Source: a marine gamma proteobacterium HTCC2089
GTDB lineage: Bacteria; Pseudomonadota; Gammaproteobacteria; Pseudomonadales; Azotimanducaceae
DNA length: 48,120 bases
Reading direction: 5' to 3'
Assembly (NCBI GenBank): GCA_905182905.1
Contig: CAJJDH010000033.1
Span: forward strand, 1-48,120
Shown here: one piece after another, positions 1 through 48,120 of the stretch
How the letters are laid out: each line of letters opens with the position of its first letter
Position numbering within the stretch: position 1 is the first letter of the stretch
Made by a program: the position numbers and the translations under genes
Notes under the pieces: model-generated
The model's database searches: none
Seen by the model: only the letters and a program-made list of their open reading frames with translations
Told to the model about the DNA's origin: nothing

Positions 1-368
1 AGCTGTAGAGGTTTCCATTACGAATCGCCACCAGTTGTATTAAGTACGCTAGGCAATCCTATCTCCTGTCTCAAATGAACCGCAGCAAAGCCGAGGTCTG
101 ACATGAAATGCTAATAGTCAGCGCTCACAAAATGTATTGGATGTTGAGCGAGCTGACTTCACTAAGGATTGCGAAGGTGCAGAGTTTATCTAAATTCGCA
201 CATGGGTAATATAGCTCCAGCTCTTAAAAAGCTGTTAAAAGGGGCACAAAATGCTCAGAAAGAGCTCTGAATATCAGGTTCCGCGTTGCCGTTGTCGTAA
301 TGTTGGCGGCAGTCAATTGAGTGTCGAAAGTGAAATTTAACATTATGCGTCCAGATTGCGCTCAAGCG
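1..368. other. Intergenic region upstream of rplU, no gene recognised
   Basis: I see no RNA gene or convincing coding frame here. On the minus strand an ATG at 16-18 opens a frame reading METSTA that runs off the window edge. In related genomes ispB (polyprenyl diphosphate synthase) is often divergent from rplU, so this could be its first codons, but six residues cannot support that call. Confidence 0.3.
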
Positions 369-397
369 TTGTAATCCCTGAGTTTTGCTTATAGAAT
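369..397 (+). promoter_or_regulatory. Candidate sigma-70 promoter for rplU-rpmA
   Basis: A TTGTAA -35-like element (369-374) and a TAGAAT -10-like element (392-397) are separated by exactly 17 bases and lie about 130 bases upstream of the L21 start. This is the best promoter match in the upstream region. The call is by eye, without scoring or transcript data. Confidence 0.45.
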
Positions 398-525
398 GGC
401 GCGCCTTTTCCGAGAGGGAGGGCCTATTCTGTAGCACCTTTTCGGTGTTTAAACAGAAAATTTTTAGCAACACTTATGACAGCTGGGTTTTGAAAGATAG
501 CCAGCTGATCGCCAGGAGTAGAGAT

Positions 526-837
526 ATGTTTGCGGTTTTTCAGAGCGGCGGTAAGCAACACCGCGTCGCAGAAGGTGACGTTGTGAGGCTAGAAATGCTA
601 AGCGCCGAACCTGGCGAAGAAATAGTATTTGATAAAGTTTTACTGGTCTCCAATGGAGACGACGTTAATGTGGGTGCACCTTACGTCGAGTCTGGTCGCG
701 TGACTGGTGAAGTTATGCGCACAGACCGCGGAAAGAAAATCCGTATTATCAAGTTCAAGCGACGCAAAGATTTTTTGAAGAGGCAAGGTCACCGTCAGTG
801 GTTTACCGAAGTCAAAATTACCGGCATTAGCAGCTAA
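526..837 (+). CDS. rplU: 50S ribosomal protein L21
   Basis: Component of the large ribosomal subunit that binds 23S rRNA. The 103-residue product starts [14 protein letters not shown], the typical L21 N-terminus, and has the basic C-terminal stretch around [20 protein letters not shown] typical of the family. The open frame extends 47 codons further upstream, but the L21 family starts at this internal ATG, and AGGAGT (515-520) sits a few bases before it as a ribosome binding site. It is followed 52 bases later by rpmA in the conserved L21-L27 pair, probably co-transcribed from the promoter near 369-397. Confidence 0.97.
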
Positions 838-889
838 CTATCAGCAGTAGCAGCTAATTTGCAGTTTATTGGAATAAAGAGAAGCATCC

Positions 890-1153
890 ATGGCACATAA
901 AAAAGCAGGCGGCAGTACTAGAAACGGTCGCGATTCAGAATCGAAACGATTGGGCGTGAAGAAATTCGGCGGTCAAGTTGTACTTGCAGGCAACATTATT
1001 GTTCGTCAGCGTGGTACTAAGTTCCACCCTGGAGTCAACGTTGGTTGTGGTCGAGATCACACACTTTTTGCTAAGGCTGATGGTCAAGTTGAATTTACTG
1101 TCAAGGGACCTTTGCGCAGAAAGACTGTAAGCATTGTGCCGCTGGCTCAGTAG
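890..1153 (+). CDS. rpmA: 50S ribosomal protein L27
   Basis: Large-subunit protein whose N-terminal tail reaches the peptidyl transferase centre. The 87-residue product has the family start [16 protein letters not shown] and the core [18 protein letters not shown], and matches the usual length. It begins with the AHKKAGGS form, not the longer processed leader seen in Firmicutes. It lies between rplU and obgE, and a hairpin terminator at 1294-1325 separates it from obgE, so the two ribosomal genes probably form their own transcript. Confidence 0.97.
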
Positions 1154-1293
1154 ACCTGTCTTAACTGACAAAAGGTGCTACTGGCATAAAACTGGGCGGG
1201 TTTTGCCAGAGTCGGATGATGCAACTCACACGACAAGAAAGTCTATTGATGGAATAGATTTCGGGCTAAACAAGACCACAGTTTGATAATACT

Positions 1294-3688
<2,395 letters not shown>

Positions 3689-3793
3689 CATGTGCGGCGC
3701 TGAAATCGCTTAGAGGGCACTACACGCTGCGTAAGCTATAGAAAGGCTGACGGGGCAGAAAGTGTAGTTTAATTTTTAGATCAAGGTACACAT

Positions 3794-3832
3794 TGTTGAA
3801 ATGTCGATCGCCCAGCGGTCGACATTTCAACG
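3794..3832. terminator. Long inverted repeat between convergent proB and rpsT
   Basis: The arms GTTGAAATGTCGA (795-807 within the 3 kb block) and TCGACATTTCAAC (819-831) are perfectly complementary, and inner bases can pair further, leaving a loop of only a few bases. It sits seven bases beyond the rpsT stop codon, so it is well placed to end rpsT transcription and, from the other side, proB. Neither side has a strong T run, so a purely intrinsic mechanism is not certain. Confidence 0.6.
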
Positions 3833-3838
3833 GTCTGG

Positions 3839-4111
3839 TTAGCTGGCTTCGGCTAGACCTTTGACCTTTTTGGTCAGGCGAGACTTGTGTCGAGCAGCCT
3901 GATTTTTGTGCATTATGCCTTTGGTAACCATTTTGTCTATGATTGGCAAAGCGGTGACCAATGCGGTACCCGCAGTTGGAGCGTCTTTAGCTTCAACGGC
4001 AGCAAGTACCTTTTTGATGTAGGTTCTAACCATTGAACGGTGGCTTGCATTTTGCGAGCGGCGTTTTTCTGATTGTCTTGCGCGCTTTCGCGCCTGTGGA
4101 CTGTTAGCCAA
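3839..4111 (-). CDS. rpsT: 30S ribosomal protein S20
   Basis: Small-subunit protein binding 16S rRNA. The 90-residue product starts MANSPQARKRARQSEKRR and has the lysine-rich C-terminus (RHKSRLTKKVKGL) typical of S20. The start codon is TTG, with AGGAGA a few bases upstream; the E. coli rpsT gene also starts with UUG, which there contributes to autogenous control, so the rare start is probably functional and not an annotation problem. It is divergent from murJ, as in related genomes. Confidence 0.96.
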   Translation of the reverse strand: MANSPQARKRARQSEKRRSQNASHRSMVRTYIKKVLAAVEAKDAPTAGTALVTALPIIDKMVTKGIMHKNQAARHKSRLTKKVKGLAEAS

Positions 4112-4124
4112 AGAATTCTCCTAA

Positions 4125-4155
4125 AAGAGACAAAAAATTGAAGAGACAAAAAATT
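4125..4155. repeat. Two-copy direct repeat in the rpsT leader
   Basis: The 15-mer AAGAGACAAAAAATT occurs at 4125-4139 and again at 4141-4155. On the rpsT strand this gives two U-rich copies immediately upstream of the S20 ribosome binding site. It could be a binding element in the leader or simple duplication. Confidence 0.55.
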
Positions 4156-4187
4156 TGAGGCGGGCAATATGCCGCCCGAGGGACTAG

Positions 4188-5828
4188 ATGTCAACAACCA
4201 TTCCGCCAGAACCTGAGAAAACTACAGGGCTTGGTGCAGAAAACACCAGTGAGTCGAAAGCTCAAAACCTGACTCGCCAAGGTGGAGTGGTCGCGGGCAT
4301 GACACTATTGTCGCGAATAAGCGGCTTAATGCGCGATATTGTACTGTCATATTTGTTTGGTGCATCAGCTGTAGCGGACATGTTTTTTGTGGCCTTTCGT
4401 ATTCCCAATTTCTTTCGCCGCTTATTCGCTGAGGGTGCATTTAGTCAGGCTTTTGTGCCTGTGTTGATGCAATACAAAGCTAAGGGGCATAAAGAGCTAA
4501 CTTACTTTGTGGCGGGTCTCTCGGGCTTATTTGGTATTGTTCTGTTGGGATTTGTGGCTTTGGGGGTAGTTTTCGCAAGCGGGCTCACTGCCTTATTCGC
4601 ACCTGGTTTTATTGATCAACCGGAGCAGTTTTCAGCGACCACTGAATTAGTCCGGATTACTTTTCCCTATTTGGGTTTTATCTCGCTTACCGCGTTCGCC
4701 GGCTCATTACTCAACGCCCACAATCAATTTGCATTACCCGCATTTACGCCTGTGATGTTGAATTTATGTTTGATGATCGCTGCCATGCTAGCGCTGACAG
4801 GATGGTTTAACTTACAGCCGGTTGTAATCGTTGCTTGGGGCGTTATGGCCGCGGGGATTGTTCAGTTAGGGATTCAATTACCAGCACTTAGTCGCATGGG
4901 TTTGTTAGTCCGTCCACAAATTTCCACACGGCATGAGGGGGTACGCAAAGTTGGTGTGTTATTGATCCCAGCTGTGTTAGCTGCCTCAGTGGGTCAAATC
5001 AACGCCTTGGTAAACACTATTCTCGCATCGACTTTGACCAGTGGCAGTATTGCTTGGCTTTATTATGCTGATCGGTTGTTGGAGTTGCCCGTTGGGTTAG
5101 TGGCGGTAGCATTAGGCACCGTGATGCTGCCGCATTTGTCGGCCATGGTTGCTCGAGGGGACTCAGATGCCTTTCGAGGGACAATTAGTTGGGGGCTTAG
5201 TTTAGGCTTAATGCTGGCATTGCCAGCTGCCGTTGCGCTGTACTTTTTTGCACAGCCGCTCCTAGCAGTACTATTTATGAGTTTGTCAGGCGGGGCCATG
5301 ACTGCGTTTGATATCCGGATGTCTTCTTATGCTTTAGAAATGTTCGCCATTGCTTTGCCCGGATTTGTCCTGGTCAAGGTGCTATCGCCTGCCTATTTTG
5401 CCCACCAAGATACCCGGACCCCGTTTCATTACGCGGCCATCGCCGTTGCTGTCAACTTAGTAGTCAGCCTAGCTACTTTTCAAACTATGGGCCATACCGG
5501 GCTTGCTATGGCCACTGCAATGTCTGCATGGACACAAGCCACATTGCTCTATATCGGGTTGCATCGAAAAGGACACTATCGATTAGATAGAAAAGTCACA
5601 TTAGTAACTATGAAAACGTTGTTCGCCAGTGCCATTCTGGGAGTGGGATTGCTCTACTCTTTGCCCGAAGCTCAGGTTTGGTTAGATATGCAATCTTTAC
5701 CAAGGATAGGTTGGACTATTGGGGTAATGTTTTTGGGAGCTGGGGTTTATGGCCTTGCGCTGTTATTTCTAGGCATGCGGCCGAGTGATTTTAAGCATCA
5801 ACACGTAGAGGCTGATAAGCAAAAGTAA
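4188..5828 (+). CDS. murJ: Lipid II flippase MurJ (MviN family)
   Basis: Inner-membrane flippase of the MOP superfamily that moves the peptidoglycan precursor lipid II to the periplasmic side. The 546-residue protein begins with a roughly 30-residue polar extension, then GGVVAGMTLLSRISGLMRDIVLSYLFGASAVADMFFVAFRIPNFF in the first two helices (the family signature, here from about residue 33; it includes the conserved arginines), and many further hydrophobic segments, consistent with 14 helices. The start is 76 bases from the divergent rpsT start. The rpsT/murJ-ribF order is as in Pseudomonas. Confidence 0.95.
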   Translation: MSTTIPPEPEKTTGLGAENTSESKAQNLTRQGGVVAGMTLLSRISGLMRDIVLSYLFGASAVADMFFVAFRIPNFFRRLFAEGAFSQAFVPVLMQYKAKGHKELTYFVAGLSGLFGIVLLGFVALGVVFASGLTALFAPGFIDQPEQFSATTELVRITFPYLGFISLTAFAGSLLNAHNQFALPAFTPVMLNLCLMIAAMLALTGWFNLQPVVIVAWGVMAAGIVQLGIQLPALSRMGLLVRPQISTRHEGVRKVGVLLIPAVLAASVGQINALVNTILASTLTSGSIAWLYYADRLLELPVGLVAVALGTVMLPHLSAMVARGDSDAFRGTISWGLSLGLMLALPAAVALYFFAQPLLAVLFMSLSGGAMTAFDIRMSSYALEMFAIALPGFVLVKVLSPAYFAHQDTRTPFHYAAIAVAVNLVVSLATFQTMGHTGLAMATAMSAWTQATLLYIGLHRKGHYRLDRKVTLVTMKTLFASAILGVGLLYSLPEAQVWLDMQSLPRIGWTIGVMFLGAGVYGLALLFLGMRPSDFKHQHVEADKQK

Positions 5829-6042
5829 TATTTGCTCAAGCTCAAACTTAATGTGCTGAGAGTGTTTTCAAGGAGTCATCTTGGGGTAGGTAACAGGAGT
5901 GGCTCTGGGCGCAAGTTCGCAGACAAGCGTGGTGCATCATGGTACTAGGTTGGATAATAGATTTATAAACAGACTTAGAAATAGGTTGGAACCCTAGATA
6001 GAAATTCCCACTATTGAAGTTAATCCGCATATACTCTCGCTC

Positions 6043-6975
6043 ATGGAAATTATCACTGGCTTGCACAACATTCGCCCACAGCATCATGGCTGTGTGCTCT
6101 CTATTGGCAATTTTGATGGTGTCCATCGTGGCCACCAGAGGCTTATTGAAAAACTCTGTCAGGCCGGTAGAGAACACTCTCTACCAAGTATGCTTATGAC
6201 TTTTGAGCCACAACCGCGTGAATTCTTTGCGGGCGAAAAGTTACCAGCTCGATTAACTCGATTTAGGGAAAAAGTGCTGCTGCTTAATCGCACTGAGTTA
6301 GATCGATTATTTTGCATGCCATTCAACGAGAAAGTATCAAATATCCCAGCCGAATGGTTCGTCAAAGACTTCATGGTTGACCTGGTAGGGGCAAGGCATG
6401 TGGTTGTAGGTGACGATTGGCGTTTTGGTCGTGGCCGTGAGGGCGATTTTGCAATGTTGCAAGCTGCCGGTGAGAAATACGGCTATGAGGTCACCTCGCT
6501 GAGCACGCTACTGGAAGGTGAAGAGCGTATTAGCAGTACGTTGGTGCGCGAGACTTTGTCCGAAGGTAACTTTTTAAAAGCTCAAGAATTGCTAGGCCAT
6601 GAATATTTTATTATGGGGCGTGTAGTTTACGGTCGCCAGCTAGGTCGCCAGCTGGGTGTGCCCACAGCTAACATCCGCCTCCAGCGTTACCGCGCTGCCC
6701 TTGAGGGCGTTTATTGTGTGCAGGTAGAAGGCTTGCCGGGTGGCAAGGTTTTTGACGGTATTGCCAACATTGGTGTGCGCCCTACAGTGGACGGGAAAGA
6801 GCCGTTACTCGAGGTCCATCTATTCGATTTTGCGGGCGACATTTATGGTCAGCTCATTCAGGTGACCTTTAACAAGAAGCTTAGGGATGAGCAAACTTTC
6901 GCATCAATTGATGAATTGAAAGCTCAGATTGAGGCAGATATTGAATCTGCAAAGGCTTGGTTTGCCTCAAGTTGA
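6043..6975 (+). CDS. ribF: Bifunctional riboflavin kinase/FAD synthetase
   Basis: Makes FMN from riboflavin and FAD from FMN in the cytoplasm. The 310-residue protein has the N-terminal nucleotidyltransferase domain (GNFDGVHRGHQ near residue 28; ISSTLVRE near 165) and the C-terminal riboflavin kinase domain (GVPTANI, GVRPTV, near 205-250). Length is normal. The gap to murJ is 214 bases and holds nothing I recognise. In related genomes ribF is followed by ileS; here lspA follows after 65 bases. Confidence 0.96.
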   Translation: MEIITGLHNIRPQHHGCVLSIGNFDGVHRGHQRLIEKLCQAGREHSLPSMLMTFEPQPREFFAGEKLPARLTRFREKVLLLNRTELDRLFCMPFNEKVSNIPAEWFVKDFMVDLVGARHVVVGDDWRFGRGREGDFAMLQAAGEKYGYEVTSLSTLLEGEERISSTLVRETLSEGNFLKAQELLGHEYFIMGRVVYGRQLGRQLGVPTANIRLQRYRAALEGVYCVQVEGLPGGKVFDGIANIGVRPTVDGKEPLLEVHLFDFAGDIYGQLIQVTFNKKLRDEQTFASIDELKAQIEADIESAKAWFASS

Positions 6976-7040
6976 AGAGGTATGTTGGCGCGCTACTCAG
7001 TAGCTAGACCTTTCCTAAGAAAAGAATTTAAGAGATCTCG

Positions 7041-7583
7041 ATGTCCGAAACCAGCAACACATCTGCCGTCAATGACTCTACCGAGGCTACACGGTTTTTT
7101 CAGCATTGGCGCTGGCTGGGCCTTGGTGTTTTAGTATTGATACTAGACCGCGTGACAAAATATGTGGTTGTAAGCGAGATGGCTTACGGCGATCGTATTC
7201 AAATATTGCCTTTTTTTGCATGGGTTAGGTGGCATAACCCTGGCGCGGCATTTTCCTTCTTGGCAGATGCCGGTGGTTGGCAACGTTGGTTTTTTATCGT
7301 ACTCGGAGTCGGCTTTTGCATTTATTTGTTCTGGGAGTTCGTTCGGTTGCGCCAAAACGAAAAAATGTTGGCGTGTATCTATGCCCTGATTCTCGGTGGT
7401 GCGCTGGGTAATCTGTGGGGTCGGATAGTCGAAGGTTACGTCGTGGATTTTGTTCTGGTGCATTACGAGAACTACATTTTTCCAGCCTTTAATGTGGCGG
7501 ACTCGGCATTATTTTGTGGCGTGGCTTTGTGGATGATCTTGATTTTTCAGGAGTATAGGGCGCAAAAATCACCCGTTGCTTGA
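7041..7583 (+). CDS. lspA: Lipoprotein signal peptidase (signal peptidase II)
   Basis: Inner-membrane aspartic protease that cleaves prolipoprotein signal peptides at the lipobox cysteine. The 180-residue protein has four hydrophobic segments, an N-terminal LVLILDRVTKYVV with the conserved Asp, HNPGAAFSFLA, GNLWGRI and the catalytic NVADSALFCG. It has a polar N-terminal extension of about 25 residues. It is followed by fkpB as usual, but ileS is absent upstream. BamD, and perhaps the bufferin precursor, encoded in this window would be its substrates. Confidence 0.95.
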   Translation: MSETSNTSAVNDSTEATRFFQHWRWLGLGVLVLILDRVTKYVVVSEMAYGDRIQILPFFAWVRWHNPGAAFSFLADAGGWQRWFFIVLGVGFCIYLFWEFVRLRQNEKMLACIYALILGGALGNLWGRIVEGYVVDFVLVHYENYIFPAFNVADSALFCGVALWMILIFQEYRAQKSPVA

Positions 7584-7635
7584 TGACTGTTCCAGTAACG
7601 ATATTAAGCGGTTTACGAAAATACAATGAACTTTA

Positions 7636-7715
7636 GTAAGCAAGAGCAAGAGTAAAAGTAAGAGTAAGAGTAAGAGAAAGAGTAAGAGAAAGAGTAAGAG
7701 AAAGAGAGAAAGAGA
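7636..7715 (+). repeat. Purine-rich hexamer array upstream of fkpB
   Basis: About thirteen tandem copies of AAGAGT/AAGAGA (with a few AAGAGC and AAAAGT variants) fill the lspA-fkpB gap and end 6 bases before the fkpB ATG. The last copies double as the only Shine-Dalgarno-like sequence for fkpB. A short frame MNFSKQEQE starts at 7626 and stops inside the array. Confidence 0.85.
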
Positions 7716-7721
7716 ATAACA

Positions 7722-8213
7722 ATGTCCGACATTATTGCGTCATCTGAAAATTCAAAACCGAAAATTCAACAAGGCTCGTCAGTGCAATTGCACTTTGCTT
7801 TACTGATGCCAGGTGGAGAGGAAATCGACACTACACGGCGCGGCTCTCCGGCATCATTAGTGCTGGGAGACGGCAACTTGCTGCCAGGTTTTGAGGCTGC
7901 GTTAGAGGGCCTTCAGGCTGGTGACGATGCCCAGTTAACGGTGTTGGCTGCCGATGCATTTGGTGATCGCAATGAGGCCAATATTCGGGTCTTAGCCAAA
8001 TCCACCTTTGCACAAATGGATTCCGAAGGCGGTTTAGAGCCGGGGCTTGTTGTGTCTTTTCAAGCGCCTGACGGGGAGTTGCCCGGTGTGGTTTTAGATA
8101 TTTACGAAGACACTGTGAAGGTGGACTTTAACCACCCATTGAGTGGTAAGGACATCACTTTTGATGTTTCCATTTTGGCTGTGGAAGATCCGATTGCTAA
8201 CGAGGTTGGTTAA
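7722..8213 (+). CDS. fkpB: FKBP-type peptidyl-prolyl isomerase (SlpA/FkpB family)
   Basis: Cytoplasmic proline isomerase and chaperone of the SlyD-like group. The 163-residue product has the FKBP core (VQLHFALLMPGGEEIDTT, LVLGDGNLLPGFEAALEGLQAGD), an inserted flap region, and the HPLSGKDITFDVSILAV end typical of SlpA/SlyD. Its place after lspA supports the symbol. The usual downstream partner ispH is missing, and a pseudopilin gene on the opposite strand follows after 49 bases. Translation starts directly after the hexamer array. Confidence 0.92.
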   Translation: MSDIIASSENSKPKIQQGSSVQLHFALLMPGGEEIDTTRRGSPASLVLGDGNLLPGFEAALEGLQAGDDAQLTVLAADAFGDRNEANIRVLAKSTFAQMDSEGGLEPGLVVSFQAPDGELPGVVLDIYEDTVKVDFNHPLSGKDITFDVSILAVEDPIANEVG

Positions 8214-8262
8214 GCAACTATTTGGTTTGTCTTGGTAGTGCTTGAACACGTAGCAGTGTTCT

Positions 8263-8925
8263 TTAAAGGCACGTAATGGCGCGTCCATTGCCGTCTTCAT
8301 GTACGCCATCTTCATCTCGGTCATAGGATGGATAAATTCTCCCGGCAGAATTAATGGTGATTTGCCTAGCACTTTGCGGTTCGCCATCTTCCGAGCAGAA
8401 GATAAAGCGTCCGTTTTGCCAATCCGTTAATCCGTTTTTACTAAATCGGAGATAGCTTCGGTTGCGAAAGGCGCGCCAAGTCACCGTAACTGACTTGTAC
8501 TCTTTAGTTAGGAGGCCAACTACCTTGTCTTCTTCGTTGACCTGTAAATCTCCGTTGCGATCTGTGAATGCGATAGCCCCTTGGCTCCAACTATTACGTG
8601 AGCCGCAGGCAGTTGGCGTGGGGGCATTGGTGTCTGTATGTGAGATTGCTAAAAGAGAAGGGCACAGGATGACTTCGGTCCGTTGAATAATCGCCGCACT
8701 TCGCGCGCTTTGTAAAAATGCCATGAAGTCGCTAAGGGCGTTGTCTGCGCGCTGAGTGTTTATTTGTGCTCGATAACCTGAAACAGCTAGACCACCGAGC
8801 ATAGTGATAATAATCAAGGTCGTTAGCAGTTCAATGATTGTAAATCCCGAGGCTGAGAATTTTTGTGTGCGGATGGGCCGGCGGTGCAGGGCGCGCATTA
8901 GATTGGGTTGCAAGGGAGGTAGCAT
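8263..8925 (-). CDS. FimT/GspH-type minor pseudopilin
   Basis: Predicted type IV pilus or type II secretion minor pseudopilin, processed by prepilin peptidase and inserted in the inner membrane. The 220-residue protein has a basic leader, the cleavage site G27/F28 in SASGFTIIELLTTLIII with the conserved Glu at mature position 5, a hydrophobic helix, and an aspartate-rich loop DRNGDLQVNEED (122-133) resembling a calcium-binding EF loop. A second acidic stretch (DRDEDGVHEDGNG) is near the C-terminus. In Pseudomonas fimT sits just after lspA-fkpB-ispH, ahead of the other minor pilins; here it is alone and inverted. Confidence 0.85.
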   Translation of the reverse strand: MLPPLQPNLMRALHRRPIRTQKFSASGFTIIELLTTLIIITMLGGLAVSGYRAQINTQRADNALSDFMAFLQSARSAAIIQRTEVILCPSLLAISHTDTNAPTPTACGSRNSWSQGAIAFTDRNGDLQVNEEDKVVGLLTKEYKSVTVTWRAFRNRSYLRFSKNGLTDWQNGRFIFCSEDGEPQSARQITINSAGRIYPSYDRDEDGVHEDGNGRAITCL

Positions 8926-9164
8926 TTACCGAGGTTAATTTCACCCCTTGGGGAAAAAAGTGGTATCTGCCGATTAGCGTGTACTCTATGTCTGGTGCTA
9001 AGCGATGAGAAAAATTGTTGGGGGTGTCGGTTTTCTGTATTGGATTGGCGCGAAACTAATTGCGTTGTGGGGTAGCTGCCGGTTCAACGAGTAGAATAGC
9101 TACTTATCTGTTGCCAGATTGTTTGCTACTCAACTCATTTATCCTTTCTACTTGCCGAACTTAC
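8926..9164. other. Gene-free gap between fimT-like gene and bamD
   Basis: No coding frame or RNA gene is recognised in this 240-base stretch. Both flanking genes are on the minus strand, so it should contain the fimT promoter and the end of the bamD transcript. The bamD-proximal part continues into a 13-bp repeat array. Confidence 0.4.
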
Positions 9165-9216
9165 TTATCTAACTCAGCTATCTAACTTAGCTATCTAATT
9201 TAGCTAGCCCAGTTAC
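9165..9216. repeat. 13-bp tandem repeat next to the bamD stop
   Basis: Three close copies of CTATCTAACTTAG (9165-9177, 9178-9190, 9191-9203) and one decayed copy (9204-9216) end exactly at the last base before the bamD stop codon. Confidence 0.75.
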
Positions 9217-10251
9217 CTATCCGAAGGGTAGCCAACCAAATAGTCCCTTCTTTTTTTCTTTTTCAGGGCCATCTGATTCTGTATTGACTGTGGTTCTAGT
9301 TGGCGCTTCAAACCCTTCAGGGTATTCGATGGTAATAGGCGGTGGTACGTCAGGCCGGTCGAGCAAACCTAAGGTCATAATATTCGCCCAAGATCTATCT
9401 CTATTGCGAATTCTGGTTTCCAGAACCAAGTTGCCTGCATTATCAAAATCTTTGTACTCAGGGTGGTTTCCTGCAAGCACCCTTAACGCGCGGTTAGCTT
9501 CTTCTTTAAGGCCAAGCTTCCAATTTGATTCAACCAAAGTAGCTAACGCATCTGCTCTAGCGGGGCTGTCGGGGTAATTTTCGAGTACATAACTGGCTCG
9601 ATTAGCAGCCGCGATGTGGGCGCCTCGTGTCAGGTAATAGTTTGCAATTTCAATTTCCGATTCCGCTAAGATGTTGCGTAGTTGAAGCATGCGCTGCAAT
9701 GCATCGGGAGCATATTGGCTATTTGGGAAGCGAGTTAGCAAAATGCCGAAATCCGTATAGGACTCATTCAGCGGTCCCATATCTCGTTTCGCTGGGGTAG
9801 CAGAAACCAGTTTATCGAGTATGCCTTGGTCGTTCTTATACGCGGCCAGTGCGCGCAAGTAATAGGCATAGTCCACGCTATCGTGACCTGGATGCAGTCG
9901 AATGAAGCGATCGGCACCCGCTCGGGCAGCTTCTGCGTCTGCTGTCATGTAGTGGGCGTAGATAAGTTCCAGTTGAGACTGCTCAGCAAAACGGCCAAAT
10001 GGAAATCTAGCTTCCATAAGTTCCAGTTGCTCAATGGCTAAAGAAAAATTTGAGCCGCGCAGCGAGCGCTGTGCCTGGCTGTAGAGTTTTTCCTCGGTTG
10101 TTTCAATGGCTTCTATGTCTACATCATCATCGTCATCAGAACCCCAAAATGGGATTAAGCTACAGCCTCCCAGTAAGGTTACGCATAATAAGGTTGCCGC
10201 TACTGAGAAAAATCTCAATTGAGTGTTCTCTGGTCGTGTTTTGTCGAGCAA
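9217..10251 (-). CDS. bamD: Outer membrane assembly lipoprotein BamD
   Basis: Periplasm-facing outer-membrane lipoprotein of the BAM complex that works with BamA in beta-barrel assembly. The 344-residue product has a signal peptide with lipobox LLGGC (Cys30), an aspartate-rich stretch, then TPR-like repeats from about residue 50 (YSQAQRSLRGSNFSLAIEQLELMEARFPFGRFAEQ is the family hallmark). It is longer than the E. coli protein, like Pseudomonas versions, with a polar C-terminal extension (EKEKKKGLFGWLPFG). The annotated start is TTG; a second TTG at residue 12 also gives a working signal peptide, so the exact start is open. It is divergent from rluD, as is common. Confidence 0.94.
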   Translation of the reverse strand: MLDKTRPENTQLRFFSVAATLLCVTLLGGCSLIPFWGSDDDDDVDIEAIETTEEKLYSQAQRSLRGSNFSLAIEQLELMEARFPFGRFAEQSQLELIYAHYMTADAEAARAGADRFIRLHPGHDSVDYAYYLRALAAYKNDQGILDKLVSATPAKRDMGPLNESYTDFGILLTRFPNSQYAPDALQRMLQLRNILAESEIEIANYYLTRGAHIAAANRASYVLENYPDSPARADALATLVESNWKLGLKEEANRALRVLAGNHPEYKDFDNAGNLVLETRIRNRDRSWANIMTLGLLDRPDVPPPITIEYPEGFEAPTRTTVNTESDGPEKEKKKGLFGWLPFG

Positions 10252-10335
10252 AATGGGGCTCCGTATTTGATAGCCAATATTGGACGGTCTTTAAAGATCG
10301 CTATTCTTACTGAATTCGGTAGGGTTGCAAACTAA

Positions 10336-11310
10336 ATGAACAATATAAATAAAGAAAGTAATAACCAAATCTCCCAAGAGATGCCAATTCCTCTGGAATA
10401 TGGGGGTCAGCGTTTTGACAAAGTCGCAGCACTTATCTTCTCCGAATTTTCTCGGGCTGAGTTAACTCGATGGATAGTCGACGGTGTCTTAACGCTGGAC
10501 GGAAACGCTAGCAAACCAAAAACAACGGTATGGGGAGGGGAAGTATTAGCCCTCAATGCTGTGCGAGAAGTACGCGAGGCTTGGGATAAAGCTGAGGAAG
10601 TGGATTTCGACATCATTTTTGAGGATGAAGACATAATCGTCATCAACAAGCCTGTAGGTTTAGTTGTGCACCCTGGCGCTGGAAATCCGTCGGGTACGTT
10701 GGTAAATGGATTGTTGCATCACCGCTCTAACCTTGGCGAATTACCGCGCGCAGGGGTGGTCCACCGGTTAGATAAGGACACCAGTGGCGTTATGGTAGTT
10801 GCGGCAAGTCATAAAGCCCAAAAGCACTTGGTGGACGCCATTCAAGAACGTGCCGTTGAGCGCCGCTATATGGCTATTTGCGAGGGTGTAATGGTCACCG
10901 GTCAGGATGTGGACAAACCTATTGGTCGAGACCCTAAGGTGCGCACCAAACAGGCTATACGAGATGACGGTAAGCCGGCATTGAGTCAGATTCGGATACG
11001 TGAGCGATACCGAAGCCACACTCTGGTGAATGTGAAGTTAGGCAGTGGTCGAACCCATCAAATTCGTGTTCACATGCAGAGTATCGGCTTTCCGTTAGTT
11101 GGGGATAATCGCTACGGATGTCGGCGTATTATCCCCAAAGGCGCAGACCCTGAAACCATTGACGTGTTGCGTAATTTCAAACGGCAAGCCCTACACGCCG
11201 CTAAGCTTGCATTTGTCCACCCTCAAACCGGTGAAATGATGAAGTTTGCGACTCGGCCTCCCGAGGATTTTAACCTGTTAAACGAAACTTTAGCCGAAGA
11301 TGCTCGCTGA
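10336..11310 (+). CDS. rluD: 23S rRNA pseudouridine synthase RluD
   Basis: Modifies uridines in helix 69 of 23S rRNA (positions 1911, 1915 and 1917 in E. coli). The 324-residue protein has an N-terminal S4 RNA-binding domain (about 18-80), then the RluA-type catalytic domain with VVHRLDKDTSGVMVVA containing the catalytic Asp, VNVKLGSGRTHQIRVHM and FPLVGDNRYG. Length is normal. It is divergent from bamD and overlaps pgeF by 11 bases; bamD/rluD-pgeF is a conserved arrangement. Confidence 0.96.
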   Translation: MNNINKESNNQISQEMPIPLEYGGQRFDKVAALIFSEFSRAELTRWIVDGVLTLDGNASKPKTTVWGGEVLALNAVREVREAWDKAEEVDFDIIFEDEDIIVINKPVGLVVHPGAGNPSGTLVNGLLHHRSNLGELPRAGVVHRLDKDTSGVMVVAASHKAQKHLVDAIQERAVERRYMAICEGVMVTGQDVDKPIGRDPKVRTKQAIRDDGKPALSQIRIRERYRSHTLVNVKLGSGRTHQIRVHMQSIGFPLVGDNRYGCRRIIPKGADPETIDVLRNFKRQALHAAKLAFVHPQTGEMMKFATRPPEDFNLLNETLAEDAR

Positions 11311-12142
11311 CTCATATTGGCTGCCGGCGTCTTGGCAGCTTGCAGGTCAAAATGGTGTGCTGGGATTTACGACTACTCGCCATGGTGGTTCTAGCATCGG
11401 TGCTTTCACTAGCAACAATATTCGTTTCGGTATTGGCGACTCGCCAAGTCTGGTGTCGGCGAACCGATCGAGGTTATTGGCGACAATTGATGAGCATTTC
11501 ACAGGAGTCTCTGGATCAGTTGACATGAACGAGCACAGAGAATTATCTAAAGTCCCAGTTAAGCTGCAATGGTTAGATCAAGTGCATGGTGATGACTGGA
11601 TTTATGCCGACGCGGGTTCACTCGACACTACACCTCAAGCTGACGCGGCGTGGACTGATAAACGCGGCGTTGGCATTGCCATTCAAACTGCTGATTGTAT
11701 CCCCATTCTAATCACGGATCGTGATGCAACCATTGTCGGAGCAGCGCATGCGGGTTGGCGCGGCTTGGTTTCAAATGTCGCTGCTAATTTGGTTGCTGCG
11801 ATGCCCAAAGCACCTGAAGAATTGGTGGCTTGGCTGGGTCCATGCATCGGGCCTAAATATTTTGAAGTGGGCGAGGATGTCTGGTCTGAGGTTTTGCCCA
11901 TTCTGCCGGAAGCAGTACATGTGCATAGTCGTGATGCATCTAAGCGGTTTGTGGATTTATTAGCCGTTGCAAAGCGGCAGTTGCGCCAGTGTGGAGTGGG
12001 CGCGGTTAGTTCTGCCGATATTTGCACATACGCGTCGAATGATTTTTATTCCTATCGGCAAGCGTGCCATCTAAATGATAGCGAAGGCTCGGTTCCCGCA
12101 GCCACGGGAAGGATGGCTTCAATAGTCGCGCTACGGCCCTAA
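11300..12142 (+). CDS. pgeF: Peptidoglycan editing factor PgeF (YfiH/laccase-domain family)
   Basis: Family members use a zinc site for purine nucleoside phosphorylase/deaminase or polyphenol oxidase activity; E. coli PgeF removes wrongly incorporated L-serine-containing peptidoglycan precursors. The 280-residue protein shows the family motifs QVHGDDW, QTADCIPILI, AAHAGWRGLV and GPCIGPKYFEVGEDV, which carry the His and Cys ligands, and FYSYR at the end. An acidic insertion around residues 60-80 lengthens it slightly. It starts inside the last codons of rluD. Confidence 0.93.
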   Translation: MLADSYWLPASWQLAGQNGVLGFTTTRHGGSSIGAFTSNNIRFGIGDSPSLVSANRSRLLATIDEHFTGVSGSVDMNEHRELSKVPVKLQWLDQVHGDDWIYADAGSLDTTPQADAAWTDKRGVGIAIQTADCIPILITDRDATIVGAAHAGWRGLVSNVAANLVAAMPKAPEELVAWLGPCIGPKYFEVGEDVWSEVLPILPEAVHVHSRDASKRFVDLLAVAKRQLRQCGVGAVSSADICTYASNDFYSYRQACHLNDSEGSVPAATGRMASIVALRP

Positions 12143-12527
12143 ATTCGCTTGGATATAGCCCAATTTTGCTTACTCTGTGAGGCCGAATTGCCCGCCCGTA
12201 TTATCCGGTTTGACATGCAGCATCGGAATCACAAGAATAGCCCGCTTGGCGTGCTCAATAGATCTCCGCTAGTCGAAAGCCGTTTTTTCGTAAAGTCTTT
12301 ATATATCAAAGGCTTAAAAGAATTTTTTGGTGTTTTATTTGATGCTCGCTGAGCATGCAGCGGTGAGAAAAATCAACTGCTTTGGGAAATACTGTGAATA
12401 AACGCCGGATAAATGCTTCAAACTACGCTTTTTTTACACCGAGTACGCTGGGTTGACTTAGCGGAATGTTTATTACGCGACAAGCCTAATTTTTGCGCTA
12501 TAAATTCAAGATTTAAGGGATTTTACA
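12143..12527. other. pgeF-ilvI intergenic region with probable ilv promoter
   Basis: This 385-base gap has no recognised gene. It is AT-rich toward ilvI and must hold the ilvIHC promoter. A TTGACT (12453-12458) and a TATAAA (12499-12504) are present, but their 40-base separation means they do not form one standard promoter. I see no leader peptide rich in Leu, Val or Ile codons and no clear attenuator. AAGGGA is the ilvI ribosome binding site. Confidence 0.4.
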
Positions 12528-14300
12528 ATGACGGAAATGCTGTCTGGCGGCGATATGTTGATTCGTTCTCTCCAGGATGAAGGTGTTGAGTACATCTTTG
12601 GATACCCTGGCGGATCAGCTCTGCACATTTATGACGCAATATTTCGTCAGCAGAAGATCGAACATATTTTGGTGCGTCACGAGCAAGCGGCGACACATAT
12701 GGCTGATGGGTATGCACGATCTACTGGACAGCCTGGCGTTGTTCTAGTCACTTCGGGCCCTGGAGCTACTAATGCTATTACGGGCATTGCTACCGCGTAC
12801 ATGGATAGCATTCCAATGGTCGTCATTGCAGGTCAGGTGCCTAGAGATTTAATTGGTACCGATGCTTTCCAAGAGACAGATATGGTGGGTATTTCGCGTC
12901 CCGTGGTAAAACATAGTTTTATGGTACGTGACGCCTCTGAGATTCCAGGCATTGTTAAGAAAGCATTTCATATAGCTACTACTGGGCGCCCTGGGCCAGT
13001 GGTCATTGATGTACCTAAAGACACTACTGATCCAGCTGAAACCTTCGAATATGATTATTCTAAGCCCATTAACCTGAGATCTTACCGGCCAGCCTATGAA
13101 GGCGATATGGGCCAGATTAAAGCCGCCGTAGCTGCAATTCTTGCCGCCAAACGACCAGTATTTTATGTTGGTGGTGGTGTGATTCAAGGCAACGCTAAAG
13201 AACCACTGCGCGCTTTGGCTAAAGCTGTAGGCGCCCCGGTTACTTCCACGCTAATGGGGCTAGGCGCATTTCCTGGTACAGACGAATTGAGCTTAGGCAT
13301 GCTGGGCATGCACGGCACTTATGAGGCCAATATGGCCATGGATGAGACCGATCTCGTCATCGCCTTGGGTGCTCGTTTTGATGATCGTGTGACGAATAAT
13401 CCAAGTAAGTTCTCGCCTAAAGCAAAAATCATTCATATGGATGTTGATCCTGCATCTATTGACAAGATTATTGATTCGCACATCGCCTTGGTCGGTGACG
13501 CAAGCTGGGTCATTGAAGCTATATGGGCGGAATATCAAAGCCAGGTTAAACAGCGCCCAGCGGCGCAATCTGATAAGCAAAGTGAGCATTTGAGCGAGTG
13601 GTGGCAGCAAGTAAATGGCTGGCGCAAAGAGCATGGCTTAAATCATGGGCTAAAACCTGAAGCGGGCAAGGCTATTTTACCTCAGCTTGCAGTACAAACA
13701 CTTTATCGAGTCACAAAAGGCGAGGCGTTTGTCTCCTCGGATGTGGGTCAGCACCAAATGTTTGCCGCGCAGTATTATCATTTTGATGAGCCGCGACGTT
13801 GGATCAATTCTGGCGGTCTAGGAACCATGGGGTTTGGTCTGCCGGCGGCAATGGGTGTGCAAATGGGTTCACCCGAAGCAGTAGTTGCCTGCGTTACGGG
13901 TGAAGGCTCCTTTATGATGAATATGCAGGAGCTATCTACATGCCTGCAATATGGTCTGCCGATTAAGATTATTAACCTTAATAATCAGGCCCTTGGTATG
14001 GTGAAGCAGTGGCAGGATATGCAATATGGCGGTCGCCACTCGCAAAGTACTTACAGCGATTCATTGCCTGATTTTAAGACGCTTGTTGAAGCCTTTGGCC
14101 ACGTGGGTATCAAGGTCAGTGATGCGACGCAATTAGATGATGCTATGGAGTTGGCATTTTCGGAAGAAAATAAGAACCGTTTAGTCTTTGTGGACGTTTG
14201 GGTTGATCCCCATGAGCACGTTTACCCTATGGCAATTAAAGGCGGCGCTATGCGGGATATGATTTTGAGCAAAACTCAAACTTCTGGAGGTGCGTCGTGA
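12528..14300 (+). CDS. ilvI: Acetolactate synthase large (catalytic) subunit
   Basis: ThDP- and FAD-dependent enzyme condensing pyruvate with pyruvate or 2-oxobutyrate, first committed step to valine, leucine and isoleucine. The 590-residue protein has the N-terminal ThDP Pyr domain (GYPGGSALHIYDAIF, VRHEQAATHMADGYAR with the catalytic Glu), a central FAD/TPP domain, and the C-terminal PP domain (GLGTMGFGLPAAMG, then TGEGSFMMNMQEL, NLNN). The metal motif reads GEG where E. coli IlvI has GDG; I recall this variant in Pseudomonas enzymes, so I take it as normal. It overlaps ilvH by four bases. Confidence 0.95.
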   Translation: MTEMLSGGDMLIRSLQDEGVEYIFGYPGGSALHIYDAIFRQQKIEHILVRHEQAATHMADGYARSTGQPGVVLVTSGPGATNAITGIATAYMDSIPMVVIAGQVPRDLIGTDAFQETDMVGISRPVVKHSFMVRDASEIPGIVKKAFHIATTGRPGPVVIDVPKDTTDPAETFEYDYSKPINLRSYRPAYEGDMGQIKAAVAAILAAKRPVFYVGGGVIQGNAKEPLRALAKAVGAPVTSTLMGLGAFPGTDELSLGMLGMHGTYEANMAMDETDLVIALGARFDDRVTNNPSKFSPKAKIIHMDVDPASIDKIIDSHIALVGDASWVIEAIWAEYQSQVKQRPAAQSDKQSEHLSEWWQQVNGWRKEHGLNHGLKPEAGKAILPQLAVQTLYRVTKGEAFVSSDVGQHQMFAAQYYHFDEPRRWINSGGLGTMGFGLPAAMGVQMGSPEAVVACVTGEGSFMMNMQELSTCLQYGLPIKIINLNNQALGMVKQWQDMQYGGRHSQSTYSDSLPDFKTLVEAFGHVGIKVSDATQLDDAMELAFSEENKNRLVFVDVWVDPHEHVYPMAIKGGAMRDMILSKTQTSGGAS

Positions 14301-14800
14301 GAGCCATATTAGCTGTGTTGTTAGAGAATGAGGCCGGGGCGTTATCGAGAGTAGTAGGCCTGTTTGCCCAGCGAAATTACAATATTGAAACCCTCACGGT
14401 TGCGCCCACTGAGGATACTACTCTTTCAAGACTAACGTTAACTACGACGGGTGATGCTGATAGAATCGCTCAAATTATCAAGCAGTTAGATAAGCTAGTT
14501 GAAGTGGTTAGTGTTATAAATTTATGTGCTGCGGACCACGTTGAGCGGGAGCTTTTATTGGTTAAGGTCCGTGCTGTGGGCGAGGCTCGCCAAGAAATTA
14601 AACGGTCTGCTGACGTGTTTCGTGGGCAAATTGTTGATGTAACGTCAGATACCTATACTGTGCAATTGGTAGGGCCCAGTAACAAACTTGACGCATTTAT
14701 AAACGCCATTGGTGACAATGGTGCAGAAGCTACCATTCTGGAAGTCGTCCGCTCCGGTGTTTCCGGAATGGGGCGTGGTAATCGAGTGTTGGCTGTTTAG
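14297..14800 (+). CDS. ilvH: Acetolactate synthase small (regulatory) subunit
   Basis: Regulatory subunit that activates the catalytic chain and confers valine feedback inhibition. The 167-residue protein has an N-terminal ACT domain (LAVLLENEAGALSRVVGLFAQRNYNIETL) and a second ACT-like domain from about residue 80 (VKVRAVGEARQEIKRSADVFRGQIVDV), the usual IlvH layout and length. It starts with GTG overlapping the ilvI stop as GTGA, with GGAGG 6 bases upstream, so the two subunits are translationally coupled. Confidence 0.96.
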   Translation: MRAILAVLLENEAGALSRVVGLFAQRNYNIETLTVAPTEDTTLSRLTLTTTGDADRIAQIIKQLDKLVEVVSVINLCAADHVERELLLVKVRAVGEARQEIKRSADVFRGQIVDVTSDTYTVQLVGPSNKLDAFINAIGDNGAEATILEVVRSGVSGMGRGNRVLAV

Positions 14801-14820
14801 TCAGTTGGCACTAAGAATAA

Positions 14821-15876
<1,056 letters not shown>

Positions 15877-15885
15877 CGCTGTTGC

Positions 15886-15920
15886 AACCGGGCTGCCTTA
15901 TTTGGTTTGCCCGGTTTTCT
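15886..15920 (+). terminator. Terminator after ilvC
   Basis: An 8-bp perfect stem (AACCGGGC at 15886-15893 and GCCCGGTT at 15909-15916) with a 15-base loop is followed by a pyrimidine-rich tail, ten bases after the ilvC stop. Confidence 0.7.
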
Positions 15921-15960
15921 CCTCCTCCCACCTTTTATTCTTCAGAAGACTAAAATACTT

Positions 15961-16000
15961 ACTCTCCCTAACTCTCCCTAACTCTCCCTAACTCTCCCTC
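15961..16000 (+). repeat. 10-bp tandem repeat ACTCTCCCTA, four copies
   Basis: Three perfect copies and a fourth with one change at its last base lie between the ilvC terminator and pssA. There are no spacers, so it is a minisatellite-type array, not a CRISPR. Confidence 0.9.
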
Positions 16001-16162
16001 AGACTCGCTGTGGCGACTACGGGGCTCGCTAAATGGGGTCTGCTAGATTTAGCCTGCGAATAACGCAAGATACCAATGTCCTCAAGCGTTTAGCTGGCAC
16101 CAATATTGGCAATTCTCTACCAAATTGCGCACAATCAGTTTTTTCAACCTTGCAGCTGTCAT

Positions 16163-16981
16163 ATGTCGAATGAAGAGAAAGTGCCGTTGAAATCAGTTGA
16201 ACGTATTAACTCAGAAACTGATGACAAATCTCCCGAAAGTTCAGCTCGCGGTGCTGGTCGGCTCAAGCGTGGTATCTACTTACTGCCAAATGTCATAACA
16301 ACCGGTGCGCTGTTCGCAGGTTTCTATGCCATTGTCGCGGCTATGAATGGGCAATTTTTGCCAGCAACCATTGCAATCTTCTTTGCCATGATTTTGGACA
16401 CCGCAGACGGCCGTGTCGCCAGAATAATGGGCACGGAGAGCGAGTTTGGTGCTGAGTACGATAGCTTATCGGATATGGTGGCTTTTGGTGTTGCTCCAGC
16501 CTTAGTTGCATTCTCATGGGGGCTTTCTCAATTAGGTCAATTCGGCTGGGTTGCTGCCTTTGTTTACATGGCATGTGCCGCTTTGCGTTTGGCTAGGTTC
16601 AATACTCAGGGTGAAAATGCCTCTTTTACCGGTCTAGCAAGTCCATCTGCTGCGGGCATAATTTGCTTCGGGATTTGGGTTTGTGTGGAACATGGTATTG
16701 CTGAGCCTTCCATAGTTGGCGCCAGCTTTTTGGCTTTAGCCACAGTTATAGCAGGCTTGTTAATGGTCTCCAATTTCACCTATTTTTCGCCAAAAACCAT
16801 CAATATCCGTGAGCGCATACCATTCGTCACTTTAGTGCTGATTGTTATGGGATTTGCTGTACTAATGATAGATCCGCCGTCAGTGTTGTTGGCGATATGC
16901 GTTGTTTACTCATTGTCAGGACCATTTAGAGCTCTTTGGGCAACATTGAAACCTGAAAAACCCGAGGACCACGCGGAGTAG
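16163..16981 (+). CDS. pssA: CDP-diacylglycerol-serine O-phosphatidyltransferase
   Basis: Integral membrane enzyme that makes phosphatidylserine, precursor of phosphatidylethanolamine. It has the CDP-alcohol phosphatidyltransferase signature (DTADGRVARIMG through YDSLSDMVAFG, with the conserved Asp residues) and about seven hydrophobic segments, preceded by a polar N-terminus. The frame extends to a TTG at 16106, but I prefer the ATG at 16163 (MSNEEKVPLK), which gives a typical polar start of 272 residues; no strong ribosome binding site decides it. The ilvIHC-pssA-msrPQ order matches Pseudomonas. Confidence 0.93.
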   Translation: MSNEEKVPLKSVERINSETDDKSPESSARGAGRLKRGIYLLPNVITTGALFAGFYAIVAAMNGQFLPATIAIFFAMILDTADGRVARIMGTESEFGAEYDSLSDMVAFGVAPALVAFSWGLSQLGQFGWVAAFVYMACAALRLARFNTQGENASFTGLASPSAAGIICFGIWVCVEHGIAEPSIVGASFLALATVIAGLLMVSNFTYFSPKTINIRERIPFVTLVLIVMGFAVLMIDPPSVLLAICVVYSLSGPFRALWATLKPEKPEDHAE

Positions 16982-17009
16982 GGTTGCAGCGCTTCATCAG
17001 AGTTCTCCT

Positions 17010-17099
17010 AATTGAAGTTGTACTCAATAGAGTGCACACAATAGAGTTGTAATAAATAGAGTTGTAATAAATAGCGTTGTAATAAATAGAGCTGTACTA
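17010..17099 (+). repeat. 15-bp tandem repeat between pssA and msrP
   Basis: Six copies in register: two degenerate (17010-17024, 17025-17039), two perfect AATAGAGTTGTAATA copies (17040-17054, 17055-17069), and two with one to two changes (17070-17084, 17085-17099). The array is AT-rich and lies in the upstream region of msrP. Confidence 0.9.
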
Positions 17100-17210
17100 A
17101 TCGGTTGCGATAATTGCAATGAGTACAAAGTGCGTCGAAGTTCATTGTCGCTTAACGCTGGTTCGCACAACCTAGCATTTGGCTAACGAGTTATTATCAG
17201 AGGAAAAGTA

Positions 17211-18131
17211 ATGCTGATAGGCAAATCCCCGAAAATACCCACATCAGAAATCATTTCGGAAACTACGTATCTCAATCGGAGAAAGTTTCTGGGTCAGAGT
17301 ACTGCCCTTATCGCTGGGTCTAGTCTATTAGGTTCTGCGAATGCCGGCCTGCAGCCCGACGATGAAATTACTCCAGAAGATATTGTTACTCAGTTCAATA
17401 ATTTTTATGAGTTTGGCACGGATAAAAGTGATCCGTATGAAAATGCTCATACCCTGACTACAGATCCATGGACTGTAACCGTGTCAGGAGCAGCAAAAAA
17501 GACCGGTGAATTTGCCTTTGAAGATATTATCAAGGGCATGACTGCGGAAGAGCGCATTTATAGATTTCGCTGTGTAGAAGCGTGGTCCATGGTGGTGCCG
17601 TGGATGGGTATTGAGTTAAAGAAAATTCTTGAGCAATTTGAGCCCACGGGCGACGCCAAATATGTGGAGTTCAAAACTTTGGTTCGTCCAGAGGAGATGC
17701 CGGGTCAGAGGTCCTTTTTTTCGAGCATAGATTGGCCTTACGTGGAAGGTCTGCGTATGGATGAGGCCTACAATCCATTGAGCATTATGGTAACCGGCTT
17801 ATTTGGTAAAGAGCTGCCCAACCAAAATGGTGCGCCTTGGCGATTAATGGTGCCGTGGAAATATGGGTTCAAGAGCGTTAAATCTATTGTCAGTATTCAT
17901 TTCACAGACAAACAACCATTAAATACATGGCAACAATTGCAGGCCAGCGAATATGGGTTTTATGCGAACGTTAATCCTGCTGTTTCTCATCCGCGCTGGA
18001 GCCAAGCCAGTGAAAGACGTTTGCCTAGTACGCTCTTCAATACTAACCGTCGGCCCACGTTACCATTTAACGGCTATGCGGAAGAGGTTGCTCACCTTTA
18101 TAAAGGCATGGATCTGAAAAAGTTCTACTAG
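17211..18131 (+). CDS. msrP: Protein-methionine-sulfoxide reductase catalytic subunit MsrP
   Basis: Periplasmic molybdoenzyme that repairs oxidised methionine in envelope proteins, receiving electrons from MsrQ. The 306-residue protein has a Tat signal (NRRKFLGQSTALIAGSSLLGSANA, residues about 22-45), and RFRCVEAWSMVVPWMG with the cysteine that ligates molybdenum; GAPWRLMVPWKYGFKSVKSI follows near residue 205. Length is typical. msrQ follows after 43 bases. Cofactor synthesis would use MoaB, encoded at 28.5 kb in this window. The region upstream carries the 15-bp array. Confidence 0.96.
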   Translation: MLIGKSPKIPTSEIISETTYLNRRKFLGQSTALIAGSSLLGSANAGLQPDDEITPEDIVTQFNNFYEFGTDKSDPYENAHTLTTDPWTVTVSGAAKKTGEFAFEDIIKGMTAEERIYRFRCVEAWSMVVPWMGIELKKILEQFEPTGDAKYVEFKTLVRPEEMPGQRSFFSSIDWPYVEGLRMDEAYNPLSIMVTGLFGKELPNQNGAPWRLMVPWKYGFKSVKSIVSIHFTDKQPLNTWQQLQASEYGFYANVNPAVSHPRWSQASERRLPSTLFNTNRRPTLPFNGYAEEVAHLYKGMDLKKFY

Positions 18132-18174
18132 TGGCGTTTTGATTAGTATGGATATTCGGTTTGAGGCCTAAACA

Positions 18175-18807
18175 GTGACGGTAGCGAAAAAGCCCAATAA
18201 TAGGCTTAAGCTTGTCTTGGCGTTACTCGCTACTGCGCCTGCCCTCTGGCTTGCATATCTCATTAGTCAGGAAATTTCCCTGCCTACCTCAGGGTTAGGT
18301 CCTGACCCAGCTGAGGGACTCCTCCATTATCTTGGCGACTGGTCTATGATCGCCTTACTTGTTGCGTTCAGCGTTACACCTTTGAGGCGAATATTTAAGC
18401 AGCCAATGTTGGCGCGAAGTCGCCGTATGCTTGGGTTATTTGCGTTTTTCTACGTGGCCTTGCACCTAGCTACCTATATTGTCCTTTACGTGGAATCTTC
18501 CTGGCAGTTGTTGGTTGCTGATTTTGTTGAGCGCACCTACATCACAGCGGGTATTGCAGGTTTCTTTGGCCTCGTCGCTATGGCGGTGACTTCAACTAAA
18601 GGCTGGCGTCGACGGCTGGGGCAAAACTGGCTGCGTTTGCATAAAGTGATTTACCTGGTTATCCCATTAGCGCTACTGCATTTGATTTGGCTGAGGAAAG
18701 ACGGTTTTGGGGATATCGCCCTGTATATTCTTTGGTTTTCAATATTACTGGGCGAGCGTATCTATCAAGCTAGAAAGCCTAGGGCTGCGTTAACCAAGGG
18801 ATTGTAA
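18175..18807 (+). CDS. msrQ: Heme-binding membrane subunit MsrQ
   Basis: Inner-membrane b-type heme protein that passes electrons from the quinone pool or flavins to MsrP. The 210-residue product has about six hydrophobic segments, the conserved LHYLGDWSMIALLVAFSVTPLRR near the start, histidines within membrane segments (VALHLATYI, LHKVIYLVIPLALLHLIWL) and the family string GWRRRLGQNWLRLHKVIYL (residues about 142-160). Translation starts at GTG. It follows msrP closely, as in other gammaproteobacteria. Confidence 0.93.
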   Translation: MTVAKKPNNRLKLVLALLATAPALWLAYLISQEISLPTSGLGPDPAEGLLHYLGDWSMIALLVAFSVTPLRRIFKQPMLARSRRMLGLFAFFYVALHLATYIVLYVESSWQLLVADFVERTYITAGIAGFFGLVAMAVTSTKGWRRRLGQNWLRLHKVIYLVIPLALLHLIWLRKDGFGDIALYILWFSILLGERIYQARKPRAALTKGL

Positions 18808-18930
18808 AAATTGGTCTCAGCGTTCTTGCAAACGGTTCCTAGAACAACTTCTTCGACAATAAGGTCGAATTTCATACCCAGGACTATTTTGCTTGGGTTA
18901 GTATTCACGCCTTAGCCTGCGGAAACACAA

Positions 18931-19641
18931 ATGTCTGTCAATTCACCTCAATCAACTAACGCATCGTCTAACGCATTGTCAGCTCGGCGACGGCGCATGC
19001 TTGTGGATATGGGTATTGATGTGTGGACGTCTAGATCTTTCAACCCAGAAGTCGCTCAGATTGCTGTGACTTCCGATGTAAAAATACCATCTGTGGCGGC
19101 GAGTGATCAGCCGTCTTTGGCCGAAGTAAAAGCGCGGCTGGCTGAAGTGACAGGTGCTGGTATGAGCGCACCTAAACCTGCTGCGCTAGAACCCTCTGCC
19201 AAATCAGTTGACGCTGTGCAGGAAGTTTTACAAGCCGATAGAATCCACGTCTACTTTGCGAAAAAGGGCAACGCGCTTTATATCAGCGAGCAACCTATTA
19301 CCGGTCCAAGCCAATCCTTTGTCCAGGATCTGCTGCTGTTTGTGCATTGGCAACTGAGTAACGGTGAGTTTGATGGGTCTAAGAAACCCCTAATAAGTGA
19401 ATTTCAATGGCCTGTTGTTGCAACGAGCGGCACGCCAGAAAGAGCCGTAGCAGCTTTCTTGGACAAGCATGGGTTAACTACTCCAGCAGGGTTAGGGCTA
19501 ATCAGTCCCGATGCTATGAAGGTGTTAAAGCCTTGGTTGCCCATTGAAGGTTCGCGCTTTTTGGAAGTGGCGAGTTTGGCTGAGCTTGCGACAAATGCCC
19601 AAGCTAAAGTGCAACTCTGGGGTGAGCTCGGGCGTCTCTAA
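18931..19641 (+). CDS. HolD-like protein, possible DNA polymerase III psi subunit
   Basis: A 236-residue protein with no clear catalytic motif. Residues about 17-36 (ARRRRMLVDMGIDVWTSRSF) resemble the N-terminus of HolD (psi), where an arginine-rich start leads into LGI-W; in E. coli that segment contacts chi. The gene also has the holD position: its stop codon is immediately followed by the rimI ATG, and holD-rimI is the E. coli arrangement. Residues 40-105 are low-complexity, rich in Ala, Pro and Ser, probably a linker, and the rest is a folded domain (HVYFAKKGNALYIS, LLLFVHWQLS). Identification rests on the short motif and context. Confidence 0.5.
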   Translation: MSVNSPQSTNASSNALSARRRRMLVDMGIDVWTSRSFNPEVAQIAVTSDVKIPSVAASDQPSLAEVKARLAEVTGAGMSAPKPAALEPSAKSVDAVQEVLQADRIHVYFAKKGNALYISEQPITGPSQSFVQDLLLFVHWQLSNGEFDGSKKPLISEFQWPVVATSGTPERAVAAFLDKHGLTTPAGLGLISPDAMKVLKPWLPIEGSRFLEVASLAELATNAQAKVQLWGELGRL

Positions 19642-20127
19642 ATGAAGTTGCTCCACAGACCTATGCTGGACACTGATGTGGCTGAAGTCTTAGTCATTGA
19701 GAATGTTGCTCACCTTAACCCTTGGAATGAAAGTGCTTTTGTAGATTGCATTGCCGCTCGCGCTAAAGGCTATGCCTGTCATTTGATTTTACATGAAACG
19801 CGAATTGTGGGTTATACGGTACTCAGCGCTGCTGTGGGAGAAGCTCACTTACTGAACATTACCGTTGACCCTGAATGTCAGGGGCAGGGGTTGGGTCGGC
19901 GATTGCTGAGGTGGGTAATCGTTTGGAGTTTGAGCCAGAGTGTCCAGACACTCTTCTTGGAAGTGCGTTCAGGTAACCTCGCTGCGCTGACTCTGTATGA
20001 ATCTGCCGGGTTTAAACGAATTGGCTTGCGTCGAGATTACTATCCGTCTTTATTGGGTAGAGAAGATGCAGTAGTTATGGGTTTAGATCTGGCCCAGATA
20101 ACTATAAATGAAAGCGGCGAAATCTAG
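19642..20127 (+). CDS. rimI: Ribosomal protein S18-alanine N-acetyltransferase (RimI)
   Basis: GNAT-family enzyme that acetylates the N-terminal alanine of S18 using acetyl-CoA. The 161-residue protein has the GNAT core: EAHLLNITVDPECQGQGLGRRLL (motif A, acetyl-CoA pyrophosphate loop) and LEVRSGNLAALTLYESAGFKRIGLRRDYY, which matches the RimI C-terminus. The ATG directly follows the stop of the HolD-like gene with no gap, so translation is probably coupled. A hairpin at 20164-20187 follows. Confidence 0.93.
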   Translation: MKLLHRPMLDTDVAEVLVIENVAHLNPWNESAFVDCIAARAKGYACHLILHETRIVGYTVLSAAVGEAHLLNITVDPECQGQGLGRRLLRWVIVWSLSQSVQTLFLEVRSGNLAALTLYESAGFKRIGLRRDYYPSLLGREDAVVMGLDLAQITINESGEI

Positions 20128-20163
20128 TACTTAACTGATTCACTGTCCTGACTTTAGTCGTCG

Positions 20164-20190
20164 ACAGCAGTATTGCTAGCCTGCTGTTTA
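20164..20190 (+). terminator. Candidate terminator after rimI
   Basis: ACAGCAG (20164-20170) and CTGCTGT (20181-20187) form a 7-bp stem with a 10-base loop, followed by TTAGTTAT. It abuts the stop codon of the convergent hvfC-like gene and could serve the rimI transcript. Confidence 0.5.
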
Positions 20191-20967
20191 GTTATGAATT
20201 GCGCTTACAATGCCTTTGGCAAACCAAGATTTGATAATGGTGATGAGCGTTACAGCAACCGAGTTTTCTTCGACTCTTGTGACTAAAAACTCACACAGTT
20301 CGGCTAAGTTCTGACCTTCCAAAGAGTACTTTAGTAGTTTGGCTTCTAAATCAGTCATTGATTTGAATTCAGTGAGTCGCGCGGAGTTTCTCCACACTAA
20401 CCAATAACTTGTACTTTCGACGGGCTCGGGTGGCTGCTTTTGCTCTCGAATGGCCTGCCAGATCTCTACGACATTCCATCGACTGGTGAATATTTGCATA
20501 CTCGGATGGAAGCGTAAGGCTGTATTGGGCCAATCTTCCTCCGCTAGGTTAACAAGGTCTTGGCTGGGTAATCTAATGGCATCGGAAGCGTCGAAGGCGG
20601 ACATTAACAGACGCTCAAATCTTGCCAGTTCAGTTATTTGTGCGTGTTGCCGGAAAGGTTCCGTTTGGGCTAGAAAACTCGGTAGCTGGTCAGCAAAATG
20701 GCGTAGCGAAGTATTTTGCGACGGGTGCTTTTTAACGTATTCGGCAGTCATAAGATCGAATAGTTCATCGCCTAAATAAGTGCCGATAACAGGGTGGTCT
20801 ACCTCAATTGATTCGCGGAGCCGCATTTGATACGCGTTGCGGTAGATGCCTAAGCGGGCGTTGGTATTTATTCCGCCTTGGCTCGCAATATATCCGCTAA
20901 TGTTATTTTGCTGATCACGCAGATATGCCATCAATTGTTTTTGCTGTTCTTGTAATATTTGCGGCAC
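20188..20967 (-). CDS. HvfC/BufC-like RiPP maturation partner (DUF2063)
   Basis: In bufferin and HvfA systems the DUF2063 protein partners the MNIO enzyme and helps it bind and modify the precursor. The 259-residue product has the family N-terminal domain (ARLGIYRNAYQMRLRESIEVDHPVIGTYLGDELFDLMTAEYVKKHPSQNTSLRHFADQLPSFL region, about residues 38-105) and a less conserved C-terminal half. It starts with GTG two bases after the stop of the MNIO gene, so the two are almost certainly co-translated. No DoxX-like fourth gene follows; the operon ends against rimI. Confidence 0.87.
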   Translation of the reverse strand: MPQILQEQQKQLMAYLRDQQNNISGYIASQGGINTNARLGIYRNAYQMRLRESIEVDHPVIGTYLGDELFDLMTAEYVKKHPSQNTSLRHFADQLPSFLAQTEPFRQHAQITELARFERLLMSAFDASDAIRLPSQDLVNLAEEDWPNTALRFHPSMQIFTSRWNVVEIWQAIREQKQPPEPVESTSYWLVWRNSARLTEFKSMTDLEAKLLKYSLEGQNLAELCEFLVTRVEENSVAVTLITIIKSWFAKGIVSAIHN

Positions 20968-20969
20968 GG

Positions 20970-21893
20970 CTAGGGTGACAGTTTTTCAACAGGAAAGCCC
21001 TGTTTGGCAACGGCTCTAGCGACATCAAGTTCAGAAACTAAATCCTTCAGCGCCGGTATGTTGTCGTCGCGCTCTATCATAGTGCTAACGGGGCCAAAGC
21101 GGTCAATAGCTTTAGCGTAAAGATCCCAAACGGACTCAACAACGTCATGGTCATGGGTATCTATTACGTAGTCACCGTAATCTGTGTGCCCTGCAAGATG
21201 GAACTGCCAGACTCTCGAAGGATCTATGCCATTTAGATAATCTTCCGTATTAAATCCGTGATTGCGCGCGCTTACGTAGATGTTGTTTAGATCAAGTAAA
21301 ATCAAGCAGTCAGATTTTTCTGCTACTGCCGACAAAAATTCCCACTCAGTAACTTCTGAGTCTTTGTATGTAAGGTAGCTGGAAACATTTTCTATAAGTA
21401 TTTGTTGGCCAAGAAAGTCTTGGGTTGCACAGATGCGGGCGCTCACATGATCTAGGGCTTCTTGGGTGTAGGGTAGAGGTAATAGATCATGGCTGTTGAT
21501 TCCGCCTTGTTGGGTCCAACATAGGTGGTCGGATAACCATGCGGGTTGAACTTCATGCGCAAGCGTTTTGAGGCTGCGCAGATAGTCAAAATTGATAGGG
21601 TCCGTAGAGCCGATAGAAAGCGAAACACCGTGCATAACCAAGGGATAGCGTTCGCGAATTTTGTGTAGGTAATATTTGGGCTTGCCTCCCGACACCATAA
21701 AATTTTCTGATATGACCTCAAACCAGTCGACCTCTGGTTGAGTGTCGATGACCTCTTGGAAATGTTCAGTGCGTAAGCCAAGGCCAAAGCCAAGATAGGG
21801 TCTATCTTGACTTTTTCCCTCGGCAGAAACTCTAGCGGTAGCCATTGTCGTATAGCTATCGCTTGAAGACACAGGGCTAGTATTATGCGCCAA
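20970..21893 (-). CDS. MNIO-family RiPP maturase (DUF692, BufB/HvfB-like)
   Basis: Multinuclear non-heme iron oxidative enzyme predicted to convert cysteines of the upstream precursor into oxazolone/thioamide or thiooxazole groups. It has a TIM-barrel-like fold with metal-ligand candidates in family motifs: WFEVISENF (Glu59, Glu63), MHGVSLSIG (His88), SDHLCW (Asp122, His123), IENVSSYL (Glu168, Asn169), [14 protein letters not shown] (Asp201, Asn204), FHLAGH (His232, His236), DTHDHDV (His247), MIERDDNIP (Glu274). The 307-residue frame starts with TTG inside the last codons of the precursor gene; an ATG at residue 17 (21845) gives 291 residues, nearer the usual length. Neither start has a strong ribosome binding site. 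Confidence 0.93.
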
Positions 21894-22347
21894 CCTTGCC
21901 GCCGATATCTGCGCAAGCTTTCGCTGGAGCCGCTATAAAACCTTGGCCCTTACATGCGGCCTGACCTTTACAGGCGTTACCTGCGGTCTTGCAATCGTTA
22001 TGGCCTTTACAAACGTTAGTGCCATAACAATGGGATAAGTCAGCGGTAGAGATGCTTCCGGTCCAATCATCTCTACGTTCGCCACCAACGTCTGCACAAG
22101 CTTTCGAGGGTAGAGCAACGACGCCTTGACCTTTACATGCACCTTGGCCCTTACAGGCGTTGCTCGCGGTTTTGCAGTCGTTGTGCCCGTTGCACGCGTT
22201 CACGCCGTAGCAGTGAACCAAGTCAGTTGTATTACTTGCCGCGCTAGTGTTGGTAGAAGAAGGTCCAGATGTTTCACATCCCATCAGCCCTGCGGCTGCT
22301 ACAGCCAACGCAATACCGGTAAACTTAGTTTTCATTTGTGTGTTCAT
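21883..22347 (-). CDS. Tandem-domain bufferin precursor (BufA2-like RiPP)
   Basis: Predicted exported, metal-binding RiPP precursor of the bufferin type, a family linked to copper buffering. The 154-residue product has a signal sequence (1-23) with LMGC at 21-24, a possible lipobox, then a Ser/Thr/Asn-rich linker and two homologous core domains: 42-89 and 103-150, 37 of 48 positions identical by my count. Each domain has six cysteines at equal spacing (46, 52, 58, 65, 71, 84; 107, 113, 119, 126, 132, 145) in the family pattern [30 protein letters not shown] precedes the ATG. Its last codons overlap the maturase frame. The single-core form is what I know of the family, so the duplication is the oddity. 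Confidence 0.9.
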
Positions 22348-22360
22348 AGTTATCGTCCTT

Positions 22361-22408
22361 CTATCTATTTAGATGTCCATTCACATGTCTATTCATATGT
22401 CTATTCAT
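22361..22408 (-). CDS. Possible 15-codon leader peptide of MNRH repeats (also a 12-bp tandem repeat)
   Basis: The DNA is four tandem 12-bp units (two perfect ATGAATAGACAT, then GTGAATGGACAT, then CTAAATAGATAG). In one frame it reads as a complete mini-[18 protein letters not shown] followed by TAG, and the AAGGA ribosome binding site of the bufferin precursor begins right after that stop. This could be a histidine-containing leader coupled to the precursor. It lacks a strong ribosome binding site of its own, and repeat arrays are common between genes here, so it may be only a minisatellite. Confidence 0.35.
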
Positions 22409-22889
22409 TAGCCAATTCGTTGGCGGTTTACGAGTTTTCTCATCTGAGGTAACTCAGTTGTGAAAAAATCAGCTTTGCAGGAGCATTCACTCCAACATGA
22501 ATGGACTATTCACTAAACGATTTAAGGAATATCTAATATAACGATTGGCGGTGCCTTCTAGACGATGGTCGAGGTAAGAATTACGGTAAGTGGTAGTGTT
22601 AAGCGCTCAACGGTCATGTTTCTAGGTCGATGCGGTTGTTAGAAAGCTACTTTTGAGGTCGTTGCCTAGTGCTTTTGATAAGTAAAGTTACCGGCGCACA
22701 TTGCCAGGATCCATGTTCTTGCTCGGATTTTCCTATGTTGGTGAAAATCTAACACCGGCATGGATAAGACTATACAATGAGCTCCCTCGATTTTGACCCG
22801 TGTGTGACTGCGTAACTCACTCCGCTGGGCTAAGAATTTAGACAGTTTTTGCAGATGAATAACTTTGACTTATAGGAAAGGCCGCTGTT
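22409..22889. other. Divergent regulatory gap between bufferin operon and prfC
   Basis: No gene is recognised in this 480-base stretch. It must hold the promoters for both directions. A short palindrome CTGAGGTAACTCAG (22444-22457) lies 36 bases upstream of the mini-ORF and could be an operator. A TTGACC near 22795 is a possible -35 for prfC but has no convincing partner. AGGAAAG (22875-22881) is the prfC ribosome binding site. Confidence 0.4.
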
Positions 22890-24464
22890 TTGAGTATTGA
22901 GCATGTTAAGAATAGACGCACCTTTGCGATCATTTCCCACCCAGATGCGGGTAAAACCACAATAACTGAAAAACTACTGCTTTTTGGTAACGCTATTAAG
23001 CTAGCGGGTACGGTGAAATCCAGAAAATCAGACCGCCATGCAACGTCTGACTGGATGACCATGGAGCAAGAGCGCGGCATTTCGGTGACGACGTCTGTAA
23101 TGCAGTTTCCCTATGAGGGGCGCACGGTCAATTTGCTTGACACACCTGGGCACGAAGATTTTTCAGAAGATACCTATCGAACACTCACCGCCGTGGACTC
23201 GGCGCTAATGGTTATTGACGGAGCCAAAGGTGTAGAGCCGCGAACTATTAAGCTTATGGAAGTGTGTCGCCTGCGTGATACGCCAATCGTCACGTTCATT
23301 AACAAGTTGGATAGAGAAATTCGTGATCCAATTGAAGTGCTAGACGAAGTTGAAGATATTCTACAAATCCAATGCGCGCCGATGAATTGGCCCATTGGCA
23401 TGGGGCAGCACTTTAAGGGAATTTACCAATTAGCAGAGGATCGCATTGTTTGTTTTGCTAAGAGCCAAGGCCATCATATTTATCCATATAAGGTCATTGA
23501 GGGCTTAGAGAGTGATGAGGCAAAAGAGTATCTAGGTACTGAGCACGCCGACTACGTTGATGAAATAGAGTTGGTTCGCGGCGCTAGTCACGAATACGAT
23601 CAGGCGGATTTTGAGAGCGGTATGGTCAGTCCCGTTTACTTCGGTACTGCGCTAGGTAACTTCGGCGTTAAACAAATGCTCGATGGTTTTGTCCAGCAAG
23701 CACCTGCGCCTCAGCCGAGAATGACTCAATTGCGTGAAGTTTTGCCGTCCGAGGAAAAGTTCAGTGGTTTTGTCTTCAAAATTCAGGCGAATATGGACCC
23801 CAAACACAGAGACCGCATTGCCTTTATGCGGGTTTGTTCGGGCACGTATCGTCAGGGTATGAAAATGCGCCACCTACGTACCAATAAGGATATTAAGATT
23901 GCCGATGCTGTGACCTTTATGGCCGGCGACAGAGTGCATACCGAGGAAGCCTTCGCGGGCGATATTATTGGATTGCATAATCACGGCACTATTCAGATTG
24001 GTGATGCTTTCTCTGAAGGTGAGAAACACGAATTTATTGGTATTCCCAATTTTGCTCCAGAGATGTTTCGGCGTGTTAGGGTGAAAGATCCGTTACGCGG
24101 AAAGCAGCTAGAGAAGGGGGTTAAGCAGTTAGCCGAAGAAGGTGCCACTCAAGCCTTTATCCCCTTGTCCAAGAACGAAATTGTAGTGGGTGCGGTAGGG
24201 GTGTTGCAGTTTGATTTGGTCTCATTCCGTTTGCGAGATGAATACAGAGCGGAGTGTATTTGGGAGAACTCAACTATCTTTACTGCGCGCTGGATACAGT
24301 GTGAAGACGAAAAAATGCTCGCGGATTTCCGTAACAAAAACCAAGAGAACCTTGCCATAGATGGTGGCGGGTATCTGACCTATCTAGCAACAAGCAGAGT
24401 TAACCTCAGCGTTATACAAGACCGCTGGCCAGATATTAACTTTAGCAAAACGCGTGAGCACTAA
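22890..24464 (+). CDS. prfC: Peptide chain release factor 3
   Basis: Ribosome-dependent GTPase that recycles RF1 and RF2 after termination. The 524-residue protein has the G domain motifs [15 protein letters not shown] (P-loop), [12 protein letters not shown] (switch I), [14 protein letters not shown] (switch II) and NKLDRE, followed by the beta-barrel domain II and the RF3-specific C-terminal domain. Length is normal. The start codon is TTG with AGGAAAG nine bases upstream; the frame has no better ATG before the conserved residues. Confidence 0.97.
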
Positions 24465-24504
24465 ATGACGAGCTGCAAAGCAACAACTGCTGAGTCATTA
24501 TCTA

Positions 24505-25278
24505 ATGGATAAAGAACAGCTGCAGCAAGCGTTCACAGATGTCAGCGCGTTGAAATTCCAAGAATTTGAAATAGCGTTATTGGTCGGGACGCTAATTGAT
24601 AGCACATTAGACTTGCAGACCGTGCGTGAGAACTTTGAACGATTTCTTGCAAGCATCAGCGAGTCAAAGATTGCTGATGTTAGTCAGTTGTTGGCGTCAT
24701 TTAAGCAACACGGATTTGGCCAAACACCGATGTCTTCAGTCGATTTAAGCCATAGCAGCTTGGATTGGGTTCTGACGCAAAAACAGGGTATACCAATAAC
24801 TCTTAGTATATTGCTCGTAGAGGTGGCTCGACGGCTCGGGTTTGGCGGCTGCGGGATCAATTTTCCAGGACATTTTCTGGCGCGGATCGACGGGGTTTTA
24901 GTAGATCCAATGAGTATGCGTGTTATTGAGGTCAGCGACCTGGATGTGGCAACTGCGCCTGCAATGCTGATCGAGGCGACAACCACTATGGTTGGGCTGC
25001 GCATGCTCAATAACATTAAGGCTATGTATTTGCAGGCGCAAAACTGGCAGCAGGTGTTGGAGATCATTGATTACCAATTTGCCATTGATCCCAATAACCC
25101 AGAGGTTATAGCTTCGCTACATTTTGAGCGCGGCGAGTGTTGGCAGCAGCTAGGTGTGTTGAGTGCTGCGCGAGATGAATACACAATCTGCGCTGCAATA
25201 TGCCCTTACCCAGAACTCACAAGTATGGCTAAGGAAAAAGCTAATGCTTTGGTAATGACGGATGAGATCCTTCATTAG
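24505..25278 (+). CDS. SirB1-like protein (transglutaminase-like plus TPR)
   Basis: Member of the SirB1/COG2912 family of uncertain function. The 257-residue product has a transglutaminase-like fold: SHSSLDWVLTQKQGIPITLSILLVEVARRLGFGGCGINFPGHFLARIDGVLVDP, spanning about residues 75-130; the usual catalytic Cys position may be unconserved, as in the family. A TPR-like C-terminal half follows (QNWQQVLEIIDYQFAIDPNNPEV). It starts 40 bases after prfC and is convergent with fabY. In many proteobacteria it sits near prfA or prmC; the link to a release factor gene here may be coincidental. Confidence 0.8.
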   Translation: MDKEQLQQAFTDVSALKFQEFEIALLVGTLIDSTLDLQTVRENFERFLASISESKIADVSQLLASFKQHGFGQTPMSSVDLSHSSLDWVLTQKQGIPITLSILLVEVARRLGFGGCGINFPGHFLARIDGVLVDPMSMRVIEVSDLDVATAPAMLIEATTTMVGLRMLNNIKAMYLQAQNWQQVLEIIDYQFAIDPNNPEVIASLHFERGECWQQLGVLSAARDEYTICAAICPYPELTSMAKEKANALVMTDEILH

Positions 25279-25299
25279 GTTTGGGTCCTAATATAGCTG

Positions 25300-27171
25300 C
25301 TAAACCATATCCTCAAACGGATTGTCAGCATCTAACGATACGGGCTTGCCAAAGCCCGGCACATGTATCTCATGCGGGCTAATGGTTAAGTCTGTTCCGC
25401 TTAACACGTCCTCACCAAACTTGTAGATGGGCGCTATGTTGCCGCTGTCAGCTACATTGTTGTAGTCCTGAGCGGCCGTCTCAGCGTGCTCTTGCTTGGC
25501 GCAAAACGCTGTGTAGGCTTTTTTACCCCAGCGTTGCTCTAGCATCGAGCGTGTTTGATTTGGAGATAAGAACAGTCCTGTAGCATTGTTGCCACCAAAC
25601 CCTTTGGAGTTAATAAACGCTCCGCGCATTGCCTCTGGTGAGCGTTCCACGTCCTCCATAGGCAAGTGCAGGTTACTTTGTTCTACATCGTCCGCGATAT
25701 GGTCAATTGTACTGATACCAGGCACGATGCCATCTTCCCAAGCGCCTAATATGGCTGAAAGCTGATCTCCGCCTGCAGGTGCCATTGAGTGTCCTACGTA
25801 GCATTTAATTGCCCCGACTAACCAATTATCTATGCCAAAGTTCGTTGCTAATTCGTTGAGTATTTGCGATTCAGTCACCCGATTTTGCGGTGTACCAGTG
25901 CCATGAGCTTGCATGTAGGTACTATTCCTCAAGCCTTCCTCACCAAGAATGGCGCGTGCGGTAGCCATGGTTTTGGCTACGGTTACGTAGTTGCCAATGC
26001 CTGGGCCGGGGATAGACTTTTTGTAGCCGTCGGCGTTCACCGCTACATCGGCGACTGCGCCGAGTACTCGAGCGCCGCTTTCCATTGCAAGTTCGTCATC
26101 CATCAATACGATCCATACTGATGATTCTGCTACGGTAAAGCCTGCGTTAGAGGAAAAGGGTCTGCATGCGCGCCGGTTGTCCACGCTGGTAGATCCGTCA
26201 AGGGCCATCAGCGCATCGTCTTCTGCTAGCGCACCCATGGTGCGATAACCCTCGATGACTGCTGGCACAACTGGCGCTTCTGAATTACCAACAACAACTA
26301 TACGTTTACTGCCTGAGCGAATTTCGTCAAGGCCTCTTTTGACGTTATAAAGAAATGTTGCACAAGCCCCGATAATGCCGGCGGTTTCACCCACTGAACC
26401 GAGTACGTAGGCATTGACAAAATCCCCAGGCATTTCCGGCAAACCAAGGGCCACGTGCTTGGAGCTTGGGCGTTTCCCTATCATTGAATTTTGTAGCAGG
26501 CCACCATAAGACTCGGCGTCTAACTGCCCCATAGCTGAGCCTGAGTAGACGGCTATTTGGTCGGGTCGGCATAAGCTCTTCAGTTCAGAAATGGTGAATC
26601 CTGTGGAGCGCAATGCGTCTGAGGCTGCGAAAACGGTCATTTGTAAACCACGTGGATGATTACGGCTTTGATACAGGGCAGCCGGATCAAATCCTGTTGG
26701 TAGTTGGCCTGCGCTGGTGACTTTGGATGCTCGGTAGTCTGGCAGCAGTGCGTTAACGGGCTCCGTAGAGGTGATTAGTACTTCTTTTTCATTGAGAGTT
26801 TTAACGTCCCAACTTGTAGGTATCTCAGTGGGTAACTGTCGCTTTGCTAAGACGAAGCTGATGGCCTGACTGTCAGTGCTTTTTAGATGTGCATTTGATT
26901 GCCAATACACTTTGTTCGGGTCAAAGAGTTCGATTCTGCGCACCAATGTGTGGTCGCGCATGTAAGTTCGTTGAGATTCTTCATGGGAGCTACCAGGATC
27001 TAACCCCATCATTTGTGCAAGACTCAGATAAGTCGCATCTCTTTTAGCGTCTGGTAAAGAGTCAATTACCATGCGCCGATAGCTATTGTTGAATGACACT
27101 CTACCAGCGGAATTCACGCCACCACAGCCAACTATTACAGGTAGTCGGCTTTTGCTATTTAATTGACTCAA
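25300..27171 (-). CDS. fabY: Beta-ketoacyl-ACP synthase of the FabY type
   Basis: Condensing enzyme that in Pseudomonas aeruginosa starts fatty acid synthesis from acetyl-CoA and malonyl-ACP, replacing FabH. The product has the FabY N-terminus SRLPVIVGCGGVNSAGR, the active-site Cys in GETAGIIGACATFLYNVKRG, and the two histidines in QAHGTGTPQNRVTES and KCYVGHSMAPAGGDQ. The frame extends to a GTG at 27246 that overlaps the thiolase gene by 49 bases, but TTG at 27171 (MSQLNSKSRLPVIVG) has AGGAAG six bases upstream and begins like family members, giving 623 residues; I use that start. It follows the thiolase gene by 26 bases. Confidence 0.88.
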   Translation of the reverse strand: MSQLNSKSRLPVIVGCGGVNSAGRVSFNNSYRRMVIDSLPDAKRDATYLSLAQMMGLDPGSSHEESQRTYMRDHTLVRRIELFDPNKVYWQSNAHLKSTDSQAISFVLAKRQLPTEIPTSWDVKTLNEKEVLITSTEPVNALLPDYRASKVTSAGQLPTGFDPAALYQSRNHPRGLQMTVFAASDALRSTGFTISELKSLCRPDQIAVYSGSAMGQLDAESYGGLLQNSMIGKRPSSKHVALGLPEMPGDFVNAYVLGSVGETAGIIGACATFLYNVKRGLDEIRSGSKRIVVVGNSEAPVVPAVIEGYRTMGALAEDDALMALDGSTSVDNRRACRPFSSNAGFTVAESSVWIVLMDDELAMESGARVLGAVADVAVNADGYKKSIPGPGIGNYVTVAKTMATARAILGEEGLRNSTYMQAHGTGTPQNRVTESQILNELATNFGIDNWLVGAIKCYVGHSMAPAGGDQLSAILGAWEDGIVPGISTIDHIADDVEQSNLHLPMEDVERSPEAMRGAFINSKGFGGNNATGLFLSPNQTRSMLEQRWGKKAYTAFCAKQEHAETAAQDYNNVADSGNIAPIYKFGEDVLSGTDLTISPHEIHVPGFGKPVSLDADNPFEDMV

Positions 27172-27197
27172 TGCTCTTCCTAACTCGGATGGTTGTT

Positions 27198-28358
27198 CTA
27201 GTTTCTTTCCAACGCAACTGCAGTCGCTTCGCCGCCACCAATGCACAAAGCAGCTATACCGCGCTTTTTACCCTGATTTTTCAGTGCGTGTGCAAGAGTG
27301 ACGATAAGTCTGCTACCTGTGGAGCCAATGGGATGGCCTTGTGCACAGGCACCGCCGAATACGTTTACCTTACTTGGATCTAGTCCCAGTGATTGGGATG
27401 TAAGCATGGTCACCATGGCAAAGGCTTCGTTGATCTCAAAAAGATCAACACTGTCTAAATCCCAGCCGGTTTTTGCCAGCAGTTTTTCAATTGCGCCAAT
27501 TGGTGCAAGAGTGAATTCGCTCGGGTGAATAGAGTGTGTTGCGTGGTCAACAATGCGCGCTAATGGATCTCTGCCAGCAAGTGCACTTTCCCGGGTCAAT
27601 ACAAGTGCTGAAGCGCCATCAGAGATGGAAGAAGCATTTGCTGCTGTAATTGTGCCGTCGGATTTGAAGGCAGGGCGCAGGCTAGGAATTTTATCGAGCT
27701 TGGCTTTGCCAGGCTGCTCGTCGTCTTCAACCATTGTGCCTTTGATATCAATCGGTGCAATTTCAGAGGCCAAGGATTTGTTTTCGATCGCTGCTCTGGC
27801 GCGATTTACTGACTCTATAGCATAGGCGTCCATGGCCTCGCGAGTCAGTTGGTGCTCGTCTGCAGTATTTTGCGCGAAAGAGCCCATTGAGCCACCTGTT
27901 TCTGCGTCTTCCAAGCCATCTGTGAACAGTGAATCGAGCATGCCAGCATGACCCATGCGCAGGCCCGCCCGGGCTTTGGCCACTAGGTAAGGAGCGTTAC
28001 TCATACTCTCCATACCGCCAGCTACAACAGTATCTGCACTGCCTGCCTTGATAAGGTCCATAGCTAACATAGTAGCTTTCATACCCGAGCCACAGACTTT
28101 ATTGATGGTTGTAGCAGCGCAGCTGTCGGGAAGCTGCGCAATGCGCATGGCTTGGCGCGCTGGGGCTTGTTTTAGACCAGAGCTAACCACGTTACCGATA
28201 ATTACTTCATTCACCTCGTCAGCTTTAACTTGACCGTTTGCTAAGGCTGCAGCCATTGCGTGAGCACCTAATTCTGGTGCTGATTGTGTTGCTAGGCTGC
28301 CTTGAAAGCTGCCCACTGGAGTGCGCGCAGCACCAAGAATGTAGATTGATTCGCTCAC
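27198..28358 (-). CDS. Acetyl-CoA acetyltransferase (thiolase)
   Basis: Thiolase II-type enzyme, condensing two acetyl-CoA or cleaving acetoacetyl-CoA in the cytoplasm. The 386-residue protein has the acylated cysteine in NKVCGSGMKA, NEAFAMV, the active-site histidine in GGACAQGHPIGSTGSR, and the second cysteine in ALCIGGGEA. Length is usual. It lies directly upstream of fabY on the same strand, and moaB is 179 bases upstream. I give no symbol because atoB-, phaA- and fadA-like paralogs are not separable here. Confidence 0.92.
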   Translation of the reverse strand: MSESIYILGAARTPVGSFQGSLATQSAPELGAHAMAAALANGQVKADEVNEVIIGNVVSSGLKQAPARQAMRIAQLPDSCAATTINKVCGSGMKATMLAMDLIKAGSADTVVAGGMESMSNAPYLVAKARAGLRMGHAGMLDSLFTDGLEDAETGGSMGSFAQNTADEHQLTREAMDAYAIESVNRARAAIENKSLASEIAPIDIKGTMVEDDEQPGKAKLDKIPSLRPAFKSDGTITAANASSISDGASALVLTRESALAGRDPLARIVDHATHSIHPSEFTLAPIGAIEKLLAKTGWDLDSVDLFEINEAFAMVTMLTSQSLGLDPSKVNVFGGACAQGHPIGSTGSRLIVTLAHALKNQGKKRGIAALCIGGGEATAVALERN

Positions 28359-28537
28359 TGATTCGTTCCTAATGAAATGCTAAACAGGTTGGAGAGATTT
28401 CGTTGGCCAGCCCACACACGTGTGCTCTATCGAAACCCATCCCCATGGCCCTCGAGTTTACTTAGAGACACTGTTAAGGGCCACACCTGATTGTATACTT
28501 TGTTGTTCGTAGTGGCCCAGTGATGGCGCGTAGCGTC

Positions 28538-29041
28538 TTAGATTTCGTTAAACCTTGGAATCAGCTCGGCAAAGTTGCATGGACGGAAGTTAATATCTAG
28601 CTGATTGAGCAGGATTTTTTGCCATCCAGTGGTTACTGCCCCTGAAGAACCGGGCAGACTGAAGATCAACGTGCCGTTTGCTAGTCCGCCTACGGCCCTA
28701 GATTGAATAGTGGAGGTGCCGATTTCGTCATATGAAATTTGCCGAAATAGCTCACCAAACCCCTCAATTTCCTTATCAAACAAGGGCTTAAGCGCCTCGG
28801 GAGTGCTGTCTCTACCGGTAAATCCGGTGCCGCCAGTGGTAATCACCACATTGACTTCCGGCACGGCGATCCAATTTGAGACGGCGGCTCGTATTGCGTA
28901 GATATCGTCTTTGACGACAACTCTTTCATGGATCCCATGACCGGCATCCAAAATGTACTGATTCAGTAAGTTTCCGGACTTGTCGTCCGCAAGTGTACGG
29001 GTGTCAGAAATAGTCAGTACAGAACAGGTAATTTTAAGCAT
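28538..29041 (-). CDS. moaB: Molybdenum cofactor biosynthesis protein B
   Basis: Mog/MoaB-family protein that adenylylates molybdopterin before molybdenum insertion. The 167-residue product has the family motifs VLTISDTR near the start, VVITTGGTGFTGRD (substrate loop), and SLPGSSGAVTTGW. The frame reaches a GTG at 29065, but the ATG at 29041 gives the usual start MLKITCSVLTISDTR. It is divergent from the fused carboxylase with 65 bases between starts. MsrP at 17 kb is a molybdoenzyme that would need this pathway. Confidence 0.9.
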   Translation of the reverse strand: MLKITCSVLTISDTRTLADDKSGNLLNQYILDAGHGIHERVVVKDDIYAIRAAVSNWIAVPEVNVVITTGGTGFTGRDSTPEALKPLFDKEIEGFGELFRQISYDEIGTSTIQSRAVGGLANGTLIFSLPGSSGAVTTGWQKILLNQLDINFRPCNFAELIPRFNEI

Positions 29042-29106
29042 AGCTGGAATTGCGATTAGCGGCACAAGTAGCTAGAGTAACGCGAATCTTCAGATAGTCC
29101 AAAAAC

Positions 29107-32100
29107 GTGCAAAAACAGCTTATAGAAGGGGATCGGCTTTTTTTTATTGCCGAGAACCTCGCCAAAGATTTTTCATCATTTCCTGACATTAAGCGAGAAG
29201 AGGAACCGGTTCCCGGCTTATTGTCTAAATACGATATTGAACAGCTCAACGACAAGCTTTCCGCTCTTGATATAGATGCCTATATTGAAGCAGTTGTCGC
29301 ACCAGCAGAAGCTCAAGGTCGAGAACCAGCGCCTTCGATTATTCGGCAGTTAGGTAAGGTGCAGGAAGAAGACAGCCTTGGTCCCTTTTATCAAGCTGTA
29401 CTGCTAATGGAATTTCCCGGTGGTGCAAAGCGCCCTGTAGGGTTTATCGCCCAGGACAGATCAAGTGATATGGGCAGCTGGATGCCCCAACATCACCTGC
29501 GTGCTGCATCCTTTGCTGAATATTGTTCTTCCAGAGCAATTCCGCTGGTTAGCTTCATGGATACTCCAGGAGCGGATGCTGGTGAAGAAGCCAATGCCAA
29601 CAATCAAGCCCATAGCATTAGCCGCCTCATAGCAGAGATGAGTAATGTAGATGTACCCACCGTAGGGGTCATTTATGGTGTGGGCTATTCCGGTGGCGCT
29701 ATTCCGCTGGCGGCTAGTAACCTAATTTTATGTCTACGTGATGGTGTGTTTAGCACCATTCAGCCTGCAGGCCTTGCGAATATCGCCAGACGACTTAATT
29801 TATCTTGGCAGGAGTGTGCTAAGTACGTTGGACTGTCTGCTCCAGAGCTGCATGCTCAAGGCAACATAGATGCCATAGTCGACTACAGCCCTAATGACCC
29901 GCCTCACCAGATTGAAAAGCTGCGCAGTGCGCTAGTGGGTAGTATTGTTAATATTGAGAGTTTGACCAAAAGTTTTGTGGCAGAGAATCCATACATACTG
30001 GATCACTATAAACAAAGCCTTTTGCGTTACCTCAAGCCTTCAACTCAGCTCCAGGCAATGGAAAATAGCGCATCTCTTACGCTAACCAAAAACCCCACTG
30101 AATATGTAAACGTATTTGGCATAGCCTACCGCTATCTTCGCTACCTACAGGTACGCAAGCGTATTAAAGCCACTAGTGTTCAACAGTACGGGCGTTTAGC
30201 TAGCCAAGAAATTCCTTCAGGGGAACTGCATATACGGGCAGACCGTGAACGCCGTCAGACTTTTTTGTACTGGCTACAGGATCCGGACAAAGTAGTTTAC
30301 GACGAAGCGCTGTCCAAAGCATGGCGCAACTACACAGATAAACGCCAAGCAATGAATGATGAGCGCGGTCGTATTGCACAAATGATCTTTGGCGAACCCA
30401 AAGAAAATTATGAGTTGGCAAGAAACAATATTCTTTCTACCGTTGGTGCGTTTTTGTATAACCGCTGGAAAAAAGAGTCAGCTGGTAACCTAGAGTCGCT
30501 AAAGAGCTATTTAGAGCGGCATGAAGATACCCGGCACATCCTGCAAATTTCAGATGTTAAAGACCCTCGCGGCTTACTTGCTACAGCAGCGCGTGATGCC
30601 AGTTTGCAAGCGTTGTTCCAAGAACGTTTTTCTTATGAAGGTAAAAAGCTACTAACAGAGAAAGGTGTGGCTTCACTGTCTGACACTTTTGTTTCTAAGC
30701 AGCTCGCCGCTGAACTGAATATGCTTATTACTGGGCCTCGCCTAGTAGATCAAGGCGATGGTTCTGACGTTAAAGTTAATAGAAGTTATTTGGTAGCCAT
30801 TTCGACTGGGTTAATAGATGCAGTAGGTAGCGGTGGTGAACCCATTGCTCTTGCAGATATGACTATTCTTGATGTGTTATTACACGATGAACTGCGTCAT
30901 GACTTTATCAAAGAGTGTGAGAACCTTTTGTTGTTTGATGCCTTCTATGATGAGGCAATTGGACGTTTAGAAACCATTGCTCAAGAAGCACAAACCGATC
31001 AAGTGTTGTCGTTACCAAGTGCCGAAAAGTTGATCGATGGATCTCTAGCTGCTGCTGGGCTGCAACTAAAAGTGCCGACCAACGATGCAGCGGCTCAGGC
31101 GGCTTTGAAAAACCAGTTATTCGATTGGTATCAACGCGTCATGAAAATGCCTAAAGGCACAGAATTTTTCCGTACGGTCGAAGAATGGAAAAAGTTGAGC
31201 TTTGCTCACCTGGCCGATGCATTGTTTGTTATTGTGACGTACTTTTTCGGTACGCTCCTTAATTCATACGTGTTATCGGAAAGAGAATCCAAGAACTATC
31301 AGGGACGTATTACGCCGCGGAATATTGGGCGTCGGAAAGACTTTTGGAACCGTTTGAATATGGCTTACAACGACCTGCAAATGCAGGGCGTTTTGCGCAA
31401 GATAAAGGTCAATAATAAGTTTGGTTACCAAGACATTATCGATCGATATTTTGAGCAATGGGAAAATCGTTACGATGATTTGCTCAGTTCAGATCCATGT
31501 TCATTTCCAGGCTTCAGACTGTCTATTGAGAACGCTCTAAACAATGACCTTCCGCCTTGTGGTGTTGTAACAGGCATAGGTACGCTCAAAGAAGCTGGTG
31601 ATGGCACTATTGCTAATCCACGCGTAGGCGTCGTCATTTCAAATGTGCAATTCCAAGCTGGGGCCTTCGATATGGCCAGTGCCGAGAAGGTTTGCCGATT
31701 ATTGGTGGAATGTGCTGAGCAGAGTTTGCCAGTAGTGTGCTTTATCTCCTCTGGAGGCATGCAAACTAAAGAGGGCGCTGGGGCATTATTCTCAATGGCG
31801 GCCATCAATGATCGAATTACTCGATTTGTTAGAGATCATGACCTTCCAGTTATTGTGTTTGGTTACGGCGACTGTACAGGTGGCGCCCAGGCCAGTTTTG
31901 TAACTCACCCATTGGTTCAAACCTATTATTTCTCTGGTACCAGCATGCCTTTTGCTGGGCAAATTGTTGTTTCATCTAACCTGCCGCTGAAGTCGATATT
32001 GTCTAACTACTTGTCAGTCACGCCTGGTTCAATGCAGGGCTTGGTGAAGCACCCGTTTTATCCTGAGTTAGAAGATAAATTAGCAGAGGTGGACGCTGAG

Positions 32101-33960
32101 ATCCCACACCCTAAAGATTCTGTTGAAGAAGTTATTGCAGGAATTTTGTCGGGCGGTTTGGAAGAGCAGCGACCTATAGTGGTAGCTCAACGTTCTATCT
32201 TTACCGATGAAGAGCTTATTCGTCCTACGCGCAAAGTACTGATTCATGCGCGTGGTTGTACTGCGGCTAAGTTAATCCGTATTGCTCAGCAACAGGATGT
32301 AGATGTTGTCTTGGTGCAGAGCGATCCGGACATGGAGTCCATGGCCGTAGAGCAGTTGCGTCCACAAGATACGGTCGTGTGCATCGGTGGTAACACCCCT
32401 GACGAAAGTTATCTAAATGCTATGAGTGTTCTCAATGTTGCTGAAAATGAGGGCGTAGACAGTTTGCACCCTGGTATTGGGTTCCTTTCAGAGAACTCTG
32501 GTTTTGCAGAGCTAGTACGTAGTAGGGGAATTAACTTTATTGGGCCGCCAGTCGCCAGTATGGAAACTATGGGCAATAAGTCTAATGCCATCAATACAGC
32601 GCTTAGATTGAAGGTGCCTGTTGTACCTGGTAGCCACGGAATTATGACGAATGTTGAGCGGGCTGCAGAAGTAGCCCTAGACATAGGCTATCCAATTCTA
32701 ATTAAAGCCGTACATGGCGGTGGTGGTAAAGGCATTCAAGTTGTTGAAGGCCCCCAAGAGTTTGAAGAACTATTTCACCGAGTTGGCGTAGAAGCGCGCA
32801 GTGCGTTTGGTAACGGCGATGTCTATTTAGAAAAGTATGTCACCTCCTTGCGCCATATTGAGGCTCAGCTTTTGCGCGATACCCATGGCAATACTCATGT
32901 TTTGGGTATCCGTGATTGTAGTGTTCAGCGCGACAAGCAAAAGGTTATTGAAGAGTCCGGCTCAACAATGTTGCCTGATGACCTTCTTGCAACAGTTCTA
33001 CGCTCTACTGCTGATATAGCTAACGAGGTAGGTTACGTTGGCGCTGGCACTGTAGAGTTTATCTACGATCTTCGTTCAAACGCGGTCTACTTCATGGAAA
33101 TGAATACTCGTTTGCAGGTAGAGCACCCAGTGACTGAGTGGACTTCTGGGGTAAACATTGTAGCCGAACAATTTAGGATTGCCTCGGGCGAATCTATTGC
33201 TGATCTGAAGATTGCTGCTAACGGTTATTCTATCGAAGCCAGAGTAACCGCCGAGCGATTAGTGGTTCAAGCTGGTGGCGACGTAGCTTTTCGCCCGCAC
33301 CCTGGGCAGATAGACGAATGCGTTTTCCCTGAAGAAGATGGCGTTGAAATCATTACAACGGTGGGGCCGGGTAAGTTTGTTTCGCCATACTATGACAGCA
33401 TGGTAGCACAGTTAATCGTACATGCTGAATCCAGAGATGCTGCAGCCGACAAGCTGATCGACTATTTGAGTCGCGTTGTCATTACCGGCATTTGTACCAA
33501 TATTCCGTTGCTGCGGATGATTCTTGCTGATGAAACTTTCCGCAAGGGCGTATACGACACTAATTACCTGCCTGAGATGCTTCAGCGCATCGATGTAGAA
33601 ACGTTAGTAGACGAAATTGAATCCAATAGTGGTGCAAAAGGCGAAAATATTGACAGCGATACTGTGCGCATCGAAGGCACTGAAGAACTCAAAGTGCTTG
33701 CGCCAGCAACGGCTATTTTCTACAGCGCGCCATCTCCATCAGAGCCAGAGTATGTGGCGGTTGGGCAAAAGATTGGTTTAACTGACACCTTGTGTCAGTT
33801 AGAGGCGATGAAGATATTTAATCCATTAACGTTAAAAGACTTTAATGTCGATGGTGCAGTTTATGATCCAAGTCGAAATTACCAAGTGACTAGAGTGAAT
33901 ATAAGCAACGGGCAGCAAGTCAACGTAGGCGACTTACTTTTTGTTGTGAAGCCGGTGTAA
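29107..33960 (+). CDS. Fused biotin-dependent acyl-CoA carboxylase (CT-alpha, CT-beta, BC, BCCP)
   Basis: A 1617-residue single-chain carboxylase. In order: AccA-like carboxyltransferase half (about 115-290; FMDTPGADAGEEAN, IYGVGYSGGAIPLA), a long mostly helical middle region without recognised motifs (about 330-790), AccD-like half (about 795-1010; CGVVTGIGTL, FISSGGMQTKEGAGA, GDCTGGAQASF), biotin carboxylase (about 1042-1490; KAVHGGGGKGI, MEMNTRLQVEHPVTEW), and a biotinyl domain with QLEAMKIFNP, where Lys1569 is the biotin site. No AccD-type zinc ribbon is visible. The likely substrate is acetyl-CoA or another short acyl-CoA, not decided by sequence. Translation starts at GTG with no strong ribosome binding site. 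It stands alone on this strand, with fabY and a thiolase nearby on the other. Confidence 0.88.
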   Translation: MQKQLIEGDRLFFIAENLAKDFSSFPDIKREEEPVPGLLSKYDIEQLNDKLSALDIDAYIEAVVAPAEAQGREPAPSIIRQLGKVQEEDSLGPFYQAVLLMEFPGGAKRPVGFIAQDRSSDMGSWMPQHHLRAASFAEYCSSRAIPLVSFMDTPGADAGEEANANNQAHSISRLIAEMSNVDVPTVGVIYGVGYSGGAIPLAASNLILCLRDGVFSTIQPAGLANIARRLNLSWQECAKYVGLSAPELHAQGNIDAIVDYSPNDPPHQIEKLRSALVGSIVNIESLTKSFVAENPYILDHYKQSLLRYLKPSTQLQAMENSASLTLTKNPTEYVNVFGIAYRYLRYLQVRKRIKATSVQQYGRLASQEIPSGELHIRADRERRQTFLYWLQDPDKVVYDEALSKAWRNYTDKRQAMNDERGRIAQMIFGEPKENYELARNNILSTVGAFLYNRWKKESAGNLESLKSYLERHEDTRHILQISDVKDPRGLLATAARDASLQALFQERFSYEGKKLLTEKGVASLSDTFVSKQLAAELNMLITGPRLVDQGDGSDVKVNRSYLVAISTGLIDAVGSGGEPIALADMTILDVLLHDELRHDFIKECENLLLFDAFYDEAIGRLETIAQEAQTDQVLSLPSAEKLIDGSLAAAGLQLKVPTNDAAAQAALKNQLFDWYQRVMKMPKGTEFFRTVEEWKKLSFAHLADALFVIVTYFFGTLLNSYVLSERESKNYQGRITPRNIGRRKDFWNRLNMAYNDLQMQGVLRKIKVNNKFGYQDIIDRYFEQWENRYDDLLSSDPCSFPGFRLSIENALNNDLPPCGVVTGIGTLKEAGDGTIANPRVGVVISNVQFQAGAFDMASAEKVCRLLVECAEQSLPVVCFISSGGMQTKEGAGALFSMAAINDRITRFVRDHDLPVIVFGYGDCTGGAQASFVTHPLVQTYYFSGTSMPFAGQIVVSSNLPLKSILSNYLSVTPGSMQGLVKHPFYPELEDKLAEVDAEIPHPKDSVEEVIAGILSGGLEEQRPIVVAQRSIFTDEELIRPTRKVLIHARGCTAAKLIRIAQQQDVDVVLVQSDPDMESMAVEQLRPQDTVVCIGGNTPDESYLNAMSVLNVAENEGVDSLHPGIGFLSENSGFAELVRSRGINFIGPPVASMETMGNKSNAINTALRLKVPVVPGSHGIMTNVERAAEVALDIGYPILIKAVHGGGGKGIQVVEGPQEFEELFHRVGVEARSAFGNGDVYLEKYVTSLRHIEAQLLRDTHGNTHVLGIRDCSVQRDKQKVIEESGSTMLPDDLLATVLRSTADIANEVGYVGAGTVEFIYDLRSNAVYFMEMNTRLQVEHPVTEWTSGVNIVAEQFRIASGESIADLKIAANGYSIEARVTAERLVVQAGGDVAFRPHPGQIDECVFPEEDGVEIITTVGPGKFVSPYYDSMVAQLIVHAESRDAAADKLIDYLSRVVITGICTNIPLLRMILADETFRKGVYDTNYLPEMLQRIDVETLVDEIESNSGAKGENIDSDTVRIEGTEELKVLAPATAIFYSAPSPSEPEYVAVGQKIGLTDTLCQLEAMKIFNPLTLKDFNVDGAVYDPSRNYQVTRVNISNGQQVNVGDLLFVVKPV

Positions 33961-34052
33961 CAAACTTCTCTCCTTTCTCTTGGGGTTTGGAAGTTAAAGT
34001 ATTGCTCGTAAGCTGGCGCCACTGGGCGCGAGGTTCTCAGCGCGCTGTGGTT

Positions 34053-34784
34053 CTAGTTGCCAAGAACGTATATGCCTCTGAAGATGCAAATAGTAGCCAC
34101 GGTTAAGATGATGCGGTGGCTGAGTTTTTCAAAGTCCGCATCATTCCATCTCGCCAATAATATCGTACCCACTCGGGTGCCGAATATCGCCGCCACAAGT
34201 GATGCGACAAATAGCCATGTCGGTAGCTGGCTAGTCAGTGATATGAGCACGCCATAATATAAAATTCTTAGCAGGTGCCCTATGGTTTGAGTAAGGGCTT
34301 TATTGGCTACGATTGCTTGTCGGCCTAGGCCGCTGTTTACATAGAAGACATCTAATACTGGTCCAGCGGCGCCGGCTATGAGTTGGGCAAAGGTGACAAC
34401 AAAGCCACAAGCCACAGTGGTCAAAGGTTGCGTGATATTTAACCCCTTTAATCGGTTACTCCATTGAGCTGCCCAAGGAAAGATGCCAATTGCGAGTAGA
34501 ACAACGCCTGGATCTGGTATTAAAACCAGCCAGGTCGCTATAGCCACCGCGCTAGCGGCTCCTAGACCATAGCCTGGTAATAAACCCCAAATTAGGTGTT
34601 TGCGCAGTAAGTAGGTCCTTGACCCGTTTGCCATAGCTTGAGTGGCGCCATGTAAGATCATTGCGCTGGTCACAGGCAATATGGTGATTAATATAGCCAT
34701 GAGTACCGCGCCGCCTGCCATGCCCACTAATCCAGACAGAACGCTAGTAAGAAATGCTGTGATTATTATGGCGACATAGAGCAT
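34053..34784 (-). CDS. TauE/SafE-family membrane permease
   Basis: Inner-membrane transporter of the TauE/SafE (DUF81) family, whose members export sulfite, sulfoacetate or similar anions. The 243-residue protein has about eight hydrophobic segments and the family repeats: GLVGMAGGAVLMAILITILP with ILHGATQAMANGSR in the first half and FAQLIAGAAGPVLDVFYVN in the second. It is divergent from a LysR-type regulator 82 bases away, which probably controls it. The substrate cannot be told from sequence. Confidence 0.85.
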   Translation of the reverse strand: MLYVAIIITAFLTSVLSGLVGMAGGAVLMAILITILPVTSAMILHGATQAMANGSRTYLLRKHLIWGLLPGYGLGAASAVAIATWLVLIPDPGVVLLAIGIFPWAAQWSNRLKGLNITQPLTTVACGFVVTFAQLIAGAAGPVLDVFYVNSGLGRQAIVANKALTQTIGHLLRILYYGVLISLTSQLPTWLFVASLVAAIFGTRVGTILLARWNDADFEKLSHRIILTVATICIFRGIYVLGN

Positions 34785-34866
34785 TTCGCGAGATTAGATA
34801 GATATGATTCATGAAAAAAGCGACGAATAAGAATATGATCAAGTCTTTGAGCGCAAGAATATAAAT

Positions 34867-35730
34867 ATGATTGAAAATCTAGAGACATTGGTCGCTTTGT
34901 CTAAGGCCGGCACGATGATGGAAGCCAGTACCGCATTGCGCATTTCTCAGTCAGCTGTGAGTAAGCGAATTGCCTCACTAGAGCGATACTATGATCGCGA
35001 ATTGATTGAGCGCCATGGACGTCGTGTAGTCCTCACCCATCATGGAACCCGCCTGGTTGAGCGTGTGACGCCGTTGTTGTCTGAGCTGCGTAGCGTGTTC
35101 CTTGAAGATAATGCTTTGCGCAAAGGGAAGATTATTTTAGGTGTTTCTGAAGCTATCTTGGCCAGCTGGGGTTCCGAATTATTCTCCCAAGTGCGCGATG
35201 TTATGCCGAGTGTTGAGTTTGAATTCCACGCTCAACGCTCGCCGGTGGTATTGGACCGGTTACGCTCTGGGGAATATATGGTAGGTATCTGTACTGGCAG
35301 CCCTGACGCTGACTCTGACTTGGTCTCTGAGGTTATTCGTCAAGAGCCTATGGTTATTATTCCTTCTGGTTTAGGCGCGTTGAAGTATAAGCGTGGGGAC
35401 GCACTAGATGTCATAACTATTGAGTCGCGCTCGGGAGCATGGGGGTCAATTGAGGAAAATATGCAACGCATGAATCTCAACAGAGTCGCATCTTTAGAGT
35501 CATTTTTTGCTGTAGCTCAAATGGCGCTTGCTGGGTTTGGTCACGGCCTCGTGCCTGTGGGTGTGGCGCGCACGCTGGGGATAGCGAAAGATTCTATTTT
35601 GGAATTAGATAAGTCAGGTCTAACTCGTCCGGTTCGATTTGTGGCGAGAAAATCTATGTTTTCCCAAGAGCTTGTGCGCTCGTTTTACAATGAAGTATCG
35701 CGCTTGGCAGGGCAGATAGAAGGCGACTAA
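34867..35730 (+). CDS. LysR-family transcriptional regulator
   Basis: DNA-binding regulator. The 287-residue protein has the LysR winged helix-turn-helix at residues about 1-60 (LVALSKAGTMMEASTALRISQSAVSKRIASLERYYDRELIERHGRRVVLTHHG) and a substrate-binding domain of two lobes from about residue 85. Length is typical. It is transcribed away from the TauE-like gene, the classic layout in which such a regulator controls its divergent neighbour and itself. The inducer is unknown. Confidence 0.9.
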   Translation: MIENLETLVALSKAGTMMEASTALRISQSAVSKRIASLERYYDRELIERHGRRVVLTHHGTRLVERVTPLLSELRSVFLEDNALRKGKIILGVSEAILASWGSELFSQVRDVMPSVEFEFHAQRSPVVLDRLRSGEYMVGICTGSPDADSDLVSEVIRQEPMVIIPSGLGALKYKRGDALDVITIESRSGAWGSIEENMQRMNLNRVASLESFFAVAQMALAGFGHGLVPVGVARTLGIAKDSILELDKSGLTRPVRFVARKSMFSQELVRSFYNEVSRLAGQIEGD

Positions 35731-35775
35731 AGCAGCCGCTTAACTATGTGCCTCAGCGAGGACTAGAAGGTCAAT

Positions 35776-36810
35776 TCAGTTTGTTTGGGCCTTCGCTTCA
35801 TCGCGGCACAATTGAGCTAGCCCTTCTACCCAAATAGGGCTGTCGTTAATGCAGGGTATAAGAGTGAATGTCTCTCCACCCGCTTGCATAAAGGTCTCGT
35901 GCCCCTGCATTCCCATTTCTTCCAAAGTTTCGAGGTTGTCCACAACGAACGCTGGGCAGACTACAGCCACGTTTTTAATGCCCTTGCTCGGAAGTTCTTC
36001 CAACACCTGATCAGTGTATGGGGTAAGCCAAGGTAGGCGGCCCAGTCGAGACTGAAAGCTGACACCGTATTGCTCGTCTTTGAAGCCCAAATATTCTGTG
36101 ATCGCTTTGGAAGTCTCAAAGACCTGATGCCGGTAACAAGTTGCATGGGCTGGCGAGGGGACATTGCAACAGTCATCACAATTCAAACAGTGCTTTTGTG
36201 TGGGGTCGGCCGTTGTAAGGTGTCGCTCTGGCAGGCCGTGGTAACTGAATAACAGGTGGTCCCATTGCTCTGGTAGGTGCTCGCGGATAACTTCGCCCCA
36301 GGCTTTTACGTGCTCTGGTGCTCGATAAAATGGCGGCATTACAAACGAGGTCATGCCATCAGGTAACGCTTGAACCGCTGCCTCAATGGACGTTGTAATA
36401 GTTGAGTCAGCATGTTGTGGGTAGAGGGGGATGATGCAGACGTTATCTACTCCGCGAGTCTTTAGCGCCTGAATCCCGTCCGTAATACTTGGGCTACCAT
36501 AGCGCATGCTGAGTGCTACCGGCTCGTCTAATGCTGCTTCCAAGCTATCAGCCAAAGTTTGGCTTTTCACTAGGAGCGGTGAGCCCTCGTCAGTCCAAAT
36601 TTTTCCGTATGCTTCGGCACTGCTCTTAGGCCTGAACGGCAAAATAAATCCACTTACAATGATTTTGCGTAAAAACCACGGCACATCTAGTACATGCCGA
36701 TCCATAAGAAACTCACCAAGATACTGTCGAACATCTTTCACTGAAGGTGATTTAGGCGTACCCAGATTGATAAGTAAAAATCCATTCTTAGTGGGCTGGT
36801 TTGTTTGCAT
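35776..36810 (-). CDS. hemH: Ferrochelatase
   Basis: Inserts ferrous iron into protoporphyrin IX, the last step of heme synthesis. The 344-residue protein has GFLLINLGTPKSPS at the start, SMRYGSPSI, LYPQHADSTITTS, the catalytic histidine in LLFSYHGLPERH (about residue 188), and a C-terminal region with FVVDNLETLEEMG. A cysteine cluster follows the histidine (HCLNCDDCC then ATCYRHQ, about 208-230), as in a subgroup of proteobacterial ferrochelatases; a metal or iron-sulfur role is possible. It would supply heme for proteins such as MsrQ. It is divergent from hisH. Confidence 0.95.
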   Translation of the reverse strand: MQTNQPTKNGFLLINLGTPKSPSVKDVRQYLGEFLMDRHVLDVPWFLRKIIVSGFILPFRPKSSAEAYGKIWTDEGSPLLVKSQTLADSLEAALDEPVALSMRYGSPSITDGIQALKTRGVDNVCIIPLYPQHADSTITTSIEAAVQALPDGMTSFVMPPFYRAPEHVKAWGEVIREHLPEQWDHLLFSYHGLPERHLTTADPTQKHCLNCDDCCNVPSPAHATCYRHQVFETSKAITEYLGFKDEQYGVSFQSRLGRLPWLTPYTDQVLEELPSKGIKNVAVVCPAFVVDNLETLEEMGMQGHETFMQAGGETFTLIPCINDSPIWVEGLAQLCRDEAKAQTN

Positions 36811-36956
36811 GAAAAGGCTCTGAGTTAGGTGTTTAAGAGTGATGGTTGGTATCTTTTAAGCGCCACATTTTTAGCATCAGACATGTGTACATCTAGTGAA
36901 TTTGCATACATTGAGATAGTATCTTGCCCCCTTCTAGGAACAACATAGCGAGCATC

Positions 36957-37574
36957 GTGACACTAATTGTAGACTATGACGCAGGAAATTTGGCCAGCGT
37001 CAAAAGAGCATGCCAACAGGTAGGTTTGGCTGCAGAATTTTGCGCTGATCCTGATCGTCTGCGCCACGCTGAACGCGTCATTTTTCCGGGCGTAGGGGCT
37101 GCTGGCAGCGCCATGGTCAGTGTTAAAGAGCGAGGTTTAGATGAAGCATTGCGCGAAGTCATAAGTAATGGTTGTCCGGTATTAGGCATTTGTTTAGGCA
37201 TGCAAATCTCTCTTGATCACTCAGAAGAAAATGACACGTCAACACTTGGTCTTATTGAGGGTAATGTCACTCGCTTCCGAATGGACCGCCCAGATCTGAA
37301 AGTACCGCATATGGGTTGGAACGAAGTGACTGTGCGCCAGCATCACCCTGTACTGGCAGGTATAGTGCCGGGTGACGAATTCTATTTTGTGCATGGCTAT
37401 TACCCAACGCCGAAAGACCAATCCGCTGTATTAGCAACTACAAATTACGAGGGCGATTTTGCCTGTGCCATAGGTAAGGCAAGCTACGTTGGTACTCAGT
37501 TTCACCCGGAGAAAAGTGGTCGTGTAGGCCTTCGTTTATTAAGTAACTTCGCAAAATGGGACGGCCAATGTTAA
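36957..37574 (+). CDS. hisH: Imidazole glycerol phosphate synthase, glutaminase subunit
   Basis: Class I glutamine amidotransferase supplying ammonia to HisF in histidine and AICAR synthesis. It has [14 protein letters not shown] at the start, the nucleophile Cys in GICLGMQ and the catalytic His-Glu in FHPEKSG. The open frame begins at a TTG at 36924, but the conserved N-terminus starts at GTG 36957 (205 residues), which I prefer; no strong ribosome binding site decides. It overlaps hisF by 19 bases. hisB and hisA, which usually flank it, are not here. Confidence 0.92.
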
Positions 37575-38347
37575 GTAAGCGCGTTATTGCCTGTCTCGAT
37601 GTGCGTGACGGACACTTGGCCAAAAGTGTCAAATTTGTAAACACTCAGAATATTGGCGACCCAGTAGAGAAAGCCCATGAGTATTATATTGATGGTCTCG
37701 ATGAGTTAGTTTTTTATGACATTACCGCGTCTAGTGATAAACGGAACATTATGCTTGATGTGGTTGAGGCCGTTGCGAGCCAAGTCTTTATCCCTTTGTC
37801 TGTGGGCGGCGGTGTTCGCAGTGTTGGCGACGCTACCGATCTGCGCTTGGCTGGTGCGGAAAAAATTAACGTTAACTCAGCAGCGGTGAAGCGCCCTGAG
37901 CTTATTGATGAATGCTCCTCGGCCATAGGCAATCAAAACGTTGTGTTATCCATGGATATTCGCAAAGTTGAAAAATCTCATGAAATTCCAAGTGGCTACG
38001 AAATTGTGATCAATGGCGGGCGCTCTCCAATGGGTTTAGATGCTTTGGCTTGGGCCTTAGAGGGTGAGAAGCGTGGTGCCGGTGAATTGGTCATAAATTC
38101 TATTGACGCTGATGGCACCAAAGACGGTTACGAAATTGGACTGACCTCAATGATCTCGCAAGCTGTGCGTATTCCAGTGATTGCCTCGGGTGGTGCTGGC
38201 TTGCCAGAGCATTTATACGAGGTCTTAACCCAGGGCCATGCGGACGCAGCGCTAGTGGCTTCTATGGTCCACTATGGCGATTATCGGGTTAGCGAACTTA
38301 AGAGTTACTTGCACGGGCAAGGCTTGAAAATGCGGATGTCCTGGTAG
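37556..38347 (+). CDS. hisF: Imidazole glycerol phosphate synthase, cyclase subunit
   Basis: TIM-barrel cyclase that uses ammonia from HisH to form imidazole glycerol phosphate and AICAR. The 263-residue frame has [15 protein letters not shown] (catalytic Asp in the first strand), [27 protein letters not shown] (second catalytic Asp) and VIASGGAG. An ATG at 37568 ([12 protein letters not shown]) is the more usual start and may be the real one. The canonical VKG after strand one is AKS here, a mild divergence. The overlap with hisH indicates coupled synthesis of the complex. Confidence 0.92.
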
Positions 38348-38462
38348 CACGGGTGTTTCGCCGGGGTTCTAGAAATATAGCTTGGCTTTTACTCAGGCTT
38401 AAACTCAAGCCCTTACTCTAGGCTTGCCTGGGGGCAGGGCAAATTCTATCCAGGAGTACTTA

Positions 38463-39440
38463 ATGGGAACGAATATGAAAGCGATACAAGTTGACGGTGA
38501 TGGTCTGGTTTGGGCGGACTACGCTACATCTGAATGTGGCCCTGGAGAAATTCGCATACAAATAAAAGCCACAGCGATTAACCGCGCGGATTTAATGCAG
38601 CGGGCAGGCGGCTATGCGCCACCCCCAGGTGCCAGCGAAATTATGGGTCTAGAGTGTGCTGGCGAAGTAGTAGAACTCGGCGCAGGCGTGAGTGAGTATC
38701 AGATTGGCGACGGTGTTTGCGCGCTGCTTGCCGGTGGTGGGTATGCTGAGCAGGTTGTTGTCGCTGCGGGTCAGGTTCTGCCTATACCTAGTGGCCTTAG
38801 CTTTGTGGAAGCCGCTGCGCTTCCGGAAGTGTTCGCTACAGCTTACTTAAACCTCTACATGGAAGGTGAATTGCTCGACGGTGAGCGGGTGATTTTGCAT
38901 GCAGGCGCCAGCGGCGTGGGCACTGCTGCAATACAGATGCTTAAACATTCCAACAACCCCAGCTTCGTTACTGTGGGTTCAAAAGACAAACTTGCACAAT
39001 GCTTAGCTTTGGGTGCCAGCGGCGGCTCTGTTCGTCACGATGGTTCTTTTTTGGCGAAAGCTCAAGAATGGGCAGGGCCCAATGGTGTGGATGTGATCTT
39101 AGACCCTGTAGGTGCGAGCTATCTGGCTGACAATTTGACGGTGCTTGGGATGGGTGGTCGGCTAGTTCTTATTGGTTTAATGAGTGGCATACAATCTGAA
39201 GTGAACTTAGCTTTACTGATGATGAAGCGAGCTAGAGTAATTGGTTCTACCTTACGTGCGCGGCCGGTAGCTGAGAAAACTGTAGTGATGCAAGGACTGT
39301 TGCATGATGTGTGGCCAAAAATCGAAGCTGGGGAAATTCGCCCTGTGATAGACGCACAGTTCTCTATACAAGAAATGCAGACAGCTCACGAGCTGATGGT
39401 AGGCAATGGAACAGTTGGTAAAATCGTACTGAGTGTTTGA
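38463..39440 (+). CDS. NAD(P)H:quinone oxidoreductase, zinc-less MDR family (PIG3-like)
   Basis: Medium-chain dehydrogenase/reductase that probably reduces quinones or enones with NADPH. Residues near the start (NRADLMQRAGGYAPPPGASEIMGLECAGEV) match the PIG3/quinone oxidoreductase subgroup, and the Rossmann fold has LHAGASGVGTAAIQML. No zinc-binding cysteine set is present. The frame extends 13 codons upstream, but the ATG at 38463 has AGGAG eight bases before it and gives 325 residues. It is preceded by a short gap after hisF with no visible link. Confidence 0.88.
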   Translation: MGTNMKAIQVDGDGLVWADYATSECGPGEIRIQIKATAINRADLMQRAGGYAPPPGASEIMGLECAGEVVELGAGVSEYQIGDGVCALLAGGGYAEQVVVAAGQVLPIPSGLSFVEAAALPEVFATAYLNLYMEGELLDGERVILHAGASGVGTAAIQMLKHSNNPSFVTVGSKDKLAQCLALGASGGSVRHDGSFLAKAQEWAGPNGVDVILDPVGASYLADNLTVLGMGGRLVLIGLMSGIQSEVNLALLMMKRARVIGSTLRARPVAEKTVVMQGLLHDVWPKIEAGEIRPVIDAQFSIQEMQTAHELMVGNGTVGKIVLSV

Positions 39441-39511
39441 TCCAATATAGGATTGAACGCCTAGTCAAAGGGTAGGTGCTGGGATTAATGCCTACTGCTA
39501 AAGAACCTTGG

Positions 39512-40120
39512 TCAGGTCATTGGTTGCCTGATAATAGTTTTCCAATTTTCAGGTGCTGCACGACGAATATCTGTTAGGTATATTTCGTGGTGCTTGCCTG
39601 ACAATTCATAGCCGCTGTCCCATATGTGGCTGTGTACCCGATTTACGGTTGGTCCTTCCTCAGAAAACGGCCCTATATGCAGGGTTTGCGCTGACTTACC
39701 TTCAGAAAAAGCCTCAAATTTAAGTTTGGCTAAGCTGGGCAGTGTCTTCTTTTCGTTTACTTGTTTTGTCGCGCTGTTGACTAAGGTTTTAGTGACAAGG
39801 TTTGGCTGCATAATCATCATTGTCCAAATCCATTTGTCTTTATTGTCATTTTCAAAGTCAGACATGTCTTCAGCCCACCATAAACCCTCCAATGGTAAGA
39901 CTCCGTAATCTAAATTCGCTGGACCTTTTTTGATCATAAACTTTAGCGTATAGGCTACAGTGTAAAGGGCTTCCACTGCATCCGTATATTCTTGCGACGC
40001 TGGTGGCCCAGAACCGTCTATCATCAGGTAGTTCATTTTCGGTACCTGGACCACATCAATGCGTTTGGCAGATGCGCGGTAGAACTCTTGCAATTCCTTT
40101 TTGTAGTCAATTTTTTCCAT
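39512..40120 (-). CDS. GyrI-like small-molecule-binding protein
   Basis: Standalone protein of the GyrI-like/SOUL-type ligand-binding family (COG4832), function unknown. The start MEKIDYKKELQEFYRASAKRIDVVQVPKMNYLMIDGSGPP and the later LHIGPFSEEGPTVNRVHSHIWDSGYELSGKHHEIYLTDIRR, with the conserved Glu-His-Ile-Tyr-Leu end, are typical. The frame extends to a TTG at 40147, but the ATG at 40120 matches family starts and gives 202 residues. It lacks a DNA-binding domain, so it is not a BmrR/AraC-type regulator. It is divergent from the amino acid permease. Confidence 0.82.
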   Translation of the reverse strand: MEKIDYKKELQEFYRASAKRIDVVQVPKMNYLMIDGSGPPASQEYTDAVEALYTVAYTLKFMIKKGPANLDYGVLPLEGLWWAEDMSDFENDNKDKWIWTMMIMQPNLVTKTLVNSATKQVNEKKTLPSLAKLKFEAFSEGKSAQTLHIGPFSEEGPTVNRVHSHIWDSGYELSGKHHEIYLTDIRRAAPENWKTIIRQPMT

Positions 40121-40338
40121 TTTGGGTTCTGCTCTCTTTATCAGCAAAAATTGATTGGCAATGAAGGATAGGAGATTGCGAGATTGTTAGTCAATTTATT
40201 GTCTCGTACAGGTTTTTCAAGCGCCGAACCATAGGGAATATTGGATAGTTTTCTGGCACGCTACAGGGTACTTGGCGGCTGTTAGCGCGTATGACTTTGC
40301 CAAGGGTTTTACCGTTATTCATATTTTCGAGGGTATTT

Positions 40339-41682
40339 GTGCAGACTAATAAACTTCGCCGCGTACTGGGCTTTTGGGATGTGTTCTTTATTGCCGTAGG
40401 CCAGATTATTGGCGCTGGTGTTGTAGCACTGACGGGTATAGCCATTGGAATGACTGGCCCGTCAGTAATCATGGCTTATTTTTTTGCCGGCATTCTTGTA
40501 TTGATCGTAGCGGTACCAATAATGATTGCCGGTACTTCGTTGCCAGCGACTGGCGCCTATTATACCTGGTCATCTAGAATCGGTGGTGGCTGGCTTGGCT
40601 CCGTTGTACTTTTACTGATATTACTCGCGACTATCTCCCTGAGTCTCTATGGCAGTTCATTCGGCCTTTACCTGAACCCCTTGTTTCCCGGGTTGTCGGT
40701 AAATCAATGGGGTTTGCTAATCATTGTCGTACTAGGTTGCGCCAATTTATTTGGACTGAAAATTGCCTCCAAAGTACAAATGTTCCTAGTATTGCTACTT
40801 ATGTCAGCCCTTGGGGTGTACGCCGGATTTGCTATTCCTCAAGTGGATACGGCATTGCTAGCGCCAATGTTTCCTAAAGGCATAGTGGGCTTCATTACAG
40901 CGGTCTTCCTACTTAAGTTTGCAACGGGTGGTGCGTACTTAGTTGTGGGGCTCAGTGGTGAAATGATCGATCCTCGGCGCACAGTTGTCGTTGTTATGAT
41001 TTCCGCTACCTTAGCGGTTGTAGTGTTGTATGGGTTCGTTGCCCTAGCCAGTGTTGGTGTCATACCTTGGCAAGAAATGATTAACCAACCCTTGACGGTG
41101 GCGGGTCATGCTTTCCTCCCGGGTTGGGCTATGACTTATTTCTTGATTGCGGGTGCTGGTTTAGCTATCTGTACTACCTTGAACTCGCAATTTATTCAGC
41201 TACCTAGGTCATTTATGGTGGCGAGCTGGGATAACTTATTGCCGGAGTGGGTAGGCAAGCTCAATCGCTATGATGCCCCGTACGTGATTATTCTAGGCAT
41301 GCTGATAGTGGGCATAATGCCACTGGTATTCGGTTTGGACATTGGTGACATAGCGCGTGCGGCGACTATTTCAGCAAGCTTTCCAGCGTTCATTGTATTC
41401 TGGGTTGTGACACAAATTCCTAAACAGTACCCGCAAGCGTACAAACAATCAGTGTTTCAGTTGAGTCCGTTTTGGATGTGGGGCCTGTTTCTATTTTCTG
41501 AGTTTGCCAGTGTTGTTGGCGTGTATTTTCTCTCGCAAGATTTATCTCCAACCGTGATTGCCGTCCTAGCGATTTGGGTTGTTGTGGCCGTTGCGTACTA
41601 TCCAGTACGCAGACGCTACCTTGCGGCTAAGGGCATAGATTTAGATCGCCTGACAACTAACGATGACATATTTAGCGCGTAG
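40339..41682 (+). CDS. APC-superfamily amino acid permease
   Basis: Inner-membrane transporter with about twelve hydrophobic segments. The start NKLRRVLGFWDVFFIAVGQIIGAGVVALTGIAIGMTGPS includes the unwound GxG substrate loop of the first helix typical of APC transporters. The frame extends to an ATG at 40291, but a GTG at 40339 has GAGGG five bases before it and begins just ahead of the first helix, giving 447 residues, so I prefer it. The substrate is not evident. A hairpin at 41695-41724 ends the unit. Confidence 0.85.
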   Translation: MQTNKLRRVLGFWDVFFIAVGQIIGAGVVALTGIAIGMTGPSVIMAYFFAGILVLIVAVPIMIAGTSLPATGAYYTWSSRIGGGWLGSVVLLLILLATISLSLYGSSFGLYLNPLFPGLSVNQWGLLIIVVLGCANLFGLKIASKVQMFLVLLLMSALGVYAGFAIPQVDTALLAPMFPKGIVGFITAVFLLKFATGGAYLVVGLSGEMIDPRRTVVVVMISATLAVVVLYGFVALASVGVIPWQEMINQPLTVAGHAFLPGWAMTYFLIAGAGLAICTTLNSQFIQLPRSFMVASWDNLLPEWVGKLNRYDAPYVIILGMLIVGIMPLVFGLDIGDIARAATISASFPAFIVFWVVTQIPKQYPQAYKQSVFQLSPFWMWGLFLFSEFASVVGVYFLSQDLSPTVIAVLAIWVVVAVAYYPVRRRYLAAKGIDLDRLTTNDDIFSA

Positions 41683-41694
41683 TAAAAGGGTGTT

Positions 41695-41724
41695 AGAAGC
41701 CCTAGGAGTATGCCTAAGGCTTCT
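41695..41724. terminator. Bidirectional hairpin between convergent permease and sugar dehydrogenase
   Basis: AGAAGCC and GGCTTCT (outer stem) and TAGG and CCTA (inner stem) flank a 6-base loop with one mismatch between stems. It lies 13 bases after the permease stop and 20 bases from the end of the opposing gene. There is no long T run on either side, so the termination mechanism is unclear. Confidence 0.6.
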
Positions 41725-41744
41725 GAGTTAGCGGTATAACGTTG

Positions 41745-42881
41745 TTATTCTGGGTGCACTCTTATGACCGCGCCTTGATCACCGTCAGTGACAATATAGA
41801 AGAGGTCGTCTGGACCGATACGAACGTCGCGTATGCGTGATTTGAGCTCAGTGAACAACGACTCCTCGCTACCGATTTCACCTTCGCTCACAGTCAAACG
41901 ACGGACTTCGGCGTCGACTAATGCGCCTACGAATAAGCTATTGGTCCACGCAGGGAACTTGTCACCTTCATAGAATGCCAAGCCTGATGGTCCAATGGAG
42001 GGTGTCCAAACATGAACCGGCTGCTGCATACCTTCGTATTCGGTTAATGGAGAAACATAGGCGCCGTTGTAATCCATACCGTATGTAATGGCAGGCCAGC
42101 CATAATTATTCGCCTTAGTTACCACATTGATCTCGTCGCCACCTTTGGGGCCGTGTTCGTTTAAATAGACGGTTCCGTCTTTGGCAATAGCCAACCCTTG
42201 AGGGTTGCGGTGGCCATAGGTCCATACTTTGGGCGCTTGCGCAAACGGGTTGCCAGGGGCAGGGCTGCCATCTTTATTGATGCGTATGGTTTTACCAAGG
42301 TGCGAATTGAGGTTTTGTGCTTGCTCTCTGAAGTCAAAACCGTCACCTGTAGTAAGCAGAAGGAAGCCATCTTCGGTAAATGCCATTCGCCCACCATAAT
42401 GTAGTGGCGCATATTTCTGCGGGTTAGCAGAGAAGATAACTTCAACATTGGTCAACGAATTGCCGTCTAAGATAGCCTTAGCGACAGTCGTACCATTGTC
42501 TTTGCTGTCACCTGCGGCATAGGAAAGAAAGAGGGTTTGATTGGTGGTGAAATCGCTGTCTAACAACACATCGAAAAGACCACCCTGGCTGGCTCTGTAT
42601 ACGCTGGGAACACCAAGAATGGGGTCACTTACATGACCATCTTTGTCTATAGTTCTAAGTGTGCCGCTAAGTTCGGCAACGAGAATATTGCCATTTGGCA
42701 GAAAATCTACACTCCAAGGGTAGTTCAATCCTTCGGCCAGAGTTTCTAATCGATAATTTTGTTCAGTGGCGTGAGCGGGCAGTGCGCACAACAAGACCAG
42801 AGCAAATATTCCGCTGAGCTTATTCCGCAGAATTTGTGAGCCGAGGGTAACTCGCTCTATCAATGATAGTTCTCTTGTCAT
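41745..42881 (-). CDS. PQQ-dependent aldose sugar dehydrogenase (YliI/GSDH family)
   Basis: Predicted periplasmic beta-propeller enzyme oxidising sugars or related aldehydes with PQQ. The 378-residue protein has a long-N-region signal peptide ending LVLLCALPAHA (cleavage near residue 39), then propeller motifs typical of the soluble glucose/sorbosone dehydrogenase family: GLNYPWSVDFLPNGNILVAE, LHYGGRMAF with the catalytic His region, TYGHRNPQGLA, NEHGPKGGDEIN and NNYGWPAITYG. PQQ synthesis genes are not in this window. It is convergent with the permease gene. Confidence 0.88.
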   Translation of the reverse strand: MTRELSLIERVTLGSQILRNKLSGIFALVLLCALPAHATEQNYRLETLAEGLNYPWSVDFLPNGNILVAELSGTLRTIDKDGHVSDPILGVPSVYRASQGGLFDVLLDSDFTTNQTLFLSYAAGDSKDNGTTVAKAILDGNSLTNVEVIFSANPQKYAPLHYGGRMAFTEDGFLLLTTGDGFDFREQAQNLNSHLGKTIRINKDGSPAPGNPFAQAPKVWTYGHRNPQGLAIAKDGTVYLNEHGPKGGDEINVVTKANNYGWPAITYGMDYNGAYVSPLTEYEGMQQPVHVWTPSIGPSGLAFYEGDKFPAWTNSLFVGALVDAEVRRLTVSEGEIGSEESLFTELKSRIRDVRIGPDDLFYIVTDGDQGAVIRVHPE

Positions 42882-43005
42882 TCGCTTTCCTTGCTAACTG
42901 GGTTTGGACTATTGCTTAACAGTGGTATTGTGCCACAGCGATTTCTAGGAAATTGTGGTTATTTGTTGCCTGAAGGCGACCGAACTTTAGCACGGGAGTA
43001 GGGTT

Positions 43006-43467
43006 TTGTTATTACGGATATACGGATTTTTGGCTGCTTTGGCTGCGACCTACGTTGTTGCTGTAGTTGGTTATTCTCAAATTAACTTACTAAATTTGGT
43101 TGATATGGGTATAGGGGTAGATTTTTCTACGCGTATGCAAACATTGCAACACGATTTAGTGGGTATGTTGGATTTGTTCTTACCCATTTTGTGTGTCGCT
43201 TTGTTAGTGGCATTTCCAGTTGCTGGCCTGATTATCCGTCGTGTGCCTCACTTACGCACAATAGGCTACGTGTTAGCCGGGACTATGGGGATTTATGCCG
43301 TGATTGTATGCCTTGGGTTAATGATGGGCACCAACCCCATAGCTGTAACCAGAACTGCCGCTGGTTTGTTCTCTCAGGTCGCTGCAGGTGCGGTAGGGGG
43401 TTTAGTTTTCGCACTTGTTAGTGCAAAAAAGCCCGCTGAGGAAACAGTACCCTCGACAACCGGATAG
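43006..43467 (+). CDS. Small four-helix membrane protein, function unknown
   Basis: A 153-residue protein I do not recognise. It has about four hydrophobic segments (residues about 5-25, 48-70, 85-107, 118-140) and a polar tail, so it is an inner-membrane protein. Translation likely starts with TTG at 43006, preceded by GGGAGT. It is divergent from the sugar dehydrogenase and followed by the minor pilin genes, with no evident functional tie to either. Confidence 0.65.
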   Translation: MLLRIYGFLAALAATYVVAVVGYSQINLLNLVDMGIGVDFSTRMQTLQHDLVGMLDLFLPILCVALLVAFPVAGLIIRRVPHLRTIGYVLAGTMGIYAVIVCLGLMMGTNPIAVTRTAAGLFSQVAAGAVGGLVFALVSAKKPAEETVPSTTG

Positions 43468-43553
43468 TCGGTGCACTGCGCATCCAGATCGGGTAGGCCC
43501 AAGCGCGGTTGGCTTACTTGATAACGGGTTAATAGCCTGAGTCCAAGGTCGTT

Positions 43554-44216
43554 TTGTTTGCTATATCTACACGCATGCGATGCCGATTAGTAAAAACCAA
43601 ACATTCCACGGACTTCTGCTTTGGGGTCTTGCATAGTTTTCAAGAGCCAACTCTAGCGCCGATTCTACGGGGTACCTGGGACTGTGACCCTTGTGTAGCC
43701 GGAGGAATCGATAATCCCCTTGAAGCTGACAAGAGCCTCTCTTTTAAGAGTTTTAGGTTTTATGGATTTACGCTGCTCGAGCTATTAGTCGCGCTCGCGA
43801 TCACCGCTGTGTTGTGGCTCATTGTTGTACCCACATATCAAACCTTCATCAATCAAAGTCATCGAGTGACTGCGCAGACGGACTTAACGGCGTGTGCCCA
43901 AGCTTTGTGGGGCAGGGCGGGTAGCACAATGTCTTATCTGAATTTTGCCGATACGAATGGAGACGGATTGGGTAATGCCGATGAAGGTCCAATCGCCAGT
44001 GAAATCTGCCGCCCTGTAAGCCACGCACAGGGTAACTATCTGCTTTCTATTCGCGGCTCTGGGTCGGAGTTCTCGCTTACAGCCCGAGTTATGGGTGACG
44101 ACACAAGTTCGGGAATTCTTGGGCTAAGCAGTACTGGGGCAAAGTTGTGGGATGAAAATGGTGACGGGGTCATTGAATTAGAAGACAACGATTGGTTAGC
44201 AGCGGATGATTCCTGA
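43554..44216 (+). CDS. Type IV pilin-like protein (PilE/FimU-like minor pilin)
   Basis: Predicted minor pilin. The prepilin site is G71/F72 in FYGFTLLELLVALAIT, with Glu at mature position 5, followed by the hydrophobic helix. The mature part has two EF-hand-like calcium loops, DTNGDGLGNADE (133-144) and DENGDGVIELED (200-211). The leader is very long (70 residues) from the TTG at 43554, so the true start may lie downstream, but no in-frame ATG, GTG or TTG with a good ribosome binding site lies near the cleavage site. It overlaps the pilV-like gene by 11 bases, in the usual minor-pilin order. Confidence 0.82.
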   Translation: MFAISTRMRCRLVKTKHSTDFCFGVLHSFQEPTLAPILRGTWDCDPCVAGGIDNPLEADKSLSFKSFRFYGFTLLELLVALAITAVLWLIVVPTYQTFINQSHRVTAQTDLTACAQALWGRAGSTMSYLNFADTNGDGLGNADEGPIASEICRPVSHAQGNYLLSIRGSGSEFSLTARVMGDDTSSGILGLSSTGAKLWDENGDGVIELEDNDWLAADDS

Positions 44217-44766
44217 CCGCGGGAGGTTTCGCAGTCGCTTTTTTGTACAAGGCTTTTTACTTTTGGATTTGCAGGTCGCTCTTGTGGTTTTGAGCATCGG
44301 CCTATTGGGGCTTAGTTCATTGATGATCAGTAGTTTTGGCCAAAGCGCCGATGCTTTGAACCGAACCTATGCCGTTTTAGAAAGTAAAAATTTGCTGCAA
44401 CGCATACGTGCCCATCAATCTGGTTTGAGTGAAATTGGAGCGTATTATTCTAATGTGTCATTTCAGCAGCCTCCTCAAACAACAACCCAGTGCATCAATA
44501 GGTCCTGTGCCGCGTCAGTTCTTGCTGACTTCGACTTAGGGCAGTGGCAGTGTTCCCTGAATGTTATTGGTTTCGGTTTTGAAGACTGTCAGGTGCTATG
44601 GCGTGCACATTACAGTGACGAAGGTATGTTTCTGCACCTGCCAGAGTCTAGGGTCGGGTTAACTATTGCTAGATCGTTCAATACGGCGCCGGTGTTACAG
44701 GTTCAAGTTCATTGGCAGGGCGTAAATGGGCGCGAGCAGGCGTTAGATTTTGGCCTGAGCGAATGA
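44206..44766 (+). CDS. pilV: Minor pilin PilV-like
   Basis: Predicted type IV pilus minor pilin. The 186-residue protein has a short leader ending QG16, then FLLLDLQVALVVLSIGLLGLSSL, which resembles PilV/GspI, but mature position 5 is Asp (D21) where Glu is normal. A cysteine pair (CINRSCAAS) and a further pair in the C-terminal half suggest disulfides in the globular domain. It overlaps the upstream pilin gene by 11 bases and lies 51 bases before pilW. The symbol rests mainly on gene order and the GLLGL helix motif. Confidence 0.75.
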   Translation: MIPDRGRFRSRFFVQGFLLLDLQVALVVLSIGLLGLSSLMISSFGQSADALNRTYAVLESKNLLQRIRAHQSGLSEIGAYYSNVSFQQPPQTTTQCINRSCAASVLADFDLGQWQCSLNVIGFGFEDCQVLWRAHYSDEGMFLHLPESRVGLTIARSFNTAPVLQVQVHWQGVNGREQALDFGLSE

Positions 44767-44817
44767 AATGCAAGTTAGCATTTTTTTCCGCTGGGTTACT
44801 TTGTTGTCGGCGTAACT

Positions 44818-46029
44818 ATGTTTGAGCTGCTGATTTTTTCTAATGCATATTTGTATAGCTTGAAACTCAAGAGCACACAAACACCTTGTTTATGTCAGCA
44901 GAGAGTCTGCGGTTTTAGTTTAGTAGAAATGCTTATAGCTCTTTCCTTGGGTTTGTTGATTATTGCTGCGTTAGGACAGATTTTTTCCACCACCATTCGT
45001 AATCATGGACGCACTTTAGCTACAGCTAGCCTACAAGAGAATATGCGTCTTATTGATGCCTTTGTAGGTCGAGCAGCGGACAGAGCCGGTTACTTGGGGT
45101 GCTTGGGTAATCGTGGGAACATTGCCAAGTTCTTGCGTGGTAGTTGGCGAGATTTGCCCGAATATGACCTAAGCCAGCCAGTTGCAGGTTTCGAAAATCT
45201 TGGTAACGGTAGATTTAGCCCTAGTATCGAAAACCTGCCGCTGACTTCTAATCGCCAGCGACTACACAAGCCTAATAATGGCATTAGGCAAAGTCTTCTT
45301 GCCCCTACATCGGATGTTTTAGTGTTGCGCGGTATGGGTGAAATTGGCGGAGCTCTCAGGCATCTGTCAGACGAGCGAATGTTGATGTTCGAAGTCAGTG
45401 ATCATCATTTGGAACCTGACAATGGAGATGTATTGGTGATAACAGACTGTCACCAAGGAGCACTATTTAGTGCGTCAACACTGCGCCGTTCTGGTTCCAT
45501 GGTAAGTATGGGTTGGGAGGAGAGCAGTGGTCTTTTTGGTAACTTGGCATTTGGGGTAACCGATGCAGGCGAGCAGACCCTTGTAGGGCTTTCGCTTTCA
45601 CAGCATGGTTTTGCGCCTTCCAGTATTTTGGCTCATGTAGTCAGTACTGTTTTCTTTGTCGGTCAAAGTCAGGCGGTGGGCGCGGAGGGTCAGACTTTGT
45701 ATTCACTTTGGCAGAAAGATGGCAGTGCGAGACCTACCGAATTAGTCAGAGGTGTTAAAGACATGCAGGTGCTATACGGGGTCAAGCGGGCGGGCGTTTC
45801 AGTAGATGTTAGTGACGAAACGCAATTGTTTGTCGAGCAAGGCGTAATAGGCTACTACCAGTGGGATCAAATTCCTGCAGAAACAGTTGTTGCTTCAATT
45901 TGGCTCTCCTTTGTTATTGAAAGCTCCATTGACTTAGATGAAGGGGGTGGCTCCGCGACCTTGCGCAGTTTTAGTCTAACGTATGTATTAAAAAATTTGC
46001 GGCCAAGGGTATTAGAGGTTTCTCGTTGA
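44818..46029 (+). CDS. pilW: Minor pilin PilW-like
   Basis: Predicted PilW/GspJ-like minor pilin. The 403-residue protein has a 32-residue leader, then the cleavage site G32/F33 in CGFSLVEMLIALSLGLLIIAALGQIF with Glu at mature position 5, and a large C-terminal domain of the length usual for PilW. The segment TASLQENMRLIDAFVGRAADRAGYLGC is typical of PilW proteins. The start is the ATG at 44818, without a strong ribosome binding site. Confidence 0.85.
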   Translation: MFELLIFSNAYLYSLKLKSTQTPCLCQQRVCGFSLVEMLIALSLGLLIIAALGQIFSTTIRNHGRTLATASLQENMRLIDAFVGRAADRAGYLGCLGNRGNIAKFLRGSWRDLPEYDLSQPVAGFENLGNGRFSPSIENLPLTSNRQRLHKPNNGIRQSLLAPTSDVLVLRGMGEIGGALRHLSDERMLMFEVSDHHLEPDNGDVLVITDCHQGALFSASTLRRSGSMVSMGWEESSGLFGNLAFGVTDAGEQTLVGLSLSQHGFAPSSILAHVVSTVFFVGQSQAVGAEGQTLYSLWQKDGSARPTELVRGVKDMQVLYGVKRAGVSVDVSDETQLFVEQGVIGYYQWDQIPAETVVASIWLSFVIESSIDLDEGGGSATLRSFSLTYVLKNLRPRVLEVSR

Positions 46030-46135
46030 TTGGTTTTGTGATGATTGCATTCTATGCGCCCTCAATTGAGAGACGATTATGCGCGGTCTGTGCGCTGTGA
46101 AAGAGCGTGGCAAGCAAAGGGTCGGACACAGGAAC

Positions 46136-46179
46136 GGGCAAAGAGAGGGTGAAGAGAGGGCAAAGAGAGGGCGAAGGAT
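46136..46179 (+). repeat. 11-bp purine-rich tandem repeat upstream of pilX
   Basis: Four units: GGGCAAAGAGA (46136-46146), GGGTGAAGAGA, GGGCAAAGAGA (46158-46168) and a decayed GGGCGAAGGAT (46169-46179). It lies in the 238-base pilW-pilX gap, the only large gap in the minor-pilin run. Confidence 0.85.
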
Positions 46180-46267
46180 CCAACAAAGGTTTCAATAAAG
46201 GAGCGGCGAAAAAAAACAAATCTACAAAGGAGAACCCTGTGGACGAAAAGCGAGAGCTGGAAAGGGA

Positions 46268-46906
46268 ATGAAAAATGGGAGCAAGGGTTTGGTGGTAGGT
46301 CCAACAAAAACACAACATCTAATTCCTCGAGTATCAGGTGCGCTTTTTTACCGCCCTCGGCACGATGGCCTTGTGCTTATGGTCTGTCTTTTCCTTCTAT
46401 TCTTATTGTCCTTAATGGGCATGTCTGCGGCATCTGTTAGTCGGCTTAATGTGTACGCTAGCCAAAATTTTGTGGGCGACTACTTAGCCATGGGTGCAGC
46501 ATATTCAGCAATGGACAATGCCTTACATAACATTTGGGAGGTTCAGCAAGGTCAATTCAGTAATGCAGGCGCCGGTGGGAAATATTTGGTTTCATCTTTT
46601 GATCACAATTGGCGCGCTCTGTCTGCATGGCAAGCTGCTAATTGTCTGCCAGTGGTTACAGAACTCTCAGGTACTTCAGCCTGCGTGTTAATAGAAACGG
46701 TAGTTACTCCTGACAGCACAGACGTTGTTTATAGGATAACTGCATCTGCCTCCACGCTCCATGCCTACGCTGTGATCCAGGCGTGGGTACACCAATATTA
46801 TCTGTCTAGCGAGCGGGAAGATGTTCAAAACGAAGCGCGGGCGGAGGCGCGTGCTAGCGAGGGAGCTATAAGAGTGACAGAGCTAAGAGGTTTGAGGGCG
46901 TTATAA
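46268..46906 (+). CDS. pilX: Minor pilin PilX-like
   Basis: Predicted PilX/GspK-like minor pilin. The 212-residue protein has a basic leader (to about residue 34), then DGLVLMVCLFLLFLLSLMGMSAASVSRLNVYASQNFVGDYLAMGAAYSAMDNAL, typical of PilX N-terminal helices; Glu at mature position 5 is absent, as in the GspK-like group. GGAAAGGG precedes the ATG. In Pseudomonas pilX is followed by pilY1 and pilE, but here the cluster ends and the convergent valS follows after 170 bases that hold no recognised gene. Confidence 0.8.
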   Translation: MKNGSKGLVVGPTKTQHLIPRVSGALFYRPRHDGLVLMVCLFLLFLLSLMGMSAASVSRLNVYASQNFVGDYLAMGAAYSAMDNALHNIWEVQQGQFSNAGAGGKYLVSSFDHNWRALSAWQAANCLPVVTELSGTSACVLIETVVTPDSTDVVYRITASASTLHAYAVIQAWVHQYYLSSEREDVQNEARAEARASEGAIRVTELRGLRAL

Positions 46907-47076
46907 TATTCGTCGCAAACGCGAGCTATCTTTTTTAGTAACTGTGTAAGCCTTTGTGCTGGGGTGTCGGAGCGAGTTTTGAACCAATTTGGAATGATGC
47001 TTGCAGTTTTGGTTTTGTTTGCATAACAGGCTTAGACTCACGTCTAAACCTATTGCTTTTAGACTTCATCAGGCTG

Positions 47077-48120
47077 TTAGGCCAGAGTAGCCAATTGTTC
47101 CATTTGTTCTGACAATGTTACCAGTGTGGCATTAAATTCTGTGGCTCTGGCACGTTCTTTCTCAACAACCTCCATTGGTGCTTTAGCTATAAATGACTCA
47201 TTACTTAGCTTTTTGTCTATCCTTTCTATTTCCCCTCGAATGCGCTCAACTTCCTTGTTGATCCTTGCTTGTTCGGCAGCTACATCGATCAATCCTGCCA
47301 GAGGTACCATTACCTTAAGTTCGCCTACTAGACTTAGTGCATTTGCCGGTGGGGTATCGTTATCGTCAAGCCAAGTTATTGCCGCAACATTGGCTAAACG
47401 TTTGAGCATTTCGCTACTCTGCGTTGCGCCAGTGCGGTCAGCGGTGCTGCCACCTTGCAAGAGCAAGTTAATCTCTTTGCTAGGTTTGATATTTGCCTCG
47501 CCACGAATATTACGAATGCCAGTGATCACAGCTTTCAACCACTCTATTTGTTCCTCTGCAGCTGGATCGTTGACGATTTGTGTCGGGTCAGGAAAGCTCT
47601 GCAACATTAGGCTATTGTTAGTTGAATTTGCTTGTCCCTGAATTATGCCCAAGCGGGGTGCAACCTGTTGCCACAAGGTCTCGGTGATAAATGGCATTAC
47701 AGGATGCGTAGTTCGCAGCAGTGTTTCCAGTACTTCTAGTAGCGTACGCTGGGTTGCCCGTTTTAGCTCAGGGTCAATTTCTTCATTCCACAATAGCGAC
47801 TTAGTAAGTTCTAAATACCAATCACAATATTCGTGCCATGCAAATTCGTAAATACTGCTGGCGAAAATATCGAAGCGGTAGGTTTCTAAGGCGAATTTTG
47901 CGTCCTCTACCATGCGTCTGGTTTTGCTTAGAATCCAGCGGTCAGCAGGACTTAAGGTGGCTGGGTCTACTGTCTTGGTCAGATCAACATTTTCAGTGTT
48001 CATTAATACAAACTTGCTGGCATTCCAAAGCTTGTTGCAAAAGTTTCTGTAGCCTTCAATACGATTGGTGTCGAAACGAACATCTCTGCCGGTGGTTGCT
48101 AGCGCGCAAAAAGTGAAACG
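47077..48120 (-). CDS. valS: Valyl-tRNA synthetase, C-terminal part (5' end outside window)
   Basis: Class I synthetase charging tRNA-Val in the cytoplasm. The visible 347 C-terminal residues start near the end of the catalytic domain (RFDTNRIEGYRNFCNKLWNASKFVLMN, a ValS hallmark) and include the anticodon-binding helices (DRWILSKTRRMVEDAKFALETYRFDIFASSIYEFAWHEYCDWYLELTK) and the C-terminal coiled-coil arm (INKEVERIRGEIERIDKKLSNESFIAKAPMEVVEKERAR). The frame is open through position 48120 without a start, so the gene continues beyond the window. It is convergent with the minor-pilin cluster. Confidence 0.96.
   Translation of the reverse strand, partial: RFTFCALATTGRDVRFDTNRIEGYRNFCNKLWNASKFVLMNTENVDLTKTVDPATLSPADRWILSKTRRMVEDAKFALETYRFDIFASSIYEFAWHEYCDWYLELTKSLLWNEEIDPELKRATQRTLLEVLETLLRTTHPVMPFITETLWQQVAPRLGIIQGQANSTNNSLMLQSFPDPTQIVNDPAAEEQIEWLKAVITGIRNIRGEANIKPSKEINLLLQGGSTADRTGATQSSEMLKRLANVAAITWLDDNDTPPANALSLVGELKVMVPLAGLIDVAAEQARINKEVERIRGEIERIDKKLSNESFIAKAPMEVVEKERARATEFNATLVTLSEQMEQLATLA

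Follow-up and report, generated by a model that had tools for sequence, protein, structure and literature searches.

A BufA2-type bufferin precursor with two six-cysteine cores in a marine gammaproteobacterium

The stretch of DNA analyzed here (the window, 48,120 nucleotides) encodes a BufA2 bufferin precursor with two cores in a single chain. We consider it about 85% probable that this precursor belongs to the 12-Cys Buf2/BufA2 bufferins already known and that, encoded in a bufA2-bufB-bufC operon, it is modified by BufB and serves as a copper-binding envelope lipoprotein. The two-core design has already been described and is not new in kind. The initial annotation located the two cores correctly and described them well, but it assumed a single core per bufferin precursor, which is wrong: in a family survey published in 2025, 90% of Buf2 precursors, earlier named Buf_6/12Cys, possess 6 conserved Cys and the other ∼10% possess 12, and the modelled 12-Cys member, Cognaticolwellia aestuarii WP_077285100, has duplicated 6-Cys domains (PMC12452194). 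This is the kind of result by which the initial annotation itself would have its claim refuted, a family survey with two-core BufA2 precursors as a common form. The two-core form of BufA2 is well established in many marine Gammaproteobacteria; our survey adds, modestly, a shared clade of duplicated cores, a fixed 61-residue spacing, frequent lipobox patterns within the lineage, and a Lys after the fourth core Cys that most of the 78 two-core members have lost.

Results

Architecture of the precursor

The precursor gene (positions 21883..22347, minus strand) begins with ATG and encodes 154 amino acids. In an NCBIfam profile search, the protein scored 141.1 bits against NF050166 (Cu_RiPP_BufA2; cut-off 60) in two stretches, and a six-frame search of the genome returned the two stretches with E-values of 2.8e-22 and 3.3e-19, which bears out the proposed BufA2-type identity and the presence of two complete cores. 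Pfam gave for the precursor a sub-threshold match to DUF7640 only (16.1 versus 28.1 bits).

Cysteines occur at positions 24, 46, 52, 58, 65, 71, 84, 107, 113, 119, 126, 132, and 145, so that the six core Cys (46–84) are repeated (107–145) with equal spacing and an offset of exactly 61 residues. Each core thus has the six conserved Cys of BufA2/Buf2, 12 in the duplicated form. Core 1 comprises residues 42–89 (22081..22224, minus strand) and core 2 residues 103–150 (21898..22041, minus strand). As the initial annotation had counted, 37 of these 48 residues are identical. When core 2 was shuffled 100,000 times, identities with core 1 averaged 4.7 and never exceeded 15, and BLASTP aligned the real cores with 77% identity (E 6e-33). 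The 14-letter framework that had been pointed out is found in both copies. The four central Cys are followed by Asn, Lys, Lys, and Lys in core 1 and by Lys throughout in core 2.

The cores are joined by a 13-residue linker (22042..22080, minus strand) with a D-x-W-x-G motif. Asp-93, Trp-95, and Gly-97 are invariant in six of six aligned two-core proteins; across 38 such proteins, Gly-97 remains invariant, and Asp-93 and Trp-95 are almost so. An AlphaFold2 model (38 two-core sequences as input; pTM 0.54, mean pLDDT 65.2) places a strand at residues 90–100 in the linker and shows a core framework that recurs, with strand 76–79 and helix 81–86 in core 1 and strand 137–140 and helix 142–147 in core 2. 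The Cys-rich loops are modelled with low confidence, so the geometry of a metal site is not readable from the model. Among solved structures, no chain matched the precursor profile at E 0.1; BufB matched DUF692/MbnB chains.

The remaining, 13th cysteine of the precursor, Cys-24, lies outside both cores and had gone unmentioned in the initial annotation. It ends a hydrophobic stretch with the lipobox pattern LMG-C, and residues 1–24 (22276..22347, minus strand) are predicted, by sequence pattern only, to form a Sec/lipoprotein signal peptide with Cys-24 as the lipidation site. Lipoprotein signals are reported for about 16% of Buf2 precursors (PMC12452194), and some bufferins with such signals are also described in PMC12636315. 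Immediately upstream of bufA2, at 22364–22408, lies a 12-base tandem repeat (3.8 copies), which by eye is absent upstream of bufA2 in the congeners compared.

Operon and neighboring genes

The precursor gene is adjacent to a BufB-type MNIO gene and a gene for a DUF2063 partner protein, the arrangement known for BufA2/Buf2. The maturase gene bufB (20970..21893, minus strand) encodes 307 amino acids from a TTG start and matches NF050167 (MNIO_BufB; 382.7 bits, cut-off 310) and PF05114 (371.6 bits). An alternative start is an internal ATG at codon 17, 16 codons past the TTG. If BufB begins at the TTG at 21893, its gene overlaps bufA2 by 11 bases. Two bases further on follows the bufC-like gene (20188..20967, minus strand), whose 259-residue product matches PF09836 with 70.3 bits (cut-off 27.2) and NF050145 (HvfC) with 72.9 bits, under the cut-off of 142.

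The operon is flanked by plus-strand genes for an acetyltransferase (19642–20127) and RF3 (22890–24464). Between 20000 and 23000 there is one promoter-like site, on the other strand, versus 4.7 expected, and there are four terminator-like sites versus 2.7 expected. A phmmer search of the window for DoxX-like ORFs was negative. Searches of viral contigs and plasmids gave no sign of a mobile origin: the viral contigs yielded 24 pattern matches and no relatives, and the plasmid search yielded 17 records, of which one, a 1.24-Mb Pseudoalteromonas record, spans 80% or more of the query and the other 16 span 59–68% in two pieces.

On the opposite strand, ∼1.4 kb past bufC, a molybdopterin oxidoreductase gene (PF00174) and a ferric-reductase-like membrane gene (PF01794) span 17211–18807. 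We take this pair to be MsrPQ. Molybdopterin oxidoreductase and ferric-reductase-like domains are reported from a few EGKCG clusters (PMC12452194).

Distribution of two-core precursors

The BufA2 model matched in 10 of 58 relatives at E 0.001, and seven passed the cut-off. Within the genus, five of 37 genomes (that of the window included) have BufA2, in all five cases as a two-core protein with two stretches in one frame. Two genomes from other families of the order also passed, one with a two-core (G047) and one with a single-core precursor (G037). In the class-wide sample, 70 of 370 genomes passed the cut-off. The 60 regions extracted from it were the listed places over the cut-off without a locus; in this sample, two-core precursors were the window's own and that of G179, and in G355 and G364 the core was expanded from within. 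Phylum-wide, 35 of 397 genomes passed, with two-core precursors in the window's own genome, G179, G639, and G691.

The family-search loci comprise 134 distinct proteins with the core profile, a count that leaves out four weak DUF2282-like matches and over-represents close relatives: 124 are single-core, eight two-core, and two expanded. Scanning a named genome collection with the two-core alignment returned 172 confirmed relatives. The best 80 of the 172 are all two-core by the core profile; the scan was seeded with two-core proteins, so this indicates a widespread design and gives no frequency. These 80 include Shewanella, Colwellia, Cognaticolwellia (C. aestuarii, locus L083, among them), Pseudoalteromonas, Paraglaciecola, Microbulbifer, and many metagenome-assembled genomes. 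The nearest of the 80, an uncultured Pseudomonadales bacterium and a K189A-clade bacterium, are 87% identical and share their upstream stretches with L005 and L007, two loci of the same genus as the window.

In two loci, L184 (minus strand, frame 1227) and L174 (plus strand, frame 1972), a BufA2-like core is expanded internally by extra Cys-Lys units, which is another route to more Cys than duplication of a whole core. Both loci also carry single-core precursors.

We then considered all two-core sequences together as a set of 78 distinct proteins, 72 of them from the scan of the named collection (best 80 of 172 relatives). The spacing between the cores is 61 residues in 77 of 78 and 62 in the other. 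Six Cys occupy both cores in 77 of 78 proteins, one protein having a seventh Cys in core 1. A BufB-like gene lies on the same strand at 77 of 78 loci and a DUF2063-partner-like gene at 74. Of 116 single-core loci, 93 have this type of maturase gene and 90 this type of partner gene. Single-core precursors share the core and the family model with the two-core proteins, from which they differ in having one core.

The two groups also differ in the lipobox pattern, present in 64 of 78 two-core but 15 of 124 single-core precursors (7 of 8 versus 15 of 124 in the family-search set alone), although these counts are not independent because the two-core proteins are one lineage. The 14 two-core precursors without the pattern (L062, L073, L078, L106, L108, L111, L113, L115, L116, L117, L122, L124, L125, and L129) are mostly from Shewanella or Parashewanella. 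Their existence suggests that soluble and lipidated forms of the two-core protein may both occur. With one query and flanks of unequal length, DoxX-like ORFs turned up in the neighborhood of 9 of 78 two-core loci and of 2 of 116 single-core ones. By phmmer, locus L083 has such an ORF in its flanks; it differs from the window in this respect and in sequence, but resembles it in the duplicated six-Cys core, the lipobox pattern LMGC, and the adjacent BufB-like gene.

Evolution of the two cores

A tree of 64 cores from 32 two-core proteins and 46 single cores (identity-thinned, 51 columns) places all two-core cores in one clade, together with a single one of the 46 single cores (L034), with support of 99/96. 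Within this clade, first and second cores (D1 and D2) intermix, with 17 and 16 changes; the inner forks are unsure because columns are few and bootstraps unsettled.

Purifying selection acts on both cores, more loosely on core 2 than on core 1. In the window, the cores share 34 of 45 aligned residues but only 14 of those 34 with the same codon. Relative to congener L005, core 1 has 22 synonymous codon differences and one replacement, and core 2 has 21 and four; relative to L006, the figures are 25 and one for core 1 and 18 and four for core 2. The earlier impression that both copies are under selection was therefore correct. The accompanying idea that the first copy had drifted more is not supported, since core 1 is the more conserved one, both against two congeners (44 of 45 residues versus 41 of 45 for core 2) and across the 78 two-core proteins (mean identity 0.769 among D1 and 0.735 among D2). 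Asn-53, which had been cited as drift, is common to three aligned congeners; the change unique to the window in that alignment is Val-76.

The central part of the cores (columns 3–31) co-varies between the two cores of a protein. Among 41 non-redundant proteins, the mean kappa is 0.36, and the observed agreement of 0.850 (0.762 after shuffling) was reached in none of 1000 shuffles, which ignore kinship. Co-variation in the C-terminal part is slight (kappa 0.08; 32 of 1000 shuffles), and here the cores differ from each other, column 38 being equal in 10 of 78 proteins and column 44 in five.

It is most unlikely that the cores are alike merely through recent duplication or continuing gene conversion, without an enduring role as a pair. 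Mean identity is higher between the two cores of one protein (0.802) than between a D1 and a D2 from different proteins (0.728), as such an origin would predict, and the intermixing of D1 and D2 in the tree points the same way. So does the rate of identical codons at shared residues in the central part (0.569 versus 0.515 expected). The corresponding C-terminal rate is 0.509 versus 0.522 expected; with codon rates slightly above expectation, and in the central part only, shared selection explains most of the likeness, and some gene conversion is possible. For the window itself we reject recent duplication, since identical codons at shared residues (14 of 34) are no commoner than expected and lie under the codon-use baseline of 0.48. 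The distinct C-terminal columns and a spacing fixed across many genera also argue for two cores that are lastingly maintained.

Lysines next to the core cysteines

Lysines that follow the core Cys are retained to different degrees (a single core and a first core whose Cys count is not exactly six are omitted). A Lys follows the second core Cys in 116 of 123 single cores but in 37 of 77 first and 48 of 78 second cores of two-core proteins. It follows the fourth in 94 of 123 single cores versus 20 of 77 first and 19 of 78 second cores. The Lys after the third Cys (75 of 123, 68 of 77, and 73 of 78, respectively) and that after the fifth (112 of 123, 72 of 77, and 73 of 78) are mostly kept in two-core proteins. 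Most of the 78 two-core members have thus lost the Lys after the fourth core Cys, although BufB2-Asp251 is proposed to contact the substrate Lys (PMC13097082).

We considered that Cys-Lys motifs might be fewer where the presumed site in BufB is Ala or Gly. This was rejected: of eight possible motifs, a mean of 5.30 is present with Asp (n = 53), 5.73 with Ala (n = 11), and 5.00 with Gly (n = 7), and Asp versus Ala plus Gly gave p 0.77 in a Mann-Whitney test that ignores kinship and covers all but seven of the 78 two-core loci.

Proposed function

By analogy with its relatives, the precursor would be handled as follows. The DUF2063 partner would present it to BufB, which would convert Cys-52, Cys-58, Cys-65, and Cys-71 of core 1 and Cys-113, Cys-119, Cys-126, and Cys-132 of core 2 into thiooxazole-type heterocycles, with a loss of ∼4 Da per Cys. 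MNIOs together with a DUF2063 partner are reported to install thiooxazoles, seven in the case of fontiphorin (PMC13097082). The authors of the bufferin survey state, in a passage that mentions vibrioides Buf2, that they had yet to identify the modification of Buf2 (PMC12452194). In core 1, Cys-52 is followed by Asn instead of Lys, so this site may be a poorer one. The outer pairs Cys-46/Cys-84 and Cys-107/Cys-145 probably form disulfides after export, as in Buf1, where the outer Cys sit in a disulfide (PMC12452194). The peptide would be exported by Sec, lipidated on Cys-24, and held in the envelope, where it may bind surplus copper. Two cores of one lineage, locked at a 61-residue spacing and both kept by selection, would then approximately double the binding sites per anchor.

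Modification of both cores has a parallel in MmrA, in which 8, 16, and 24 H are lost with one, two, and three cassettes and each cassette is modified (PMC12538549). Alternatively, only one core might be modified and bind metal, the other being an unmodified structural or leader-like domain that holds the substrate on the maturase. The missing Lys after the second Cys of core 1 could be read in this way, and the related maturase FonBC acted on a substrate with two repeats but not on one with a single repeat (PMC13097082), which suggests that neighboring repeats can matter for recognition. We nevertheless judge this quite unlikely, since all 78 two-core proteins retain the six Cys in each core, purifying selection acts on both, and the Lys after the third and fifth Cys are largely kept in either core. 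The co-variation of their central parts, kinship being ignored in the shuffling, is also what would be expected if one enzyme reads both.

A further, rather doubtful idea is that the cores do not act as two independent copies but form a membrane-tethered cooperative unit, paired round shared copper. The fixed 61-residue register, the conserved D-x-W-x-G linker with its modelled strand, and the central co-variation would then all stem from such pairing.

As such, the three-gene operon gives no verdict on copper versus another metal. It is improbable, though not negligibly so, that the product, instead of buffering copper, serves to bind or sense a different metal or an oxidant. MerC-Buf2 fusions hint at mercury (PMC12452194), the oxidoreductase/ferric-reductase-like pair lies past bufC, and a copper role is unclear for the mmr cluster, to which the authors are hesitant to assign copper protection (PMC12538549). 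Against this, periplasmic copper sequestration is reported for bufferins (PMC12452194), and bulbicupramide binds Cu(I), with no appreciable binding of Fe(III), Ni, Zn, or Mn (PMC12538549). A copper-binding role thus remains our preferred reading.

A second system in the same genome

The EGKCG/oxazolin precursors HvfA, FonA, and MmrA resemble the window's precursor in being served by an MNIO and a DUF2063 partner and in offering several modifiable Cys per chain. They differ in their short Lys-Cys repeats, which stand where BufA2 has six-Cys cores, and in belonging with a different MNIO group. The genome of the window also carries a precursor of this EGKCG/HvfA type on contig C3 (locus L219, 1064–3732), with five double-repeat matches and with its own MNIO, HvfC, and DoxX-type HvfX genes.

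The two maturases of this genome differ in a motif that probably corresponds to the FonB 249–250 site, BufB reading ERDDNIP and the HvfB-type MNIO ERDFNIP. In the Cys-Lys MNIO group, Asp is reported to replace FonB-Phe250, adjacent to the catalytic Asp (PMC13097082). As expected, the contrast fits the stated difference between Cys-Lys and Lys-Cys MNIOs, provided that the site is placed correctly. Two copper-RiPP systems that differ at the presumed specificity site of their maturases thus appear to coexist in the genome of the window.
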